Origin: Anaerolineae bacterium
Lineage (GTDB): Bacteria; Desulfobacterota; Desulfobacteria; Desulfobacterales; ETH-SRB1
Assembly (NCBI GenBank): GCA_035529315.1
Contig: DATKWZ010000045.1
Span: 1 to 64,000 of the forward strand
Reading direction: 5' to 3'
Length of the DNA: 64,000 bases
Shown: positions 1 to 64,000 of the stretch, piece after piece
How the letters are laid out: each line of letters opens with the position of its first letter
Position numbering within the stretch: the first letter of the stretch is position 1
Program-made: the position numbers and the translations under genes
The notes under the pieces: model-generated
Told to the model about the DNA's origin: nothing
Database searches by the model: none
What the model saw: the letters and a program-made list of their open reading frames with translations, nothing else

Positions 1-269
1 TTATAAACCCTGCATTCCATGGAATGATGGGCACATTTACCCTCTTCAGCCCTGCATCCTTTACATTGGATTTCATCGGGTGAAAGATTAAAGACACCTG
101 CTATTGTTTCGGCCATTCCTTGGTCAAACTGTGCCAAATAAAGATAACATTCGAAACACGGCAATCCACAGGGTGCGGTCATATAATCAAAATCTATTTC
201 TTCATTTTTTCTTTTTTCTTTTGTTTCTTTTCCCATTTTTCTGACTTTCAGAAAAGTTTCCATGCTCAT
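1..269 (-). CDS. Cysteine-rich small protein, DUF3795-like (partial at left edge)
   Basis: An open frame of 89 codons runs from ATG at 269 off the left end of the window, so the C-terminus is missing. A good ribosome binding site, AAGGAGG, lies 8 bases upstream of this ATG; a second ATG two codons later is possible. After a charged, lysine-rich N-terminus of about 30 residues come Cys34, Cys38 and Cys41, then Cys69, Cys72, Cys79 and Cys86, in a spacing that looks like metal or Fe-S coordination. The CGLPCFEC core resembles the DUF3795 family of small cysteine-rich proteins of anaerobes, whose function is not established. The family call is from memory of the motif, so it is moderate. Confidence 0.6.
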   Translation of the reverse strand, partial: MSMETFLKVRKMGKETKEKRKNEEIDFDYMTAPCGLPCFECYLYLAQFDQGMAETIAGVFNLSPDEIQCKGCRAEEGKCAHHSMECRVY

Positions 270-343
270 GATAAGCGCCTCCTTCAAAATGAAATGTTCG
301 GCGGCTCTGCCAAGTCCGACTGTAAGCGAAATGTTATGCCTGG

Positions 344-604
344 TCATTCATAACGAGTCCACATCCTAATGACTTTAACCACTTTTTCGTCATCAAGAAC
401 CTGATAGACTAACCGGTGCTGTATGTTAATTCGCCGGGAAAAGGCCCCGGATAAATCACCTAATAACTTTTCGAAAGGTGGGGGGTTCTGGCAAGGATTC
501 TTAAGAAAGATTTCAATCAGATTTTCGGCTTTTGGGCGCAGCCCGGCAGCGGAAAGCTTTTTGGCGTCTTTTTGAGCATGTTTAGTGAAAACTACTTGCC
601 ACAT
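344..604 (-). CDS. YoeB/Txe-family toxin of a type II toxin-antitoxin pair
   Basis: An 86-residue protein of the RelE superfamily, Txe/YoeB branch, which cleaves mRNA on the ribosome in known members. The conserved body is visible: the LSGAFSRRI segment with the catalytic-type Arg, followed by HRLVYQV. Family members usually end in a His-Tyr pair (MWTHY-like endings are common), but here the ending is MWTRYE, so the position of the catalytic His is Arg84. Its start codon overlaps the antitoxin stop codon (TAATG), so translation is coupled. Loss of the His could make this a weakened or dead toxin; that is inference from one codon (CGT instead of CAT). Confidence 0.85.
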   Translation of the reverse strand: MWQVVFTKHAQKDAKKLSAAGLRPKAENLIEIFLKNPCQNPPPFEKLLGDLSGAFSRRINIQHRLVYQVLDDEKVVKVIRMWTRYE

Positions 605-846
605 TACCAGTCAAGTTCCTGAGTGCATTCCTCGATTGGCGTGGCTAACCCTCCCCGAATTGATTCCCGCATACCAGGAATATTTAGCAGGTACATGGTT
701 TCCTGAATAGCGCGCCAGTCATCCTCGGAAATAAGTACAGCGCTGCCCCGCTTTCCCTTTATAATAATCGGTTCGTGAGAAGAGGCTGCTTCGTCAATAA
801 GTCGATAAAGCTTTGATCTTGCTTCAGTAGCTGCTATTGTCGGCAT
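604..846 (-). CDS. YefM/Phd-family antitoxin
   Basis: An 80-residue antitoxin that should bind its operator through the N-terminal YefM/Phd fold and neutralise the downstream toxin through its C-terminus. The N-terminus (TIAATEARSKLYRLIDEAA, then PIIIKGKRGSAVLISEDDW) is the typical Phd/YefM fold, and the C-terminal half (MRESIRGG onward) is the toxin-binding tail. It is transcribed first, as usual for the family, and its stop overlaps the toxin start. The ribosome binding site is weak (AAAAGGTAAATC before ATG). Family autoregulation by the complex is expected, but I see no clear operator palindrome. Confidence 0.88.
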   Translation of the reverse strand: MPTIAATEARSKLYRLIDEAASSHEPIIIKGKRGSAVLISEDDWRAIQETMYLLNIPGMRESIRGGLATPIEECTQELDW

Positions 847-956
847 GATTTACCTTTTGATTTAATGGAAGTTATTACACCTGAACAGTACGGCATGGCG
901 TACGCTTTGTCAAGCTTTATCAAAGGAATTTAAGGGACATCGTATAATCCCCAATC

Positions 957-1047
957 ACAAAAATACCCTTTTAAGGCCTTATATGACGCAACATTTAAAT
1001 CATTAGTTCACAATATCAATATGTTCCTGTGGCCCGATTCCCAGGGA
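957..1047. repeat. 91-bp direct repeat, copy 1
   Basis: This stretch matches 1641-1731 in the same orientation over 91 bases with about 10 mismatches and no gaps. The two copies bracket the small membrane-protein gene at 1116-1553. Copy 2 runs on into the motif shared with 11406. The rest of the 847-1115 gap shows no other gene. Confidence 0.85.
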
Positions 1048-1115
1048 CAAAATAAATTTATTGCAAAGTAATTAACCAACATATCAAGGAGTCCCATAAA
1101 GGCTATTTTAATTTC

Positions 1116-1553
1116 TTAGATTTGGTTGAGTGAGAACCACAGTCCAATCCCATATACTATATGCAGGAAAAGCTGTTCAACCCAGGCGAATCGGCCTCCT
1201 TTTCTTCCAAGAAATCCCTGTCCGGCTACAGGGAGTGCTGCAAATAGCATGGAAATCCAGAGAATTGTGACGTAAGGCCATAGAATCCATGTTGAATGAG
1301 AATCAAGTTTAAGAATATATGTCCCGCCCATGTAAATAACGCCAAAGGCAGAACTCGTCATGAGGTGTACGGGAATTCCAAAGAGATAAGTGTTTATTTT
1401 ATCGGCACGTCTTTTAATAAAACGCGTCACAAATGACGCGTCAATAATGAAGATGGATGACTTGAAAATCCCAAACCGATAAAACGCTTCAGAAACTGCA
1501 CCCATCAGGATGCCTCCAAAGAGACCTGATAGGATTCCTTGAAATAGTAACAT
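1116..1553 (-). CDS. Small multi-pass membrane protein of unknown function
   Basis: A 145-residue protein with about four hydrophobic segments: LLFQGILSGLFGGILMGAV, a segment after HLMTSSAFGVIYMGG, WILWPYVTILWISMLFAAL, and FLHIVYGIGLWFSL near the end. I chose ATG 1553 because GAGGG lies just upstream. A start 26 codons earlier is possible in frame but has no ribosome binding site and abuts the flanking repeat. I do not recognise the family. The gene sits alone between two 91-bp direct repeats, which suggests it arrived or was duplicated as a unit. Confidence 0.6.
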   Translation of the reverse strand: MLLFQGILSGLFGGILMGAVSEAFYRFGIFKSSIFIIDASFVTRFIKRRADKINTYLFGIPVHLMTSSAFGVIYMGGTYILKLDSHSTWILWPYVTILWISMLFAALPVAGQGFLGRKGGRFAWVEQLFLHIVYGIGLWFSLNQI

Positions 1554-1640
1554 GTTGTCCCTCTTATTCTTTACCCTTTCACCAAACAACCATTGCAACC
1601 ATCGGCGTCGATCTCCGGCAAATTTTAGCAAAAATTCTTT

Positions 1641-1731
1641 ACAAAAATACCCTTTTAAGGCTTTATATGACGCTATATTTAAATGATTTGTTCACAATAT
1701 CAATATGTTCCTATGGCCAGACCCCCAAGGA
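1641..1731. repeat. 91-bp direct repeat, copy 2
   Basis: Second copy of the repeat at 957-1047, lying upstream of the membrane-protein gene. Its right end merges with the CCAAGGAACCAAACGCC motif that recurs at 11406-11450. Confidence 0.85.
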
Positions 1732-1763
1732 ACCAAACGCCTAAATTCAACCCCCCTTTTTCT
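1724..1763. repeat. Short repeat shared with 11406-11450, at a gene-truncation junction
   Basis: The stretch CCCAAGGAACCAAACGCC, followed by AAATTCAA and a C-run into CTTTTTCT, recurs in the same orientation at 11406-11450 with a small length difference. The two copies bracket the whole restriction-modification block. This copy ends exactly where the fic remnant at 1764-1847 is cut off. Confidence 0.75.
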
Positions 1764-1847
1764 CTATTCCGCAATTCTGCGGATGGTTTGCAGAAGGTTA
1801 TGGGTAATTGGCTGCTTTTGAAGGTATTTGGGATTCAGCGATTTCAT
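1764..1847 (-). pseudogene. N-terminal remnant of a Fic-family gene
   Basis: Eleven bases after the hsdM stop codon, GGAG and an ATG open a 27-codon frame: MKSLNPKYLQKQPITHNLLQ, then TIRRIAE, then stop. This matches my memory of the first residues of bacterial Fic proteins with a Fic_N domain (…LxxxPITHNLLxTIRxIGE…). Everything downstream, including the HPFxxGNG catalytic loop, is missing. The break coincides with the repeat at 1724-1763. It was probably the last gene of the restriction operon before truncation. Confidence 0.6.
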
Positions 1848-1858
1848 TTTTTGACTCC

Positions 1859-3358
1859 TTACTGTTCACCAAGGTCTTCGGCAATTTCACGGAACTGTTC
1901 GAGAGCGGCTTCGAGGTCTTCAACTATTTCTTGTGCGAGAATTCCGGGATCAGGCAGGTTTTCGGAATCTTCAAGGCTTTTATCCCTGAGCCAGACAATG
2001 TCGAGGCTGGCTTTGTCTCGATTTATAAGTTCTTCATAATCAAAGGCGCGCCACCGGCCGTCTGAACCGTTTTCAGTCCATGTTTCTTTGCGTTTGTTTC
2101 TGTTTTTCGGATTATAGCATTTTACGAATTCATCCAGGTCTTCTCGTTTTAAAGGATTTGTCTTGAGTGTAAAATGCACGTTGGTTCGCAAATCATATAT
2201 CCAGAGTTTTTTTGTCCAGGGTTTTTCAGAAGCTGGCTTGCGGTCAAAAAAGAGGACGTTTGCTTTTACGCCCTGTGCATAGAACAGGCCTGTCGGCAAG
2301 CGGAGAAGTGTGTGTACCTCACATTCGTGAAGAAGTTTTCTTCGGATATTTTCTCCGGCCCCGCCTTCGAAAAGCACATTGTCTGGGACGACGATTGCAG
2401 CACGGCCATGTTGTTTAAGCAGAGTTTTTACATGCTGGACAAAGTTGAGCTGTTTGTTTGAAGTTGTGGACCAGAAATCCTCTCTTTCAATGATATCCTT
2501 TTCCTTGGAAATCTGGCCCTTACCATTAACAATTGTTGTGCTGCTCTTTTTGCCAAATGGTGGGTTAGTCATAACTACATAGAATCGATCGCCGGGGTCG
2601 GCAGCCAGAGAATCCGCTACCACAAGAGGCAATTCACTTCCGTTTGAGGTTATACCATGCAGCATGAGATTCATGGCGCAGAGTCGTGCAGTGTTTTGTA
2701 CCAGCTCCCATCCCTTGAAGGTTTTCTCCTTGAGCTTCTTTTTTTCTTCCGTGGTCATGTTGGGATAGTGCTTTACGATATAATCATGCGCGGCCAAGAA
2801 GAATCCACCTGTGCCACACGCTGGATCGCATATGGTTTCGCCAGGCTTGGGCTGGATAACGTCAATAATTGCCCGAATGAGCGGACGGGGTGTAAAATAT
2901 TGGCCTGCCCCTGTTTTTGTATCCTGAGCATTTTTTTCCAAAAGACCTTCATAAGCATCGCCCTTAACGTCGGCACTCATTATTGACCAGTTTTCTTTAT
3001 CAATAAGATCAACAATCAACCGCCGCAGTTTTGCAGGGTCCTGAAATTTATTTTGTGATTTGTTAAAGATCAGTCCGAGCAGGCCTTTTCCTTTTCCCAG
3101 ATTTTCCAGAACATGACGGTAATGATCAAACAGATCATCACCATCCTTTTTTATCAAACTCTGCCAGTCATAATTTTTCGGGACGATTTCCGGTGTCTGC
3201 CTGCCTGTCAGGCTCGGGTAAAGCTTTGTTCGCTCGTCTGCCATCTTGAGAAACAGCAGATATGTGAGCTGCTCAACGTAGTCGCCATACGACATTCCAT
3301 CATCACGGAGGACGTTACAGTAGTTCCATAATTTTTGTACAATTGCAGAAGTATTCAT
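1859..3358 (-). CDS. hsdM: Type I restriction-modification system, M subunit (N6-adenine methyltransferase)
   Basis: A 499-residue HsdM, which transfers methyl groups from S-adenosylmethionine to adenine within the sequence read by HsdS. It is also needed for restriction by the full complex. The N-terminal HsdM_N helical region covers residues 1 to about 125. The SAM-binding motif I, DPACGTGGF, is at residues 178-186 and the catalytic motif IV, NPPF, at 265-268. Both are intact and the length is normal for the family. The gene starts 9 bases after the ATPase gene ends and is the last intact gene of the hsdR-to-hsdM operon; a truncated fic follows. Confidence 0.96.
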   Translation of the reverse strand: MNTSAIVQKLWNYCNVLRDDGMSYGDYVEQLTYLLFLKMADERTKLYPSLTGRQTPEIVPKNYDWQSLIKKDGDDLFDHYRHVLENLGKGKGLLGLIFNKSQNKFQDPAKLRRLIVDLIDKENWSIMSADVKGDAYEGLLEKNAQDTKTGAGQYFTPRPLIRAIIDVIQPKPGETICDPACGTGGFFLAAHDYIVKHYPNMTTEEKKKLKEKTFKGWELVQNTARLCAMNLMLHGITSNGSELPLVVADSLAADPGDRFYVVMTNPPFGKKSSTTIVNGKGQISKEKDIIEREDFWSTTSNKQLNFVQHVKTLLKQHGRAAIVVPDNVLFEGGAGENIRRKLLHECEVHTLLRLPTGLFYAQGVKANVLFFDRKPASEKPWTKKLWIYDLRTNVHFTLKTNPLKREDLDEFVKCYNPKNRNKRKETWTENGSDGRWRAFDYEELINRDKASLDIVWLRDKSLEDSENLPDPGILAQEIVEDLEAALEQFREIAEDLGEQ

Positions 3359-3367
3359 TCGCTCATC

Positions 3368-6103
3368 TTATATATTTGTTTTGCTGAAACCATATTTTAA
3401 CTCCCTTTTTTCAAAAGCTGTTTCTCCACCCTCTAATATCCTGCAGACTTCTTCACGAATACCTTTTTTTGTTTTTCTATCTGTATGTTCCAAAGATCCA
3501 CTTCTATATGAAAGAACCTCATCAGTATTGTTCGCGACTATTACCTGTTCTGCATCAGCATTAACAACCAGATTTGCATTATGAGTTGCAATAATCACCT
3601 GTCGATATTTCTTAATTTCCTTAAATAATGGTACGAGGTCCTCCATTATAAATTCATTATCAAGGTCATCTTCTGGTTGATCAAAAACAAAAGGACTTCC
3701 AAACGGATCTGTTGCCAATTTCATACAAATGTAAAAAGTACCTCTCTGACCAACTGATAACTTTTCAGGTTTTTTCCCTTTATATTCAATAACGGCATTT
3801 ATTGTTAAATATCTAATACGATAGCGGGATAAGTAAAGATACTCAAACATGTCAAATCCCACATCCTTAAGAAAAAAATCATCATTAAGAGCGAACTCAT
3901 CAAGGTTTATTAATTTCCCTTCGTTATCAGATATAATTTTTTCATTACCAATTAATTTTAGAAATGATTCATATGAATCAACTTTAATCTTAGCTTTTAT
4001 TCGATCTAATTGTGTATGAGTAGCTGTGCTTCTAAATTTCTGACCATTTAATAAACCAGAAAGTCCATCATAAAATTTTCCCACGTTAAAATTTATTTGA
4101 GCATATATCTGGATATCTTTAAGTAGATTTTTAACCAAACTCTTTTGTATCTGGCTCCAATTTTCAGGGCCCTCTTTCAAAGAAGTAAAAGCCCTATCAA
4201 CATTCTTCTTTTGTTGTGTCAAATCTGAATTAATATTATCTTTGAATAAAACCCGATTATTAATACGCTTTTCTAATTCTTCAGTTTTTCTCTTTATTTC
4301 GTTTATTTTATCAACACTCTTATCAATAATACCTTGATATTGATTAACTTTCGTTAACAAACCGCTAATATCTTGATCAATCCCTTGGTTTTTAAACTCC
4401 TCAACAATATTTTTATTGTTTCCTTTGAGTTTATTGATCTCGTTTGTCAGTTTTTCTTGCGATTTCTGAATACTTGTTTCAAGTGGTGAAAAATCAATAT
4501 TTGGCAGGCTGCTAACGAGTTGGCCTGATTCATTTATCTCTTTGATCAGACGTTCTATCTCCGCTTTATAATTTTCAGAAGTTGACTGTAATTCTTCTAA
4601 CCGTTTAATTAATATTTCTTTATTATTAATACTGATACTGTTTTTCTTATAATCCTCGATAAGCTTTTTGTTTTTATCTGTTGTTATTGTTTTAATTAAA
4701 GATTTATTTTCTTTAATTCGCTTATTATTATATTCTTCACTATTAATTATATTTCCATCAGTGTCTGTGGTTATAAACCAAGATTTTATGCTTATTATTT
4801 TTTCGAGCAAATTCGACAAATCATATTCGTACTTGGGTACATCTTCTTCAATGCTTATCCTTAATAGGTTTTTAATGTGTTTACTCAACTGTTCCGGATT
4901 TTTAACAATCTGCTTTATTTCTCCCTGTCTGACATGTAAGTAAGACAGAGGTTCTTTGTCGGAAAAATTATAATGGATAATTTCGCCATCTGATTTTTCA
5001 TAATCGACTTTAAAGTTAGTAGGATTTATATTAACAATATTATCATCAATATTCCGCTCTTCACCAGAGTGGAAAGTTTTATATAAACAATCAAGCAAAA
5101 TACTTTTACCAGTTCCACGGCCACCAATAATAGAAACTAAATTTGGATTTAATGGAATGTCAGCACTATTAAATGTGATATTCTCATTATTGATAATCTT
5201 AGCATCTGCAATTATTCTGCTGAAAAAAGGTTTGGGGAAATCAATCTGTGGCGATAGATCTTGGATACATACCCTTTCAATTGGTTCAAAAAGAATCTGT
5301 TTGAAGCCTTCAAAAGTTGGATCCGCTTTAATCCAGGTGGTAGTATTAAGAAGATATTGATCGTGGGAATCAGAAAAGACAACTGACGATTTATTAAATT
5401 TCTCCAAATAAAACTTAGCTTCATTTTGATGATAACTATTCCAATTTGGGAACTCACAGATATCTACACATTCCTTCATCAACTTTTCTTTATATGGGCC
5501 AAGGGTATTTAACAGCTCTTTTTCATCAGCACTGTCAGCCGGATGAGCTATCTCTTGATCAAAGCCATGGTCCTTGTTTCCATTATGAACTATAATTAAT
5601 CCACCTAACTTATGAGCTAATTGAGCTGTTTTTTCTAAATCTACGGCAATCTGAAACAATCCTTTATCATAGCTGCCATCACCTGAATTTTGAACATCAC
5701 TTTTGGCGCAATCAATTTTTGATAGAAAAGAATTTATCAAAAAATCTTTATCAACCTTTTGTATATGACTTATCCTATGTTGGATATAGGGAGGGAAAAC
5801 CACGAGAAAATGAACACCTCGTTCACCACTTGACGCTTTAAGCTCAACTCCTGGAAAAAAAGTAATAACATCTTTGATATTATCACCATTTTCAGTCTTT
5901 TCATTTTCCCAGACACTCCATATTTCATCAAGACCATCAACGTTAGAATGATCGGTGATTGCAATTACAGCAACATTCTTAGTGATTGCATTATTGAAAA
6001 TATCTTTAATTTCGAGTTTTGCGCGGTTCTCTCTTGAATAAATTGAGTGTATATGTAAATCCCATTTTCTCCATTCTGAACCTTTTGGATATTTGGATAG
6101 CAT
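3368..6103 (-). CDS. PHP-domain / SMC-like ABC ATPase embedded in the type I RM operon
   Basis: A 911-residue two-part protein. Residues 1 to about 250 form a PHP-type metal-dependent phosphoesterase domain: DLHIHS at 15-20, TDH at 50-52, Glu87 in FPGVELKA, His98, His173, and SDSH at 244-247. All the expected metal ligands are present. Residues from about 320 to the end form an ABC/SMC-like ATPase: Walker A GGRGTGKS (327-334), a long Lys/Glu-rich coiled coil of roughly 300 residues, the signature LSVGQR (from 782), Walker B FVFDQPEDD (from 805) and the H-loop ATHNANL (from 839). Proteins of this build are annotated elsewhere as TrlF-family AAA-like ATPases. It lies between hsdS (17-base gap) and hsdM (9-base gap), where other type I systems carry anticodon nucleases such as PrrC. 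An ATP-gated nuclease or phosphoesterase defence effector is plausible but unproven. Base composition is AT-richer than hsdR. Confidence 0.85.
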   Translation of the reverse strand: MLSKYPKGSEWRKWDLHIHSIYSRENRAKLEIKDIFNNAITKNVAVIAITDHSNVDGLDEIWSVWENEKTENGDNIKDVITFFPGVELKASSGERGVHFLVVFPPYIQHRISHIQKVDKDFLINSFLSKIDCAKSDVQNSGDGSYDKGLFQIAVDLEKTAQLAHKLGGLIIVHNGNKDHGFDQEIAHPADSADEKELLNTLGPYKEKLMKECVDICEFPNWNSYHQNEAKFYLEKFNKSSVVFSDSHDQYLLNTTTWIKADPTFEGFKQILFEPIERVCIQDLSPQIDFPKPFFSRIIADAKIINNENITFNSADIPLNPNLVSIIGGRGTGKSILLDCLYKTFHSGEERNIDDNIVNINPTNFKVDYEKSDGEIIHYNFSDKEPLSYLHVRQGEIKQIVKNPEQLSKHIKNLLRISIEEDVPKYEYDLSNLLEKIISIKSWFITTDTDGNIINSEEYNNKRIKENKSLIKTITTDKNKKLIEDYKKNSISINNKEILIKRLEELQSTSENYKAEIERLIKEINESGQLVSSLPNIDFSPLETSIQKSQEKLTNEINKLKGNNKNIVEEFKNQGIDQDISGLLTKVNQYQGIIDKSVDKINEIKRKTEELEKRINNRVLFKDNINSDLTQQKKNVDRAFTSLKEGPENWSQIQKSLVKNLLKDIQIYAQINFNVGKFYDGLSGLLNGQKFRSTATHTQLDRIKAKIKVDSYESFLKLIGNEKIISDNEGKLINLDEFALNDDFFLKDVGFDMFEYLYLSRYRIRYLTINAVIEYKGKKPEKLSVGQRGTFYICMKLATDPFGSPFVFDQPEDDLDNEFIMEDLVPLFKEIKKYRQVIIATHNANLVVNADAEQVIVANNTDEVLSYRSGSLEHTDRKTKKGIREEVCRILEGGETAFEKRELKYGFSKTNI

Positions 6104-6120
6104 CTTTCACCTTTCAATAA

Positions 6121-7326
6121 TTAAAGTTGCCCTGAAAAAGCTTTTTTAAGGATTGATTGTCTTAGTCGTTGGCAACGAGCACTACCTTCAGTTGTGCTTA
6201 ATGTGGCGCTATCTGCAATAGACCACAAACGTTGAACTTCTGATTCGATTTGTATCTGGAGTTCAACACTTGGTAACGGAATCCTCAGAGCTTTAAATCT
6301 CTTTTGTGTGAGATTAACACCACTATCCGAAATTCCAGTCTTAAGTTCATTGATTGATTCCTTAATTTGAGGAGCGTTAAGTACCAGTTCCAAATAGCCA
6401 GGTAGTGCAACTTCATGATTGCATCGAAGTCTGTAGACCTTATCACACAGTATGAGCTTTGACCTTGTGGACCTGACAAGACAGCAGACACCGACTCTTT
6501 TTCTTGGCCCGGCTCGTGTAACAAGTAAGTCATTTTTTTGCAATTCGAGATGCCGTCTTGGTTCAATCGATTCAGGTAGACGTTTGTTTTCCCACTCTAT
6601 GTACTGTAGAGCCTGAACTGCACTCGTTTTGATCACACCCCACTCTGGTCCATTCGCTTGCAGCCTGTCACACTTAGGACTCCAACCTTGGTCCAGGGTA
6701 ACGAGAGCTGATTCAATTGGTTGCCAATTTTCAACGAAAAAGCTTGTATTTTCAGTGATAGTATTGATAAGTGTTCCTTCAACAGCGGCTTTGAGGACAG
6801 AGGCTTTGTATCGCTTTAGGTTGGCTTTTACGCGCTTGAGGTTTTCAACAGCTTCATCCAGGCGGGAAAATTGCTTTTCGATCTCTGCTACAATGAGTTT
6901 TTGTTCATAATGAGGGGCTAATGGAATTATTAGATCTATTACATTGTTAATTGTAACTTGAGGTTGTGCAGATCCGGTTACTATTTTTGATTTATCAGCA
7001 GATTGTAGTGCATAAAACAAATATTTTTTTATATCTTTAATTTCAGATGGTGTTTCTAATACAAGGGAATTATTTGTAATATAGCATTTTGCAGGTGACC
7101 AGTTGATTTTACCACTATATGCGCCCCTACAAGATATTAAAACCTGTTCTTCTTCATATAGATAATCTGTATAAAAACCTATTATTCCATTTGCACCAAA
7201 AACAGGGTATCCTCTTTCTGTGAGCTTCTTTGTTGGTAAACCTTTACCGTATTTAATATTTACTATTTTTCCCAGGTTAACTGTGGTCCAACCGGAAGGA
7301 AGCTTATTTTTATTTGCTATGCCCAT
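6121..7326 (-). CDS. hsdS: Type I restriction-modification system, S (specificity) subunit
   Basis: A 401-residue HsdS with two target-recognition domains that read the two halves of a bipartite DNA site. The first lies at residues 1 to about 145. It is followed by a conserved spacer helix (QFSRLDEAVENLKRVKANLK), the second domain at about 200-355, and a second helical repeat at the C-terminus (RLRQSILKKAFSGQL). The normal length and two spacers indicate a full, not half-size, S subunit. No Shine-Dalgarno is close to the ATG; an AGGAGG lies about 25 bases upstream inside the 44-codon ORF that overlaps the start, so translation is probably coupled. Confidence 0.94.
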   Translation of the reverse strand: MGIANKNKLPSGWTTVNLGKIVNIKYGKGLPTKKLTERGYPVFGANGIIGFYTDYLYEEEQVLISCRGAYSGKINWSPAKCYITNNSLVLETPSEIKDIKKYLFYALQSADKSKIVTGSAQPQVTINNVIDLIIPLAPHYEQKLIVAEIEKQFSRLDEAVENLKRVKANLKRYKASVLKAAVEGTLINTITENTSFFVENWQPIESALVTLDQGWSPKCDRLQANGPEWGVIKTSAVQALQYIEWENKRLPESIEPRRHLELQKNDLLVTRAGPRKRVGVCCLVRSTRSKLILCDKVYRLRCNHEVALPGYLELVLNAPQIKESINELKTGISDSGVNLTQKRFKALRIPLPSVELQIQIESEVQRLWSIADSATLSTTEGSARCQRLRQSILKKAFSGQL

Positions 7327-7451
7327 TGTTTCAATCTACGCCGCCAACGCCTCCTGCCTGCAAACTCTCGTTTGCGCAGATAAACATTCAATTCACCCGC
7401 CTGCGCTATGCGCGCGGACAAGTCCAGAATATCGTTCAACATGCTCTTCAT
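7317..7451 (-). CDS. 44-residue bridging ORF between the ORF6N gene and hsdS
   Basis: ATG at 7451 overlaps the TGA of the ORF6N gene (ATGA), and its TAG lies inside the first codons of hsdS, so this ORF exactly fills the gap between the two genes with overlaps at both ends. The predicted peptide begins MKSMLNDILDLSARIAQAGE and ends in an arginine-rich stretch (GRRRWRRRLKQWA). I do not recognise it. It may be a real small component, or only a coupling device that delivers ribosomes to hsdS, which lacks a good ribosome binding site. Confidence 0.4.
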   Translation of the reverse strand: MKSMLNDILDLSARIAQAGELNVYLRKREFAGRRRWRRRLKQWA

Positions 7452-8008
7452 GGTGTTTTCTTCTTCCCGGTTTTCTTACCATAGGCACGTTGTTTTTCTT
7501 TTACTGTAAAACCAATCTTTTTTTTCGGTTTGTATTCAACTGCCAAAAGCTGATCCAGTGTTTCGAAAACAACTCGAAAACGATCTTCTGTAAGCTGCTT
7601 TAATTCCGACAATTCTTTTCTCAAATCTTTATTATCTAAAAGTGCCTGCCGTAGTTTTGTAAATGTCCGCATTATCAGGATATTAACAGCAATAGCCCGG
7701 TCACTATTCAAAACACCGGATAGCATGGCAACACCTTGCTCAGTAAACACGTAAGGCATTTTCCTGACACCGCCTCGCCCTGTTTTTTTTGATGTCACAA
7801 ATTGTGATATCAAAGATTCATATTCATCTTTTGAGAGTTGGAACATAAAATCATCAGGAAATCTTTTTTTGTGTCTCTTTACAGCTTGATTTAGCACTCT
7901 TGTTTCAACCCCATATAAATCTGCAAGATCCGTGTCCAGCATTACTTTCACCTGCCGAATCACATAAATTTTACTTGCAATTCTTTCTACCGACACAATG
8001 TCATTCAT
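7448..8008 (-). CDS. ORF6N domain-containing DNA-binding protein
   Basis: A 186-residue protein with an N-terminal ORF6N domain, known from phage antirepressor-like proteins and from genes embedded in type I restriction operons. Visible landmarks are the start (VERIASKIYVIRQVKVMLD, then DLADLYGVETRVLNQAVKRH), PDDFMFQLSKDEY, and PYVFTEQGVAMLSGVLNSDRA. A helical stretch around 110-145 and a lysine-rich tail follow. It sits between hsdR (64-base gap) and the bridging ORF. Its role is not established; a regulator of the restriction operon or an immunity component is the usual guess. Confidence 0.88.
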   Translation of the reverse strand: MNDIVSVERIASKIYVIRQVKVMLDTDLADLYGVETRVLNQAVKRHKKRFPDDFMFQLSKDEYESLISQFVTSKKTGRGGVRKMPYVFTEQGVAMLSGVLNSDRAIAVNILIMRTFTKLRQALLDNKDLRKELSELKQLTEDRFRVVFETLDQLLAVEYKPKKKIGFTVKEKQRAYGKKTGKKKTP

Positions 8009-8072
8009 TATTAATCCATTTCACATTAAAAAGGTTTTGCCCTATTCCCTTCCTGCAAAGCGCAGGTAAATA

Positions 8073-10889
8073 TTATGCCACAAGCCTTTCATTTAAATCA
8101 TCTAAGATGATATTTAATTCTTCACCGAATAATTGATAAACCTTTCCAATACCACCTGCCTGCGAAAAAGGCGCATATTCAAAATCATCTGTTTCAATGC
8201 TTAAGTTTCCTGCAATATGATCACGGATCATCTCAAGCCAGCGAATCTGTTCTTCCGTGAACTTTTTACCCTGCTGTGCCAACCATGCATTGAAATTTGT
8301 ATCAACCTTTTCCGGAAACGGCACAAGCTCGTTTTCCTGATCAAGCGCATACCGCACAAGAGACACCAAATCCGTTAAAATATGCGGGCCGCTTGCACCA
8401 CGAACCTTTGACTTTTCAAGAGCAGCATAGGCCATCCAGAGATTATTTTCAGTCCAAAGATGAGGCGGCTTTTTTATGGTATCTGCAAGCTCTTTTATAT
8501 TTTCAAACCGTAAACGCGCCTTGTACGGCCTGGAGTAAAGAATCTGCAGGGCTGTGATTTCATCCTTATTTTTCTCAATAAACTTCTTAAAGGACTCGAT
8601 CATGCCTTTTGCTTTTTCCATGGCCTCTGCGCTGAAGCCTGCTTCTATAACCTTATCAGGACTGACATTATCAATGATCTGCTCGTTCTTTTTCTTAATC
8701 TCTATCAATAGATTCCGAAGCTCTGGATTATGCAGGGGCTTGACCGCGTTTTTTATCAGGCTTGTTGCAGCTTCCTGAATTTCTTCTTCGGAAGGCTGTG
8801 CCGTGCTGCCTGCCTCGCCCAGCTCGGTGCAGGCAAGTTCAACCTGTTTGTCAGGATTAATGGCATTTACAAGATCATACGTAAGCTCACCCAGGCTTTT
8901 GCCATCTGCAAGCTCAATTATCTTTGAACTGTCTTCTTTTGTAAGGTTTTTGTTTAAACGCGCAATGCGGACAGCAATTGAGGAAATAACATCCGGTTCT
9001 GTGTTTCCAAGACTTACAGCTTGGAGAAGCTTTTCAAAAGAGACCGATTTTTTCCGGTCCATGGGCCTTGAGTCGGTCTTATCCCGCTCGCAGACACCAA
9101 CAGCATCCACAATGACATAGTGATCCTTGGTTTTTGCATCAGATGTTACAGATTGCAGGTCATCATCATTTATAACACGTACGCCCCGACCCTTCATCTG
9201 CTCAAAATATCCGAGGGATTTTACGCTGCGCATGAACATTACAACTTCAAGAGGCTTGATGTCAGTGCCGGTTGCGATCATATCCACGGTGACCGCTATT
9301 CGCGGAAAGTAGAAGTTGCGAAATTCGGCGATGAGTTCATCCGTCTTTTTGCCGGTTGTCTTGTAGGTAATTTTCTGGGCAAAGTCATTGCCCTTTGCAA
9401 ATTCCTCGCGCACAATCTTGACAATGTCTTCAGCGTGGCTGTCATCTTTTGCAAAAATTACGGTCTTTGGAACCTCGGTCCGGCCGGGAAAAATATCTGT
9501 AAACAGCTTGTCACGAAAAGTACGGATAACAGTGCGGATCTGATCCTTAGCAACCACATCGCGGTCCAGTTGATTGGGGGTGTATTCGAGGTCTTCGTCC
9601 AGCCGCTCCCAGCGCACAGATCGGGTTTCACGGTCCCGTTTGTCTACATAATAACCAGCTTCGACAATAGAACCACCTTCTGTAATTTCGGTCTTGATGC
9701 GGTACACGTCGTAATTCACGTTCACGCCGTCGGCCACAGCCTCCTCATGCCCATATTCCATGACAAGATTCTGATTGAAAAAACCAAAAGTCTGTTTGCT
9801 GGGTGTGGCGGTAAGGCCTATAAGATATGAATCAAAATATTCCAGCACCTGGCGCCAAAGATTGTAAATGGAACGGTGACACTCGTCTGTAATTATAAAG
9901 TCAAAGGTCTCAATAGGGATGGCCGGATTATATTCTATGGGCGGCACCTCACCATAGACTTTTTCCAAGCCCTGAACAGATTTTTCCTCATCCTCCTCAG
10001 CAAGATCCTCACCCTTAAGCATTGAATAAAGACGCTGGATAGTGCAGATGCAGACTCGTGCAGTGAAATCCAGATTTTTTGAAGTAAGGCGTTGAACAAT
10101 GAATTCTTCGCTGAATTTATAGTTGTTATAGGGAGAAACATACTGCTGGAATTCCTTAAGGGTCTGTCTGCCCAGATTGCCGCGGTCAACAAGAAACAAA
10201 ATCCGGCGTGCCTTTGCAAACTTTATAAGCCTGTAAATAAAGCTGATGGCAGTAAATGTCTTGCCTGATCCTGTGGCCATCTGTATAAGAGCGCGTGGAC
10301 GGTTTTCTGAAAAAGATTTTTCCAGTTTTTTTATAGCCCTGATCTGGGCAGACCAGAGGCCTTCTTCAATGAGCGTAGGCATCTGTTTCAGGCGCAGATT
10401 CAGGGTGGAAGGCTTGCCAAAAGGGGACTGTGTTTCAAGCATATTCCCTTTAACTAAAGGCGGGTCTTCATTTATCCAATCTGCCAATGTTTCAGGGCGA
10501 TGGAAAGAAAAGACATTCCGGGAACGAGGGTCAGGTTCAAGGTCATTTGTAAAACGGGTCTCCACACCTGTGGATTCATAACAGAAAGGGAGTGGCCGAT
10601 ACCAGGCGGGAAGCTGCTCGGGCAGGCCGGTTTTGTATTTGTCGGACTGGATTTCAACGCCTGTAAGGGTAGTTCCGACTTTTTTTGCCTCAACAACCCC
10701 TGATGCCTTGCCATTTACATAAAGGAGATAATCTGCAAAGCCATGCCCCTGATTTAACGGGAACTCCCTGATGGCCACCCCTTTTTTTGCATGTATATTG
10801 ACGCCTGCGAGATCCTGGACATCCCAGCCGGACAAGTCCAACATTTTGTCGATGGTTTCCCTGGCTTTTTGTTCAGGTGTTTTGGTCAT
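8073..10889 (-). CDS. hsdR: Type I restriction-modification system, R subunit (EcoEI-like)
   Basis: A 938-residue HsdR, the motor and nuclease of the type I complex. The N-terminal PD-(D/E)XK nuclease motif is visible as Asp53 with Glu67-Ala-Lys69 (ADYLLYV … VVEAKK). The helicase part has Walker A ATGSGKT at 205-211, DECH at 335-338, LTATP at 359-363, and the motif VI-like region QMKGRGVRV. The C-terminal domain resembles the EcoEI R-protein C-terminus. All catalytic motifs are intact, so restriction should be functional. It is the first gene of the minus-strand operon; a leader-like repeat with promoter and terminator lies about 290 bases upstream. Confidence 0.95.
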   Translation of the reverse strand: MTKTPEQKARETIDKMLDLSGWDVQDLAGVNIHAKKGVAIREFPLNQGHGFADYLLYVNGKASGVVEAKKVGTTLTGVEIQSDKYKTGLPEQLPAWYRPLPFCYESTGVETRFTNDLEPDPRSRNVFSFHRPETLADWINEDPPLVKGNMLETQSPFGKPSTLNLRLKQMPTLIEEGLWSAQIRAIKKLEKSFSENRPRALIQMATGSGKTFTAISFIYRLIKFAKARRILFLVDRGNLGRQTLKEFQQYVSPYNNYKFSEEFIVQRLTSKNLDFTARVCICTIQRLYSMLKGEDLAEEDEEKSVQGLEKVYGEVPPIEYNPAIPIETFDFIITDECHRSIYNLWRQVLEYFDSYLIGLTATPSKQTFGFFNQNLVMEYGHEEAVADGVNVNYDVYRIKTEITEGGSIVEAGYYVDKRDRETRSVRWERLDEDLEYTPNQLDRDVVAKDQIRTVIRTFRDKLFTDIFPGRTEVPKTVIFAKDDSHAEDIVKIVREEFAKGNDFAQKITYKTTGKKTDELIAEFRNFYFPRIAVTVDMIATGTDIKPLEVVMFMRSVKSLGYFEQMKGRGVRVINDDDLQSVTSDAKTKDHYVIVDAVGVCERDKTDSRPMDRKKSVSFEKLLQAVSLGNTEPDVISSIAVRIARLNKNLTKEDSSKIIELADGKSLGELTYDLVNAINPDKQVELACTELGEAGSTAQPSEEEIQEAATSLIKNAVKPLHNPELRNLLIEIKKKNEQIIDNVSPDKVIEAGFSAEAMEKAKGMIESFKKFIEKNKDEITALQILYSRPYKARLRFENIKELADTIKKPPHLWTENNLWMAYAALEKSKVRGASGPHILTDLVSLVRYALDQENELVPFPEKVDTNFNAWLAQQGKKFTEEQIRWLEMIRDHIAGNLSIETDDFEYAPFSQAGGIGKVYQLFGEELNIILDDLNERLVA

Positions 10890-10965
10890 AATACCCTTTT
10901 GTGCTACATGCTATATATATAAATAATTATACCCGTTATTAGCTTTAAAAGCAAATACTGAGCGT

Positions 10966-11002
10966 ACTTACGCTCTTCAGTTTATAAGTTTATATCGTCA
11001 AG
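10966..11002 (-). repeat. Small intergenic repeat, copy upstream of hsdR
   Basis: Read on the minus strand, this is TTGACGATATAAACTTATAA followed by ACTGAAGAG and a hairpin (GAGCGTA / TACGCTC). Closely similar units lie at 13068-13110 and, in part, 13509-13541. Between units the hairpin sequence changes but its ability to pair is partly kept. This copy is in the hsdR upstream region. Confidence 0.6.
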
Positions 11003-11139
11003 AATAGAACAGCCAAATCCTTTTTTTAGTTCATGGTTTCAAGCTTCCCAGCCAAGCAGAGGGGAGCTTCGACCGTAAGGAAGTTTGCTGTTTTTGTATT
11101 CGCTCGCTATTGCGGTTCAGGTCCAAGCCTGTAAAGCAA

Positions 11140-11186
11140 AAAGCCCCATCCTTCATATTGCTGAAGAAATGGGGCTTTATTTTTTT
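11140..11186. terminator. Bidirectional terminator hairpin in leader repeat, copy 1
   Basis: AAAGCCCCAT (11140-11149) pairs with ATGGGGCTTT (11169-11178), with an inner CTTCA/TGAAG pair. On the minus strand the hairpin is followed by five T, on the plus strand by seven T after one A. It directly follows the stop codon of the nine-codon ORF on the minus strand, an attenuator-like layout. Confidence 0.75.
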
Positions 11187-11206
11187 GTAATCCAATGATT
11201 GGTCAC
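11177..11206 (-). CDS. Nine-codon leader ORF (MTNHWITKK), copy 1, GTG start
   Basis: GTG at 11206 preceded by CAGGAGGATCGG opens a frame of nine codons reading (M)TNHWITKK, and TAA follows at the base of the terminator hairpin. The second repeat copy encodes the same peptide from ATG at 13643. The peptide could be a leader peptide controlling the terminator. Another frame is open across the whole repeat in both copies from a TTG without ribosome binding site, so peptide coding is not proven. Confidence 0.4.
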   Translation of the reverse strand: MTNHWITKK

Positions 11207-11256
11207 CCGATCCTCCTGTTTGAGGTTCAAAAAACAGACCGAAATTAATCTTTGGC

Positions 11257-11285
11257 AAGATATATTAAGCGAACATACAAGTCAA
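11257..11285 (-). promoter_or_regulatory. Sigma-70-like promoter of leader repeat, copy 1
   Basis: On the minus strand TTGACT (11285-11280) is separated by 17 bases from TATCTT (11262-11257). Both hexamers and the spacing are conserved in copy 2. The start would lie about 50 bases before the nine-codon ORF. Confidence 0.5.
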
Positions 11286-11405
11286 TTTAATTTGTTATCT
11301 TTTCGATAAGTTATCCCCCTATCCCTTGTCTTTTTTGCCATAAGTAGCCTGATCGTGGGATGGGGGTCGGGCCACGCTATACATCTGATATTTATGGGTT
11401 AACCT

Positions 11406-11450
11406 CCCAAGGAACCAAACGCCGAAATTCAATCCTGTCCCCCTTTTTCT
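11406..11450. repeat. Short repeat shared with 1724-1763
   Basis: CCCAAGGAACCAAACGCC followed by GAAATTCAATCC and a C/T-rich run; same orientation as the copy at 1724. The pair flanks the restriction-modification block on both sides. Confidence 0.7.
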
Positions 11451-11627
11451 CCCTGTTGATTATCTCTCTTGAATCTCAATAATTATCCCTTGCTGTAGTA
11501 ATTTCGCCACAAATAATCGGCAAAAAGCTCCACATGGACTTCATGTTTTCAGCTCTATACTATTAACCCAAAAAGATCGATACTCTAGACAGAGAACGAT
11601 CTGCCTTTAACCATCTGTAATATTAAA

Positions 11628-12935
11628 ATGGTGAACAAAATGGAGAGAATGTTTTTAGGGTTGATCGCCCTCATGTTTTTGGGAAGCGGGCTTGCTTTTG
11701 CAGGGCCTTACGGGAATTCCGCTCATGGGGATAGCGCAACCTTCGGCGTGCTTCGAACCGGAACGAATCAATATGCTCGGGGCAACTGCGCCCACTGCCA
11801 CGAACAGCATGCAAGTATTGCAGGGGCTGAGCCGTCTCCAAGCACCGGTGACGCCGCAGGGCCTGATAGGTTTTGTCTCCTGGCGCAAAATTTTAACACT
11901 TCAGCATTAGCAGGGTCTTATGCCCAGGATGATAATGCGTGCTTTTACTGCCATATAGATACCGGTTATCTGCAAAACGAAGTAATTCTAAACTACGATT
12001 ACAGCGCTACCTTTGGTAACGCTTCAATTGTTGAAGATTCTATTTTCGAGCTCTTTAACAAATTGTCTTCTCACGATCTGAACAATGTGCTTACTTTTGC
12101 GAAGGCTAACTGGAGTTCCACATTTAAAACAGGCTCCAACCCTTGCAGCGCATGCCACAATGTTCATAAAGCCAAACAGAATAAAGCAAACCCCGGCGAT
12201 CCGACATATACGGCCATATCCAAGCCCTCTGCTCATGACGAGCTTTGGGGTGATAGTGCTGGTGAGAAGTTGAGCGATTATACAAGTTATTATCGGCCGC
12301 CCTATTCTAAAAGCACAGCACCTGTTAAGTACGAACCCGACATGACCGCAAGTGAACCCGCGGAAGGATGGGGTTCCAATATGCCGGATTATATCACCTT
12401 CTGCCAGGACTGCCATTCCTCGAGCATGACCGGGTCACCATATAGTCTTCCTAATACACCCATTGATTGGAGTTCAATAGGAGGCGAAGCAGGCGGCGAT
12501 AAGCATGGCACAAATGTTGCCACCGCCTCAAGCGCGGCGGCAATGAATCTGCTTGAGCCGTATGCTACAGCGTGGGATGCCAGCGGGCTTGTTCTTTCCT
12601 GCACCGACTGTCATGAGCCGCACGGGTCAAAGAATCTGTACTTGGTAAGAAGAAGGATAAACGGCGGTGTATTAGGAGACTTATATGACGATGCAACCTC
12701 GCAAGAGATGAGAATTGTTTGTTATCGCTGTCATAACATCAGCGGGGCAGGTATGAACTATACGATACACCACCAGGATGCCGACGCGCCGTATAAAAAC
12801 GCTATGGGGTGCGGCGCGGGAGGAGGATGTCATTCGGCTGGAAATGGAGCCCCCATAGATTGCAACACTTGTCACTATCACGGTGGGCAAGTCAGCAATT
12901 GTACGCAGGCTCCAGCCACCAGGCGAACGTTTTGA
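11628..12935 (+). CDS. Multihaem c-type cytochrome, periplasmic
   Basis: A 435-residue exported protein with a signal peptide (MFLGLIALMFLGSGLAFA, cleavage near residue 25) and seven CXXCH haem motifs in order: CAHCH, CFYCH, CSACH, CQDCH, CTDCH, CYRCH and CNTCH. Between the last two is GCGAGGGCH, which would be a non-standard CX5CH. Many free histidines could serve as distal ligands. Such proteins carry electrons in the periplasm or to outside acceptors. The last 15 residues after CNTCHYHGG (…SNCTQAPATRRTF) look atypical, and a neighbouring frame continues as YAGSSHQANVLKLGEG, so a frameshift near 12,900 may have shortened the gene. No strong ribosome binding site is seen; the ATG four codons in (MERMF) is an alternative start. 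Confidence 0.85.
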   Translation: MVNKMERMFLGLIALMFLGSGLAFAGPYGNSAHGDSATFGVLRTGTNQYARGNCAHCHEQHASIAGAEPSPSTGDAAGPDRFCLLAQNFNTSALAGSYAQDDNACFYCHIDTGYLQNEVILNYDYSATFGNASIVEDSIFELFNKLSSHDLNNVLTFAKANWSSTFKTGSNPCSACHNVHKAKQNKANPGDPTYTAISKPSAHDELWGDSAGEKLSDYTSYYRPPYSKSTAPVKYEPDMTASEPAEGWGSNMPDYITFCQDCHSSSMTGSPYSLPNTPIDWSSIGGEAGGDKHGTNVATASSAAAMNLLEPYATAWDASGLVLSCTDCHEPHGSKNLYLVRRRINGGVLGDLYDDATSQEMRIVCYRCHNISGAGMNYTIHHQDADAPYKNAMGCGAGGGCHSAGNGAPIDCNTCHYHGGQVSNCTQAPATRRTF

Positions 12936-13067
12936 AGCTGGGTGAGGGCGCCACGATACACTTTCGAAATCCAAATTCCGACTCCAGCCACTGACAGTGT
13001 TCCAAACTATCTGACCTGCAATCGGCATATAGCCCTATAATCGCCCAGAATCATACAGATCTACAAC

Positions 13068-13118
13068 ACTGGAGTATTTACGGGACATCCTCTTCAGTTT
13101 ATAAGTTTGTATCGTCAA
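13068..13118 (-). repeat. Small intergenic repeat, copy after the cytochrome gene
   Basis: On the minus strand TTGACGATACAAACTTATAA then ACTGAAGAGGATGTCCCGTA and AATACTC, closely matching 10966-11002. The 12,936-13,171 gap contains this unit and otherwise nothing that I can call. Confidence 0.6.
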
Positions 13119-13171
13119 TGTGTTGGGATTGGAACGTTCTGTACAGACACCAGCATTACATTGTGTGCCGG

Positions 13172-13483
13172 TTACTCCTTTGGAATATCGATCTTTCTTT
13201 TTTCAGGGTTTTTTTGCTGACGATAAAATATTGCAATATGACCAATCATTTTCACCAACTCGGAAGCGGTTTCTTTTTCAATGACGCCGGCTATTTTTTC
13301 CTTCTGGCTTTTTTCCTTGAAATCAATAAATTTTACCTTAATAAGCTCATGCTTTTTTAATGACTCATCAACAGCTTCTGTTAGAGCAGGCGAAATTCCC
13401 TTCTGCCCGACAAAAACCAGTGGTTTCATGCCGTGGGCAAGACCTTTCAAATATTTCTTCTGATACCCTTTCAGTTTTTCCAC
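13172..13483 (-). CDS. yhbY: YhbY-family RNA-binding protein (CRM domain)
   Basis: A 103-residue single CRM-domain protein. Known family members associate with pre-50S ribosomal particles and help large-subunit maturation. The opening LKGYQKKYLKGLAHGMKPLV, the RNA-binding loop GQKG (residues 27-30) and the LIKVKF strand are characteristic; the length is typical. A GGAGGT lies upstream of the ATG at 13483. It is a single gene, preceded about 130 bases upstream by copy 2 of the leader repeat, whose terminator would have to be read through for expression from that promoter. Confidence 0.92.
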   Translation of the reverse strand: MEKLKGYQKKYLKGLAHGMKPLVFVGQKGISPALTEAVDESLKKHELIKVKFIDFKEKSQKEKIAGVIEKETASELVKMIGHIAIFYRQQKNPEKRKIDIPKE

Positions 13484-13508
13484 CCATACCTCCGTTTGAA
13501 AATTGTTT

Positions 13509-13541
13509 TGAGTATTTATGGGATACTCCTCAGTTTATAAG
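13509..13541 (-). repeat. Small intergenic repeat, partial copy upstream of yhbY
   Basis: On the minus strand CTTATAAACTGAGGAGTATC then CCATAAATACTC, with GAGTAT/ATACTC able to pair. It matches the right part of the units at 10966 and 13068. In both the hsdR and yhbY upstream regions it lies between the leader repeat and the gene. Confidence 0.5.
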
Positions 13542-13574
13542 AACGTTGTTGTTTCAGTTCCAAGCCGGTAAAGC

Positions 13575-13623
13575 AAAACGCCCCATCCTTCATGTGTCTG
13601 AAGAAACGGGGCTTTATTTTTTT
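13575..13623. terminator. Bidirectional terminator hairpin in leader repeat, copy 2
   Basis: GCCCCAT pairs with the ACGGGGC side around an inner CTTCA/TGAAG stem. Seven T follow on the plus strand and GTTTT on the minus strand. The stem has mismatches relative to copy 1, so termination toward yhbY may be leakier. Confidence 0.6.
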
Positions 13624-13643
13624 GTAATCCAATGATTGGTCAT
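13614..13643 (-). CDS. Nine-codon leader ORF MTNHWITKK, copy 2, ATG start
   Basis: CAGGAGGATCAG precedes ATG at 13643. The frame encodes MTNHWITKK and stops with TAA at the foot of the terminator hairpin. The only coding difference from copy 1 is ATG in place of GTG, i.e. a start codon swapped for another valid start codon. Confidence 0.4.
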   Translation of the reverse strand: MTNHWITKK

Positions 13644-13693
13644 CTGATCCTCCTGTTTGAGGTTCAAAAAACAGACCGAAATTAATCTTTGGC

Positions 13694-13722
13694 AAGATAT
13701 ATTAAGCGAATATACAAGTCAA
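13694..13722 (-). promoter_or_regulatory. Sigma-70-like promoter of leader repeat, copy 2
   Basis: TTGACT (13722-13717), 17-base spacer, TATCTT (13699-13694) on the minus strand, identical in hexamers and spacing to copy 1. Confidence 0.5.
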
Positions 13723-13755
13723 TTTAATTTGTTATCTTTTCGATAAGTTATCACT

Positions 13756-13914
13756 CTATCCCTTGAAGGTTTTGCCACAAGTTGCGTTTTTACGCAAAGC
13801 AGCTAATTGCAAAGCCACGTCCCAGGCATCACCGGCCTTTTGGTAGCGCCCGGCAAAATCAGGATCTTTCAACTGCTTTTCAAGGTATCGGTCAAAATTG
13901 GTTTTTTGTTTCAT
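13756..13914 (-). pseudogene. Truncated HigA-like (XRE-type) antitoxin fragment
   Basis: From the ATG at 13914 the frame reads MKQKTNFDRYLEKQLKDPDF, AGRYQKAGDAWDVALQLAAL, then RKNA. This is the N-terminal region that precedes the helix-turn-helix in HigA/XRE antitoxins. It then runs into ATCGKTFKG and a stop within repeat copy 2. The helix-turn-helix is gone and no toxin gene is next to it. The frame stays open upstream for 41 more codons, but that part reads as non-coding and covers a hairpin. A remnant is the best explanation. Confidence 0.6.
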
Positions 13915-13935
13915 GCCGGATTTAACAGACAAGGG

Positions 13936-13960
13936 TTCGCCCCGCTTGCGGCGGGGCGAA
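13936..13960. repeat. Perfect 10-bp-arm hairpin
   Basis: TTCGCCCCGC, a five-base loop, then GCGGGGCGAA. It is GC-rich within an AT-rich region, with no T-run, so more likely a REP-type palindrome than a terminator. Confidence 0.6.
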
Positions 13961-14017
13961 CATCGGAAATGAGCGGCGAAAACCGGAGTTTGCGTCTGCT
14001 TGATTGAGGTTGTGTGT

Positions 14018-14542
14018 TTAAATATTTTTATTTTCAAAAAATTTAAACAAAACTAAAATTGCGGCAATAAAAATAATAATAACAACCCAATGGTTTATTT
14101 TTAATATATCCGGCAGAGTGATTTTGCCGAAATTACCCCAAGCCAAAACATTGCTTTTTAGTGCCGGGTATACTTCAGCATACAAACCAGCTCCAACCAA
14201 CATTCCCAATATAGCCCACAACGCATGTATGCGTCCTTCACCTAAAGCTCCTAATGATGTTCCAGGGCAATATCCGGCAATAGCCCAGCCAATACCAAAA
14301 AGCAATCCACCTATAATTTGAGCAGCTACGTTGGTTTCTTTAATGCTTAATGAGATCACGCCAAGGTCTTTAAAAAGGTATATACCTGTTACGCCGACTA
14401 TAATCGCTGAAAACATAAATTTAATGATAGTCATATCTTTAAGCAGCAAAAAACCGACTTGTCGTTCAAACCGTATTACCTGCGCTTTTTGTAAAAGGAA
14501 ACCAAAGAGGATGCCTGTGATAATACCTAATAGAAGTTCCAT
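14018..14542 (-). CDS. YeeE/YedE-family membrane transporter, C-terminal-type half
   Basis: A 174-residue, multi-spanning inner-membrane protein of the YeeE/YedE (DUF395, sulfur transport) family. The family signature is GYCPGTSLGALGEG at about residues 92-105, containing the conserved Cys used for thiosulfate or persulfide passage in characterised members. About five hydrophobic segments are visible. Its start is two bases after the stop of the partner half at 14545-15084, with AAAGGAGGG as ribosome binding site. Together the two halves correspond to one full-length YeeE. Import of a reduced sulfur species is likely; the exact substrate is not visible. Confidence 0.88.
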   Translation of the reverse strand: MELLLGIITGILFGFLLQKAQVIRFERQVGFLLLKDMTIIKFMFSAIIVGVTGIYLFKDLGVISLSIKETNVAAQIIGGLLFGIGWAIAGYCPGTSLGALGEGRIHALWAILGMLVGAGLYAEVYPALKSNVLAWGNFGKITLPDILKINHWVVIIIFIAAILVLFKFFENKNI

Positions 14543-14544
14543 AA

Positions 14545-15084
14545 TTAATTCCCTCCTTTATATAATAATTTAGCGGTAATTATGCCGCCGATAACAAAGC
14601 ATATCATGGCAATAAACCCACTTGCGGCGAGTTGCATAATGCTGCTTAATCCATGGCCACTGGGACATCCACCGGCAAGACGTGCGCCGAACAAAAGGAT
14701 AATTCCTCCGATAAAAGCGCCTGCTCCGCGAACAACAGGGCTGTTACCAAATCGTTCTTCCCATATCTTGGGAACAAATTCTTTTTTATAACTTTTTCCA
14801 AGAAGAGATGATAATAATGCCCCTATAAAAATTCCCAACACCACCATCATCTGCCAATCCACTTTTATTTTTTCAGACTGGAAGTACTCGTTATTATCAA
14901 CATGGTTTTTTGCAACCTGTTGTTCAATAAGTCCGGTCACACGAACAAAGGTAGTTGAAGCACCAAGATACTTGGGTTTTGATAATACTTTCGTAGAGAC
15001 AACAACGGACAAAACGGCCAGTACGCCTACTAAAGCTCCTGCTAAATAAGGGCTCCAGATGCTTTTGGTTAAATAATTTTTCAT
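14545..15084 (-). CDS. YeeE/YedE-family membrane transporter, first half
   Basis: A 179-residue membrane protein with a long polar loop at about 45-75 and the second family signature AGGCPSGHGLSSIMQLA near residues 136-152, again with the conserved Cys. AAAGGAGG precedes the ATG at 15084. It forms a two-gene operon with the following half-transporter; split YeeE pairs are common in Desulfobacterota. The operon follows the Rieske/cytochrome b cluster on the same strand after about 100 bases, but a functional link is not shown. Confidence 0.88.
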   Translation of the reverse strand: MKNYLTKSIWSPYLAGALVGVLAVLSVVVSTKVLSKPKYLGASTTFVRVTGLIEQQVAKNHVDNNEYFQSEKIKVDWQMMVVLGIFIGALLSSLLGKSYKKEFVPKIWEERFGNSPVVRGAGAFIGGIILLFGARLAGGCPSGHGLSSIMQLAASGFIAMICFVIGGIITAKLLYKGGN

Positions 15085-15188
15085 TTTGCCTCCTTTCTTA
15101 AAGTTTTAAATTTATACATAAGAACTGAGTTAAGCTGAGGCGGCTTTTTGCCGTACATATAAGCATCTCCCATGAGAGCATATATGAT

Positions 15189-16190
15189 TCAGCGGTCGAA
15201 TTTTAACACCATGGGTTTTGTCGCTTTTGAGTGATCTGCTCCTGAATCATCAAATACAGCCATGGCGAAACTATATCTTTTCAATGGATTGAAGACCACA
15301 TCGTCTGCATGCCCGGTGTTTAGTTTTCGGTATAGCATGACGGTCCAGTATCCTTTGTTCCATCTGCTTTGGGCTTTAACGTCAAACCTTGACCCGCCGG
15401 GTTTTACCGGTAACCTGAAAGGGATTATATCACCCGGGTTAAAGGTTGAATAATCTGAAATTTTTACAGCCTCCTCAAACAAGAGAAAACCGGGTACAGT
15501 CGGTTTTTGGGCGGGATCCTGCATATAGCCCGGCATTGATCCATCTTTGGTTTGGTTTTTGATATCTCCTCCCATTCCGGCATCATTTCTTCTGCCGGTC
15601 TCCCTGTATGATCCTGTTGGATTGCCCGCAACCGTCAGCCATGTATCGTCTGCGTGGTTATAGGGGGCCGATCGTGCGGCCTTCCAGTGCCATAAATCCC
15701 CCTTTTCCCTGGAGGTTCTGGTTTCCAGTTTCCACTTTTCCCTCGATAAATCCGCCGGGCTGTGACAGGTAACTGCGCAACCACGTGATGCAAATTTATC
15801 GATTCTGGTGATTTCAAAAAGGAGCGCAATCCGATCTTCATTCCCGGTCAAATGATGCCATTTGCGTCCGTCAAATTTCCAGGATTGCTTCACAACGCTC
15901 CGGGTCGAATCCTTCCATCTTAATCTCAGGTATAAGGAATCATCCGTATAAATGCCCTGGGTAAACACGACACCTTTTGATTGGGTCAAATTTTCACGTC
16001 CCTGCACAGGCACCTGAAAAGGCGTTATGTTTTGCCAGACAGGGTCATCCAGGTTTTCAGGTGCCCTATGAGCATGTTTTGTGGTTACGACAAGGATCTC
16101 TTCTGCATTTGAAATGCCACCGGCTGCAAGGGATACGGAAAGGAGCAACATGAAAATAATGGGCAGATATCTTTGATTTATAAAAGGCAT
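15189..16190 (-). CDS. Ethylbenzene-dehydrogenase-related haem-binding protein (EB_dh domain), copy 2
   Basis: About 333 residues with a signal peptide (IIFMLLLSVSLAAGG) and one EB_dh domain, the fold of the haem b subunit of ethylbenzene and DMS dehydrogenases. Landmarks are DDPVWQN, YTDDSLYLRLRWKD, NEDRIALLFEI, GDLWHWKAARS and ADDTWLT. A CX3CH sequence (GCAVTCH, Cys138/Cys142/His143) is conserved with the paralogue at 17286-18275. I chose ATG 16190, which has GAGGTG just upstream, over the TTG four codons earlier. It is the last gene of a four-gene operon with Rieske and cytochrome b and probably carries electrons in the periplasm for that complex. Confidence 0.82.
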   Translation of the reverse strand: MPFINQRYLPIIFMLLLSVSLAAGGISNAEEILVVTTKHAHRAPENLDDPVWQNITPFQVPVQGRENLTQSKGVVFTQGIYTDDSLYLRLRWKDSTRSVVKQSWKFDGRKWHHLTGNEDRIALLFEITRIDKFASRGCAVTCHSPADLSREKWKLETRTSREKGDLWHWKAARSAPYNHADDTWLTVAGNPTGSYRETGRRNDAGMGGDIKNQTKDGSMPGYMQDPAQKPTVPGFLLFEEAVKISDYSTFNPGDIIPFRLPVKPGGSRFDVKAQSRWNKGYWTVMLYRKLNTGHADDVVFNPLKRYSFAMAVFDDSGADHSKATKPMVLKFDR

Positions 16191-16226
16191 GATACACCTC
16201 AATGCTTATTAAGGTCTCAATATGTG

Positions 16227-17243
16227 TTAATGCGCTGGTCCAGCAAAATGCTCCACATATCCCATGACGGAAAGGCCTGCAATGGCCATAGTTATGACGG
16301 CTGCTGCCAGCATGAACTTCCATCGGCCGAACGGATGTCGCTCCGGAGACCGGTCTATCACCGGCAAGGCGAGCAACAATCCGATCAGTCCGCCGGGTAT
16401 AATCATTGATCCAACTATAGTATAATTTCCTTTGAAAATGGTGACCAGTTGATTCAAAAACAGAACCCACCACTCAGGCCTGGGCACATAGAATGAATCC
16501 GTAGGATCAGCCGGATCGCCCAGAGGGGCTGTCCAATACCATCCGATAAGCCCGATAATGACGGAAACAATCAAAAACAAAACCAGCCACCGGTTTAAGA
16601 TGTTCGGGAAAAAGCTGGTTTTTGCTCTCTGATCCGTGCTCTGGGTCAAAGGCCCGGTAATTCCACGATGATAAATGAAATGAAAATGGACAGCTACGAG
16701 AAAAATAAGCAGCCCCGGCAACAGCAGGATGTGGAGAATGTAAAATCGTGTCAGGGCGACGACACCGGTCAGTGATCCCCCTTGTAATAGTCTCACCAAC
16801 AGATCTCCGATAAACGGCATAGATGAAATGATGCTTAAACGGACCTGAGTTGACCAATAACCCTTCTGATCCCATGGAAGCAAATCTCCGGTAATAATAA
16901 AAAGAGGAACAAAAAGCATTACCACTACACCGGAAATCCAAACCATTTGTCTCGGTGCTTTGTAGGCACCGAGTATAAAAGCACGGAGCAGATGAATCCC
17001 AAGAACAATAAGCAAGAGGTTCCATGCATAATAGTGAACCCCTTTGACAATGCGTCCAAAAGGAACACTGAACAGAGCAAAGTCGACACTGTCATAGGCT
17101 GCACCGGGAACCGGTGAATAGTAGAAGGCCATGACAATACCGGATAAAAACAGCAATACGATTAAAACGACAAGCAAAGCACCGCAGAAACGGGTCCGGT
17201 TCAATGCGTCATCAGGGACTTTCAATGACCGAAGGCTGTCCAT
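16227..17243 (-). CDS. Cytochrome b (b6/IV-like) of a Rieske/cytochrome b complex
   Basis: A membrane quinol-oxidising subunit with about eight transmembrane helices. Counting from an upstream ATG at 17276, the haem ligands are His81/His95 in the second helix and His182/His197 in the fourth. The 14 residues between the latter pair are b6-like. GDLLPWDQKGYW is the conserved Qo-side loop and PRPEWW (about 266-270) replaces PEWY/PDWY of the family. ATG 17243, with GGAGGC six bases upstream, is my preferred start. It lies between two EB_dh genes and downstream of the Rieske gene, so these four proteins likely form one complex with an EB_dh protein in place of cytochrome c1/f. Confidence 0.9.
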   Translation of the reverse strand: MDSLRSLKVPDDALNRTRFCGALLVVLIVLLFLSGIVMAFYYSPVPGAAYDSVDFALFSVPFGRIVKGVHYYAWNLLLIVLGIHLLRAFILGAYKAPRQMVWISGVVVMLFVPLFIITGDLLPWDQKGYWSTQVRLSIISSMPFIGDLLVRLLQGGSLTGVVALTRFYILHILLLPGLLIFLVAVHFHFIYHRGITGPLTQSTDQRAKTSFFPNILNRWLVLFLIVSVIIGLIGWYWTAPLGDPADPTDSFYVPRPEWWVLFLNQLVTIFKGNYTIVGSMIIPGGLIGLLLALPVIDRSPERHPFGRWKFMLAAAVITMAIAGLSVMGYVEHFAGPAH

Positions 17244-17285
17244 AACCGCCTCCAGTGCGAGAAGTTTAATCAGCATTAAATCACC

Positions 17286-18275
17286 CTATTTTTTAAAGCT
17301 GAGTGTGATGACTTCGGAATCATAAGAATTTTCGTCACCGGAATCATCAAAAAGAGCCATGGTAAAATTGTATTTCTTTCTTGGATTAAAGACCGCATCA
17401 TCCTCATTGCCGGTGTCGAGCTTTCTGTAGAGCATGACTGTCCAGCTGCCGTCCGCATGCCGGCTGACCGCCTTGATGTCACCGCGTGAACCCTCCGGCG
17501 TTTCAGGCATTTGGTAGGTCAAAACATCACCTGCCTTGAAATCGGAATAATTTGTGATTTCAACTGCATGGGAAGCAAGCAGGATACCGTGTTTGGCAAG
17601 TGTTTTTCCAGGGGCAAGCATGAATTTGGGCCTGGATTTGTCCTCGGTCATATTTTTCCGGTCCCCGCCTTTTCCATTATCGTTTTTACGACCGCCTTTT
17701 TCCGCGCTTATTTGGGTCAACCATGTGTCATCGGCAAATCCCTCAGGATCGGAACGGGCGGCTTTCCAATGCCACAAATCGCCCATTTCAGCCGCGGTTG
17801 ATGTGCCGAATTTGCCGTCTTTGGCATTGGATGCACCCTGGGGAACATGGCATAGAATCGCACACCCTTTAGTGGCATAATTGTTGATCCGGTTGATTTC
17901 AAACAGCAGGGCAATGCGATCCTCATTGCCTTTCCGGTGACTCCATTTTGATCCATCATACTCCCAGGCGTCTTTTGTTACGCTCAATGTTGGATCTTTC
18001 CACTTGAAAAGAAAATAGATACTGTCATCGGTATAAACGGCTTTAGTAGTGACGCTCGCTTTTTTGCCTGCAAATTGTTCCTTGCCTTCAAAAGGAACAA
18101 TTTGCCCTTTAGCCTTTCCCCATACCGCGTCGTCCGATCCTAAGGGAGCGGACTTTGCACGAACGGCAGTTAGGGTTTGCCTGGAAGCCCCCATTGCTTC
18201 CCCTGTGGTAAACTGCAGGCTACCTACAATCAGGGCCACGCATAAACTGAAATTGATGAATAATTTTTTACACAT
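17286..18275 (-). CDS. Ethylbenzene-dehydrogenase-related haem-binding protein (EB_dh domain), copy 1
   Basis: A 329-residue exported protein with signal peptide (LFINFSLCVALIVGSL) and one EB_dh domain. It shares DDAVWGK, YTDDSIYFLFKWKD, NEDRIALLFEINRI, GDLWHWKAARSDP and ADDTWLT with the paralogue at 15189-16190. The conserved GCAILCH gives Cys138, Cys142 and His143, a CX3CH spacing that could bind haem in a non-standard way. AGGAGG precedes the ATG. It follows the Rieske gene by 32 bases and precedes cytochrome b. Function as periplasmic electron carrier or subunit is inferred from context; no molybdopterin dehydrogenase subunit is nearby. Confidence 0.82.
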   Translation of the reverse strand: MCKKLFINFSLCVALIVGSLQFTTGEAMGASRQTLTAVRAKSAPLGSDDAVWGKAKGQIVPFEGKEQFAGKKASVTTKAVYTDDSIYFLFKWKDPTLSVTKDAWEYDGSKWSHRKGNEDRIALLFEINRINNYATKGCAILCHVPQGASNAKDGKFGTSTAAEMGDLWHWKAARSDPEGFADDTWLTQISAEKGGRKNDNGKGGDRKNMTEDKSRPKFMLAPGKTLAKHGILLASHAVEITNYSDFKAGDVLTYQMPETPEGSRGDIKAVSRHADGSWTVMLYRKLDTGNEDDAVFNPRKKYNFTMALFDDSGDENSYDSEVITLSFKK

Positions 18276-18307
18276 GATTTATGTCCTCCTTTTTGTATGG
18301 TAAAAGG

Positions 18308-18820
18308 TTAGAACTCCATGGAGACGAGCAGGTTGTCGTCTTCCACTTTATGCTCCAGAATCGATAAAGGCCGGGTCGGAGGGCCAGCAATCGGCTGTCC
18401 CTGGGCGTTAAATCGTCCGGAATGACAGGGGCATTCAAACACGCCTGTCTCTTTCTGCCAGATCACATTACAAGCAAGGTGGCTGCAGGTTGATGAAAAT
18501 ATTTTTATTTTCCGGTTGTGATCGATCCGTGCCCACACAAAACCCCGTTGTGGAAGGACGATCCAACCGTCTTTTACCATAAATTCGTAGGAGAGCATGG
18601 TGAAGTTATTTTCTTCCAAATCCTCGACAGATCCCAAATTAATCCATTTGGTTGCGCTTTTTTTCAGGGCCGGTGAAATGACATAGGTCGTCAAGGGTAT
18701 TCCAGTAATCAGTGCCGCACATCCGGAAAGTGCAGCTGTCTTTAAAAACATCCTGCGATCTGGATTGAGAATCCGGCTGGAAGAGGATAGATGGATGGAT
18801 GACTTTTTTATACGGTCCAT
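18308..18820 (-). CDS. Rieske 2Fe-2S protein, Tat-exported
   Basis: A 170-residue Rieske protein: a twin-arginine signal (DRRMFLK, Arg22-Arg23), one hydrophobic anchor, then the C-terminal Rieske domain. The cluster ligands are in CSHLAC (Cys-X-His) and CPCHSG (Cys-X2-His), with the usual disulfide cysteines in the same motifs. In the quinol:acceptor complex it takes the first electron from quinol at the cytochrome b Qo site. AGGA lies five bases before the ATG. It is the first gene of the Rieske, EB_dh, cytochrome b, EB_dh operon. Confidence 0.93.
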   Translation of the reverse strand: MDRIKKSSIHLSSSSRILNPDRRMFLKTAALSGCAALITGIPLTTYVISPALKKSATKWINLGSVEDLEENNFTMLSYEFMVKDGWIVLPQRGFVWARIDHNRKIKIFSSTCSHLACNVIWQKETGVFECPCHSGRFNAQGQPIAGPPTRPLSILEHKVEDDNLLVSMEF

Positions 18821-19118
18821 GGGTTCCTGCCTTTCGAAGAGAGCTTATTGGGCTTTATGTATATGCACTCTGATAAATGAGCAGGTACTAAGAGTTCACT
18901 GTGTAGCAAGGGCTTGGATTTAGAGTGCTTGGCAGAATCTGTCTATTATTCTATATTAATAATTTTGCATAATGTAAATCATTTTTTCTTACTTTATTGA
19001 AATATAGATAGATTTAATATAAATATCATGACAAAAATCCCATAGTCAAGATGAAACACCTTTTGAGGCAGCAGCAAGGTTCTGGAACAGGTGTTTAACA
19101 GGGCAGGAGGTAGGACAC
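18821..19118. promoter_or_regulatory. Divergent intergenic region between Rieske operon and GH13 gene
   Basis: About 300 bases separating two divergent starts, AT-rich around 18,940-19,030, so promoters for both directions must lie here. AAACACCT near 19,048 and AGGTGTTT near 19,092 can pair just before the GH13 start. GCAGGAGGT is the ribosome binding site of the plus-strand gene. I cannot fix either promoter with confidence. Confidence 0.35.
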
Positions 19119-20822
19119 ATGGAAGGATTTGATGCTGTTAAGGGCATTTTACATAAAATATACGGCACAAAAAAGGGGGCGCTTGCCTTTGATAAAATTC
19201 TTCCTTTAATAGAAAAGCTTCCAGTCAGAAAAAGAGAGGCGAATGAGTACTTTTCCCAGGAAGATGTGGTTTTGATAACTTATGGCGACTCCCTGTATTC
19301 AGACAGGGAAGCTCCTTTGAAAACGTTTCACGGTTTTGCCGCAAAACACTTCAAAGATGTATTTTCAACAATACATATTCTTCCATTTTTCCCCTACTCT
19401 TCTGACGACGGTTTTTCTGTCATTGACTTTTATTTGGTAAATCCAAAGCTTGGATCCTGGGAGGACATTAAATCATTGGGCGGCGATTTTCAGCTTATGT
19501 TTGATCTTGTGCTGAATCATGTTTCTTCAAAGAGCAAGTGGTTTGAAAAGTATTTAAATGAGGAACAGGGATTTGAAGATATTGCCATTGAAGCAGACCC
19601 CTTGATTGATCTGTCCGGGGTTACAAGGCCCAGGTCGCTGCCGCTTTTAACTGAATTTACAAAAAGTTCCGGAAAGGCTGTTAATGTTTGGACAACATTT
19701 AGCGCTGATCAGATAGACCTTAATTTTAAAAGCATTGATGTCCTTAAAAAGATGGTTGAGATACTGCTTTTTTATGTGGATCAGGGCGCAACTATTCTGA
19801 GGCTTGATGCAATTGCCTATTTATGGAAGGAGATCGGGACGAATTGTGTTAACCTGAGCCGGACCCATGATGTGGTGAAATTATTTCGAAGCATATTAGA
19901 TCGCGTTGCCCCTGATGTCATGATTATTACGGAGACAAATGTGCCTCATGTGGAAAATATCAGCTATTTGGGAGATGGCCGGAATGAGGCGCAAATGGTT
20001 TATAACTTTACGCTGCCGCCGCTGCTTTTTTATTCCTTTGCAATTGAGGATTCAACGGCCTTGTCAAGCTGGGCAAAAGGGCTTTATTTAAAGTCTGAAG
20101 CCAATACCTTTTTCAATTTTACGGCCTCGCATGATGGTATTGGTGTGCGCCCGCTTGAAGGGATATTGCCTGAAGAGGAAATAGACAGGCTCATTAAGAT
20201 TGTTAAAGAAAATGGAGGCAGGGTTTCATATAAGAGAAATTCAGATGGTTCGGAGAGCCCGTATGAACTGAATATAACCTATGTTGATGCTCTCTTAAAC
20301 AAAAAAAACGGAGTTGATAAATATCATCCTGATAGATTTCTTGCCTCTCAGGCAATTCAGCTTGTTCTTCCGGGAGTGCCTGCCACCTATATCCACAGCA
20401 TATTAGGTTCGCACAATTGGGAACAAGGTGTCAGGCAAACTCAAATGTCCAGAACCATAAACAGGGGAAAATTGCGACTGGATGATATTGTAAAACAATT
20501 GAAGGATCCCGATGGCTTTCGCTCAAGAATTTTTTTTTCATATATAGACTTGATCAAAATCAGGAAAAAACAGCCGGCCTTTCATCCAAACGCTTTTTTT
20601 GAAATACTGGAACTTGATCCAAAAGTATTTGCTATTTCAAGGCATTGCAAAGAACAGACAATATATGCATTAACAAATATTTCATCAACGCATGTTTCTG
20701 TATCATTGCCGAAAGGCAGCGGCGATTTTGATATGAAAGACCTTCTTGGCGGAAAGATATTTAAGACAAATCCAATCAGCTTAAATCCTTACCAGTTTGC
20801 GTGGCTTGTCACACAAAAATAA
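19119..20822 (+). CDS. GH13 sucrose-phosphorylase-like glycoside phosphorylase
   Basis: A 567-residue GH13 (subfamily 18-type) enzyme that should split an alpha-glucoside with phosphate to give glucose-1-phosphate. The (beta/alpha)8 barrel motifs are visible: HILPFFPYSSDDGFSV (86-101), FDLVLNHVS (128-136), RLDAIAYLWKE with nucleophile Asp230, acid/base Glu272 in TETN, and transition-state Asp339 in SHDG. The family includes sucrose, sucrose-6-phosphate and glucosylglycerate phosphorylases. The length favours the glucosylglycerate or sucrose-6P type over Bifidobacterium-type sucrose phosphorylase, but substrate cannot be read here. It is a single gene that ends five bases from the convergent IHF gene. 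Confidence 0.85.
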   Translation: MEGFDAVKGILHKIYGTKKGALAFDKILPLIEKLPVRKREANEYFSQEDVVLITYGDSLYSDREAPLKTFHGFAAKHFKDVFSTIHILPFFPYSSDDGFSVIDFYLVNPKLGSWEDIKSLGGDFQLMFDLVLNHVSSKSKWFEKYLNEEQGFEDIAIEADPLIDLSGVTRPRSLPLLTEFTKSSGKAVNVWTTFSADQIDLNFKSIDVLKKMVEILLFYVDQGATILRLDAIAYLWKEIGTNCVNLSRTHDVVKLFRSILDRVAPDVMIITETNVPHVENISYLGDGRNEAQMVYNFTLPPLLFYSFAIEDSTALSSWAKGLYLKSEANTFFNFTASHDGIGVRPLEGILPEEEIDRLIKIVKENGGRVSYKRNSDGSESPYELNITYVDALLNKKNGVDKYHPDRFLASQAIQLVLPGVPATYIHSILGSHNWEQGVRQTQMSRTINRGKLRLDDIVKQLKDPDGFRSRIFFSYIDLIKIRKKQPAFHPNAFFEILELDPKVFAISRHCKEQTIYALTNISSTHVSVSLPKGSGDFDMKDLLGGKIFKTNPISLNPYQFAWLVTQK

Positions 20823-20826
20823 ATCA

Positions 20827-21108
20827 TTATTGATTATTGATTTTATTTCTTAACTTACCGGAACATTTAAATGTAACAACCTTTCTTGCCCTCAGCATCA
20901 AGTCGTTACCTGTAGCAGGGTTTCGGCCCCTTCGCTGCCTCTTGTTTTTTACGCAGAATTTGCCAAACCCTGAAACCAGGACATCCTCCTCTTTTTCCAG
21001 GGTGCTTTTAATAATTTCCAGAAGAGATTCGATGATATCTACCGCTTCTTTCTTGGTAAAACCAAGCTCATAAACCTTTTCAACAATATCGCTCTTGGTT
21101 AATGCCAT
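20827..21108 (-). CDS. ihfA: Integration host factor alpha / HU-family DNA-bending protein
   Basis: A 93-residue HU/IHF-fold protein that binds and bends DNA. The start (MALTKSDIVEKVYE, GFTKKEAVDIIES) and the beta-arm region VSGFGKFCVKNKRQRRGRNP with the intercalating proline are characteristic; the sequence fits IHF alpha better than HU. AGGAGGTAGC precedes the ATG. It is monocistronic, with a long upstream region holding a palindromic repeat element and tRNA-Thr on the same strand. The alpha assignment over other HU/IHF paralogues is likely, not certain. Confidence 0.88.
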   Translation of the reverse strand: MALTKSDIVEKVYELGFTKKEAVDIIESLLEIIKSTLEKEEDVLVSGFGKFCVKNKRQRRGRNPATGNDLMLRARKVVTFKCSGKLRNKINNQ

Positions 21109-21156
21109 GCTACCTCCTAAAAGAACTTGCTACGTCATTATCAATAATGATATATT

Positions 21157-21298
21157 GAGATTTTTGCAAAACGCCCCCTTTCGCCCAATTCCAGCGTCAG
21201 GCTCAAATTTTAATCCTCAAAATACTCAATGTATTCCCGCGGTTAAAATTTTCGCCTTTATTGAACTTGAACGAAATTGAACATTTTTCAAGGGTCTC
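21157..21298. repeat. 142-bp element with imperfect terminal inverted repeats
   Basis: The left end GAGATTTTTGCAAAA and the complement of the right end, GAGACCCTTGAAAAA, are similar, giving an imperfect TIR. The interior (CGCCCAATTCCAGCGTCAGG, then a symmetric AATTTTAA … TTAAAATT region) looks like the MITE-type repeats of Desulfobacterales as I remember them. There is no coding capacity. It lies between ihfA and the tRNA. Confidence 0.5.
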
Positions 21299-21505
21299 GT
21301 GTTTATATAATTAGCTTATTTTATTATAATTTTTTCTTTAAGCTGTAAAGATGACTTTATTTATTCAGATTTTTCAAGTAAAAGCAACTTCAAATTTACT
21401 GTTTATAAGCTTTTTGGGCGCAAACAGGCAAATAGACTGTTTGCCGCCTATGAAAAGAGTATAACCTATTAAATATACAGATATTGAATATATGTCAAGA
21501 TACTT
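21299..21505. other. AT-rich gap with one hairpin between repeat element and tRNA
   Basis: No gene seen. GGCGCAAACAG … CTGTTTGCCGCC near 21,419-21,452 can form a hairpin, 3' of the tRNA on the minus strand, but without a T-run. TTGACA near 21,500 on the minus strand could be a -35 box for ihfA, with only a weak -10. Confidence 0.35.
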
Positions 21506-21581
21506 TGGAGCCGACGGGCGGAGTCGAACCGCCTACCTGCTGATTACGAATCAGCTGCTCTACCGACTGAGCTACGTCGGC
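21506..21581 (-). tRNA. tRNA-Thr (anticodon CGT), CCA encoded
   Basis: On the minus strand the 76-base sequence starts GCCGACGTAGCTCAGTCGG, has anticodon loop TTCGTAA (anticodon CGT, reads ACG), the T-arm GGTTCGACTCC, and closes with CGTCGGC, discriminator T and a genomically encoded CCA. Acceptor, D, anticodon and T stems all pair. Confidence 0.96.
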
Positions 21582-21619
21582 CTGGTAAATATCAGCCTGA
21601 TAAATAAGAAAGCCCTACT

Positions 21620-24600
21620 TTGTTTATAAATCTAAATCAAGAAAAAAGTTCTATTAAAGCCTTAATTGATTTAATTCCTTGCAGAAATTCCGGAATTGAG
21701 TGCACAGGCCTGTCCGGGTCTGAAAGGGCATTCCTTGTCTCCAGAATATACATGGAGCACAGGATGCCTGTTGTTGTTGTAGCGGCTTCGTCAAAAGATG
21801 CTGAAATGCTTTTGGAAGATTTGCGCTTTTTTTCAAAAGATATTCAAAAGGCCTTAATATATTTTCCACCTTATAATATTTTGCCGTTTAAGCGTTTGTC
21901 ATACAACAACGAAACAGCGGCAAGGCGGATAAGCGCTCTTTACCGTTTCATAGAGGGTGAAATGCCGCTGGTTGTAGTTACAACCGTAAGCGCCCTGCTG
22001 CAAAGACTCATTCCAAAGCTTATGCTGAGCGATTATGCTGAGCTTATAATGACCGGTGAAGATATTGACAGGGATCTTTTGATAGAAAAACTTATTGCCG
22101 GCGGTTATGTTAGAGCCGCGATTGTGGAGGAGCCAGGGGATTTTTGTGTTAGAGGCGGGATTCTGGATATTTATTCTCCGATGTATTCAGATCCGCTAAG
22201 GATCGAACTGGTTGGAGAAACCGTGGATTCCTTAAGATTTTTTTCAGCAGCAACCCAGCGCAAGACAGAAAGCATACAGGAAGCGATCATACTTCCGGCA
22301 GGGGAAGCGATCCTTAAAATGGAGCTTATTGATAAGATAATAGGCAGGATAAGAGAGCAGGCGTCTGCCCTTGATCTTCCGGTAACCAGAGTTAGAGAGC
22401 TGGTTGAGCGTATCAGGAAAGAGGGGGTGTTCCCGGGAATTGAGAGCCTTATCCCCTTGATATATCCTCAGCTTGACACACTGTTTGATTATGTTCCTGA
22501 CAAGGCGCTTTTTGTTCTTATGGAACCAAAAGAATTAGAAGAGGCTGCCGGCCAATTTCAGGAGCAGGCGACAAAGAACTATCTTGCCGCCTGCAAAGAG
22601 GGCATACTGTGTGTTGAGCCTGAAGCTTCTTACATGCAATGGCCAAAGGCAAAGGAGCTGCTGTCTGAGAGGAACCCTCTGACAGTCAAAATGCTTCCTG
22701 TGTCGGGAGAGGGTTGGAACAAGGGGCAACCTTTTTTACGGATAGGCTTTAATGTTGAAGATAACTCTGCTGTCAGAACTGAACTTAAGGCTCATATGAA
22801 AAAAGAGGACCTTCTCCTGCCTCTTGCAAACTGGATTGATGACAGAAAACAGGAAGGATATGCCGCTCTTATTGTCTGCAGTTCCAGATTGCAGGCCGAC
22901 CGTATTAAATCTCTTATGTTGCCGTACGGCATTGAGCTTGGAATTATTGACGGGTTCCATGTCGCTAAAGGCAGTAAATGGCCTGTGGCTGTATGCATTG
23001 GCCGGGTTTCATCAGGTTTTGTCTGGCAGGATGCGTTTTTGGCTCTAATTACAGAAGAGGAAATATTCGGTGTAAAGCACCACATAAAAAGGATTTCAAG
23101 ACAAAAAGCAAAGGTTCAAGCCGGGATGCTTGAATTTACAGACCTGAAGAAAGGCGAATTTGTTGTTCATATTGAACATGGAATCGGTCGCTTTGACGGC
23201 CTGGTAAAGCTCAAGATAGATGGAACAGGCAACGATTTTCTGCTTATTATCTATAAGGATGATGATAAGCTTTATCTTCCTGTAGATCGAATGAGCATGG
23301 TTCAAAAATATATGGGGCTGGACGGAGTGATTCCGGTTTTTGACAAACTGGGCGGAAAATCATGGCAGCGGGTTAAGGAAAGGGTTAAAAAATCGGTTGA
23401 GAAGATCGCGGGGAAACTCCTTAAACTTTATTCTGAGCGTAATGTAAAGGAAGGCTATGCTTTTAAGGTAACAGACGGTGATTCGCAGGATTTTGAGGCT
23501 GGTTTTTCTTACGAAGAGACACCGGACCAGCTAAAGGCGATTGATGATGTGCTGCATGATATGGAGGAGCCGACACCTATGGACAGGCTTGTATGCGGCG
23601 ATGTAGGATACGGAAAAACAGAGGTTGCCCTTAGAGCGGCCTTTATGGCTGTGAATAATGGAAAACAGGTTGCCATGCTGGTTCCCACAACAGTGCTTGC
23701 TGAGCAGCATTTTGAGACATTTGCAAACCGTTTTAAGCGTTATCCGGTCAATGTCGCCTGTTTAAGCAGATTCCGTTCCGCCTCCGAGCAGCGCTTAATT
23801 ATAGATGAGCTTAAATCAGGAAAGATAGATATAGTTATAGGAACCCACAGGCTTATTCAGAAAGATGTTGCTTTTAAAGATTTGGGGCTTGTCGTGCTTG
23901 ATGAAGAGCAGCGATTTGGCGTTAAACACAAGGAAAAACTGAAAGAAATCAGGCGCATGGTAGATATTCTGACCTTGACGGCAACCCCTATACCACGTAC
24001 TCTTCACATGTCCATGATGGGAGTGCGTGATATTAGTATTATTTCAACACCGCCTGAGCATCGCCAGTCAATTATTACATACATTTCTGAGTTTGACGCG
24101 GCGGTTGTTTCAGAAGCAATACGGAATGAGTTGAAAAGAAAGGGCCAGATATATTTTGTTCACAATGATATTCATAATATATGGGCAATGGCAAACTATT
24201 TGCAAAAACTGGTGCCTGAAGTCAGGCTTGATGTAGCGCATGGCCGTCTTACGGAAGATGAGCTTGAGCTTGTGATGCTGCGGTTTTTCAATAAAGAGAT
24301 CGACATGCTTGTTTGTACAACGATAATTGAGTCCGGGCTTGATATTCCTTCTGCTAATACCATTCTTGTTAATCGGGCGGACAGATTCGGATTGGCGCAG
24401 ATTTACCAGTTGCGAGGACGTGTAGGCAGAGCTGATGAACAGGCTTATGCATACCTCTTTATTCCTGATGAGACAGCTTTAGGCAAGGATGCTCGGAAAC
24501 GCCTGAAGGTATTAATGGAGCACAGCGATCTTGGGGCCGGTTTTCAAATAGCCATGAGCGATTTGAAAATAAGAGGGGGAGGCACAATCTTGGGCGCATC

Positions 24601-25147
24601 CCAGTCCGGCCATATAGCTGCGGTAGGTTATGACATGTTTTTAAAGCTCATGGAAAACGCGATATCTGAGCTTAAAGGAAAACCGGTTCAGGAAGGCCTT
24701 GAACCTGAGATTAATATATCTTTGTCAAGCTTTATTCCTGAATCTTATATTTCCGATATCAACCAGCGGCTTTCAGCTTACCGCCGCCTTGCAAAGATGA
24801 CCGAGCTTTGCGAAATTTCAGATTTTAAGAAAGAGCTGCTTGACCGCTTTGGGGCCTTGCCAAAAGAGACAAACAATCTTTTATTAAAGATCATGCTTAA
24901 AGTATACGCAATAAAAGCCGGGGTAAAACGGCTTGACCTGGCCGGACAGCAACTCATTCTTTATTTTTCAGAGGCTCACCAGAAATATCCTTTTGGCATT
25001 GTTGATATGATTGTTGAGCAAAGCGATTGTTTTAGTTTTACGCCGGACCATGTGCTAAAAGCAAAACTGTCAAAACGCACCGCAGACGGTATATTATTGG
25101 AGACCAGAAACATCTTGAAAGAAATTATTCAACATGTTAACTGCTGA
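21620..25147 (+). CDS. mfd: Transcription-repair coupling factor
   Basis: A 1175-residue Mfd, which removes RNA polymerase stalled at DNA damage and recruits UvrA. The N-terminal UvrB-like region is followed by the RNA-polymerase-interaction domain (LKKGEFVVHIEHGIGRFDGL, about 505-525). The translocase then has Walker A GDVGYGKTEVA, DEEQRFGVKHKE, TATPIPRTLHMSMMG, and GRVGRADEQAYAYLF; a TRCF domain ends the protein. The only start that covers the N-terminus is TTG at 21620, without a clear Shine-Dalgarno. It begins just after the divergent tRNA-Thr. The two SurA-like genes follow on the same strand. Confidence 0.96.
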   Translation: MFINLNQEKSSIKALIDLIPCRNSGIECTGLSGSERAFLVSRIYMEHRMPVVVVAASSKDAEMLLEDLRFFSKDIQKALIYFPPYNILPFKRLSYNNETAARRISALYRFIEGEMPLVVVTTVSALLQRLIPKLMLSDYAELIMTGEDIDRDLLIEKLIAGGYVRAAIVEEPGDFCVRGGILDIYSPMYSDPLRIELVGETVDSLRFFSAATQRKTESIQEAIILPAGEAILKMELIDKIIGRIREQASALDLPVTRVRELVERIRKEGVFPGIESLIPLIYPQLDTLFDYVPDKALFVLMEPKELEEAAGQFQEQATKNYLAACKEGILCVEPEASYMQWPKAKELLSERNPLTVKMLPVSGEGWNKGQPFLRIGFNVEDNSAVRTELKAHMKKEDLLLPLANWIDDRKQEGYAALIVCSSRLQADRIKSLMLPYGIELGIIDGFHVAKGSKWPVAVCIGRVSSGFVWQDAFLALITEEEIFGVKHHIKRISRQKAKVQAGMLEFTDLKKGEFVVHIEHGIGRFDGLVKLKIDGTGNDFLLIIYKDDDKLYLPVDRMSMVQKYMGLDGVIPVFDKLGGKSWQRVKERVKKSVEKIAGKLLKLYSERNVKEGYAFKVTDGDSQDFEAGFSYEETPDQLKAIDDVLHDMEEPTPMDRLVCGDVGYGKTEVALRAAFMAVNNGKQVAMLVPTTVLAEQHFETFANRFKRYPVNVACLSRFRSASEQRLIIDELKSGKIDIVIGTHRLIQKDVAFKDLGLVVLDEEQRFGVKHKEKLKEIRRMVDILTLTATPIPRTLHMSMMGVRDISIISTPPEHRQSIITYISEFDAAVVSEAIRNELKRKGQIYFVHNDIHNIWAMANYLQKLVPEVRLDVAHGRLTEDELELVMLRFFNKEIDMLVCTTIIESGLDIPSANTILVNRADRFGLAQIYQLRGRVGRADEQAYAYLFIPDETALGKDARKRLKVLMEHSDLGAGFQIAMSDLKIRGGGTILGASQSGHIAAVGYDMFLKLMENAISELKGKPVQEGLEPEINISLSSFIPESYISDINQRLSAYRRLAKMTELCEISDFKKELLDRFGALPKETNNLLLKIMLKVYAIKAGVKRLDLAGQQLILYFSEAHQKYPFGIVDMIVEQSDCFSFTPDHVLKAKLSKRTADGILLETRNILKEIIQHVNC

Positions 25148-25170
25148 GCAGCAAAATACTTAAAGGATTA

Positions 25171-25188
25171 GTAACCGTTCACGGTTAC
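25171..25188. repeat. Short palindrome GTAACCGTTCACGGTTAC
   Basis: Eight-base arms GTAACCGT/ACGGTTAC with a two-base centre, just before the lipoprotein gene. Related AACCGTTCAC motifs recur at 26931, 27003, 27134 and 63502. Confidence 0.55.
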
Positions 25189-25197
25189 CATTTATCA

Positions 25198-25929
25198 ATG
25201 ATAAGATACTCTACTAAATTGTTTCCGATGCTTGGCGCCTTATTGATTATTTATATCCTGACAGGGTGTGGTGATTATGGGTCTGATTCACATTCAGCAC
25301 CCAGCGATAATTATTTAATTAGAGTCGGAGGCAGAGTCGTTACAACAGTTGACTTCAACAGTTCCTTTGAAATTATCAGAATGGCTTATTCTCATAATGC
25401 ATTGCAGGACCCGGATTCTTGCAGGGGAGCCAAGTTGCGGCTTTTGAGCCAGTTGATAGAGGAGATGATTATATTAGAAAAGGCAAAAGAGCTGAATGTT
25501 GAGATTTCTGATTCAGAACTTGATGAAGCTGTTGCACGAATGAAGGGAGATTATGACGATAATGCTTTTGAGCAGATTTTACTTGAGAACGCTATTTCAT
25601 ACAATTCGTGGGAAAAAGAGCTCGGGAAGCGTTTGCTCATAGAGAAGGTGGTTGAAATAGAGTTAAAGGAACGTGTTGTAATAAGTCCCGAAGACATATC
25701 AAACTATTATGAAAAATATTATAATGGGGATGGAGTACCATCTGTCCTGTCCGGCGGTCCTGATAAGGAGGATGGTGATTTAAATAGAATAATCGTAAAA
25801 GAGCTGCGTAGAAAAAAGGCGGAAGAAGCCTATAAACCATGGATAGAGAATCTTAAAAAAAAATATTTGGTTGAAATAAACAAAAAAGAGTGGGAGAAAA
25901 TCTCTCAAGCAGGTTCGGGGTCAAATTAA
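25198..25929 (+). CDS. SurA N-terminal-domain lipoprotein (periplasmic chaperone-like)
   Basis: A 243-residue predicted lipoprotein: hydrophobic N-terminus and lipobox LTGC (Cys24), then a SurA_N-type helical chaperone region (SQLIEEMIILEKAKELNVEI, then SDSELDEAVARMKGDY). No parvulin (PPIase) domain is present; the C-terminal third is short and charged. Such proteins are paired with SurA in many delta-proteobacterial genomes and may assist outer-membrane protein folding. Its TAA stop overlaps the ATG of surA (TAATG), showing a tight operon downstream of mfd. Confidence 0.8.
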   Translation: MIRYSTKLFPMLGALLIIYILTGCGDYGSDSHSAPSDNYLIRVGGRVVTTVDFNSSFEIIRMAYSHNALQDPDSCRGAKLRLLSQLIEEMIILEKAKELNVEISDSELDEAVARMKGDYDDNAFEQILLENAISYNSWEKELGKRLLIEKVVEIELKERVVISPEDISNYYEKYYNGDGVPSVLSGGPDKEDGDLNRIIVKELRRKKAEEAYKPWIENLKKKYLVEINKKEWEKISQAGSGSN

Positions 25930-26924
25930 TGGGTAAAAGTATTATAGAAATTGTTAAGCGTTCAGCATGTGGGGTAATATGTTTTATTTTGGTTTTAGGT
26001 TTTACCCCATTCAATATAGCAGACAGCGCAGAGGTTGTTGATCGTATCGTAGCTGTTGTTAATGATGATATCATTACATTTTCCGAATTAAACCAGTTTA
26101 TAAAACCATATGCAGACAAAATCAAAACACTTGGATATCCTCCTGAGAAGGAGCGCGAAATGCTCTTCAAGATGCGCGATGATATACTCAGCCAGCTTAT
26201 TGATCAGAAACTTACTGATCAGGAAATAAAACGGTTTAAGATTTCTGTAAGTGAAAAAGAGATTGATGCAGCAGTTGAGCGTATTAAAGAGATAAACTAT
26301 TATAGTGACGAAGAGCTCAGACAAGAGTTGGCCGGCCAGGGATTAAACATGGGAGAGTATCGAAAAAATATAAGGGAGCAGATACTCAGGGCAAAGCTGG
26401 TCAACCTTGAAATCAAATCCAAGGTCGTTATTACCAGACAGGATGTAAAGTCATATTATGAAGCGCACAGCGATAAATATTGTGGAGAGAAAAAATACCG
26501 CCTCTGGAACATAATTATGAAAGTCCCTCCTTCCGCTGATGAAGCAAAGATGTCTTCAATTCAAAAAAGTATGCAGGCTGTGCTTGCAAAATTAAAGGCA
26601 GGGCAACCTTTTGAAGAAATGGCTGAATCCTATTCCGAATCTTCAGGAAGCCTCGACCTTGGATTATTTGCAATTAATGAGCTTTCACCACAATTGCAAG
26701 AGGCAATAAAAGGATTGGGTTCGGGTGAGTTTACCTCTGTGCTTGATACCGATTATGGATATCAGATATTTTATATTTCAGAAGTTATAGATAGTCCTGG
26801 AAAATCGCTGGAAGAGGTAACAGCCGAGATAGAAGAAAACCTTTTCGGAGAGATAGTTGATAAAAAATTCAGGTCATGGCTTGATGATCTCCACGAAAAA
26901 TCTCATATAAAGATAATAAAATAA
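25929..26924 (+). CDS. surA: Periplasmic chaperone / peptidyl-prolyl isomerase SurA
   Basis: About 331 residues with a signal peptide (ACGVICFILVLGFTPFNIA), SurA_N chaperone region (VDRIVAVVNDDIITFSELNQ onward, to about 190) and a single parvulin domain (YRLWNIIMKVPPS … LGLFAINELSPQLQEAI … DYGYQIFYISEV). E. coli SurA has two parvulin domains; one-domain forms are usual in this group. I chose ATG 25929 overlapping the previous stop; an earlier in-frame ATG lies inside the lipoprotein gene and would spoil the signal peptide. It delivers outer-membrane proteins to the BAM complex in known systems. Confidence 0.9.
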   Translation: MGKSIIEIVKRSACGVICFILVLGFTPFNIADSAEVVDRIVAVVNDDIITFSELNQFIKPYADKIKTLGYPPEKEREMLFKMRDDILSQLIDQKLTDQEIKRFKISVSEKEIDAAVERIKEINYYSDEELRQELAGQGLNMGEYRKNIREQILRAKLVNLEIKSKVVITRQDVKSYYEAHSDKYCGEKKYRLWNIIMKVPPSADEAKMSSIQKSMQAVLAKLKAGQPFEEMAESYSESSGSLDLGLFAINELSPQLQEAIKGLGSGEFTSVLDTDYGYQIFYISEVIDSPGKSLEEVTAEIEENLFGEIVDKKFRSWLDDLHEKSHIKIIK

Positions 26925-26925
26925 A

Positions 26926-27148
26926 AGTATAACCGTTCACGGGTTCAAGGTTTAAAGGTTCAGGGCTAATCGCGTTGCGATTTTTTATATAAAGATCAAC
27001 TTAACCGTGAACGATTACATGTATTTTCTGATTTGGATGCGAAAGAATTAATTCAAGAGTTGAAATCAATATCTAAAATGCTTCAATCGTTGCATAGTTC
27101 ATTGAAAAAACTGTGAACTGTGAACCTATAACTGTGAACGGTTACTAC
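26926..27148. repeat. 223-bp element with AACCGTTCAC terminal inverted repeats
   Basis: Left end AGTATAACCGTTCAC and the complement of the right end, AGTAGTAACCGTTCAC, are inverted repeats. Further GTGAAC motifs lie inside. The right end touches the rodZ start codon, and the interior contains a remnant of a four-helix-bundle gene (27024-27116). Confidence 0.6.
27024..27116 (+). pseudogene. C-terminal remnant of a four-helix-bundle (23S IVS-type) protein gene
   Basis: A 30-codon open stretch ending in TGA reads FSDLDAKELIQELKSISKML, then QSLHSSLKKL. This resembles the last helix of the small four-helix-bundle proteins encoded by mobile 23S rRNA intervening sequences and by dispersed copies. 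No start codon or earlier helices are present. Identification is from memory of the tail motif. Confidence 0.45.
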
Positions 27149-27149
27149 T

Positions 27150-27902
27150 ATGATTAATAAAAATTCTCTTTCATTTGGATATTATCTTAAGGCGATACGG
27201 ACCGAGAAGGGTATCAGCCTTGACGAGGTTTCAAAAAAAACCAGAATTAGAATAGGCAATCTCCTTCTTGTTGAAAAGGAGGATCATGACAGGCTGCCTG
27301 CCGAGGTTTTTGTTAAAGGATTTTTGCGCGCCTATGCGGAAGCTGTCGGTGTTGATGGGGTTGAAATTGTAAGGCGTTACACATCAAGTCTTAATACTTA
27401 TAAGGCAAATGTAAGGTCCGAAGCGGATTTTGCCGAATTGAGCACAAGCTTTTGGCCTCATTTACTGCTGTCTCTTGGGGCGATGATATGTATTATCGCT
27501 TTATCTGTTTTTGCGATGTCTGCTTTTCGTGCCCCACTTAAGATCAACAGCCAGGTTAATACTAATGCGGGCGAGGATAATAAGGCAGGCAAAGATATTG
27601 ACGACATTGCTCCCAAAGTCGATTACGGCAGTGAGTCAGACTCTGATTCAGCCGGCAAACAATCTGAAAAAAGTTTGTTGCTAAGTATAATAACAATTGA
27701 AACAACCTGGATAAAGGCAATAATAGATGGGCGTAAGCCGAAAGAATACAGCCTGGAACCCGGAGATCGCCTTGAGCTTGAAGCGTCGGCTGGTTTTAAT
27801 TTATTGATCGGCAATGCAACAGGTGTTCAATTGATTTTCAATGATAAACCCATAGAGATTTTAGGAAACAGTGGACAGGTGGTAAATGTCCAGATCCCAT
27901 AA
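27150..27902 (+). CDS. rodZ: RodZ-like cytoskeletal membrane protein (HTH + DUF4115)
   Basis: A 250-residue protein with an N-terminal helix-turn-helix (FGYYLKAIRTEKGISLDEVS, then KKTRIRIGNLLLVEKEDHDR) and a GFLRAYAEAVGV motif typical of RodZ/YfgA. One transmembrane helix (LLLSLGAMICIIALSVFAM, about 111-130), a short acidic linker and a C-terminal DUF4115 beta domain (WIKAIIDGRKPKEYSLEPGD) follow. RodZ links MreB filaments to the cell-wall machinery. No ribosome binding site is visible because the repeat element ends one base before the ATG. mgtE follows after eight bases. Confidence 0.88.
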   Translation: MINKNSLSFGYYLKAIRTEKGISLDEVSKKTRIRIGNLLLVEKEDHDRLPAEVFVKGFLRAYAEAVGVDGVEIVRRYTSSLNTYKANVRSEADFAELSTSFWPHLLLSLGAMICIIALSVFAMSAFRAPLKINSQVNTNAGEDNKAGKDIDDIAPKVDYGSESDSDSAGKQSEKSLLLSIITIETTWIKAIIDGRKPKEYSLEPGDRLELEASAGFNLLIGNATGVQLIFNDKPIEILGNSGQVVNVQIP

Positions 27903-27910
27903 AAATAATT

Positions 27911-29263
27911 ATGCAAACTGATCGTCATAAAATACTTATTGAAAGCATCAGGAGATTAATGAGGCGGGAAGCCACAACCCACCTCATTAAGATCATCACC
28001 AAGGCACATGCCGCAGACCTGGCTGTGGTGCTCCATTCTTTGTCACCTTCCAATCAGATTAAGCTTTTTGACTTAATAAAGAACATTGAACAAAAAGCTG
28101 AGCTTTTCAGTGAGCTCAATCAAGATGTTTTTTTTAATATTATTGAAGGTATGGATCTGGATCATATTGTTGAGATAATGGATCATATGCCGACAGATGA
28201 TGTTGCCGATCTGATTGGACGACTGCCGGAAGAAAAATCCGCTTCTATCCTTAAAAAAATGAAAAGGGAGGATTCTGAAGAGGTTGAAGGCTTGCTTAGT
28301 TACGGAGATGATACTGCAGGCGGCATCATGGTTCCTGATTTTATCGCATTAAGGGAGAATATAACAGCCAGAGAGGCCATTGAATCACTGCAAAAGGAGT
28401 ATGCGAATGTTGAGATGCCGTTTTATCTTTATGTAGTGGATGAATATGGCAATCTGGTAGGCGTCAGTTCGCTAAGACAGCTTGTAGTGGTCCCTCCGGA
28501 CACCCCGCTTAAAGATTTTATGGCAACAGACGTGATTTCAGTAAAAACCGACGTGGACCAGGAGGATGTGGCAAAAATCGTTGCGCGTTATGACATCCTG
28601 GCTGTGCCGGTTGTTGATGAATATGGCGTACTTGTTGGTATTGTTACAGTTGATGATATTATTGATATCATCAGGCAAGAGGCTACCGAAGATATATTGA
28701 AAATGGCAGGAGCAGGCGAGGAGTTTATTGAAACACAGTCTGTCTTAAAAAGCATAAGAATTCGCCTGCCCTGGCTGTTTGCGTGTTGTATCGGCGGGAT
28801 AATCGCATCTTTTGTTATTAGCCACTTTCAAGAGAGCTTGAGCAAGGTAGCCTATATTGCGGCATTTATTCCTGTTATCATGGGGATGAGTGGCAATATC
28901 GGTATCCAGTCCTCCACTATTGTGGTACGTGGTCTTGCAACAGGTCGTCTTAACATAAGAGATTTATGGGTTGTTGTTTTTAAGGAGCTTACTATCGGCC
29001 TGATATTGGGTATAGTTTATGGGTTTTTCGTTGGCCTGGTTGTTCAGCTTCAATATAGCAGAGGGGCTCTCGCCTTATCCGTGGGGCTTGCTGTGATCTC
29101 TTCCATGTCTCTGGCAGCGTTTTCAGGCTCTCTGGTACCCATGTTCTTCGCCAGGTTAAATATCGATCCTGCTGTTGCTACAGGTCCTTTTGTAACAACG
29201 GCTATCGACATCGTCAGCGTATTCTTGTATTTTAATATTGCAGTAACCCTCCTTGGCATATAA
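27911..29263 (+). CDS. mgtE: Magnesium transporter MgtE
   Basis: A 450-residue MgtE channel. The N domain (DLAVVLHSLSPSNQIKLFDL; MPTDDVADLIGRLPEEKSAS) comes first. Two CBS domains follow at about 135-255 (ADYLIG-like ends PVVDEYGVLVGIVTVDDII). The C-terminal pore domain of five helices includes the conserved IPVIMGMSGNIGIQSSTIVVRGLATG. In known MgtE, magnesium bound at the N and CBS domains closes the pore. It is embedded in the rodZ-mgtE-recO run with small gaps. No magnesium riboswitch is seen upstream. Confidence 0.95.
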   Translation: MQTDRHKILIESIRRLMRREATTHLIKIITKAHAADLAVVLHSLSPSNQIKLFDLIKNIEQKAELFSELNQDVFFNIIEGMDLDHIVEIMDHMPTDDVADLIGRLPEEKSASILKKMKREDSEEVEGLLSYGDDTAGGIMVPDFIALRENITAREAIESLQKEYANVEMPFYLYVVDEYGNLVGVSSLRQLVVVPPDTPLKDFMATDVISVKTDVDQEDVAKIVARYDILAVPVVDEYGVLVGIVTVDDIIDIIRQEATEDILKMAGAGEEFIETQSVLKSIRIRLPWLFACCIGGIIASFVISHFQESLSKVAYIAAFIPVIMGMSGNIGIQSSTIVVRGLATGRLNIRDLWVVVFKELTIGLILGIVYGFFVGLVVQLQYSRGALALSVGLAVISSMSLAAFSGSLVPMFFARLNIDPAVATGPFVTTAIDIVSVFLYFNIAVTLLGI

Positions 29264-29266
29264 CGC

Positions 29267-30055
29267 ATGTCAAGCTTCTCCACCCCTGCTATTATGCTCC
29301 GCCATATGGATTTTGGAGATTATGATCTTATAATTACCTTTTTTACATTAAATAAAGGGAAAATTTCTGTAATAGCCAAATCCGCAAAAAAAAGCGCGAA
29401 ACGATTTGCAGGTATTCTTGAGCTCTTTTCCGTTTTAGATATTGTGTGCAGTTCAGGTCGCAGGCCGGGACTTTCTGTTTTACAGGAGGCTGCATTAAAA
29501 CATCCATTTGCCGGAATAAGAGCAGATGTAATAAAGATGGCCTATGCAAGCTACTGGGCGGAACTGATTAATGAATGGATGGAAGAAGGCGGAAGGCAAA
29601 TCCAGCTTTATCATCTGTTTCAGCATGTTTTATGCGAGCTCGATCTTGGGCAAATACCCGGCATGGCTCTTAGCGTCCAGTTCCAGATAAAATTTATGGC
29701 CATGGCAGGTTTTTGTCCGAACTTAACCTGCTGCAGCATATGCAAGATTGAACTTGAGAATATGGCAAAAAATCAGGTGAAGTTTGATCTTAAAAAGGGC
29801 GGGCTTGTATGTGAAAGGTGTGCGTCTGGATCGTCACGGCGGATATTTCTTTCAAAAGGGACTATAAAGCAGCTTCTCTGGATCAAAAACGTAGATTTGG
29901 ACAAGGTGAGCAGGATCAAATTTTCCAGCCTGTCTTTAAAAGAGAGCCTGGAATTTATGGAAATGTTTGTGCCTTATCATTTGGGCAAGGAACCGCGGAG
30001 CCTTGCTTTCTTGCGTCAGATAAGACAGGAGCAGGGATTAAGGGGTAAGGATTAA
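29267..30055 (+). CDS. recO: DNA repair protein RecO
   Basis: A 262-residue RecO that loads RecA on SSB-coated DNA in the RecFOR pathway. The N-terminal OB fold (TPAIMLRHMDFGDYDLIITF, then FTLNKGKISVIAKSAKKS) and the zinc-binding cysteines (CPNLTCCSIC … GGLVCERC) in the C-terminal domain are visible. Length is normal. It begins three bases after mgtE ends and is followed by the GHMP kinase gene after six bases. Confidence 0.93.
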   Translation: MSSFSTPAIMLRHMDFGDYDLIITFFTLNKGKISVIAKSAKKSAKRFAGILELFSVLDIVCSSGRRPGLSVLQEAALKHPFAGIRADVIKMAYASYWAELINEWMEEGGRQIQLYHLFQHVLCELDLGQIPGMALSVQFQIKFMAMAGFCPNLTCCSICKIELENMAKNQVKFDLKKGGLVCERCASGSSRRIFLSKGTIKQLLWIKNVDLDKVSRIKFSSLSLKESLEFMEMFVPYHLGKEPRSLAFLRQIRQEQGLRGKD

Positions 30056-30061
30056 AGAGGT

Positions 30062-31117
30062 ATGCAGAGCATAAGAAGTATTCTTGAAAAACGTCATATT
30101 GAAGCATCTGCGCCGTGCAGAATCGACATGGGGGGAACCCTGGATATCAGCACATTTTATTATCCGCTCAGGCATCTTTTACCATGCACCTTCAACATAG
30201 CGGTGAATTTAAGAACCAGGGTCAGGCTTTTCCCTTATAAAGAAGGGATCATAAAGATTTCTTCAAGGGGTTTTAAAAGCGCAGAATATTCTTCGGACAA
30301 AACCCCTTTTAATCATCCTTTAGGGCTTATGTTTGCGATTGCGGCCTATTTTGGGGCTGAAGGCGTACATATTGATATTAACTCGTCATCGCCTCCTCGC
30401 AGCGCTCTGGGAGGTTCATCCGCGGCTGCGGTTGCTCTTATTGCGGCGTTTTCAAAGCTCGATCAAAAGCAAACAGCCGGTCTCGGGTCAAGGCAAAAAA
30501 TTGCGCTGCTTGCGCATGCCCTTGAAGAAAGTGTCGCAGGCGTGCCGTGCGGTCTTCAGGATCAGCTTGCCTCTGTCTATGGAGGAGTTAATGCATGGTA
30601 TTGGCCGGCTCTAATTAAGGGCTGTTCTTTCAGGAAGAGAACTGTCATCAAGAAAACTTTTCATAAAGACTTAAATAAACATCTCCTTCTTGCCTATTGC
30701 GGAATTCCCCATGAATCGAAGAATATTAACACAAGGTGGGTTGAGCAGTTTATTTCCGGCAAATACCGCAAACTCTGGGCAGAGATAATTTTATGCACGC
30801 AGAGGTTTGTTGACGCTCTTTTTGAAAGAAACTTTAAAGAAGCCTGCGTTTCAATGAACAGAGAAACAGCTATAAGGAGGAAAATGACTCCCGACGTGCT
30901 TGATAAGATGGGGGCAAAGCTCGTTGATTCGGCTGTTAAAAACAGATGCGGCGCAAGATTTACAGGAGCCGGCGGCGGCGGATGTATCTGGGCGATAGGC
31001 GAGATTGATGATATTGACAGATTAAAGGATATTTGGGAAAAGACTCTTTTGAGCAGAAAAGAAGCGTATCTGCTTGATGTGGATATTGATTCCAAAGGGT
31101 TAGTGGTAGAGGATTAA
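30062..31117 (+). CDS. GHMP-family sugar kinase
   Basis: A 351-residue GHMP kinase. An N-terminal substrate-binding segment (SAPCRIDMGGTLD), the ATP-binding loop PPRSALGGSSAAAVAL (about 110-125) and the C-terminal Gly-rich motif FTGAGGGGCIWAIG are clear. Related proteins phosphorylate galactose, mevalonate or D-glycero-D-manno-heptose 7-phosphate; the opening resembles the heptose/fucose kinase-like group. Substrate cannot be fixed. It lies in the recO-to-glyQ run but no heptose pathway gene is next to it. Confidence 0.8.
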   Translation: MQSIRSILEKRHIEASAPCRIDMGGTLDISTFYYPLRHLLPCTFNIAVNLRTRVRLFPYKEGIIKISSRGFKSAEYSSDKTPFNHPLGLMFAIAAYFGAEGVHIDINSSSPPRSALGGSSAAAVALIAAFSKLDQKQTAGLGSRQKIALLAHALEESVAGVPCGLQDQLASVYGGVNAWYWPALIKGCSFRKRTVIKKTFHKDLNKHLLLAYCGIPHESKNINTRWVEQFISGKYRKLWAEIILCTQRFVDALFERNFKEACVSMNRETAIRRKMTPDVLDKMGAKLVDSAVKNRCGARFTGAGGGGCIWAIGEIDDIDRLKDIWEKTLLSRKEAYLLDVDIDSKGLVVED

Positions 31118-31215
31118 GGATTAGAGGGTTAGAGGATTAGGGATTAGGCTGAAGACTGTTAGGAAGGGAATAATTTTAAATTAAAAACTCAAAATTATAT
31201 TTAACACTTAACACC

Positions 31216-31245
31216 TGATGAATTCGTTTTTTTACGAATTCATCA
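31216..31245. repeat. Minimal palindrome made of two fused TIRs
   Basis: TGATGAATTCGT, six T, ACGAATTCATCA: 12-base perfect arms. The arms equal the outer ends of the elements at 46958-47100 and 63213-63369, so this looks like an element that lost its interior. It lies 22 bases before glyQ. The 31118-31215 gap also has a low-complexity GGATTAGAGG run. Confidence 0.7.
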
Positions 31246-31267
31246 AATGGTAAATCAAGGGGAATAA

Positions 31268-32152
31268 ATGTATTTTCAGGAAGTAATATTAGCATTGCAG
31301 AAGTTCTGGGCGCGCAAAGGATGCACGCTGATTCAGCCTTATGACATTGAGGTCGGCGCGGGAACATTTCACCCTGCAACGCTTCTTAAGGTCCTTGGCC
31401 CTGAGCCTTGGAACGCGGCTTATGTCCAGCCTTCCAGGCGTCCCACAGACGGCCGTTATGGAGAAAACCCGAATCGATTGCAGCATTATTATCAGTTCCA
31501 GGTAATACTGAAGCCGTCTCCTCTTGATGTGCAGAAAAAGTACCTCCAGAGCTTAAAGGTTCTTGGCATTGATCCTCTTGACCATGACATCAGATTTGTT
31601 GAAGATGACTGGGAATCACCTACTCTCGGAGCCTCAGGCCTGGGATGGGAGGTATGGCTGGACGGCATGGAGATCACTCAATTTACCTATTTTCAACTTG
31701 CGGGCAGTATCGAACTCCATCCTGTTTCAGTGGAGCTTACTTATGGCCTGGAACGCATTGCCATGTATCTTCAGGGAGTAGATAATGTTTTTGATTTAAA
31801 ATGGAATGATAAAATATTTTATGGAGATATACATCATCAACAGGAAGTGGAGCAGTCAACATATAATTTCGAAAAGGCGGACGTGGATATGCTTCTGGAT
31901 CTTTTCAATAAATACGAAAATGAAGCCAGGCAGATGATTAACAGGCCGCTCATTCTTCCAGCTTATGAATATTGCCTGAAATGTTCACACACATTTAACC
32001 TTCTCGATGCCCGCGGAGCGATCAGCGTAACAGAGAGAACCGGTTATATCGCACGGATAAGAAATATCGCCAGGGCTTGCGCGGAAGAGTATCTGAAGCA
32101 GCGGGAAGCCATGGGTTTTCCATTAATGCGTAATTTTAGCAACCAGGGATAA
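31268..32152 (+). CDS. glyQ: Glycyl-tRNA synthetase alpha subunit
   Basis: A 294-residue catalytic alpha subunit of the bacterial alpha2beta2 glycyl-tRNA synthetase. The signature [20 protein letters not shown] and the run [20 protein letters not shown] are nearly invariant in the family, as is [31 protein letters not shown] lies before the ATG. The glyS start follows two bases after its stop codon. Confidence 0.97.
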
Positions 32153-32154
32153 AC

Positions 32155-34248
32155 ATGGACACTTTTTTGCTTGAGATAGGTACAGAGGAGATTCCTGCCG
32201 GTTATATTGAACCGGCCTTGAGGAGTCTTTCAGAGCTGATTTTACAAGGCATGGACAATGCGCACATTGAACACGGCAAGGCCAGGATTTTTGGAACGCC
32301 GAGAAGGCTTGCGGTTGAAGTTGCGGATGTCGCAGGCAAGCAGAAGCGCCTGGCGGTCGAGATAACAGGACCTCCTGAAAAAATTGCTTTTGATGAAGAC
32401 AACAGACCGACTCTGGCTGCGAAGAAATTTGCCGAGAAGTTAGGGATCTCTGTCGACAGTTTAACAATCAAGGATACAAAAAAAGGTCGATATTTATGCG
32501 CAAAAAAAACAGAGGGGGGCATTGTTGCAAGCACACTTCTTAAAAGCATTTTGCCTGATGTGATTTTGTCAATCCCATTTCCCAAAAAAATGAAATGGGC
32601 GGATCTGTCCATTGAGTTTGCAAGACCCATACATTCGATACTGGCTATGCTGGGGGAGAAAGTTATTTCTTTTTCATTGGGAAACATTAAAGCAGGCAGA
32701 TATACTTTTGGGCACAGATTTGTGAATCCATGCAGAATAAAGCTTTCTTGTGCCGATGAGTATGTTGAAGCCTTGCGTTCAGCAGGTGTGCTGGTTGATC
32801 CGGAAGACAGGAAAAAACAGGTAAAATGCCAGATACAGGATGCTGCCAAAGGTTTGGGCGGTTGCGTGCTGCCTGATGAGGAACTTGTTGATATCGTAAC
32901 CAACCTTGTTGAATATCCGGCTGTTGCAGCAGGTAGTTTTGACAGGGAATTTCTTAAGCTTCCACGTGAGATATTGATTACAGCAATGCGGGAGCACCAG
33001 AAATATTTTGCCGTAATTGACAAAGAAAACAATCTGATGCCGAATTTTATTTCAGTGAATAATACATTGGCAAGAGACATGGCGCTGGTTGCAAAGGGGC
33101 ACGAAAGGGTGCTCAGGGCCAGGCTTAAAGATGCTCAATTCTTTTACAGGAGCGATATGGAGAGCCCTTTTGAAGATTTGGTGGAAAAATTAAAAGGGGT
33201 TCTTTTCCAGGCCGGGCTTGGGACAGTGTATGATAAGGTAATGAGGGTTCAAAAACTTGCCGGATATCTGGCAGAGGCTGCAAATTTTGATTCGGAGTTT
33301 AAACAAAAGGTATTGAGAGCCGCCTATTTGTGCAAGGCCGATCTTGTCAGCCAGGTTGTTGTTGAGTTTCCAAAGCTGCAGGGGATAATGGGAAGGGTTT
33401 ATGCCGCTGCCGCCGGAGAACCGGATGCGGTGGCATCTGCGATAGAAGAGTATTATCTGCCCACATATTCAGGAGGACGACTTCCTGAAACGGAAACAGG
33501 CGCAATTTTAGCCATTGCCGACAAGATTGATTCCATTTGCGGTTGTTTTATAACAGGGTTGATTCCGACCGGCGCTTCTGATCCATATGCTCTTCGGCGT
33601 CAGGGGATAGGCATTGTTCAGATAATGCTTGATAAGGATTTTTCATTTCAATTGAGCCGGGTGATTGAAGAGAGCGTAAGATTATTCGGCAAGCAAAATA
33701 ATGATGAAAGCAAGGAAATTTCCAGCAGGGTTTATATCTTTTTGCAAAACAGGATTGCCAATCTTTTATCTGAGCAAGGATTTTTAAAAGATGTTATAGC
33801 AGCCGCTGTTTCTGTTTCCGTGGATAATGTGCCTGATGTCTGGAGCAGAGCGAGCGCTTTGCAAAAACTTAAAGCCAAGCCTGATTTTGAACCATTAGCT
33901 GTTGCTTTTAAGCGCGTTGTCAATATAATAAAAAAAGCCGGTCATGTTGAAGCAAAAGATGTTGATGAAAGTCTGTTTGAGTATGAATGCGAAGCTGTTT
34001 TATTTGCTGATTATAAAAAAACCAAGAAAAAGGTATTGGATGATCTTGGCAAGGGATTATTTGAACAAGCCCTTTTTGATATAGCCTTGTTGCGTGATTC
34101 TGTTGATGCTTTTTTTGACGGGGCAATGGTAATGGCGGAAGATTCGAGCATTCGAAACAACAGGCTTTCACTGTTAAAACAGATTGAAAAACTCTTTAGA
34201 TTGTTTGCCGATTTTTCAAAAATTTCAACCAGCGCTGTTTCTCTTTAA
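32155..34248 (+). CDS. glyS: Glycyl-tRNA synthetase beta subunit
   Basis: A 697-residue beta subunit that binds tRNA-Gly. The opening LLEIGTEEIPAGYIEPAL, the HD-like domain region (EHQKYFAVIDKENNLMPNFI), and the C-terminal anticodon-binding DALR region (FFDGAMVMAED) are as expected; length is normal. It is co-transcribed with glyQ. Together they charge tRNA-Gly in the cytoplasm. A long inverted-repeat element follows downstream. Confidence 0.96.
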   Translation: MDTFLLEIGTEEIPAGYIEPALRSLSELILQGMDNAHIEHGKARIFGTPRRLAVEVADVAGKQKRLAVEITGPPEKIAFDEDNRPTLAAKKFAEKLGISVDSLTIKDTKKGRYLCAKKTEGGIVASTLLKSILPDVILSIPFPKKMKWADLSIEFARPIHSILAMLGEKVISFSLGNIKAGRYTFGHRFVNPCRIKLSCADEYVEALRSAGVLVDPEDRKKQVKCQIQDAAKGLGGCVLPDEELVDIVTNLVEYPAVAAGSFDREFLKLPREILITAMREHQKYFAVIDKENNLMPNFISVNNTLARDMALVAKGHERVLRARLKDAQFFYRSDMESPFEDLVEKLKGVLFQAGLGTVYDKVMRVQKLAGYLAEAANFDSEFKQKVLRAAYLCKADLVSQVVVEFPKLQGIMGRVYAAAAGEPDAVASAIEEYYLPTYSGGRLPETETGAILAIADKIDSICGCFITGLIPTGASDPYALRRQGIGIVQIMLDKDFSFQLSRVIEESVRLFGKQNNDESKEISSRVYIFLQNRIANLLSEQGFLKDVIAAAVSVSVDNVPDVWSRASALQKLKAKPDFEPLAVAFKRVVNIIKKAGHVEAKDVDESLFEYECEAVLFADYKKTKKKVLDDLGKGLFEQALFDIALLRDSVDAFFDGAMVMAEDSSIRNNRLSLLKQIEKLFRLFADFSKISTSAVSL

Positions 34249-34312
34249 CCTTTTTAACTTATTAAAAAATATGTAATAATTTAGGTTTATGAAACAGACC
34301 ATATTTATATTG

Positions 34313-34513
34313 AGCTTCAGGTGTGATCAAATTTAAATTAGAAAACTGTTTGAGCATATTAGAGATCGTTAAGAAAGAGCTCAATATAAAATACTATATT
34401 TGTCCGGCTGTTTGCTTAAATTACTATAATTTATTTAGAGCTATGGCCGGTTCTTTCTTTACGATTTCTTATATGCGAGTTTTTTCTGGTTTTAATTTGA
34501 TTATACCTGAAGC
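34313..34513. repeat. Long inverted-repeat element, copy A (about 200 bp)
   Basis: Left arm starts AGCTTCAGGTGTGATCAAAT and reaches GTTAAGAAAGAGC. The right arm runs from GGTTCTTTCTTTACGATTTC to TTGATTATACCTGAAGC and is the imperfect inverted complement of the left, with arms of about 65-70 bases around a 60-base centre. It fills most of the gap between glyS and the RdgC-like gene; no gene is seen there. Two relatives lie at 38049 and 57163. Confidence 0.75.
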
Positions 34514-34554
34514 GGACATATTCTCAAAAAACTAAAACATTAAGGTTTACAAAC

Positions 34555-35169
34555 ATGAGATTATTATCATCATCCGTATCTATCACAAGATACAAGGTAA
34601 GGGGAAAGATTGAAGGCCCTCTTATCAAGACAATTATGGACGGGCTTAACAAGAACTCCATTACAGAAATTGATGACCAGCCAATGGAAAAAGCAGCTGG
34701 ATGGACCTCTTTTGACAACCCGTATATGCCTGATTTTGAAACCTCATCCTGTGTTATAGGCGCTCATTTTGTATTTTCACTGCGGATTGACAAAAAAAAT
34801 ATTCCTTCAAAAATTATTAAAAAATATTATACCCTTGAGATGGCCAAAAGGCTGGCTGAAAGCGGGAGGGAAGACCTGTCTCGAAATGAAAAAAAAGAGA
34901 TAAGGGAACATGTTGCCAACGCTCTTAGTCTTCGCATTCCGGCGACTCCGAATATTTACGATATCATCTGGAATTATGAGGGGTCCTCTTTATGGTTTTT
35001 TTCCAATCAAAAAGCTGCCAACGAAGACCTTGAAACACTTTTTTCAAAATCTTTCAGGCTAACACTAATCAGGCTTTTTCCCTATACAATGGCCGATCTT
35101 GCGTCCGGAATTACGGATAAAGAGCGCGACCTTTTATCAACTATTTCTCCGACAAAATTCATGGATTAA
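34555..35169 (+). CDS. RdgC-like recombination-associated protein
   Basis: A 204-residue protein that resembles RdgC, a ring-shaped DNA-binding protein that limits RecA action in E. coli. Visible are the start (SITRYKVRGKIEG), WTSFDNPYMPDFET, the long basic helix region, PATPNIYDIIWNYEGSSLWF, and the ending SFRLTLIRLFPYTMA. It is much shorter than E. coli RdgC (about 300 residues). It is followed by an unknown gene after three bases and then recQ, which supports a recombination role. The assignment rests on remembered motifs. Confidence 0.6.
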   Translation: MRLLSSSVSITRYKVRGKIEGPLIKTIMDGLNKNSITEIDDQPMEKAAGWTSFDNPYMPDFETSSCVIGAHFVFSLRIDKKNIPSKIIKKYYTLEMAKRLAESGREDLSRNEKKEIREHVANALSLRIPATPNIYDIIWNYEGSSLWFFSNQKAANEDLETLFSKSFRLTLIRLFPYTMADLASGITDKERDLLSTISPTKFMD

Positions 35170-35172
35170 ATT

Positions 35173-35697
35173 ATGTTAGATGTTTCAGTTGCATACAACA
35201 GGTACAAATTTCTGGGGCATGAATTTTTAACATGGCTCTGGTTTGTTATGGACGTGGACCCAGCCTGCATGCTTAAAGCAGAAAGCGATATGGTTTCACT
35301 TGAAGTCGACAACCGTATTGTTCTTGAAAAGAGCTTTGATAACAGGATCGAAAACATCAGAATAAAAGGGGATGAAGCCGGCTTTGAGGAAGCAAAGCTT
35401 TCTCTTAAAAAGGGCGGAGTCGTCACTGAACTGAATTTTTCTTTAAAAATCGGGGATCACGAATGGAAATTTAACATTAAAGGTGAAAGCCTTAATATCT
35501 CGTCATTAAAATCGCCTGAAACCGGAAAGATTGAAAAAAAGGAAGATATTGAAGGGGCTGTTATTGAAAAGATATACCTTTATGAAAAGGTGGTTTTACT
35601 GGTCGAAAATCTTTATAAACAGTTTGTCCGGATAAGGATTTCAAGCAAATGGGAGAATGAAACCATCCCTTTAATCAAAAAATGGATCAAATCCTGA
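35173..35697 (+). CDS. Hypothetical protein paired with the RdgC-like gene
   Basis: A 174-residue soluble, beta-rich and charged protein that I do not recognise. It begins MLDVSVAYNRYKFLGHEFLT and has EFLTWLWFVMD near residue 20, alternating hydrophobic/charged segments at 40-110, and a helical C-terminus (IYLYEKVVLLVENLYKQFVR). It starts three bases after the RdgC-like gene and so is translated with it. recQ starts 39 bases after its stop. Conserved pairing with the RdgC-like gene would suggest a shared role in DNA recombination. Confidence 0.75.
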   Translation: MLDVSVAYNRYKFLGHEFLTWLWFVMDVDPACMLKAESDMVSLEVDNRIVLEKSFDNRIENIRIKGDEAGFEEAKLSLKKGGVVTELNFSLKIGDHEWKFNIKGESLNISSLKSPETGKIEKKEDIEGAVIEKIYLYEKVVLLVENLYKQFVRIRISSKWENETIPLIKKWIKS

Positions 35698-35736
35698 AAC
35701 TTTTGTTAAACCCGCTGTTTTTGTCCCCTTTTTTTT

Positions 35737-38016
35737 ATGGAACTGTTAGACAAACTTAAAAGATTTTTTGATCTTTCCTCGTTCCGCCCGGGCCAGGAAG
35801 AGGTGGTTAGAGCGGTTCTGGAAGAGAGAGACGCCCTGGTGGTCATGCCTACCGGAGGAGGGAAATCGCTTTGCTACCAGCTTCCTGCCTTAATCCGTGA
35901 TGGAACAGCCCTTGTGGTTTCTCCCCTTATCGCCTTAATGAAAGATCAGGTGGATGTTCTCCAAAAAAGAGGGATCGCCGCATCATTCATCAATTCCACC
36001 ATCCCCTGGTCAAAGCAAAAACAGGTGCTTGAAAAACTTGAAGCAGGAGACTTAAAGCTTTTGTATGTTGCTCCTGAACGGTTTCGCCAGAAGGAATTTC
36101 TGCACTCTCTTTCTATTTCCAAAATCAGCTTTGTGGCAATAGATGAAGCACATTGTATCTCCCAGTGGGGGCACGATTTTCGCCCTGATTACCTGCGATT
36201 AGGGGGAGTCCTGCAACGCATAGGACAATACCGGATTCTTGCTGCCACCGCTACTGCCACTGAATCGGTTATATTAGATATCATCTCCTGCCTTCATCTT
36301 AAGAATTGTCGACAGTTTGTAACAGGGTTTTATCGCAACAACCTGCAATTGAAAGTAGCTCTTTGTGCAAATAAAAAGGAGAAAGAAGGGGTTCTTGTGT
36401 CAGCCCTTGCAGAAGAGAAACTTCCCGCAATTGTATATTGCGCTACGAGAAAAGGTGTGGATGAAGTGGTAACCCTGTTGAAAGATCGAGCGCATTCTGT
36501 ATCAGGATACCATGCAGGCATGGACGATGAAACGCGAAATAGTGTGCAGGAACGATTTATGTCAGGACGCTCTGAAATAATTGTGGCAACTAATGCTTTT
36601 GGGATGGGAATTGATAAATTAAACATACGCCAGGTTATCCACTACCAGTTTCCAGGCTCCATGGAATCGTATTATCAGGAGATAGGAAGAGCAGGAAGGG
36701 ATGGAGAAAAATCAACATGCACCCTCCTTTTTTCCATGGCTGATAACTATATCCAGGAATTCTTTATTGATATGAACTATCCTTTGCCGGAAACAGTTGA
36801 AGATGTTTTTGACTTTTTAAAGGGTACGGGGAAAGACTATCTGAGCGTCGGAAATAATGAAATTGCTGAAACAATCAGCTCTGCTCAGAGCGCCGGACAG
36901 GTGGGAATCGTCATAAAAATGCTGGAGCGGGCCGGTTTCCTGGAAAGGCTCTATTCCGGGAGTCGACTCTGTTTTGTTGCCGCAGGCGTGGAAAGCCCGA
37001 GAGGGCCTGTTCAAAAAAAGATATTTGACGTTGTGGCAAAAATCGCGGGATCTAAAGGAAAAGAGGTTTCAATTAATTTTCTGACAAAAACCACCGGCCT
37101 TGAAAAACCAGCGCTTCTTAGAGGTCTTAGATCACTTTCAGCAGATGGATTGATAACATATATACCACCGGCCGCGGGTCGTGACCTCAAGATAGTGCGT
37201 CCCCAGGCGACCTTTGAGGAGTTGAAAATAGACTTTGAACTCCTTGAGAAAAGAAAACACAGTGATCTGGAAAAACTCAAAGAGGTGGTAGCTTACGGGT
37301 ATTTTGGGGGGTGCAGATGGGATTTTCTCCTCTCCTATTTCGGAGACGACAGCGCAACAGACCAGTGCGGGTCCTGCGACAACTGTATTCAAAGAAAGGT
37401 GAAAAGGACTGATACAAACAAGGGTGAAGAGGGAACAATAATCCTTAAAATATTGAGCTGCGTGGCGCGTATGCAGGGCAGGTTCGGCCGGACACGTGTT
37501 GCCCAGGTCCTTACCGGAGCTGAGAGGAAATGGATAACCTCGCAGAGAATGAATCGACTTTCCACATACGGCCTGCTTCCTGATTTCACACAGGAAGAGG
37601 TTCTTGATCTTATTGACCAGTTAGACAGGCAGGGATGTTTTGTTCGCAAAGGAGATCATCTTTATCCGACTATAAGTCTCAGCGAAAAAGGGATCAGGGT
37701 GATGAAAAAAGAAGAAGAGGCTTGTGTCAATCTGCCGGAAATCAAAAAACCTGTGAAGACCGCGGCAGAGGTAGCCACCGATTTTTCTCCTGAGCTCTAT
37801 GAGCTGTTGCGTAAAAAAAGAGAAAAGCTTGGGACGGCACGAGGGATCCCATTGTTCCTGGTAGTCTCAAACCGGACACTGAAAGAGATGGCGGCATCGG
37901 CGCCAAAAAGCATGGCTGAACTTCTCCAGGTGCACGGAATCGGGCCGGCTAAAATAGAAAAATACGGACAGGCTTTTTTAGATGTAATTTTAAAATATTG
38001 TGATACAGTAAATTAG
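35737..38016 (+). CDS. recQ: ATP-dependent DNA helicase RecQ
   Basis: A 759-residue RecQ. It has the Q-motif region (FRPGQEEVVRAVLE), Walker A MPTGGGKSLCYQLPAL, DEAH in AIDEAHCISQWGHDFRPDYL, TATATE, and motif VI QEIGRAGRDG. The RQC zinc site CRWDFLLSYF … CGSCDNC follows, then a winged helix and a C-terminal HRDC domain (RGIPLFLVVSNRTLKEMAAS, then HGIGPAKIEKYG). All domains of the E. coli type are present, slightly longer between RecQ core and HRDC. It unwinds DNA 3' to 5' in recombination and fork repair. Confidence 0.96.
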   Translation: MELLDKLKRFFDLSSFRPGQEEVVRAVLEERDALVVMPTGGGKSLCYQLPALIRDGTALVVSPLIALMKDQVDVLQKRGIAASFINSTIPWSKQKQVLEKLEAGDLKLLYVAPERFRQKEFLHSLSISKISFVAIDEAHCISQWGHDFRPDYLRLGGVLQRIGQYRILAATATATESVILDIISCLHLKNCRQFVTGFYRNNLQLKVALCANKKEKEGVLVSALAEEKLPAIVYCATRKGVDEVVTLLKDRAHSVSGYHAGMDDETRNSVQERFMSGRSEIIVATNAFGMGIDKLNIRQVIHYQFPGSMESYYQEIGRAGRDGEKSTCTLLFSMADNYIQEFFIDMNYPLPETVEDVFDFLKGTGKDYLSVGNNEIAETISSAQSAGQVGIVIKMLERAGFLERLYSGSRLCFVAAGVESPRGPVQKKIFDVVAKIAGSKGKEVSINFLTKTTGLEKPALLRGLRSLSADGLITYIPPAAGRDLKIVRPQATFEELKIDFELLEKRKHSDLEKLKEVVAYGYFGGCRWDFLLSYFGDDSATDQCGSCDNCIQRKVKRTDTNKGEEGTIILKILSCVARMQGRFGRTRVAQVLTGAERKWITSQRMNRLSTYGLLPDFTQEEVLDLIDQLDRQGCFVRKGDHLYPTISLSEKGIRVMKKEEEACVNLPEIKKPVKTAAEVATDFSPELYELLRKKREKLGTARGIPLFLVVSNRTLKEMAASAPKSMAELLQVHGIGPAKIEKYGQAFLDVILKYCDTVN

Positions 38017-38048
38017 GGATAACATTTTAGCTTTTTCAAAACATTACC

Positions 38049-38247
38049 GCTCCAGCTATAATTAAATTTTTTACTGAAAAAACTCGTAGATAACGGCTCG
38101 TAATGAAAGAACCTGCCCGGGCCATTAATAAAGGTTTTTGTTTTAAGAAAATGTTTCATCTTTGAATCAAATTGCTTATGGTTCTTTCATAACGATCCAT
38201 AATCTACTCAAACAGTTTCCAGTATAAAATTTAATCATAACTGAAGC
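38049..38247. repeat. Long inverted-repeat element, copy B (about 200 bp)
   Basis: GCTCCAGCTATAATTAAATT … GTAATGAAAGAACC forms the left arm. GGTTCTTTCATAACGATCCA … AAATTTAATCATAACTGAAGC forms the right arm, an inverted imperfect complement. The flanking TAGCTTTTTCAAAACATTAC is shared with copy C. It occupies the gap after recQ, where no gene is seen. Confidence 0.75.
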
Positions 38248-38317
38248 TCGTTTAAAATCGATTTGTTTCAACGGGCTAAATTGACACACAATTTTTAGTT
38301 TATAAAAGGAGAATATT

Positions 38318-38572
38318 ATGGCTTTTGATCCTGATAAGGATAAGATTTTAAAGAAGTGGCAATGCGAAGACACAGGACTTGTTGTTTCTATCAACCAGTA
38401 TGGCAACGGCCAGCCGAAACTTCAGATAGGCCCAAGAATACTGAAAAAACAGGATGGTTCGGAGAGGGCGCCTGTCAAGGCCGGGCGCCTTGCCATTGAA
38501 GATTTGATGTGGTTTTATGAAATTATTGATGAATTAAAGGATGAGCTCACCCGGCTGGCACAGCCGGAATAA
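38318..38572 (+). CDS. Small PC4/YdbC-like putative ssDNA-binding protein
   Basis: An 84-residue protein with a beta-strand-rich centre (GLVVSINQYGNGQPKLQIGP) followed by KAGRLAIEDLMWFYEIIDEL. This matches the layout of PC4-type transcription-coactivator/ssDNA-binding domains, where strands are followed by one C-terminal helix. AAAAGGAG precedes the ATG. It is a stand-alone gene between repeat element B and the nucleoside phosphorylase. The fold call is a remembered resemblance and is tentative. Confidence 0.6.
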   Translation: MAFDPDKDKILKKWQCEDTGLVVSINQYGNGQPKLQIGPRILKKQDGSERAPVKAGRLAIEDLMWFYEIIDELKDELTRLAQPE

Positions 38573-38595
38573 TTGCTCTGGATTGAGTGATATAT

Positions 38596-39342
38596 ATGCC
38601 CATGACCAAAGATGGCGCAATTGTCAGGCCTGTAAGAGGAAAAAAATCTCCGCAACTTGGTGATTATGCCGTGATGGTAGCCAGTGAATCTGATATGCGT
38701 ATGTTTTGCGGCAAGAAGAATTTACAAAAAGATCGTTTCATAAAGCTGTTTATGAGCAGGTTATATGTCGATGACGGGCAAACTGAAAACTTTGCGCTTG
38801 TGGGCCCGTTTATCGGCGCTCCATATGCGGCAATGATTCTTGAAACATTAATTGCCTGGGGCGCGCTAAAAATTTTGTTTGTTGGTTGGTGCGGAGCGGT
38901 TTCCCCTGATGTCAAGATCGGAGACATTATTATTCCAACAGGCGCTATTATTGATGAAGGAACGTCAAGACACTATAATAAGGGGGAGAACTTTTGTGCC
39001 AGGCCGCAGGGCCATATAACCGAAAAAATAAAGGAAGCTTTAAGTCAAAGGGGCATCTGTTTTCACACAGGCCTTGTCTGGTCTACCGACGCTGTTTACA
39101 GGGAGACCTGCGAAAAGGTTAAGTATTATCAAGGCAAGGATGCATTGGCGGTTGATATGGAGCTATCAGCTTTTTTTACTGTGGGAAGCTTTCGGGAAGT
39201 TGAGGTCGGAGCGGTTCTTGTTGTTTCCGATGAAATATCAACCTCTAAACATGTAGCCGGATTTAGCAGGCAATGTTTTAAAAAAAGCCGCGGGGATGTA
39301 TGCGAAGCAATAAGCAGCATGTGTCTCAGGAAAACAATATAA
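38596..39342 (+). CDS. Nucleoside phosphorylase (PNP/UDP family)
   Basis: About 248 residues of the purine-nucleoside/uridine phosphorylase fold, which splits nucleosides with phosphate. Typical motifs are VGPFIGAPYAAMILETLIAW, FVGWCGAVSPDVKIGDIIIP (phosphate/ribose site), the VDMELSAFFTVG segment with the ribose-binding Met-Glu, and VVSDEI with the base-binding Asp. I chose ATG 38596; an upstream GTG adds three residues. Substrate could be uridine or a purine nucleoside. It is followed 30 bases later by ligA. Confidence 0.85.
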   Translation: MPMTKDGAIVRPVRGKKSPQLGDYAVMVASESDMRMFCGKKNLQKDRFIKLFMSRLYVDDGQTENFALVGPFIGAPYAAMILETLIAWGALKILFVGWCGAVSPDVKIGDIIIPTGAIIDEGTSRHYNKGENFCARPQGHITEKIKEALSQRGICFHTGLVWSTDAVYRETCEKVKYYQGKDALAVDMELSAFFTVGSFREVEVGAVLVVSDEISTSKHVAGFSRQCFKKSRGDVCEAISSMCLRKTI

Positions 39343-41391
<2,049 letters not shown>

Positions 41392-41894
41392 GGTTATATG
41401 TTTCTCCTATTCTAACCACAGATTATTTCCCGGAGGTGTGGAAATACCTTATGAGGAACTCTCCCTGTCCGATCAGATCAAACAAACCCAATCAGAGATC
41501 AAAAAAAGGAACTGCCACTATATACGAAGCAGCATTCGGCTACAAAGGAGCTTTCCGCAAGGTAGATATTTCTTCTCATAAAGGTAAAAAAAGATGGTAG
41601 ATCTGTGATGTCAAGAGTTCAACGGGCATGAAGGACGTGTACTGTTATGATGTGGCTTTTCAGTATTATGTTTTGAGAAGTACAGGTCATAAGGCGGTAC
41701 ATTGCCGACAAACCGTGCCAGTCTGTTTCGAATCCAGTTGACTAAATCGCTGAAGTGTCTTAAATGAAGTTCCGGGCATGGTGGAGACGTTTGGCAATGA
41801 TTCCAAACGATCTCATCTGCTACCATTTACGACCGACACGGGGTTTCGCCGCCACAGTCAGGCGCAATTTACTTTCAAACAAGGAGAAACAGAT

Positions 41895-41999
41895 ATGGGT
41901 GAAAAGGGAAAAAAAGACAAAGGCAGAAAGGAACAACAGAAAAAGGCCCAGCTTAATCCAAAGGAAAAACGAAAATTGAAAAAAGAAAAGAAGAAATAA
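41895..41999 (+). CDS. 34-residue lysine-rich protein
   Basis: AAGGAG lies eight bases before ATG, and 34 codons follow: MGEKGKKDKGRKEQQKKAQL, then NPKEKRKLKKEKKK. More than 40 percent of residues are Lys or Arg. Very similar tiny lysine-rich proteins (MG…KKDKGK…KKAQLxPKEKRKLKKEKK) occur in many bacteria as far as I recall, of unknown function, perhaps nucleic-acid binding. The clean ribosome binding site supports translation. Confidence 0.6.
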   Translation: MGEKGKKDKGRKEQQKKAQLNPKEKRKLKKEKKK

Positions 42000-42174
42000 A
42001 TGCCCAGTGTTGTCCGATGAGGTAAATTCAAGTTGCGAGCGCAATGCCTGGCAGCAGGGTTCATGTGGTGTCTGGTAGTCGAGGCAATTTCTTGGTCTAT
42101 AATTAAGCTTTTCCACTGCCGATGTAAGATTTTTATTGGTTGCTTTCATAAAATTTATTGCTTTTGATAAATTC

Positions 42175-42194
42175 GTAAAAAGTCTAAAAGTTCT
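42175..42194. repeat. Solo TIR of the TGATGAATTCG element family
   Basis: TGATAAATTCGTAAAAAGTC matches the left end of the elements at 46958 and 63213 with one change. No matching right end is found before 42390. GTCATTCCCGCC follows about 20 bases later, as inside other such elements. Confidence 0.6.
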
Positions 42195-42389
42195 CTTTCC
42201 AGTCATTCCCGCCCGTCGTGTTCGCGCACTGTCGCGGTAGGCGAAGGCTGGAATCTACGGGATAAAATGCAGTCGTGCCTGTGGCAGACAAGCCGGGATC
42301 CGGTAAATTGAAGATTCCCTGTAGCAAGTTCAAGACCTGTCCTCATGCTAATTTCAACTGAAAGTCTTTACTAACACAGGAGGTTTTTA

Positions 42390-42743
42390 ATGAAAGAAAG
42401 TTCACGGTTTAATGTCTCACTCAGCTTTGAAGGGATAAGGTTTCCACCATTTGAGGATATACTCTTGCTTGGCAGAAGGTGTCCGCAAGGCAAGGCAGGT
42501 GTTTCAAAATGCTTGAACCTGATAGCGCCGGAAAAGTTTGAATTGGTTGAAATTGATGATCCAGTTGTTGAGGCGATGCTGATAAACAAAGTAATCATCA
42601 AACGCATGCCGGTGGAAAAAGTCATCAAAATACTGAAGGCTAAAGTCTTTCCTTTGATGACAAATGGCGAAATTGTAAAGGTAGATTTCAATGTAATGAT
42701 CTATTTTGATGGGATAGAAGGAGTGCTGAAGGAGATAAAATGA
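42390..42743 (+). CDS. Hypothetical protein coupled to hybrid histidine kinase
   Basis: A 117-residue protein that I do not recognise. It starts MKESSRFNVSLSFEGIRFPP and has LLLGRRCPQGKAGVSKCLNL, a mixed alpha/beta middle, and ends YFDGIEGVLKEIK. CACAGGAGGTTTTTA is a strong ribosome binding site. Its TGA overlaps the ATG of the kinase gene (ATGA), so the two are translationally coupled, and a role in the same signalling pathway is likely. Confidence 0.7.
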   Translation: MKESSRFNVSLSFEGIRFPPFEDILLLGRRCPQGKAGVSKCLNLIAPEKFELVEIDDPVVEAMLINKVIIKRMPVEKVIKILKAKVFPLMTNGEIVKVDFNVMIYFDGIEGVLKEIK

Positions 42744-44755
42744 AAGTAAAGCATCTGCTTGAAAAAATGTTTCAAAGAGCAGGTCCTTACGCAGGAATCG
42801 AGTCTATTGAGAAGCGTCTGGGGGATAATTCGTTTCTGGTCGTGTTGGACGGGGATTCATTTTTGGGGATCCTTACACCTTCTGATATCATTAAATCGCC
42901 CCACCAACTGGTAATCGACTGCGTACACGACATGCCTTGTGTGGACCATGATCAGGACGTCGAATTGGTTTTAATGGTGATGAAGGAGACTCGGGATTCC
43001 GTATTGCCAGTGTTTAAAGGCGATGAATTTATCGGCGTCGTTACCTCGGCAACCATCACAGATTATCTCTCTGAGTATCATAACGAACTGAAACAAGTAA
43101 TATCTGGACGTACTGCTGAACTGGTTAAAGCCAACGAGCAACTGAAACGGGAAATAGAAGATCGCAATCGGGCAGAGGATGGCCTTCTGGAGAGTGAAAG
43201 CCGATTCAGAGAAATGGCGGAACTATTGCCAACCGTCATTTGCGAGATGGATACCAGCTTTTGCATAACCTACAGCAACAATCTGGGGTTTCAGACATTT
43301 GGTTATACTCAAGAGGAACTCGACGCGGGTATAAACGGAATAGACCTTTTGCACCCTGATGATAGAGAAGACGCAATCCGACGTATTGAGCAGATTGTGA
43401 AAGGAGTAGACATTGGCCCCATGGAATACCGGATGCTGAGGAAGGATGGGTCAGAAATATTTACCCTGGTACACGCAGCCCTTATGCACAAGATGGGGCA
43501 AACAACCGGTTTTAGAGTTAGCATATCCGATATAACAGAGCAAAAGAGACTTCAGCGCCGGTTACATCAAAGCCAGAAGATGGAGGCTATCGCTACTTTA
43601 GCCGGAGGTATTGCACACCAGTTCAACAACGCCCTGTGTTCTATCACGGGTTACACCGGGCTGCTTGAAATAAAGTTCCCTGGCAATGAGATGATAATGG
43701 ATTATGTCAGGCCGATGAAGAAATGCGCCGATCAGATGGCGGTCCTGACCAGCCAGTTGTTGGCCTATGCCCTGGGAGGTAGATATAATCCTCAAACCAT
43801 ACTGTTGAGTGAATATATAGAAGGCACACTGCCCCTGATCCAGCATACCCTTGGACCAAATATCCGCGTGGAAACGGATTTGCCGCCGGATATTCTAAAC
43901 GTAGAGGCGGATCGCACCCAGATGCAGATGGTGCTGCTGGCCATAATGGCTAACGCAAACGAGGCTATAGAGGATCAGGGTCGTATCAGGATTACCACTA
44001 AAAACATGGAGGTCGGCCAGGACTCTATTAAGGATTATCCCGGTCTGAAGCCAGATCGTTATGTCTGCCTTTCGATAGAAGATGATGGAAAGGGAATGGA
44101 CAAAGAAACAAGAAGCAGGATATTCGAGCCTTTTTTTACCACCCATTTTATCGGCCGGGGACTTGGGATGGCATCTGTTTACGGCATTGTCACGAACCAC
44201 GGTGGCATTGTCTTGGTGGACTCGGAACCTGGCAAAGGGACGGCAGTCAAAATATACCTGCCTGCTTTAGAGACCGGGGAAGAGATTGAAGAAGATGCAG
44301 AGGAAAGGATCGTTCCTGTGCCTGCGATTAACCTGCCGGGGGTTGAGGGTACAGTCCTGGTTATTGAAGACCAAGAGCCTTTGGTGAAACTGTTAGGAGA
44401 GATACTGGAGAGACTCGGTTATCGTGTGCTTGAGGCCAGTACCGGGGGAGAGGCTGTTGAGATTGCCAAAACGTTTGATGGGAATATCGACATTGCTCTC
44501 CTGGATATAAAACTGCCTGATATGGAGGGCGGCAGGGTTTATCCCCTTATCATGGAAGCAAGGCCGAATCTGAAGGTGATCGTGTGCAGCGGCTATGGCA
44601 TAGATGGCCCCGCCCAGAAGATCCTTGACGCCGGTGCTCAAGCTTTTATTCGGAAACCGTTTTTGATTTCAACATTGGCTGAAAAATTGAAGGAGGTGTC
44701 CGGAGGTGCTCCTGTCTGTCTGCCGCCGCTTGTTACCAACAGGATGCCACCATGA
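42740..44755 (+). CDS. CBS-PAS hybrid sensor histidine kinase
   Basis: A 671-residue soluble kinase. It has a pair of CBS-like domains at about 1-115, a short coiled coil (115-150), a PAS domain with PAC tail (150-270, GFRVSISDITEQKR), HisKA with H-box GGIAHQFNN (His293), HATPase (N-box ANANEAI, G-boxes DDGKGMD and GRGLGMASVYGIV) and a C-terminal receiver domain with phospho-acceptor Asp589 (LLDIKLPD) and Lys639 (RKP). There are no transmembrane segments, so it senses an internal signal, perhaps adenosine nucleotides via CBS. The residue after the H-box His is Gln instead of the usual Asp/Glu. It is coupled by overlaps to genes on both sides. Confidence 0.88.
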   Translation: MKVKHLLEKMFQRAGPYAGIESIEKRLGDNSFLVVLDGDSFLGILTPSDIIKSPHQLVIDCVHDMPCVDHDQDVELVLMVMKETRDSVLPVFKGDEFIGVVTSATITDYLSEYHNELKQVISGRTAELVKANEQLKREIEDRNRAEDGLLESESRFREMAELLPTVICEMDTSFCITYSNNLGFQTFGYTQEELDAGINGIDLLHPDDREDAIRRIEQIVKGVDIGPMEYRMLRKDGSEIFTLVHAALMHKMGQTTGFRVSISDITEQKRLQRRLHQSQKMEAIATLAGGIAHQFNNALCSITGYTGLLEIKFPGNEMIMDYVRPMKKCADQMAVLTSQLLAYALGGRYNPQTILLSEYIEGTLPLIQHTLGPNIRVETDLPPDILNVEADRTQMQMVLLAIMANANEAIEDQGRIRITTKNMEVGQDSIKDYPGLKPDRYVCLSIEDDGKGMDKETRSRIFEPFFTTHFIGRGLGMASVYGIVTNHGGIVLVDSEPGKGTAVKIYLPALETGEEIEEDAEERIVPVPAINLPGVEGTVLVIEDQEPLVKLLGEILERLGYRVLEASTGGEAVEIAKTFDGNIDIALLDIKLPDMEGGRVYPLIMEARPNLKVIVCSGYGIDGPAQKILDAGAQAFIRKPFLISTLAEKLKEVSGGAPVCLPPLVTNRMPP

Positions 44756-45540
44756 AACCGAGAACAAGAATAGCTACAGCCCGGACCCCGGACGGAGGGG
44801 AAATGGTGCTTTATCAACATGGCTGTGATTTCTTGATCAAGATCAACGGTCAGGATTTGATGCACAGTCGCCAGCATGAGTCGGAACTGGAGCTGGCGCG
44901 GCTGGGTTGTGCGCATCTGGCTGGTCGCAAGGCGCCCAGCATACTTATCGGAGGCTTGGGTATGGGATATACCTTGCGCCAGTCTCTCGATATGCTCAGC
45001 CCCCACGCGCGGGTGGTGGTGGGTGAACTGTTGGGTGCTGTGGTCGAATGGAATCGTGAGTTCTTCGGGGAACTCAACGGCCGGCCGATGGGGGACGAAC
45101 GAGTTGACCTCAAGACGGGCGATATCGTCAAGCTTATCTCACGTTCCAAGAGCAGATTCGATGCGATCCTTCTGGATATCGATAATGGTCCAAGCGCGAT
45201 GACCGATTCAGGAAACCGCCGTCTGTACGGTCTTGAAGGAATTCAAGCCTGTCGCCGCGCGCTACGCGAACAGGGGTGCCTGGCTGTATGGTCGGCTGAG
45301 CCGAGCAAGAAATTTGAGCGGCTCTTGATTGGTTGCGGCTTCCATGTGCGCCGTTTCCGGGTTTCCGCCTACAAGGGGAGTAAATCGCAGTCACGTTTTG
45401 TATGGGTCGCTTCGGAGGACAAGAGTATTCTCCCACGCGGTGGCGGCGAGCCGCGCCTGTCGCTCAAAAAGGAGTCAAAGGGAGGTCGCAGACAGCCGCC
45501 GGGGAGACGATCAGCTTTAAAGAAGCTAAAAATATATTGA
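44752..45540 (+). CDS. Spermidine-synthase-like SAM-dependent methyltransferase-fold protein
   Basis: A 262-residue protein of the spermidine/spermine synthase family (Rossmann fold): the glycine-rich motif SILIGGLGMGYTLRQSL, the acidic residue in VVVGELLGAVVEWN, and DAILLDIDNGPSAM (the Asp near the active site). The tail from about residue 225 is basic and low in complexity. It may bind SAM or decarboxylated SAM; polyamine synthesis is not proven, as many members of this subfamily are orphan. Its ATG overlaps the kinase stop (ATGA). GC content is clearly higher than the flanking genes, which hints at transfer or different codon pressure. Confidence 0.8.
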   Translation: MKPRTRIATARTPDGGEMVLYQHGCDFLIKINGQDLMHSRQHESELELARLGCAHLAGRKAPSILIGGLGMGYTLRQSLDMLSPHARVVVGELLGAVVEWNREFFGELNGRPMGDERVDLKTGDIVKLISRSKSRFDAILLDIDNGPSAMTDSGNRRLYGLEGIQACRRALREQGCLAVWSAEPSKKFERLLIGCGFHVRRFRVSAYKGSKSQSRFVWVASEDKSILPRGGGEPRLSLKKESKGGRRQPPGRRSALKKLKIY

Positions 45541-45598
45541 ACATAAAATAGCAAACAAGCATGTTGTGTTCTCAACACGAGCTGGAGGGTGTGGAACC

Positions 45599-46120
45599 AT
45601 GTTGCTGAAGACATACACTAAAGAAATATTTAGACCAAAATACATGCCGGATGCTAAATCGATCCGCTGTTATGCCCATCTTGATGAAGATATCAAAAAA
45701 GTATTGCCTTTTCTCAATGCAGAATTGGGCGGAGATTCTTATACACTAGATCCACCATCCGTAACTTTTAAAGTCCATGGTAAGTTAATCACCGTTCATC
45801 CCAAAAAAATAGCAATCAACGCTCTCAAGGATGAATCAGAAGCAGATAAAATCCTTTCCTGGCTTCAACGTGAGATTAACGATGTATGGGATAGACATGA
45901 TGAAATTGAACCAAGCTATAAAAGTGCTTCTAAACCGGTCATTCTGGAAATATTGAAACTTTTGCCAAAAACCAATTGCAGGGAGTGCAGAGAAGCTACT
46001 TGTTTGGTATTTGCCACGCGTGTAGCTGAAGGCGCAAAAGATGAAAATGACTGTCCAATCTTGGTGGCTGAAAATAGAAAAAGGCTTATGGAATATTTAT
46101 CTCAGTTTGATTTTGAATGA
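45599..46120 (+). CDS. Putative 4Fe-4S domain protein
   Basis: About 173 residues; ATG 45599 has GGAGGG upstream and is preferred over a GTG 11 codons earlier. The N-terminal two-thirds are unrecognised alpha/beta. Near residues 120-155 lies PKTNCRECREATCLVFATRV … NDCP, a CX2CX4C…C pattern like the 4Fe-4S cluster motif of the corrinoid/CODH-type Fe-S domain (PF04060-like). Proteins of this kind often occur in anaerobes in electron transfer or corrinoid contexts. No partner gene is adjacent. Confidence 0.7.
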   Translation: MLLKTYTKEIFRPKYMPDAKSIRCYAHLDEDIKKVLPFLNAELGGDSYTLDPPSVTFKVHGKLITVHPKKIAINALKDESEADKILSWLQREINDVWDRHDEIEPSYKSASKPVILEILKLLPKTNCRECREATCLVFATRVAEGAKDENDCPILVAENRKRLMEYLSQFDFE

Positions 46121-46230
46121 ACCTCCCCGCCAAGCTACGGGGTATCTAAAGGATAACATGTTTTGTCATTCCGTGCTTGACATGAAATGACAGAAACGAA
46201 GCAAGCTTCGGGGAATTAGACCCAAAGAGA
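46121..46230. repeat. Palindrome-rich intergenic sequence
   Basis: CCCCG … CGGGG near 46,126-46,142 and TGTCATTCC … AAATGACA near 46,162-46,190 can pair, and CAAGCTTCGGGG follows. It resembles the dispersed GTCATTCCG-type repeats of this genome. 46,231-46,401 shows nothing else. Confidence 0.4.
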
Positions 46231-46401
46231 TTAAAAATGAATTTCATTCAGCGGGATTTGCATTTACAGTCTGTTTCACCTGAGTTGTCAACCATCCTCA
46301 AAAAAAACTCTGAAGAATAACAGAGAAATAGCAGCAGACTTTAACAATTTTGTAAAAGCAACTTTGAAAATTCCCGCAAGAAAAATCAGCCATACTATAT
46401 T

Positions 46402-46689
46402 TTAGGGAATAACCAGAATATTATTATAGGTGCCAAAGCAGTTTGAACACTTATGGTCGTTATTGGGATCAAGTATCCACTGCCCGTCAACCAAGAATTT
46501 GTATTCACATTTCCCTGGAGTAAGCATAACCATTTTTTTCCAGACTCCACCTTCATACTTCTTCATCCGATATTCTTTATTATTCCAATTGTTAAAATCT
46601 CCCATTAAGACGACTTCTTCTGCATCTGGATTGTTCAATGTAAATGTGATTCTTTTTTTCTTAATTTTTGCTTTTGTTGTCTTAGCCAT
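46402..46689 (-). CDS. Stand-alone CBM48 (glycogen-binding) protein
   Basis: A 95-residue protein consisting almost entirely of one CBM48/AMPK-beta-type domain: RITFTLNNPDAEEVVLMGDF, NNWNNKEYRMKKYEGGVWKK, EYKFLVDGQWILDPNN. A short lysine-rich N-terminus precedes it. The CBM48 domain binds alpha-glucans and is normally fused to branching or debranching enzymes or kinases; alone it may target a partner to glycogen. AAAGGAGG precedes the ATG. It is monocistronic. The GH13 gene at 19,119 is the only other alpha-glucan-type gene in the window. Confidence 0.9.
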   Translation of the reverse strand: MAKTTKAKIKKKRITFTLNNPDAEEVVLMGDFNNWNNKEYRMKKYEGGVWKKMVMLTPGKCEYKFLVDGQWILDPNNDHKCSNCFGTYNNILVIP

Positions 46690-46957
46690 ACAAAACCTCC
46701 TTTGTTAGGGTATCATATAAGCCACAAGGCAACTTTGAATACAAGTTGTCTCTGTTGTGTGTATCCAGTATTCAGGCATTAAGCCTTTTGAAAAGCCTTC
46801 AATTCTTTAATATTTAGATAAAATACACCATTTAGGGCATACTGTCAACTCTACTTTTGCCCATTGATTGTTCATATATTGCAAGAAATATCTTGCTATG
46901 ATAATAATTATAAATTGCAAGTGAGCTAAAGTTAAGTTATTTTATTAGGCTTAAATC

Positions 46958-47100
46958 TGATGCATTCGTAAAAAGTCGGATTCATCGAATGTGTCATTTC
47001 GACCGCAGGGAGAAATCTTATCTTTTCAATAGGTTGCAGAATAAAGATTCCTCGTTTTACTCGAAATGACAGGCCAGAGGGACTTTTTACGAATTCATCA
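46958..47100. repeat. 143-bp TIR element upstream of trpD
   Basis: Terminal inverted repeats TGATGCATTCGTAAAAAGTC (46958-46977) and GACTTTTTACGAATTCATCA (47081-47100) match at 19 of 20 positions. The interior has a further imperfect palindrome (GTCATTTCGACC … CTCGAAATGAC). It is non-coding and lies 34 bases before trpD, so a hairpin could affect trpD expression. 46,690-46,957 is AT-rich with no gene. Confidence 0.8.
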
Positions 47101-47134
47101 AAGCTGAACTGTTACAAAAAGGAGAATAAGAGCT

Positions 47135-48151
47135 ATGTTTCGGGAAAATCTAAATAAAATCGTCCACAGGAAAAATTTAAGCGGGAATGAAATGTCTGAA
47201 ATGATTACTGAAATCTTTTCGGGCAGCATAACCGATGCGCAGATCGGAGCATTTATGGCGGCTCTTGCCACAAAGGGCGAAACATTTGAGGAGCTGGCCG
47301 GAGCAGCAAAGGCCATGCGAAGAAAGGCCCTGCGCATTCAAGTATCTTCCCGGACTGTTGTGGACACATGCGGCACGGGCGGAGACGCTGCTCAAACCTT
47401 TAATATTTCAACCACAACCGCTTTTATAGTCGCGGGCTGCGGAGTAACTGTGGCCAAGCATGGAAACCGCTCTGTTTCAAGCAAATGCGGGAGCGCGGAT
47501 CTTCTTGAAGCAATGGGAGTAAAGCTGGATATAAATCCGGAAATAGTGGAAGAGGCCATCGAAGAGATCGGCATTGGCTTTCTTTATGCTCCCCTTTATC
47601 ACGGGGCAATGCGATATGCAGCCAAAGCAAGAAAGGAGATTGGAATACGCAGCATTTTCAACATGCTTGGGCCCCTGACAAATCCAGCGGGAGCCAATTG
47701 CCAGCTACTTGGCGTGTATGCGCCTGAACTAACTGAAATGTTTGCGCAGGCCCTTCGGTTGCTGGGCGCAAAGAGGGCATTTATCGTGCACGGTCATGAT
47801 GGGCTGGATGAAATCTCGGTTTGCGCGCCAACCCGCATTTCCGAGCTTAAAGATGATCTTATCCGTACCTATGACATAACCCCTGAAGATTTTTTCGGAA
47901 GCAAAGCAAACCCGGAAGATCTTGCAGGAGGAGACTCTGAAGAAAATGCCGGCATAACTCGAAGAATCCTTGCCGGCGAAAAGGGTCCGAAAAGGGATGT
48001 GGTTTTGCTGAATGCTTCAGCTGCTCTTGTTGCTGCCGGAAAAGCCAAAGATTTTAAAGAAGGTATCAGTCTCGCCGAAACCTCCATTGATAGCGGGGCT
48101 GCTGCGGAAAAACTTGAAAGACTGGCAAGATATACCCAGGAAAATGGATAA
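47135..48151 (+). CDS. trpD: Anthranilate phosphoribosyltransferase
   Basis: A 338-residue TrpD; joins anthranilate and PRPP to phosphoribosylanthranilate. The PRPP-binding VDTCGTGGDAAQTFNISTTT and the anthranilate-site KHGNRSVSSKCGSADLLEAM are canonical, as is NMLGPLTNPAGA. AAAAAGGAG lies before the ATG. It is the first trp gene here; trpE and trpG are not upstream, unlike in a full trp operon. trpC follows after about 120 bases. Confidence 0.97.
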   Translation: MFRENLNKIVHRKNLSGNEMSEMITEIFSGSITDAQIGAFMAALATKGETFEELAGAAKAMRRKALRIQVSSRTVVDTCGTGGDAAQTFNISTTTAFIVAGCGVTVAKHGNRSVSSKCGSADLLEAMGVKLDINPEIVEEAIEEIGIGFLYAPLYHGAMRYAAKARKEIGIRSIFNMLGPLTNPAGANCQLLGVYAPELTEMFAQALRLLGAKRAFIVHGHDGLDEISVCAPTRISELKDDLIRTYDITPEDFFGSKANPEDLAGGDSEENAGITRRILAGEKGPKRDVVLLNASAALVAAGKAKDFKEGISLAETSIDSGAAAEKLERLARYTQENG

Positions 48152-48270
48152 TGATAAAATAAATCATAAAAACACGAAAGACAGAAAGCACGAAATATAA
48201 CAAAGATTAAAGAAACTAAAGTTGTAACCACTCGGGTGGACAGGCTGAAGGCTCTTAGGAACATATAAAG

Positions 48271-49065
48271 ATGCAAACCGATTTTCTGACAAAAATTGTT
48301 GAACATAAAAAAGAGGAAATTGCTGCGGCAAAAAAGAATTTACCGGAAAGCCTGGTCCGTGATAAAGCGGCTCTGGCTCAAAAAAGGCGCATGTTTTTAA
48401 AAAAACTTGAGGAGCCCGGACCTTCGGGAATAAATATTATTGCTGAAATCAAACGGGCATCTCCTTCCAAAGGAGAAATATGCAGAGATGTCAACCCCGC
48501 CATATATGCTTCTGAATATGAGCGTGGAGGGGCCGCAGCCCTGTCGGTTCTTACAGACACGTCTTATTTTAAGGGCAGCATAAAAGACTTTAAAACAGCG
48601 CGGCAAGCCGTAGCCATACCGGTTCTTCGAAAAGACTTTTTGATCTCTACATACCAGATTTATGAATCTGCGATGATAGGCGCGGATGCGGTTCTTCTTA
48701 TTGCCCGTATTCTTTCGCCGGATCAGCTTAAAGATTATCTCAATCTCTGTAATGAACTAAATATGGATGCCCTTGTTGAAATTCATTCGGAAAAGGATAT
48801 GGAGGTCGCCACCATGGCTGGGGCGCGGCTGATCGGGATTAATAATCGTGACCTGAGCACATTTAAAACCGATATCAATACGACAATTAACATGGCATCC
48901 CTTCTCAAGCCGGATCAGGTTGCTGTGGCTGCAAGCGGAATCATGACGCGCGAAGATATAGAAAAAATACAGAAAGCTGGAATCTGGAACTTTCTAATCG
49001 GGGAAAGCCTCATGCGGGCAAAAAACCGGCATGCTTTTCTCAAATCTCTCATGGGGGGAAAGTAG
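48271..49065 (+). CDS. trpC: Indole-3-glycerol-phosphate synthase
   Basis: A 264-residue TIM-barrel enzyme that closes the indole ring. It shows FLTKIVEHKKEEIAAAKK, the catalytic AEIKRASPSKGEI, YERGGAAALSVLTDTSYFKG, PVLRKDFLISTYQIYES and LIGINNRDLSTFKTD; all active-site Lys and Glu are present. The gap before it contains CCACTCGGGTGG and AGGCTGAAGGCTCTTAGGAA, a motif seen also near 31,147. Confidence 0.97.
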   Translation: MQTDFLTKIVEHKKEEIAAAKKNLPESLVRDKAALAQKRRMFLKKLEEPGPSGINIIAEIKRASPSKGEICRDVNPAIYASEYERGGAAALSVLTDTSYFKGSIKDFKTARQAVAIPVLRKDFLISTYQIYESAMIGADAVLLIARILSPDQLKDYLNLCNELNMDALVEIHSEKDMEVATMAGARLIGINNRDLSTFKTDINTTINMASLLKPDQVAVAASGIMTREDIEKIQKAGIWNFLIGESLMRAKNRHAFLKSLMGGK

Positions 49066-49102
49066 CGCTCTGTGGTGAAAGATTAAATTGGTTTTATCAA
49101 CA

Positions 49103-49798
49103 ATGAACTTAAGAAAAAAAATAGAAAATAACAGCAAACCTCAGGTTAAGGTATGCGGCTTGACACGCGTTGAAGAAGCATTGGAATGCGCGGCGCTTGG
49201 AGTTGATGCAATTGGATGTGTCTTTTTTCCCAAAAGCCCGAGGCATGTAACCGAAGACCAGGCAAAAAAAATATTTGAGGCTTTATCCGGCAGGGTGAAA
49301 AAAGTAGGTGTGTTTGTGAACGAAACATTTGACAATATAATGCAAAAAGTAAATTATTGCTGTCTGGATTATGTTCAACTCCACGGCAGCGAATCACCTG
49401 AGCTGGTCAGTCGGCTTGTTCAAGAAAATATTCTTGTGATTAAAGCCTTGTTTGCCGAAGGCAGACCCTCGTTTGAGGAGGCCGAAAATTATCGGGCATC
49501 CGCATATCTTGTTGAATGCGGCAAAGGCATACTTCCTGGCGGCAATGCGCTTCAATGGGATTGGGAGAAAGCATACGGTTTCGGCAAACAACACCCTTTT
49601 ATCCTGGCAGGGGGACTTGCGCCCGAAAATATCTGTCGCGCCGTAACCGAGAGTGCGCCGGATGCCGTGGATGTAAGTTCGGGAGTTGAATCATCACCTG
49701 GAAGAAAGGATTTCCACAAAGTTAAATCCTTTATCGACGCTCTTGCACGATGCAATTTTGATAGAGAGCCTGGTAAAAAGATTAGGAGGATTTTTTAA
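49103..49798 (+). CDS. trpF: Phosphoribosylanthranilate isomerase
   Basis: About 231 residues; [20 protein letters not shown] with the catalytic Cys, [29 protein letters not shown], and [10 protein letters not shown] … [15 protein letters not shown] are canonical. I chose ATG 49103; an upstream TTG adds five residues. Its TAA overlaps the trpB ATG (TAATG). It converts PRA to CdRP before TrpC. Confidence 0.95.
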
Positions 49799-51012
49799 TG
49801 GATAATAACAAAGCGGTTAATAACAAATATAATCAAGACAAATTTCCTGATTCCAAAGGCCATTTCGGCATTTATGGCGGGCGTTATGTCGGCGAAACCC
49901 TGATGCCTGCCCTACTGGAGCTGGACGAGGCTTATAATACGATTGTGCCTGATCCATCTTTTCAGTCTGAATTCAAGAGATTATTGCAAGATTACGCGGG
50001 CAGGCCGACCCCTCTGTTTTATGCAAAAAGACTGAGTGAACACCTTGATGGAGCATTCATTTATCTGAAGCGGGAAGATCTGGCTCATACAGGAGCTCAT
50101 AAGATCAACAACACCCTGGGGCAGGCGCTTCTTGCACACCGAATGGGCAAAACTAAACTTATTGCTGAAACAGGGGCGGGGCAGCATGGTGTGGCAACGG
50201 CAACAGCGGCGGCTCTCTTTGGAATGGAGTGCCGTATCTTTATGGGAAGGGAAGACATCCGGAGGCAAGCCCCAAATGTTCAGCGCATGAAACTGCTCGG
50301 CGCCCAGGTAGTTCCGGTTACCTCAGGAACTATGACACTTAAGGATGCAATGAATGAGGCGATGCGCTTCTGGGTAGGGGCGGTTCGCGATACCTTTTAT
50401 GTAATAGGATCGGTTGCGGGACCCCACCCTTATCCGGTAATGGTCCGGGAATTTCAGAAAGTTATCGGAGATGAAGCAAGGCGGCAGATACTCGAACATA
50501 CCGGAGGTCTTCCAGATGTACTGATTGCCTGTGTCGGAGGAGGAAGCAATGCAATGGGACTTTTCCATGCATTTATGGCAGATCCTGTTGAAATGGTGGG
50601 GGTTGAAGCGGCAGGCAGGGGAATTGAAACAAAAAAACATGCGGCAACCCTTGGAGAAGGTTCAATAGGGGTTTTGCATGGTTCCAAGTCTTATGTGCTG
50701 CAGGATGAAAACGGACAGATTCAGGAGGCCCATTCGATCTCAGCAGGGCTGGATTATCCCGGAGTGGGGCCTGAACATTCCCTGTTAAAGGATTTAAACA
50801 GGGTGCAATATGTTTCCATAGATGATCATCAGGCCTTAGAAGCATTTAATAGTCTTTGCGTTCTGGAGGGGATTATCCCTGCCCTGGAAAGTTCGCATGC
50901 TGTTGCCTGGGCCATGATTGAAGCGTCTCGCAGGCCGAAAAACGAGATTATACTGGTAAATCTATCTGGAAGAGGGGATAAGGATCTCGACATTGTTTCC
51001 GCCTATAATTAA
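49798..51012 (+). CDS. trpB: Tryptophan synthase beta chain
   Basis: A 404-residue PLP enzyme. [20 protein letters not shown] at the start, the PLP lysine in [37 protein letters not shown], and the phosphate loop [10 protein letters not shown] are canonical TrpB1 features. AGGAGG precedes the ATG inside trpF. It condenses indole with serine; indole comes from TrpA. Confidence 0.97.
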
Positions 51013-51142
51013 ATATCTCGGAAATTCTACAACTTATTGAACTTATAGATATTTATTGGAGCTATCGCAAGTTCGATCAGTATTCCAATTGTGAGCAAAG
51101 CGAACTAAGCTGATAATAACTTGACAAGGAGATTAAAGGATA

Positions 51143-51949
51143 ATGAATCGCATTGATAAAACCTTTGAAGATTTAAGACAAAAAAAAGAAAAGGCTCTGG
51201 TTGGATTTATTACCGCAGGCGATCCAAACATCTCGGATTCTTTCAGCATAATTAAAGCCATGTGCAAAAGCGGCCTGGATATTTTAGAACTTGGAATCTC
51301 TTTTTCCGATCCCACGGCTGACGGGCCTGCTATTCAGCGGTCCTCGGCAAGAGCTCTAAAACAGGGAATAAATCTTAGAGCTGTTCTTGAAATGACCGGC
51401 AGGCTGAGGAAAGAGACATCCATACCGATTATCCTTTTCAGTTATTACAATCCTGTTTACGCATACGGAGCTAAAGCCTTTTACAAAGACGCGCTGGCGG
51501 CAGGAGCAGATGGAGCGCTGGTGGTTGATCTTCCGCCTGAGGAGTCTGATGAAATGACCTCGCAATGGCCAGGAAATGAGCTTGCCTTAATCCGCCTTGT
51601 TGCGCCGACAACTCCGTTAGAACGGATGATTCAAATTGCGCAATCTGCATCAGGATTTATATACCTTGTTTCCAAAACTGGAGTTACCGGAAGCGAAGGT
51701 CTGGACACAGAGGATATAAAGGATAAAATTGGATCGCTTCGCTCGGCGACAAAGCTGCCCATCTGCGTTGGTTTCGGGATTTCCACGGCTGATGATGTGG
51801 CTGCCATTGCTTCGGTTGCAGATGGCGTGGTGATCGGAAGCGCTTTTGAACGTCTAATCGAAGATAACCTTGATAATCCCGATATTGTCTCGGTCCTTGC
51901 AAACAAGGTGGCCGAGTTTAAAAAAGCGACAAGAATTGTAACATCTTAA
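51143..51949 (+). CDS. trpA: Tryptophan synthase alpha chain
   Basis: A 268-residue TIM-barrel alpha chain; LVGFITAGDPNISDSFSIIK, the catalytic Glu in LELGISFSDPTADGPAIQRS, the catalytic Asp in GALVVDLPPEE, and VSKTGVTGSEG are present. AAGGAG precedes the ATG. A 130-base gap separates it from trpB, in contrast to the overlaps earlier in the cluster. Confidence 0.97.
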   Translation: MNRIDKTFEDLRQKKEKALVGFITAGDPNISDSFSIIKAMCKSGLDILELGISFSDPTADGPAIQRSSARALKQGINLRAVLEMTGRLRKETSIPIILFSYYNPVYAYGAKAFYKDALAAGADGALVVDLPPEESDEMTSQWPGNELALIRLVAPTTPLERMIQIAQSASGFIYLVSKTGVTGSEGLDTEDIKDKIGSLRSATKLPICVGFGISTADDVAAIASVADGVVIGSAFERLIEDNLDNPDIVSVLANKVAEFKKATRIVTS

Positions 51950-51974
51950 TAGCTCAAGCCCCGTGGATTGCCCG

Positions 51975-53261
51975 ATGCTTCTCCAACTTCCAGCGCTTGT
52001 CAAAATTATAGCGATTTTTGTCTTTATCCTTGTTCTCAGCAGATGCAAGATATCTCTTTATATCTGCCTCTTTTCCGCTGCTGCTGCGGCAGGGCTCTGG
52101 ATGGGGCAAGGGCCTGTTGAAACGGCTCGTCTTGTTCTTGTCAAGTCCTTAGCCGGTGAAAGTCTGTGGCTGGCCGTAATTATAGTGGAGATTATCGTCT
52201 TAAGCCATCTTCTTAAGGAAGGTCGGCAGATGGAGCGTATTGTCGATACCTTCAAGGCTATATCTTTTGGCAATCGTTTTACTTTGGCCAGTTTGCCCGC
52301 TATAATCGGGCTTCTTCCAATGCCAGGGGGCGCCCTTTTTTCAGCGCCCATGGTGGAATCAAGCGCCTCGGGAAGCGGGCTGTCGGCTGAACTTAAAACA
52401 GCGATAAACTACTGGTTCAGACACATTTGGGAGTATTGGTGGCCATTATATCCAGGGATGATTCTTGCAATAAGCCTTTTAAACGTAAAGCCCTGGCAGC
52501 TTATTGCAGCACAATTTCCTTTGTGTCTCGGCGTGTTGGTCAGCGGCAACATCTTTCTTTTGTCGGCTTGTCCAAAGAAAAGATCAAGCACAACCCCGTC
52601 ACGCAAAGATGTCCAAAGATTTCTTTATGAGATCATCCCTTTTGGATTGGTCATCCTCGCCATGTTCGGCCTTGACTTTATAATAGACTATATAGGCCTC
52701 CCGTTTGCCTGGCCCAAATATCTTAATTTCCTGACAGGTCTTATTTTGGCCCAGGGTTGGGTAATAAAGACAAATAATCTGCCGACTCTGCTTGTAAAGA
52801 AGGCCTTATTCCATCGATTTACACTCGACATGGCCTTGATCATATTGGGAATAATGGCATTTAAAGGTGTATTGATAGAGACCCACATGATCGGCAAAAT
52901 CCAGGAGGAGCTGATCTATTATCACATACCCACGGTTTTTGTGGTGGCTGCTCTGCCATTTATCTCCGGCCTGGTTATGGGGATTGCCATCGGATTTGTC
53001 GGCAGCTCCTACCCCCTTATCATTGTTCTTCTTCACGGGCAGATTCAGGGCGCTGAGATGCTTGCCTACTCTACTCTTGCCTATGGCTTTGGTTATATGG
53101 GGATGATGATGAGCCCTGTTCATCTGTGTCTTCTTGTGAGTAACGACTACTTTCATGCGGACCTGGCCGGAACCTACAAGCTGCTTATAAAGCCCATGAT
53201 TTTCGTTCTAATTTGGACGGTTTTTTTGTTTATGGTCTATAAAACAGCATTTGCGCTGTGA
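51975..53261 (+). CDS. DUF401 family integral membrane protein
   Basis: About 428 residues with some ten or more hydrophobic segments. Motifs such as LKEGRQMERIVDTFKAI, PAIIGLLPMPGGALFSAPMV, NYWFRHIWEYWWPLYPGMIL and GFGYMGMMMSPVHLCLLVSN match the DUF401 family found in archaea and Desulfobacterota. Function is unknown; a transporter is plausible from the two-fold look of the sequence. GTG 51963 is an alternative start. It follows trpA by 25 bases (13 from the GTG), so it may be transcribed with the trp genes, and ends facing rnd. Confidence 0.85.
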   Translation: MLLQLPALVKIIAIFVFILVLSRCKISLYICLFSAAAAAGLWMGQGPVETARLVLVKSLAGESLWLAVIIVEIIVLSHLLKEGRQMERIVDTFKAISFGNRFTLASLPAIIGLLPMPGGALFSAPMVESSASGSGLSAELKTAINYWFRHIWEYWWPLYPGMILAISLLNVKPWQLIAAQFPLCLGVLVSGNIFLLSACPKKRSSTTPSRKDVQRFLYEIIPFGLVILAMFGLDFIIDYIGLPFAWPKYLNFLTGLILAQGWVIKTNNLPTLLVKKALFHRFTLDMALIILGIMAFKGVLIETHMIGKIQEELIYYHIPTVFVVAALPFISGLVMGIAIGFVGSSYPLIIVLLHGQIQGAEMLAYSTLAYGFGYMGMMMSPVHLCLLVSNDYFHADLAGTYKLLIKPMIFVLIWTVFLFMVYKTAFAL

Positions 53262-53267
53262 CGCGGT

Positions 53268-54416
53268 CTATTTTACCTTTCTTAAAACCCCGGTTATATC
53301 TTCTCCGAATTCCTCTTTTTGCCAGTTCTTCAGCTCCTTAATTCTTTCAATGTCGCTTTTATCGAGCGGGTTGGAGACGGCAATAGTGTTTATCATTGTT
53401 TTAGTTAACACCAGTGAAGGATTTATCTCAAGAATTTCAGCCTTTTTATCTCTCCAGGATGTAAGACTTTCTATCCGTTCCACAACCTCAGGTTTTTTAA
53501 AAGGAGCCTTGGTGCGAGGATAAACCGGAAGCTTGTTTTCAGTTATATTCAAAGCCTTATTTATTGCCTCTACCAGGACATTGCCATACATGTCGATTTG
53601 CCCGGCACTTAATGTATTTGTCTTTTTTAATCGCTGCAGATTTACCGGTTGTGCCTCAGCGAGTTTTATCATTGAGTTATTGGAGAAAACCTTAAACAGG
53701 GGCTTATCTTTCTTTTTTGCGATTTTTCGGCGAGACTGGAGAAGATATTCAAGAACAGCAAGCTGTCTTCGGCTTAACCTCCCTGCTCCTTTAAACTTTA
53801 GATATAATGGGTCGCTATTTAATGCAGGAGGTCTTACTTTGCTTAAAATTGCGCATTCTTCATATACCCATGGAAGACGTCCTTTTTCAGCAAGCTCTTT
53901 TTCGAGTATTGCGGCTAAGGGGAGAAGATGGATTGCATCGCAGGCAGCATATTTTATCATTTCATCCGGCAGGGGCCTTTTTGACCAGTCTTTTTTCTGA
54001 AATCTTTTATCAAGCTTTACATTGAACCTTTGCTGAAGAACGGCATCAAGGCCTGTTCCATTAATACCAAGGAACATGCATGCAAGCTGGGTGTCAAACA
54101 GATTGTTTATTTTTATGTTAAAATCCCTATATAGAGAGCGAACATCATAATCTGCTCCGTGAAATATTTTTTTTATATCACGATTCGCAAAAAAGGGTTT
54201 AAGCAAAGAAAGGTCTTTGATCTGTAAAGTGTCTATGACTACATTTATTCTTTTTGCCGCTATCTGAATAAGACATACCTTTTCCTTAAAATGGAACATT
54301 GAATCCGCTTCCAGATCAACGGCAATGGTTTTTTCATTTTTCAAGGATCGGGTGATATCTTCCAGGCCTGATATTGTGTCTATTATTTGATAATTTAAAC
54401 CATCGCAATTTTTCAT
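53268..54416 (-). CDS. rnd: Ribonuclease D
   Basis: A 382-residue 3'-5' exoribonuclease. DEDDy catalytic residues are visible: VDLEADSMFHF (Asp, Glu), HGADYDVRSLY (Asp), and YAACDAIHLLPL (Tyr, Asp). An HRDC domain follows (LSRRQLAVLEYLLQSRRKIA) with a second HRDC-like region near residues 300-380. It trims tRNA and other RNA 3' ends. The start is in good context for the family length. It is convergent with the DUF401 gene and divergent from thrS. Confidence 0.93.
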   Translation of the reverse strand: MKNCDGLNYQIIDTISGLEDITRSLKNEKTIAVDLEADSMFHFKEKVCLIQIAAKRINVVIDTLQIKDLSLLKPFFANRDIKKIFHGADYDVRSLYRDFNIKINNLFDTQLACMFLGINGTGLDAVLQQRFNVKLDKRFQKKDWSKRPLPDEMIKYAACDAIHLLPLAAILEKELAEKGRLPWVYEECAILSKVRPPALNSDPLYLKFKGAGRLSRRQLAVLEYLLQSRRKIAKKKDKPLFKVFSNNSMIKLAEAQPVNLQRLKKTNTLSAGQIDMYGNVLVEAINKALNITENKLPVYPRTKAPFKKPEVVERIESLTSWRDKKAEILEINPSLVLTKTMINTIAVSNPLDKSDIERIKELKNWQKEEFGEDITGVLRKVK

Positions 54417-54572
54417 TTTTATCCTTGACCTGCAGGGCTGATTTTCATAAGTATCTATATCTTATTCAATATTATTAAGTTAGCCGCTTTTATTATTAAC
54501 CGCCACGAAGCACGAAGGATTTTTTTATCTTCGCGTTCTTTGTAGTAAAAATATTATTGTGAGCATATTATA

Positions 54573-56486
54573 ATGAACATAACATTTCCTGATGGGAATA
54601 TAAAGGGCTTTGACAACATGCCCACCGGTTTTGATGTGGCTATGAGCATTTCGGAAGATTTTGCAAGAAACTGCGTTGCCATGGAGCTGGATTCCGCGAT
54701 TGTTGATTTAAACACAAAGATTACTCGCGACGCTTCTGTAAGATTTATTACAACCAAGGAGCCGGAAGCGCTGGATATTCTTCGTCACAGCGCGGCGCAT
54801 GTCATGGCTCAGGCGATTTTGCATATTTTCCCGGGAGCAAAGCTTACAATAGGGCCTGTTGTGGAAAACGGTTTTTATTATGATATTGACATGGAGCCGG
54901 TTTCTGAAGAGGATTTCCCGAAAATTGAAGCTGAGATGAAAAAAATTATAAATGCAAAGGTTCCATTTAAAAGAAAAGAGGTGTCAAAATCCAAAGCAAT
55001 GGATTTTTATATAAATGAACCATATAAACTGGAAATGATTTCAGAGCTGGAAGATGGAACAATATCCCTGTATGAACAGGGGGATTTTACAGATTTATGC
55101 CGCGGCCCGCATATCCCTCACGCAGGATTTGTCAAGGCAGTAAAGCTTATGAAGGTTTCAGGCGCTTACTGGCGCGCTGATCAGACAAAGCAGCAACTCC
55201 AGAGAATTTATGGCGCCGCCTTTTTCAGCAAAAAAGAGCTGAAGGCATATCTGGATTTTCTGGAAGAGGCAAAAAAGAGGAACCATCGAAAAATCGGCGT
55301 GGCAATGGATCTTTTCAGTTTTCATGACGAGGCGCCTGGAATGCCTTTTTTCCACCCAAAAGGGCTTGTTATATGGAGATCTCTGATAGATTACTGGCGC
55401 CTGGAACACAGGGCCGCGGGTTATGTTGAGATAAAGACTCCTGTTATGCTTTCCCGCAGCCTGTGGGAAAAAAGCGGCCACTGGGAAAACTACCGCGAAA
55501 ATATGTATACATCCGTGGTGGATGAAATAGAATATGCCATTAAACCGATGAACTGCCCGGGCGGGATGCTTTTTTACGGCACAAAACCCAGCTCATACAA
55601 AGATTTGCCGATCCGCGCCGCTGAAATCGGACTTGTTCACCGGCACGAATTAAGCGGTGTTTTATCAGGCCTGTTCAGGGTCAGGGCTTTTCATCAGGAT
55701 GACGCACACATTTTCATGATGCCGGACCAGATCGAAGATGAAATCCTTGGTGTGTTCAGACTGGTAGAACGCATTTACAGCACCTTTGGGCTTGGTTTTC
55801 ACATAGAGCTTTCAACGCGTCCTGAAAAATCTATCGGCACGGACAAACAATGGGAGGTTGCTACGGAAGGCTTAAAGTCCGCGCTCAAGATCTACGGCAG
55901 GGACTATAAAATAAATGAAGGTGACGGCGCTTTTTACGGGCCAAAGATAGATATTCACATTAAGGATGCCCTTGGCCGCACCTGGCAGTGCGGAACCATA
56001 CAGCTGGACATGGCCTTGCCTGAAAGATTCGACCTGTCGTATATTGCAAAGAACAATGAAAAACATCGCCCCCTGATGATACACAGGGTAATTTTTGGTT
56101 CTATTGAGAGGTTTTTCGGTATTTTGATCGAACACTTTGCCGGGAAGTTCCCATTATGGATGACGCCGGTGCAGGTAATCATACTGCCGATAAATGATGA
56201 CCTTATCCCTTATGCAAACGAAGTAATGACAACTCTTGCACAAGCAGGACTGCGCGCAGAATTAGACAGCAGGACGGAAAGCCTGAACAAAAAGATTCGT
56301 GAGGCCCAGGTAAATAAAATTCCCCTTATACTTACTATTGGGAAAAAGGAAAAAGACTCAGGCGCTCTTTCGGTTAGAACCCTGGATGGCAATGTCAGAT
56401 ATGGGGTCACCATGGAGGAGTTTTTAAACAGAGTTCTTGAGCATGTTAGTCAAAGAAAACCGGAACTGGAAATTATCTGGTCTTGA
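54573..56486 (+). CDS. thrS: Threonyl-tRNA synthetase
   Basis: A 637-residue ThrRS: TGS domain (MNITFPDGNIKGF to about 60), the editing domain with HSAAHVMAQAI and CRGPHIPH, class II catalytic core with KPMNCPGGMLFYG, HRHELSGVLSGLFRVRAFHQ and DDAHIF, zinc-binding residues, and a C-terminal anticodon-binding domain from about 530. Length is normal. Its 3' end overlaps the convergent nth gene by 14 bases. Confidence 0.97.
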   Translation: MNITFPDGNIKGFDNMPTGFDVAMSISEDFARNCVAMELDSAIVDLNTKITRDASVRFITTKEPEALDILRHSAAHVMAQAILHIFPGAKLTIGPVVENGFYYDIDMEPVSEEDFPKIEAEMKKIINAKVPFKRKEVSKSKAMDFYINEPYKLEMISELEDGTISLYEQGDFTDLCRGPHIPHAGFVKAVKLMKVSGAYWRADQTKQQLQRIYGAAFFSKKELKAYLDFLEEAKKRNHRKIGVAMDLFSFHDEAPGMPFFHPKGLVIWRSLIDYWRLEHRAAGYVEIKTPVMLSRSLWEKSGHWENYRENMYTSVVDEIEYAIKPMNCPGGMLFYGTKPSSYKDLPIRAAEIGLVHRHELSGVLSGLFRVRAFHQDDAHIFMMPDQIEDEILGVFRLVERIYSTFGLGFHIELSTRPEKSIGTDKQWEVATEGLKSALKIYGRDYKINEGDGAFYGPKIDIHIKDALGRTWQCGTIQLDMALPERFDLSYIAKNNEKHRPLMIHRVIFGSIERFFGILIEHFAGKFPLWMTPVQVIILPINDDLIPYANEVMTTLAQAGLRAELDSRTESLNKKIREAQVNKIPLILTIGKKEKDSGALSVRTLDGNVRYGVTMEEFLNRVLEHVSQRKPELEIIWS

Positions 56487-57111
56487 CAGGAAGATAAAAG
56501 CATAGTTCGTGCATGGGACAGGACCGGCAAACAGGGTTTCTTGCCTTGCAGACAGCTCTTCCAAAATAAATAAGACGAAGAGAAAAGTCGCTCCACTCTT
56601 TTTTTGGTATTATCTTCATTAGATCAAACTCAATCTTTATTGGATCATTATTTTCCGTCAGCCCGAGCCTTTTTGAAATCCTTGCAACATGGGTATCAAC
56701 GGCAATACCCGGAATCCCAAATCCAGCGCCAAGAACCACATTGGCGGTTTTACGTCCTACGCCCGGCAGTTTTACAAGTTCATCAAGGGTTTCAGGCACC
56801 ATGCCATTGTGTTTTTCTATAAGGATCGCGGAACAGTTTTTGATATTTTCAGCCTTGTTTCGGAAAAAACCTGTCGAATGGATTAATTCCTCAACAGTCT
56901 TATTCGATACATCAACAAAATCATATGGAGTCGTCAGCTTGTTGAATAAATCTTTTGTTACATTATTTACCTGCTTGTCTGTACACTGGGCTGACAATAT
57001 TGTTGCCACAAGAAGCTGAAAAGGGTTCCTGTGATTGAGATGAGTCTTGACTTTTGGATACGCGCTTTTTAGTATTTCGCGTATCTTTTTTGCGCGAGCT
57101 TTAACTTGCAT
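56473..57111 (-). CDS. nth: Endonuclease III
   Basis: A 212-residue DNA glycosylase/AP lyase for oxidised pyrimidines. It has the helix-hairpin-helix with the catalytic Lys (LPGVGRKTANVVLG), the catalytic Asp in VDTHVARISKRLGL, and the C-terminal 4Fe-4S cysteines (CKARNPVCRSCPMHELC). The 3' end overlaps thrS tail to tail. An inverted-repeat element lies just upstream. Confidence 0.96.
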   Translation of the reverse strand: MQVKARAKKIREILKSAYPKVKTHLNHRNPFQLLVATILSAQCTDKQVNNVTKDLFNKLTTPYDFVDVSNKTVEELIHSTGFFRNKAENIKNCSAILIEKHNGMVPETLDELVKLPGVGRKTANVVLGAGFGIPGIAVDTHVARISKRLGLTENNDPIKIEFDLMKIIPKKEWSDFSLRLIYFGRAVCKARNPVCRSCPMHELCFYLPVKTR

Positions 57112-57162
57112 TATGTCCCCTTTATCAAAGTTGTAACAGTTTAGCTTTTTAAAAATGTTACC

Positions 57163-57358
57163 GCTTCAGTTACAATTAAATTTAAACCAGGAAAAACTCA
57201 CGTATAAGAAATCGTAAAGAAAGAACAGTCCATAATAAAAATAATAATTGTGGCAAGTAAGACGATTCTATAAATAACAATATCGTATCAGGTTCTTTCT
57301 TAACAATTTCTAATACATTCAGACAGTTCCCTGTTTTAAATTTAATCATAGCTGAAGC
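57163..57358. repeat. Long inverted-repeat element, copy C (about 200 bp)
   Basis: The left arm is GCTTCAGTTACAATTAAATT … CGTAAAGAAAGAAC. The right arm is GGTTCTTTCTTAACAATTTC … TTAATCATAGCTGAAGC. The flanks TAGCTTTTTAAAAATGTTAC (left) and TAAAGCTAAAAAGCTAC (right) extend the symmetry. It fills the gap between nth and the PP-loop gene, where no other gene is seen. Confidence 0.78.
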
Positions 57359-57430
57359 TTTTTGTGGTTGGCTTATTTCATAAAGCTAAAAAGCTACTCA
57401 AATTTAAATCTATTTCAGGCAATCAATATC

Positions 57431-58426
57431 ATGATTTTACATACAAGAAAAGTGCGGGCGCTTGGTCTTTGCTCCGGCGGCCTTGATAGTATTTTATCGG
57501 CGCTGGTTTTGCGCAAACAGGGGATAGAGGTTGAATGGGTAACCTTTGAGACCCCGTTTTTTTCATCTGAAAAGGCTTTGCATGCCGCGCAGATAACAGG
57601 GATACCAATAACAGTTAAAAATATTACACCAATCTATCTTGAAATGCTGAAAAACCCTCCATGCGGATATGGAAAGCACATGAATCCCTGCATGGACTGC
57701 CATGCCTTAATGTTCAGGCTTGCAGGCGCTATAATGGAAGACAGGGGATTTGATTTTCTTTTCAGCGGCGAAGTGGTAGGGCAGCGTCCAATGTCTCAGA
57801 CAAAACAGTCTCTCCGTTATGTTGAGAAACATTCAGGCTATGACGGCTTTATTCTGCGCCCATTGAGTGCCGCAAAACTTCCGATTACCATACCTGAAAA
57901 AAAGGGGCTTGTGGACAGAAATCTTCTTCTCGATATTAGCGGAAGATCGCGCAAGATGCAGATAAAAATTGCCGGAGAATTCGGTATTATTGATTATCCT
58001 TCCGCAGCAGGCGGCTGTCTTCTAACCGATATGGGTTATGCCGCGCGTCTAAGGGATTTATTTGACCACCAGGAGGAATTTACAGAAGAGGAACTTTATC
58101 TTTTAAAGCACGGCCGGCATCTGCGTTTAAACAAAAACACAAAGATAATAGTCGGGCGCACAAAAAGCGACAATGAACAAATAAAAAGATATTACAACCC
58201 GGCAGCGGATACTGTTATCAAGGTAAATGATTTCCCCGGCCCTACTGTTGTAGTACCGCATGGAGGCAGTAAGGAGATTATTCTTTTAGCGGCGTCAATA
58301 TGTGTTGGATACAGCAAGGCACCTGTTAATGCTCAGGTTGATGTTGGGGTTGTAACGCCCCGGAGTTCTGAGATTCTTAAGGTGCCGGGAATTCCTCCGG
58401 AAGAAATAAAGCAATATTTGATATAG
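57431..58426 (+). CDS. PP-loop ATPase (ThiI/MnmA-like) fused to NFACT-R-like domain
   Basis: About 331 residues. The N-terminal part is an ATP-pyrophosphatase: LCSGGLDSILSALVL is the PP-loop, followed by NPCMDCHALMF with a possible catalytic Cys pair and FSGEVVGQRPMSQ. From about residue 215 there is a region like NFACT-R/DUF814 (LRLNKNTKIIVGRTKSDNEQ … DFPGPTVVVPHG). This pairing points to thiolation or another tRNA modification. I chose ATG 57431, since the frame upstream lies in repeat element C. It is convergent with rlmN, four bases away. Confidence 0.82.
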   Translation: MILHTRKVRALGLCSGGLDSILSALVLRKQGIEVEWVTFETPFFSSEKALHAAQITGIPITVKNITPIYLEMLKNPPCGYGKHMNPCMDCHALMFRLAGAIMEDRGFDFLFSGEVVGQRPMSQTKQSLRYVEKHSGYDGFILRPLSAAKLPITIPEKKGLVDRNLLLDISGRSRKMQIKIAGEFGIIDYPSAAGGCLLTDMGYAARLRDLFDHQEEFTEEELYLLKHGRHLRLNKNTKIIVGRTKSDNEQIKRYYNPAADTVIKVNDFPGPTVVVPHGGSKEIILLAASICVGYSKAPVNAQVDVGVVTPRSSEILKVPGIPPEEIKQYLI

Positions 58427-58429
58427 TAG

Positions 58430-59482
58430 TTAATCAAGTTTCGCTGTCCTGACCCTGAGCTGGCCGCATGCTGCTGAAATATCCCTGCCCTTGCTGCGCC
58501 GGGTGATAACAATATAATTATTTTTGCGCAGGATTTCTCTGAAGTTATTAATTACATCCTCTTCCGGCTGCCTGAAATCACTGCCTTCATGTTCATTAAA
58601 TGGTATGAGATTGATTTTTGCCTTTATTGAACGCAGCAGGTTGGCAAGGCGATTTGCGTCATCAGAAGAATCATTTATACCTTTTAAGAGAATATATTCA
58701 ATCATTATGCTTTGACGGGGCGGCAATTTGTATTTGCGGCATGCGTCAAGCAGCATTTCAATAGGATATTTTTTATTTATGGGCATGAGCATGTCACGAG
58801 TTTTATTGTCTGTTGCATTTAATGATATTGCCAGGTTTACATTTGCATCCTGATTCAGGTCGGGCAGCCTTGGAACCAGTCCTGCCGTGGAAAGTGTGAC
58901 CTTGTTGTTTGAAAATGCAAGCCCGCACCTGGCATTGGTTATGGTGTTAATAGCGCCGATCACATTTTTATAATTTGCCAGAGGTTCACCCATGCCCATC
59001 ATAACTATATTTTTCAGTTTTTCGGGATCCTCCATGTCGTTCATGATGTCGCGCACCTGTGCCAGGATTTCACCTTTTGTTAAATTCCGTACAAAACCTC
59101 CTTTTGCGGTAAGGCAGAACCTGCATCCCTGCGCACAGCCCACCTGGCTTGATATGCATAGAGTATAATAATTTTTTTCAGGAATCAGCACACTCTCAAT
59201 GCATTGTTTGTCAGATAGTTTAAAAAGGTATTTTCTGGAGCCGTCTTGCGAGGTTTCGATCTGCTTTTTTTCAAGGCGGTCAATCGTGAAATTAAGTGAG
59301 AGAAGCTGTCTGATCTCCTTTTTAATATCCGTCATTATCTCAAAATCATCAGCCTGGCTAAAATAGATCCACTTCATGATCTGATTTGCGCGATAAGCCT
59401 CGATATCATGATCTTTGAGCCATGAAACAAGCTGATCATTTGTAAGCTCAACAATGTTTGTTGTGTTGGATTCAGTTATCAT
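58430..59482 (-). CDS. rlmN: 23S rRNA / tRNA adenine-C2 methyltransferase RlmN
   Basis: A 350-residue radical SAM enzyme; CAQGCRFC is the CX3CX2C cluster motif, MGMGEPLANY follows, and the methyl-carrying Cys lies in the C-terminal GRDISAACGQLR. N-terminal LVSWLKDHDIEAYRANQIMK is typical. It methylates A2503 of 23S rRNA and A37 of some tRNAs. Confidence 0.96.
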   Translation of the reverse strand: MITESNTTNIVELTNDQLVSWLKDHDIEAYRANQIMKWIYFSQADDFEIMTDIKKEIRQLLSLNFTIDRLEKKQIETSQDGSRKYLFKLSDKQCIESVLIPEKNYYTLCISSQVGCAQGCRFCLTAKGGFVRNLTKGEILAQVRDIMNDMEDPEKLKNIVMMGMGEPLANYKNVIGAINTITNARCGLAFSNNKVTLSTAGLVPRLPDLNQDANVNLAISLNATDNKTRDMLMPINKKYPIEMLLDACRKYKLPPRQSIMIEYILLKGINDSSDDANRLANLLRSIKAKINLIPFNEHEGSDFRQPEEDVINNFREILRKNNYIVITRRSKGRDISAACGQLRVRTAKLD

Positions 59483-59642
59483 TTACCGTTTCAAAGAGAC
59501 TTTTTTGACAGGATTAACAGACTAAAATATTATAACAATATTAGCTTTTACTTAAACTCAATTTTTGATTGGCGCTTTTGTACCGGAAGGAATTCCGATA
59601 TCAGGTGAAGCCTTTCTGCCTGTGGAAGGAATGGAGGCTATA
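59483..59642. other. Intergenic gap with a short unexplained open stretch
   Basis: A plus-strand stretch of about 31 codons up to the TGA at 59,650 reads FLIGAFVPEGIPISGEAFLP and then VEGMEAILR. It has no start codon or ribosome binding site. It looks protein-like but I cannot identify it; it may be the tail of a decayed gene. Confidence 0.2.
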
Positions 59643-61778
59643 TTAAGGTGACAGCTCATAATCAATAATCACAGGGTCTCTCATTATAAGCTCAATCGAT
59701 TTTTCCGATGTTGCGGCGGCTGTCGGAAAAACCTTTCCAAGGGCTCTGATGTGTCTTAAATGGTCTGCGATGCGAAGAATCAGCATGGCAAGGTTACCTT
59801 CCTCAATTTTGGAAATAGAAACCACTTTTTCCCAGGACTGACCAGTGGCCCAGGCATAGATTGTTAAAGCCGGCCTTAAAAACAGGGGCCGCACTTCAAA
59901 TTCTTTATCCGTCAGGTGCTTTGTAAAAGGCTTGAGATTTCTTTCAATATTGTAAAAAGCAGCTAAAAGCTTTTTGGGGATTAACTTGGCATCAATTTTT
60001 TCATCTGATTCCTGTTCGGCAACAAATGATGCCATTATGGCAGCCAGAAGCGCTGGATCAGATTCAGGAAAGATCCCGAGCCTGAAACTCTCTGCTATCA
60101 TGAGAGGCTGGTCAACCCTCAGACGGGAAGCCCATATACCGTCATCCGTTAACTCACCGTTTTTTGCCGCGTATCCTGTTTCTATCAGGAGGTTAAAATG
60201 CCTCATAAAATCCTGCCATAGCAACTTGTCATCATCTTTGTAAATTTGATCTGATTCTTTTTTTGTTTTTGCAATCAAGTATGATGCAAAAGATTTTTTC
60301 AGAAGATTTTCTATCTGGTTAAGGTCATAGGATACAAGCAGATTAAGAGCCATGGAAAAGTTAATCCTTATCTGGCTTGTTACATCAGATGGCTGCGAGT
60401 TTATAAGTTTTGCGATCAACCTTATATCCATGAATCTTCCTGGAATTGCCACCGCGAATCCGATTTTGTCCATTCCTCTTCTGCCGGCCCTTCCTGTCAT
60501 TTGATGAAATTCAGTAGAGCTTAAAGGCAGGAAATCTTTTCCATTGAATCTATCGGAATTTAAAAAAACAATTGTTCTGGCTGGAAAGTTCACCCCTGCC
60601 GCTACAGTAGAGGTCGCAAAGATCGCATCAAGGAGCCCCTCGGTCATAAGTGTTTCCAGCAGCATCTTCCATGCAGGCAGTTGCCCGCTGTGATGAGAGC
60701 CTATTGCAAACTGTTTAATAAACCGGAATTGGCGATGTGTTTTGATATACGCGTTTTTTGTTGCAAGCTCTTTGATTCTTTGACTGAGCCTTATTTTTCT
60801 GTCCTCCCTGTTTTGATCGATTATAAGATCTTCTGTGCAAAGTTTAAGAGCGTTATCACAATCTGCGCGTGATTTTAGAAAAAAAATAGCAGGAAGGAGA
60901 TTATATTTATCTAAAACATGCATGATTTGCCCAAATGGCGGAAGGTTGCGCGGACGAGCCATCAGCGGCGGATTCTTCTGATTTAAATAATTGCCGACCT
61001 TTTTGTAGATAGTTACATTTTTTTTCTTAGCGTTTTGAGTTACAAGCGGAAGAAGTTCCCCTGATGGATGTAAAAAAAGGGGAAAAAGAGGAACAGGTCT
61101 TTTTTTTTCTTCAATTACAATGCATTTTTTTGAGCGGATTGATAAGAGCCATCCTGCAATTTGGTGCGCATTACCGATTGTAGCTGAGAGCAAAAGCAGA
61201 GGTATTCTGGGAGGAAGGTATATCATTATCTCTTCCCATACAACCCCTCTTTCTTCATCGCCCAGGAAATGGGCTTCATCCAGGATTACCAGATCTACTG
61301 ATAAGCTTTCTCCTGAATGCATGGCATCGTATAACTGATTGCGCAATATCTCTGTGGTTCCAACAATAATAGGCGCGTCAGGATTTTCTTTTCTGTCACC
61401 CGTTAATATCCCGACATTGTCAGCCCCGAAGATCGCTGAAAATTCATGATATTTTGAATTGGATAATGCCTTTAAAGGGGATGCATACCAGGATTTACCA
61501 CGCTTTACATGTATTTCCGCTATTGCCTTTTCAGCTATCCATGTTTTACCGGCGCCTGTTGGAGCAGTAACAAGACAGTCAGCTTTTTTAATTGCGGAAA
61601 TCGCTTTAACCTGGAAAGGGTCTGGCTTAAATGCAGATTTTTTGGGCACACCTATGGACGAAAAAACCTTTTTCAGCTCAGAATCTGCTTTTGGCCTTAA
61701 CTTTATCTCCGATAAACCATTATCGGTTTTCCCCCTTTTATCCCTTCTTCTTAATTGATATTTATTTTGTCTGCGCAT
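59643..61778 (-). CDS. Ski2-like DEAD/DEAH-box helicase
   Basis: A 711-residue superfamily 2 helicase of the Ski2/HelY-like group. It shows Walker A APTGAGKTWIAEKAI, the DEAH box in LVILDEAHFLGDEERGVVWE, LLLLSATIGNAHQIAGWLL, and motif VI FHQMTGRAGRRGMDKIGFAV. The C-terminal ~200 residues are helical and carry no recognisable extra domain. RNA or DNA unwinding is expected; the cellular role in this group is not settled. It is upstream of rlmN on the same strand after 160 bases. Confidence 0.88.
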   Translation of the reverse strand: MRRQNKYQLRRRDKRGKTDNGLSEIKLRPKADSELKKVFSSIGVPKKSAFKPDPFQVKAISAIKKADCLVTAPTGAGKTWIAEKAIAEIHVKRGKSWYASPLKALSNSKYHEFSAIFGADNVGILTGDRKENPDAPIIVGTTEILRNQLYDAMHSGESLSVDLVILDEAHFLGDEERGVVWEEIMIYLPPRIPLLLLSATIGNAHQIAGWLLSIRSKKCIVIEEKKRPVPLFPLFLHPSGELLPLVTQNAKKKNVTIYKKVGNYLNQKNPPLMARPRNLPPFGQIMHVLDKYNLLPAIFFLKSRADCDNALKLCTEDLIIDQNREDRKIRLSQRIKELATKNAYIKTHRQFRFIKQFAIGSHHSGQLPAWKMLLETLMTEGLLDAIFATSTVAAGVNFPARTIVFLNSDRFNGKDFLPLSSTEFHQMTGRAGRRGMDKIGFAVAIPGRFMDIRLIAKLINSQPSDVTSQIRINFSMALNLLVSYDLNQIENLLKKSFASYLIAKTKKESDQIYKDDDKLLWQDFMRHFNLLIETGYAAKNGELTDDGIWASRLRVDQPLMIAESFRLGIFPESDPALLAAIMASFVAEQESDEKIDAKLIPKKLLAAFYNIERNLKPFTKHLTDKEFEVRPLFLRPALTIYAWATGQSWEKVVSISKIEEGNLAMLILRIADHLRHIRALGKVFPTAAATSEKSIELIMRDPVIIDYELSP

Positions 61779-61872
61779 AGTTTACTTTATTACCCGGGCG
61801 AGTCTCAAGATATTGCAAATGCTGAAAAAGGGCTTACTTAAGGGGTAAATCCTCTTGCCGGGAGATGGGGCG

Positions 61873-63177
61873 CTAAGCATGCTTTAATCTGATCTTTACT
61901 GAATTGACATGTGCATCAAGACCTTCGATCTCGGCCAGCCGTATAATATCTTTTGCCTCATTCATAAAGGCCTTTTTTGAATAGTGTATCAGGCTTGTTT
62001 TTTTTATAAAATGATCGACAGAAAGGGCTGACGCGAATCTGGCAGTGCCTGCGGTTGGAAGAACATGGTTTGGCCCGGCAATATAGTCTCCGACAGGTTC
62101 CGGAGTGTAATCGCCTATAAATACAGCCCCCGCGTTTTTGATTTGTCCTATATACTCAAATGGCTCTTTTATCTGAAGTTCAAGATGCTCGGGCGCTATA
62201 CTGTTTGAGAGCTCTATGGCAGCGGAAAGATCGGAAGTAACCATAATTGCGCCATATCTGGAAATAGATTGGGAGGCAATCTCTTTTCTTGAAAGGTTTT
62301 TTAACTGCTTTTTCACGGCATCGGCAACAGCTTTTGCTGTTTCTTTGGAGCTGGTAATGAGCATGGCGGAAGCTAAAGGATCATGTTCCGCCTGGGAAAG
62401 AAGGTCGGCGGCAATAAATTCCGGATTTGCCGCACTGTCGGCAATAACAAGGATTTCACTGGGCCCGGCTATCATATCTATCCCTACCGTACCTGCAACA
62501 ATTTTTTTGGCAAGTGTAACATAAATGTTTCCAGGGCCGACTATAACATCGATTTTTTTAACAGTCTCGGTGCCGTAAGCCAGCGCTGCGATTGCCCAGG
62601 CGCTTCCAATTTTGTAAATTGCATCAACACCGACCTTTTGCGCTGCAACAAGAAGATAAGGGTTTACGGTTCCGTCCTTTGTCGCAGGGGTTGCCATTGA
62701 TATATGTTTTACACCGGCTATCCTGGCAGGAATGGCACCCATCAGCACAGAGGAAACCAGGGGGGTGCTCCCCCCTTTTCCGCCGGGCACATAAACCCCG
62801 GCAGAGCCGACAGGATTTATTATCTGGCCGACGATAGCGCCTGGTCTGTCGGTGTTGATCCATGACCTGTTAATTTGCAGGTTGTGGAATCCTTTGATTT
62901 GCGAAATTGCCCTGTTTAAAGATCGTATAAAGGGACGGCCTACTTTTTTTGCGGCAGCATCAATTTCCAGGCGTGTTACCTGAATCGATTTTACGTCCAG
63001 GCCAGGAGAGTCATGGCGGTTTACATATTTAACAAGGGCTTTGTCCCCATTCTTCCTTACATCCTCAAGAATACGGGTGACAGCCATATAGTCCTTTTTC
63101 TTAAAGCTTAAGCCGCGGTTTACAATCGATGCCACCCTTGCGTCAGCCGATTTTGAAGGATAATTGTATATTTTCAT
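61873..63177 (-). CDS. hisD: Histidinol dehydrogenase
   Basis: About 434 residues catalysing the last two steps of histidine synthesis. It shows GSAGVYVPGGKGGSTPLVSS, GPGNIYVTLAKKIV, DMIAGPSEILVIAD, the zinc ligands in LLSQAEHDP, and the C-terminal GPNHVLPTAGTARFASALSV. I start at ATG 63177; the frame is open for 31 more codons upstream, but that part includes MPDQVRHD-type translation of a repeat element. It is a lone his gene here. Confidence 0.96.
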   Translation of the reverse strand: MKIYNYPSKSADARVASIVNRGLSFKKKDYMAVTRILEDVRKNGDKALVKYVNRHDSPGLDVKSIQVTRLEIDAAAKKVGRPFIRSLNRAISQIKGFHNLQINRSWINTDRPGAIVGQIINPVGSAGVYVPGGKGGSTPLVSSVLMGAIPARIAGVKHISMATPATKDGTVNPYLLVAAQKVGVDAIYKIGSAWAIAALAYGTETVKKIDVIVGPGNIYVTLAKKIVAGTVGIDMIAGPSEILVIADSAANPEFIAADLLSQAEHDPLASAMLITSSKETAKAVADAVKKQLKNLSRKEIASQSISRYGAIMVTSDLSAAIELSNSIAPEHLELQIKEPFEYIGQIKNAGAVFIGDYTPEPVGDYIAGPNHVLPTAGTARFASALSVDHFIKKTSLIHYSKKAFMNEAKDIIRLAEIEGLDAHVNSVKIRLKHA

Positions 63178-63212
63178 GCTGGTTTCTTTTGTCTTTGTTA
63201 CAGGCTCATTAT

Positions 63213-63369
63213 TGATGAACTCGTAAAAAGCCCCAAAATCGTCATGCCGGACTTGATCCGGCATCCACAACGCCTTGAATTTACTGGATAGCGCTGATGC
63301 TTCACTTCGTGTCCGGCTTTCGCCGGAATGACGGAAAAGAGAACTTTTCGACTTTTTACGAATTCATCA
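63213..63369. repeat. 157-bp TIR element between hisD and serC
   Basis: TGATGAACTCGTAAAAAGCC (63213-63232) and GACTTTTTACGAATTCATCA (63350-63369) are inverted repeats with two mismatches. The interior holds GTCATGCCGGACTTGATCCG, and GCTTTCGCCGGAATGAC near the right, themselves partly complementary. It lies just upstream of hisD on its coding strand. The rest of 63,370-63,602 holds the palindrome at 63503 and the serC leader. Confidence 0.8.
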
Positions 63370-63502
63370 TTATTTATGGATTTTATATTTTATAATATCT
63401 TAAAATATAAGGGAGTTGTTTGTCAATACTTGACAGCCGGTTATGAGCTTTTAGCAAAAATACTGATTGACATATTTTTTTCTATCTGCACAAATTGGTA
63501 GC

Positions 63503-63521
63503 CGTTCACGTTCCGTGAACG
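63503..63521. repeat. Short palindrome CGTTCACG-TTC-CGTGAACG
   Basis: Eight-base perfect arms with a three-base loop, 80 bases before serC. It shares the GTTCACG core with motifs around 25,171 and 26,931-27,144. It could be an operator or a repeat remnant. Confidence 0.5.
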
Positions 63522-63602
63522 CTGACACAAATTGTTTTTGTTATATGTAACAGTTCGAGGGAGCCGTGAATTTTATATTAACTCAGGGTTTGGAGGAAAT
63601 TT

Positions 63603-64000
63603 ATGAAGGCAAACAGAATTTATAACTTTAATGCGGGGCCTGCGGCGCTTCCGCTTAGCGTTCTTGAAGAAATCAAAGATTCATTCCTGAACTTTAACGG
63701 ATCAGGCATGTCCATTATTGAATTAAGCCATAGATCAAAATGGTTTGATGAAGTAATAAATGATGCTGTAGAGAGAACAAAACGGCTTTTAAAGCTGGAT
63801 GAAAATTACCATGTTCTTTTTATCCAGGGCGGAGCCAGCATGCAATTTTGCATGATTCCTATGAATTTTCTGCACGACGGAAAGTCGGCAGACTATGTTG
63901 ATACCGGCACATGGTCAACAAGTGCTATAAAGGAAGCCCGTATACTGGGGAAACAGATAACAGTTGCGGCATCTTCCGAAGACAGGGGTTTTTCCTATAT
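63603..64000 (+). CDS. serC: Phosphoserine aminotransferase (partial at right edge)
   Basis: The first 132 residues of SerC, which makes phosphoserine from 3-phosphohydroxypyruvate with glutamate and PLP. The start RIYNFNAGPAALPLSVLEEI, the MSIIELSHRSKWFDEVI segment and VLFIQGGASMQFCMIPMN are characteristic. GGAGG lies six bases before the ATG. The PLP lysine lies beyond the window. Confidence 0.95.
   Translation, partial: MKANRIYNFNAGPAALPLSVLEEIKDSFLNFNGSGMSIIELSHRSKWFDEVINDAVERTKRLLKLDENYHVLFIQGGASMQFCMIPMNFLHDGKSADYVDTGTWSTSAIKEARILGKQITVAASSEDRGFSY

Follow-up and report, generated by a model that had tools for sequence, protein, structure and literature searches.

A TrlF-family gene occupies the interval between hsdS and hsdM of a type I restriction operon in the window, i.e. 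the whole 64,000-nucleotide stretch of DNA that was analysed. With a probability of about two in three, we consider it to be an exchangeable cargo gene that was captured into this slot, is given co-expression by the operon and acts autonomously as a second, probably abortive, layer of anti-phage defence. In sister operons the same spot is filled by other anti-phage systems, complete in themselves, so TrlF probably serves as an interchangeable second defence line and not as part of the restriction enzyme. The operon runs in the order hsdR, ORF6N gene, hsdS, TrlF and hsdM, with the following features.

8073..10889, minus strand: hsdR, EcoAI/EcoEI-like type I restriction subunit (profile matches; GSGKT at 207, DECH at 335)
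7448..8008, minus strand: ORF6N-domain gene between hsdR and hsdS (PADLOC candidate PDC-S05)
6121..7326, minus strand: hsdS specificity subunit (profile matches)
3359..6120, no strand assigned: hsdS-hsdM cargo slot with TrlF as occupant (on the basis of sister operons)
3368..6103, minus strand: TrlF-family PHP-ABC ATPase gene, 911 residues (ORF, NF045780 match and ribosome-binding site)
1859..3358, minus strand: hsdM N6-adenine methylase subunit (profile matches; NPPF at 265)

The preliminary description had placed a 911-residue protein between hsdS and hsdM, and the ORF coordinates confirm this, with 17 bases separating the end of hsdS (6121) from TrlF and 9 bases separating TrlF from the start of hsdM (3358). 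A ribosome site graded as good (GAAAGGTGAAAG-ATG) lies upstream of the TrlF start, and the plus strand of 3368-6103 contains stops throughout. HsdR, HsdS and HsdM are all of full length with their motifs present, so that the restriction system, and with it the type I operon carrying TrlF, looks intact as judged from sequence. The composition of TrlF is foreign to its host operon, with a GC content of 31.6 % (GC3 24.7) against 45 % in hsdM and hsdR; that of hsdS is 39.1 %. The ORF6N gene is a second accessory gene of the operon, has a GC content of 37 % and is related to phage anti-repressors. Downstream of hsdM, two small adjoining ORFs of 86 and 80 residues (344-846, minus strand) resemble a toxin-antitoxin pair of the YefM-YoeB type, by eye only.

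Sister operons were found with the HsdM of the window in its phylum and class (HsdM about 58-86 % identical), and 28 of them have the order R-S-M on their DNA, the R or S gene being decayed in a few. The S-M interval measures at least 480 bp in 23 of the 28 and is absent or about 100 bp long in five (L213, L219, L226, L227 and L228), while the hsdR-hsdS junction is mostly closed and exceeds 700 bp in 8 of the 28. Typing by Pfam and PADLOC gave the following slot contents.

L193 and L211: Septu, with PtuA in both (626.6 bits in L193) and PtuB in L211 (284.9 bits)
L191: SIR2, HerA and Fic
L192: UG19 reverse transcriptase (RT_UG19, 581 bits)
L210: AbiE (AbiEi/AbiEii)
L197: HEC-01A (653.9 bits) and DUF4276
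L194: PDC-M11A
L190: PDC-S01
L196 and L207: RhuM-Fic
L198: Fic and DUF4160
L205, L206, L224 and L225: Schlafen AlbA_2
L201: GIY-YIG
L216, from the genus of the window: HerA-like

Short or unidentified ORFs stand alone in the slots of L204, L218, L221, L223 and L229, and in L195 AbiE lies ahead of hsdM at a locus where hsdR and hsdS had no match. The HerA-like protein of L216 (positions 2364-4355 of that locus, 664 residues) is alone in its S-M slot and resembles known HerA models only weakly (82.7 bits). TrlF thus lies between hsd genes, on their strand, in a position filled in sister operons by other defence genes, and these proven or candidate defence systems lend support to the earlier suggestion that the protein is a second defence effector. 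Since the systems found in the slot are self-contained elsewhere, the position of TrlF implies no binding to HsdRMS.

The distribution of the family is in line with this. Within the phylum of the window, TrlF was detected at E <= 1e-60 in 32 of 395 genomes; at least 577 relatives occur across bacteria, and 138 plasmid records match TrlF, all five inspected plasmid copies being free-standing. The nearest relatives of the window TrlF are likewise free-standing, outside restriction-modification loci and mostly plasmid-borne. Among 108 TrlFs, 15 have type I genes as same-strand neighbours, 5 adjoin a large methylase and 55 adjoin neither, the remaining 33 lying too near a contig end, as scored using HMMs from the window's own Hsd proteins, which more distant Hsd types may escape. 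The five beside a methylase (L046, L058, L067, L084 and L126) adjoin a very large single chain, of type IIG/BREX-like size, and represent a second kind of linkage to restriction-modification. In the phylum set, 3 of 33 TrlFs besides the window copy are embedded in type I loci; chance embedding is roughly estimated at 0.1-0.2 %, the baseline being hsdS density alone (about 188 domain matches over 148 genomes, a gene usually giving two), with general defence-gene clustering left aside.

On the tree of the 108 TrlFs, a quick LG+G4 reconstruction from divergent sequences, explaining the type I label takes 12 changes, of which supported branches force at least 11. The label is only slightly clustered (12 changes against a shuffled mean of 14.3, with 19 of 500 shuffles as low). 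The HsdM partners of embedded TrlFs fall into groups that are mutually only 23-32 % identical, and the gene orders, with T for TrlF, include M-S-T-R, M-T-S-R, R-T-S-M, R-M-S-T and M-S-R-T besides R-S-T-M in the window. These tree changes, unrelated partners and varied orders show repeated, independent captures and not one co-evolved pair. The 12 changes rule out a single clade linked to restriction-modification, and the tree, the diversity of HsdM partners and the free-standing copies rule out TrlF as a fixed type I subunit. The linkage to hsd genes that the preliminary description proposed to look for holds for 15 of the 108 TrlFs, but most copies are free-standing and no single hsd lineage is involved.

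The same observations bear on the possibility that HsdRMS holds TrlF silent, as in PrrC, until a phage anti-restriction block frees it to damage host RNA or nucleotides. Tight operon coupling (the 17- and 9-base gaps), an ABC ATPase joined to a hydrolase as in PrrC, and the location of PrrC itself inside a type I locus (PMC12707154) would suit such a guard. However, a family that is mostly free-standing, with the nearest relatives of the window copy outside restriction-modification loci and embedded members in unrelated hsd lineages with at least five gene orders, lacks consistent linkage to one type I lineage (15 of 108 linked, 12 tree changes), which renders the guard improbable; the PrrC-style sensing of the HsdRMS state put forward earlier is not supported. 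On the contrary, a slot that takes up self-contained systems, a mostly free-standing family and changing hsd partners suggest that TrlF acts by itself.

The NCBIfam model NF045780 ('TrlF family AAA-like ATPase') covers the protein over its full length (profile positions 1-944 of 944) with 490.6 bits against a cut-off of 350 and an E-value of 1.5e-146, so the match is not due to chance. The protein combines a PHP domain (Pfam PHP, 32.8 bits, above cut-off), a split ABC/SMC ATPase (Pfam SMC_N, 37.8 bits, slightly below the cut-off of 40) and the C-terminal LEGG..AF..R..KY motif of the family. Its parts are arranged as follows.

5354..6103, minus strand: PHP domain, residues 1-250 (Pfam; fold nearest RNase AM)
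5312..5335, minus strand: family motif WIKADPTF, residues 257-264 (alignments)
5102..5125, minus strand: Walker A GGRGTGKS, residues 327-334 (G327, G332 and K333 invariant in the alignment)
4124..4831, minus strand: predicted helical or coiled-coil arm, residues 425-660 (AF2 model)
3581..3760, minus strand: ABC signature LSVGQ (782), Walker B DQPEDDLD (808) and THN (840) (motif scan)

An AF2 model was built from an alignment of 38 sequences (pLDDT 83.8, pTM 0.72). As the preliminary description had recommended a structure prediction, it may be added that the model places the PHP domain nearest to RNase AM (9etk, 7ug9), with further N-terminal matches to BAD_1165 (3o0f) and AMP-bound 2yb1, whereas its ATPase part matches the heads of SMC, Rad50 and RecF as well as viral recombination-endonuclease subunits. 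Fold comparison, which leaves the substrate aside, is in favour of a fusion between a PHP phosphoesterase and an ATPase of SMC type, and the fusion recognised earlier is borne out by NF045780, Pfam, the ATPase motifs and the predicted fold. A sequence search of solved structures gave weak ABC transporter matches only, PHROGs had no match for TrlF, and phage records contained a single weak and partial one; our literature search found neither an established function for the family nor a report of TrlF in phage defence.

These folds could also be read as those of a DNA-end processing partner which, like Rad50-Mre11 or SbcCD, degrades the phage DNA ends made by HsdR without host killing. The ATPase fold, nearest to SMC, Rad50, RecF and the viral subunits, is compatible with such an activity, which would complement HsdR; the PHP domain, nevertheless, is nearest to RNase AM and nucleotide phosphoesterases and not to an Mre11-type nuclease, and for most TrlFs no adjoining DNA cutter was found, so that this role appears quite improbable.

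In the PHP site, the metal-binding set of the window TrlF is complete (H17, H19, D51, H52, E87, H98, H173, D245 and H247); the residues listed in the preliminary description were correct, and H98 belongs with them. The site is canonical in its residues and of the active form as far as sequence can tell, the exception being Arg24, where Asp often follows the first HxH motif. The full set of eight scored residues is present in 32 of the 108 TrlFs. Across the 108, H52 is paired with H98 in 57 rows and with H173 in 57 rows, while Y52 is paired with N98 in 43 rows, all of which have His at position 100 and mostly lack H173. As residues 52, 98 and 173 change as a block, the family has two site states. 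Unlike the window copy, its closest, mostly plasmid-borne relatives (L079, L074, L075, L076, L077, L078 and L081) all read HHNYENHCDH at the site, with Y52, N98, H100 and C173, and catalysis therefore need not be the function of the whole family. The 15 type I-embedded TrlFs comprise 7 canonical copies, 7 of the Y52 form, among which two deviate slightly, and one (L117) in which key His residues are missing. In six TrlFs (L055, L056, L063, L052, L053 and L117) the PHP His pair and the final His are replaced (QN..S, QN..A, QQ..R); judging from these replacements, their PHP domain is probably inactive with the ATPase kept.

Genes in the slot could be selfish or regulatory instead of defensive, and TrlF might be a catalytically idle passenger of defence-island drift or an addictive element with the operon as its landing site. 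Altered metal sites in part of the family (QQ..R, QN..S) and the frequency of TrlF on plasmids (138 records) agree with this, yet the window copy has a complete PHP set and lacks none of the ATPase motifs, and the S-M slot is preferentially occupied by defence genes, leaving such a passenger highly improbable. A wider reading can be offered tentatively, as one we would hold with less than even odds: TrlF may be a widespread family of defence effectors with two block-switching PHP sites (H52/H98/H173, or Y52/N98/H100 without H173), and hence two chemistries or an enzyme form and a sensor form, and the type I operons of this lineage may serve as carriers of cargo, their S-M slot admitting effectors of this kind along with whole other defence systems.

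Taking the cargo reading as preferred, the TrlF gene would have been captured into the S-M slot of a type I operon that supplies its co-expression. The SMC/Rad50-like ATPase heads would pair in response to an infection cue, for which DNA ends or structures of phage replication are the likeliest candidates. Pairing would activate the PHP domain, RNase AM-like and multi-metal, and this domain would hydrolyse a phosphodiester or phosphomonoester, the substrate being RNA, single-stranded nucleic acid or a nucleotide. TrlF would thus form a second layer once restriction fails or is bypassed. A function in defence is very likely and independence from HsdRMS likely, PHP hydrolysis gated by the ATPase is somewhat favoured, and the particular trigger and substrate named here must each be regarded as doubtful.

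The analysis gives a strong defence context to a widespread family found in 138 plasmid records, and describes one lineage of type I operons in which a single slot holds complete anti-phage systems that differ from operon to operon; this slot can be mined for new defence genes. The TrlF case is open to simple plating assays, and with its block-wise change of the PHP site the family itself supplies a comparison from which the chemistry could be worked out.

Amongst known systems, Ppl likewise belongs to the PHP-type ATPases, protection against phage has been reported for it, and its C-terminal ATPase region is related to that of TrlF; the window protein scores 109.7 bits against the Ppl cut-off of 1000 (NF042955, PADLOC PDLC02208) and is not a member. 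Membership of RNase AM was likewise rejected, as the RNase RNM model gives 22.2 bits where its cut-off is 375; PHP phosphoesterases, among them RNase AM (Rnm/YciV), share the PHP fold with TrlF (9etk, 7ug9, 2yb1) but have no ATPase. PrrC and RloC resemble TrlF in fusing an ABC ATPase to an effector and in occurring in type I loci, RloC rarely; TrlF, however, has PHP in place of their anticodon-nuclease domain, for which no match was found in Pfam, NCBIfam or PADLOC, and it matched no PrrC or RloC model. PrrC is described as always occurring with type Ic loci and being kept silent by the restriction-modification protein, whereas RloC is rarely linked and is switched by DNA breaks (PMC3874168). 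The linkage pattern of TrlF is RloC-like, and RloC is a better model for it than PrrC.

The name trlF derives from the temperature-restricted-locus (TRL) operon of Photorhabdus, where the mutations recovered with the TRL temperature phenotype included none in trlF and the role of TrlF was left open; a plasmid copy in Yersinia ruckeri lies near hsdM-annotated genes (PMC7554251). The Photorhabdus copy has the same PHP and ABC architecture as that of the window, but is accompanied by trlR/trlG and not by a type I operon. Our literature search did not find TrlF as a recurrent type I cargo, or this S-M slot; PHP-ABC proteins may nevertheless have been noted in type I loci before. Cargo of other protein families is carried between hsd genes in the same manner, namely TgvAB, type I-embedded genes shown to be anti-phage (PMC11411939), DarTG2, which is anti-phage and lies in an island inside a type I system (PMC12255303), and the rlo/mlo genes of Campylobacter jejuni. 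The mlo genes are defined as those between hsdS and hsdM (Miller et al. 2005, as cited in PMC5183652) and, going by that citation, share the position of the window TrlF. Embedded rlo/mlo genes are thus already known, and guilt-by-embedding is an established, published approach (PMC12255303); we rate the block-wise change of the active site and the hypervariable slot as the most interesting features here.

Follow-up and report, generated by a model that had tools for sequence, protein, structure and literature searches.

What is the role of a short cassette that stands twice in one window, the 64,000-nucleotide stretch of DNA analysed here, and each time faces a different minus-strand gene, hsdR for the first copy and yhbY for the second? 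The window belongs to a Candidatus Desulfaltia-like Desulfobacterales MAG, a sulfate reducer. A first-pass annotation had described two direct copies of about 235 bp, each with a promoter, an AGGAGG, a nine-codon ORF and a terminator, and had proposed either a transcription attenuator or an autonomous tiny-peptide unit, belonging to no described family known to it. The description of the two copies is confirmed: 11115-11349 and 13552-13786 align without gaps and are identical at 215 of 235 positions, the four parts can be read off directly on the minus strand of both, the genes they face are different, and the start codon, GTG in copy 1 and ATG in copy 2, is followed in both by ACC AAT CAT TGG ATT ACA AAA AAA TAA.

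The two copies in the window

The minus-strand order, to which all coordinates in this section refer unless otherwise stated, is the same in both copies: first an upstream box, then TTGACT-17-TATCTT, then a leader in which AGGAGG lies under a CCUC/GAGG hairpin, and finally the nine codons, a stop and a terminator. In copy 1, the upstream box GATAACTTATCGAAAAGATAAC (11294-11315), with a direct repeat GATAAC, constitutes the left edge of the homology in many copies. It is followed by the sigma-70-like promoter (11257-11285; TTGACT at 11285-11280 and TATCTT at 11262-11257, against a -10 of TATATT in most copies of the family), by the leader GGTCTGTTTTTTGAACCTCAAACAGGAGG (11212-11240), whose CCUC/GAGG hairpin covers the Shine-Dalgarno (SD) sequence AGGAGG (11217-11212), by the ORF from GTG to TAA (11177-11206; VTNHWITKK, the initiator being taken as Met), and by the terminator hairpin with its T-run (11138-11180). 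In copy 2, the corresponding parts are the upstream box (13731-13752), the TTGACT-17-TATCTT promoter (13694-13722; TTGACT at 13722-13717, TATCTT at 13699-13694), the leader with its SD (13649-13677; AGGAGG at 13654-13649), the ORF from ATG to TAA (13614-13643; MTNHWITKK) and the terminator hairpin (13575-13617). In both, the 5′ arm of this hairpin starts at the stop codon and the hairpin is followed by T's, TTTTT in copy 1 and an interrupted, weaker GTTTT in copy 2. Folding of the 151-nt RNA gives -46.2 kcal/mol (z = -3.6). Furthermore, an A-run 5′ of the copy 1 hairpin makes it terminator-like on both strands.

Beyond the copy 1 terminator lie R2, a separate REP-like GC-hairpin repeat (11038-11114), the TAIL module (10972-11035) and the hsdR-like type I restriction subunit gene (8073-10889; Pfam EcoEI_R_C, ResIII and HSDR_N). 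Copy 2 is followed by a TAIL remnant (13510-13541), by yhbY (13172-13483; TIGR00253, 77.0 bits for a cut-off of 78.5) and by a solo TAIL (13072-13118), at which the block common to the window and genome G001 stops. On its other side, a HigA-like antitoxin gene (13756-14037) is truncated exactly at the start of copy 2. Between both cassettes, a multihaem CXXCH cytochrome-like gene occupies 11628-12935 of the plus strand.

A multi-copy family and its conserved parts

The repeat goes far beyond chance, since its own genome holds 16 full copies (covariance model, 99-149 bits), resolved from 19 BLAST pieces. About 60 copies exist across the family to which this genome belongs, with matches in six of six genomes of the same genus, in three other family members and in one genome of another family. 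When 84,980 species genomes were scanned for the leader pattern, it turned up in Desulfobacterales MAGs, including Candidatus Desulfaltia E21 and Eth-SRB1; three matches outside Desulfobacterota carried the search pattern alone, without the hairpin unit, and were set aside as chance. Neither the PLSDB plasmids nor the INPHARED phages contained a match to the leader, and IMG/VR gave nine short pattern matches, near the chance expectation. Rfam returned weak matches only, all below gathering scores, in agreement with the earlier suspicion that no family had been described, and neither Rfam nor the literature searched gave a description of this one. The leader family is real, multi-copy and lineage-specific.

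Which part of the element has been kept? Over an alignment of 52 copies, expressed as majority identity, conservation is highest in the start region TTTTTTGAACCTCAAACAGGAGGATCANGTGACC and in the hairpin rather than in the peptide. The SD sequence AGGAGGATC reaches 98%, GTGACC (start plus codon 2) 96%, both hairpin arms 96% and TTTTTTGAACCTCAAAC 93%, the loop stands at 79%, and codons 3-5, the least conserved stretch, at 73%. The start codon is GTG in 50 of the 52 copies. The element is modular, composed of PROM, LEAD, CORE, an optional R2 and TAIL, and the SD and start were kept, as scored by script, in 16 of 20 left-truncated copies, which lack the promoter; among the four others, L119 does have an SD and start (GTGG) and L121 runs off the end of its contig. 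In several leaders, R2 occupies an identical position, with the terminator on one side of it and TAIL on the other. The TAIL motif TTGACGATACAAACTTATAAACTGAGGAGCATCCC also occurs solo, at about 20 positions in each of G000 and G001, often directly before genes. Moreover, a further recurrent module (..AACTGTATTAAATACAGCAATACGATATTATAAAG..) follows TAIL in several loci of several genomes, for example at L010 and L018, before a gene start.

The covariance analysis that had been suggested for the hairpins did find compensatory changes in the terminator hairpin: for this hairpin together with the SD helix, 98.7% of cells are paired, and there are 17 further pair types as well as three double changes. 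The SD hairpin is almost invariant. An alternative helix, CUGUUU/AAACAG, was discarded, being without covariation and broken in many copies, and a search of the leader for an antiterminator structure found none. The A-run of the window family may have been kept as the U-tract of an opposite-strand terminator.

The same alignment bears on the idea that the nine residues MTNHWITKK form a functional peptide, acting for instance by stalling or signalling. The nine-codon frame is the commonest single outcome and I-T-K/N/R-K recurs; nevertheless, stops precede the hairpin in only 27 of 52 copies, and the other 25 read into or through it owing to changes in A-run length and short deletions, while codons 3-5 vary freely. 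Within the 52 copies of the window family there is no synonymous third-position signal and the reading frame is not conserved. The frames of these copies rule out the nine residues as a conserved product, and a functional peptide of any such kind is very improbable. The tiny-peptide unit of the first-pass annotation, which had itself named frameshifts in the nine codons as evidence against it, fails on these indels, on the missing stops and on the poor conservation of codons 3-5.

When 292 genomes of the order were searched with the covariance model, genus g6 of family f4 showed weak matches in multiple copies. Weak matches in other families of the order were mostly ordinary terminators. The unit of this cousin family is AAAGGATTTAAC-ATG ACC GGA TAY AAT AAA GCC CC..., followed by a terminator that shares its GCCCC/GGGGC stem and its CTTCA/TGAAG upper stem with the window family, and BLAST recovered 30 pieces of it in three genomes (G177, G087 and G193; loci L237-L265). 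Its ORF reads MTGYN(K/Q)APxFR or MTGYN, ending directly before the hairpin or, often, with a TAA in the hairpin loop. Codon 2 is ACC, ACT or ACA and codon 4 TAC or TAT, with positions 1 and 2 of codons 2-4 nearly fixed; such synonymous variation is the pattern that a translated sequence would be expected to have. In the hairpin, a G-C to A-U exchange is compensated in 10 of 28 cases. By sequence reading, the cousin cargo includes Cmr1-like and AlbA_2-like genes. The reverse search, from the cousin model to the window family, gave weak matches on both strands. Homology of the two families is likely, resting largely on the hairpin and the ATG/GTG-ACC start.

Cargo, shared blocks and possible mobility

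As had been suggested, the genes downstream of the element were listed in the relatives. They are mostly unrelated accessory genes, co-oriented with the leader in 42 of 51 copies at a median distance of 174 nt (p=4.7e-6 against an expectation of 0.52, taken from intergenic regions that lack the element, the counts being not fully independent, given the relatedness of the copies and their spread by recombination). Of the nine non-co-oriented cases, at least three (L011, L017 and L101) look like ORF-calling artefacts. On the upstream side, the neighbouring gene has the orientation of the leader in 32 of 49 copies. Judged by Pfam names, the cargo is mostly accessory, with a seemingly large share of defence and toxin-antitoxin genes: HsdR, N6/N4 methylase, BrxA, Cas10/Csm1, RAMP, TIR and, twice, YhcG, as well as RhuM, Fic, HigB, a Gp49-type toxin and ORF6N, a HigBA unit being among them. 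Other downstream genes are an M23 peptidase, a ParA-like protein, DUF2914, TPR, N-formylglutamate amidohydrolase, yhbY and several unknowns. Toxin-antitoxin genes are also present among the upstream neighbours, and the PADLOC totals for downstream versus upstream genes are not per-gene counts.

Given that promoter, SD, ORF and terminator are self-sufficient within about 150 bp, the element might instead be an autonomous tiny transcription unit, a small RNA or a ribosome-trapping minigene, acting in trans and leaving the neighbouring gene uncontrolled. This is quite unlikely, as the next gene is co-oriented even where the promoter is lacking (13 of 16 truncated copies) and in 24 of 25 cases in the cousin family, and as nucleotides and frame differ between copies.

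Comparison of related genomes adds information on how these elements may move. In G000, a two-gene block shared by L016 and L081 (95.8%) starts directly behind a solo TAIL; in both genomes the block ends at TAIL, and the cargo beyond it differs. The HigBA block of L012 and L101 (92.6%) extends from one PROM to the next, and the yhbY block (97.6%), shared by the window and G001, spans CORE to TAIL; to its left lies the truncated HigA-like gene in the window and a different toxin-antitoxin pair in G001. For the L018 copy, the alignment with relatives stops shortly after tRNA-Cys. Blocks common to related genomes thus start or end at the repeats, which means that the leader moves with cargo or is a recombination junction. 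Both homologous recombination between repeats and a mobile element would fit this pattern; a clean empty site complete with its two flanks did not turn up in these comparisons. Solo TAIL motifs also mark the ends of shared blocks, and longer relatives of the HigA-like gene adjoin leaders in G001, G004 and G006.

These boundaries, together with the L018 flank and a hairpin that is terminator-like on both strands, speak for a dispersed repeat, either a marker of recombination junctions or a hitch-hiker on accessory genes, whose promoter and terminator are incidental or do no more than shield the cargo from transcription nearby. We regard this as possible, if somewhat doubtful: it leaves unexplained why SD and start are the best-kept parts and survive left truncation, as well as the synonymous variation of the cousin ORF, and mobility as such is compatible with a leader function.

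The presence of toxin-antitoxin cargo also recalls integron gene cassettes, in which case the repeats would be attC or attI-type sites comparable to ORF-11 in attI1. Indeed, the class 1 attI1 has an 11-codon ORF that aids cassette expression (PMC8876359), integron integrase genes occur in 12 of 14 genomes searched, and one complete integrase (L087:3091-4080, G001:C25; TIGR02249, 450 bits) ends 55 bp from a leader. Nevertheless, the single IntI of the window's own genome lies on contig C34, which has no leader copy, and paired RYYYAAC/GTTRRRY core sites 40-140 bp apart were present in 0 of 63 copies, which rejects attC sites and makes the integron reading extremely improbable.

Translation, termination and comparison with known systems

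The layout found is that of the pyrL-like class: an SD and start with an intrinsic terminator a few codons further on, 5′ of a co-oriented gene. Of the two earlier proposals, the attenuator layout is upheld by some 60 copies, the conserved SD and start, the compensatory changes in the hairpin and the prevailing co-orientation, whereas the tiny-peptide unit is not. Start region and terminator have been kept together, they precede co-oriented genes, and the reading frame stops at the hairpin or within it; as far as sequence can tell, this arrangement is that of translation-dependent attenuation. We consequently favour, with a probability of about 0.5, the reading that the cassettes are dispersed 5′ leader attenuators in which translation of the tiny ORF competes with the intrinsic terminator; the module is probably a shared on/off leader rather than a peptide gene.

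In such an attenuator, transcription would begin at the promoter of the module or, in promoter-less copies, come from upstream, and the RNA would bear a strong ribosome-binding site, a GTG or ATG start and, 5 to 11 codons later, the intrinsic terminator. With no ribosome on the tiny ORF, the hairpin would form and only a short RNA would result; a ribosome reaching the stop beside or inside the hairpin would hold its 5′ arm open and let the polymerase get to the downstream gene. The peptide sequence would be irrelevant, translation initiation being what counts. We infer that the module is transcribed, that read-through is conditional and would be favoured by ribosome loading, and that a signal is sensed. 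Against attenuation, 5-11 codons leave the ribosome little time to catch the polymerase unless the latter pauses, the frame of the window family is not conserved, and several of the downstream genes point the other way. It is equally possible that the leader is a mobile insulator, or that it is carried along as a passenger where recombination takes place.

Should the attenuator reading hold, a leader travelling with its cargo could let a single translation-sensing termination switch govern many defence and toxin-antitoxin modules that are otherwise unrelated (type I restriction, BREX, type III CRISPR, TIR, HigBA and others). A disturbance of translation, as in phage infection, would then shift the expression of the whole accessory set simultaneously. 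We hold this extension to be rather unlikely as it stands, and the leader family is a concrete candidate for such common control of defence genes. A leader present 16 times in a genome and kept before newly arrived accessory genes would show how the recipient provides acquired genes with ready-made regulation. The existence of two sequence-divergent families in one order allows this reading to be tested by comparison, as well as by experiment.

Attenuators normally belong to one operon, and pyrL is a single leader of a single operon, sensing UTP; here, in contrast, the short ORF precedes dozens of unrelated genes. The likeness to the E. coli pyrBI/pyrL attenuator lies in a leader ORF that comes close to, or runs into, an intrinsic terminator, where the ribosome can stop the hairpin, and trailing ribosomes are known to block intrinsic terminator hairpins, that of pyrL included (PMC5021804). 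Similarly, uORF-associated premature termination has been documented in E. coli (PMC7815308), and mdtU, vmlR and the ilvB-II uORF share a small ORF and premature termination in a 5′ UTR (PMC7815308, PMC9226507, PMC10272879), although they serve single operons, unlike the multi-copy, modular window family with its non-conserved peptide. The Correia repeat enclosed elements of Neisseria are likewise multi-copy non-coding elements that bring regulatory signals to their neighbours (PMC2649163, PMC5039591); unlike them, the leader has an SD, a start codon and a terminator, and a search for the terminal inverted repeats of Correia elements and MITEs found none in it and returned just its terminator hairpin along with a short palindrome. 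The ORF-11 of integron attI1 is also a tiny ORF with a good SD before exchangeable gene cassettes (PMC8876359). The leader differs from attI1 and attC in being devoid of attC core sites and in having a true terminator hairpin with a T-run as well as its own promoter. Nijveen, van Passel and colleagues reportedly described putative mobile promoters, near-identical promoter regions before unrelated genes; in the present family, the copied unit is an entire leader that includes an ORF and a terminator. What would be new about the family is that a known regulatory principle occurs in it dispersed and in association with cargo.
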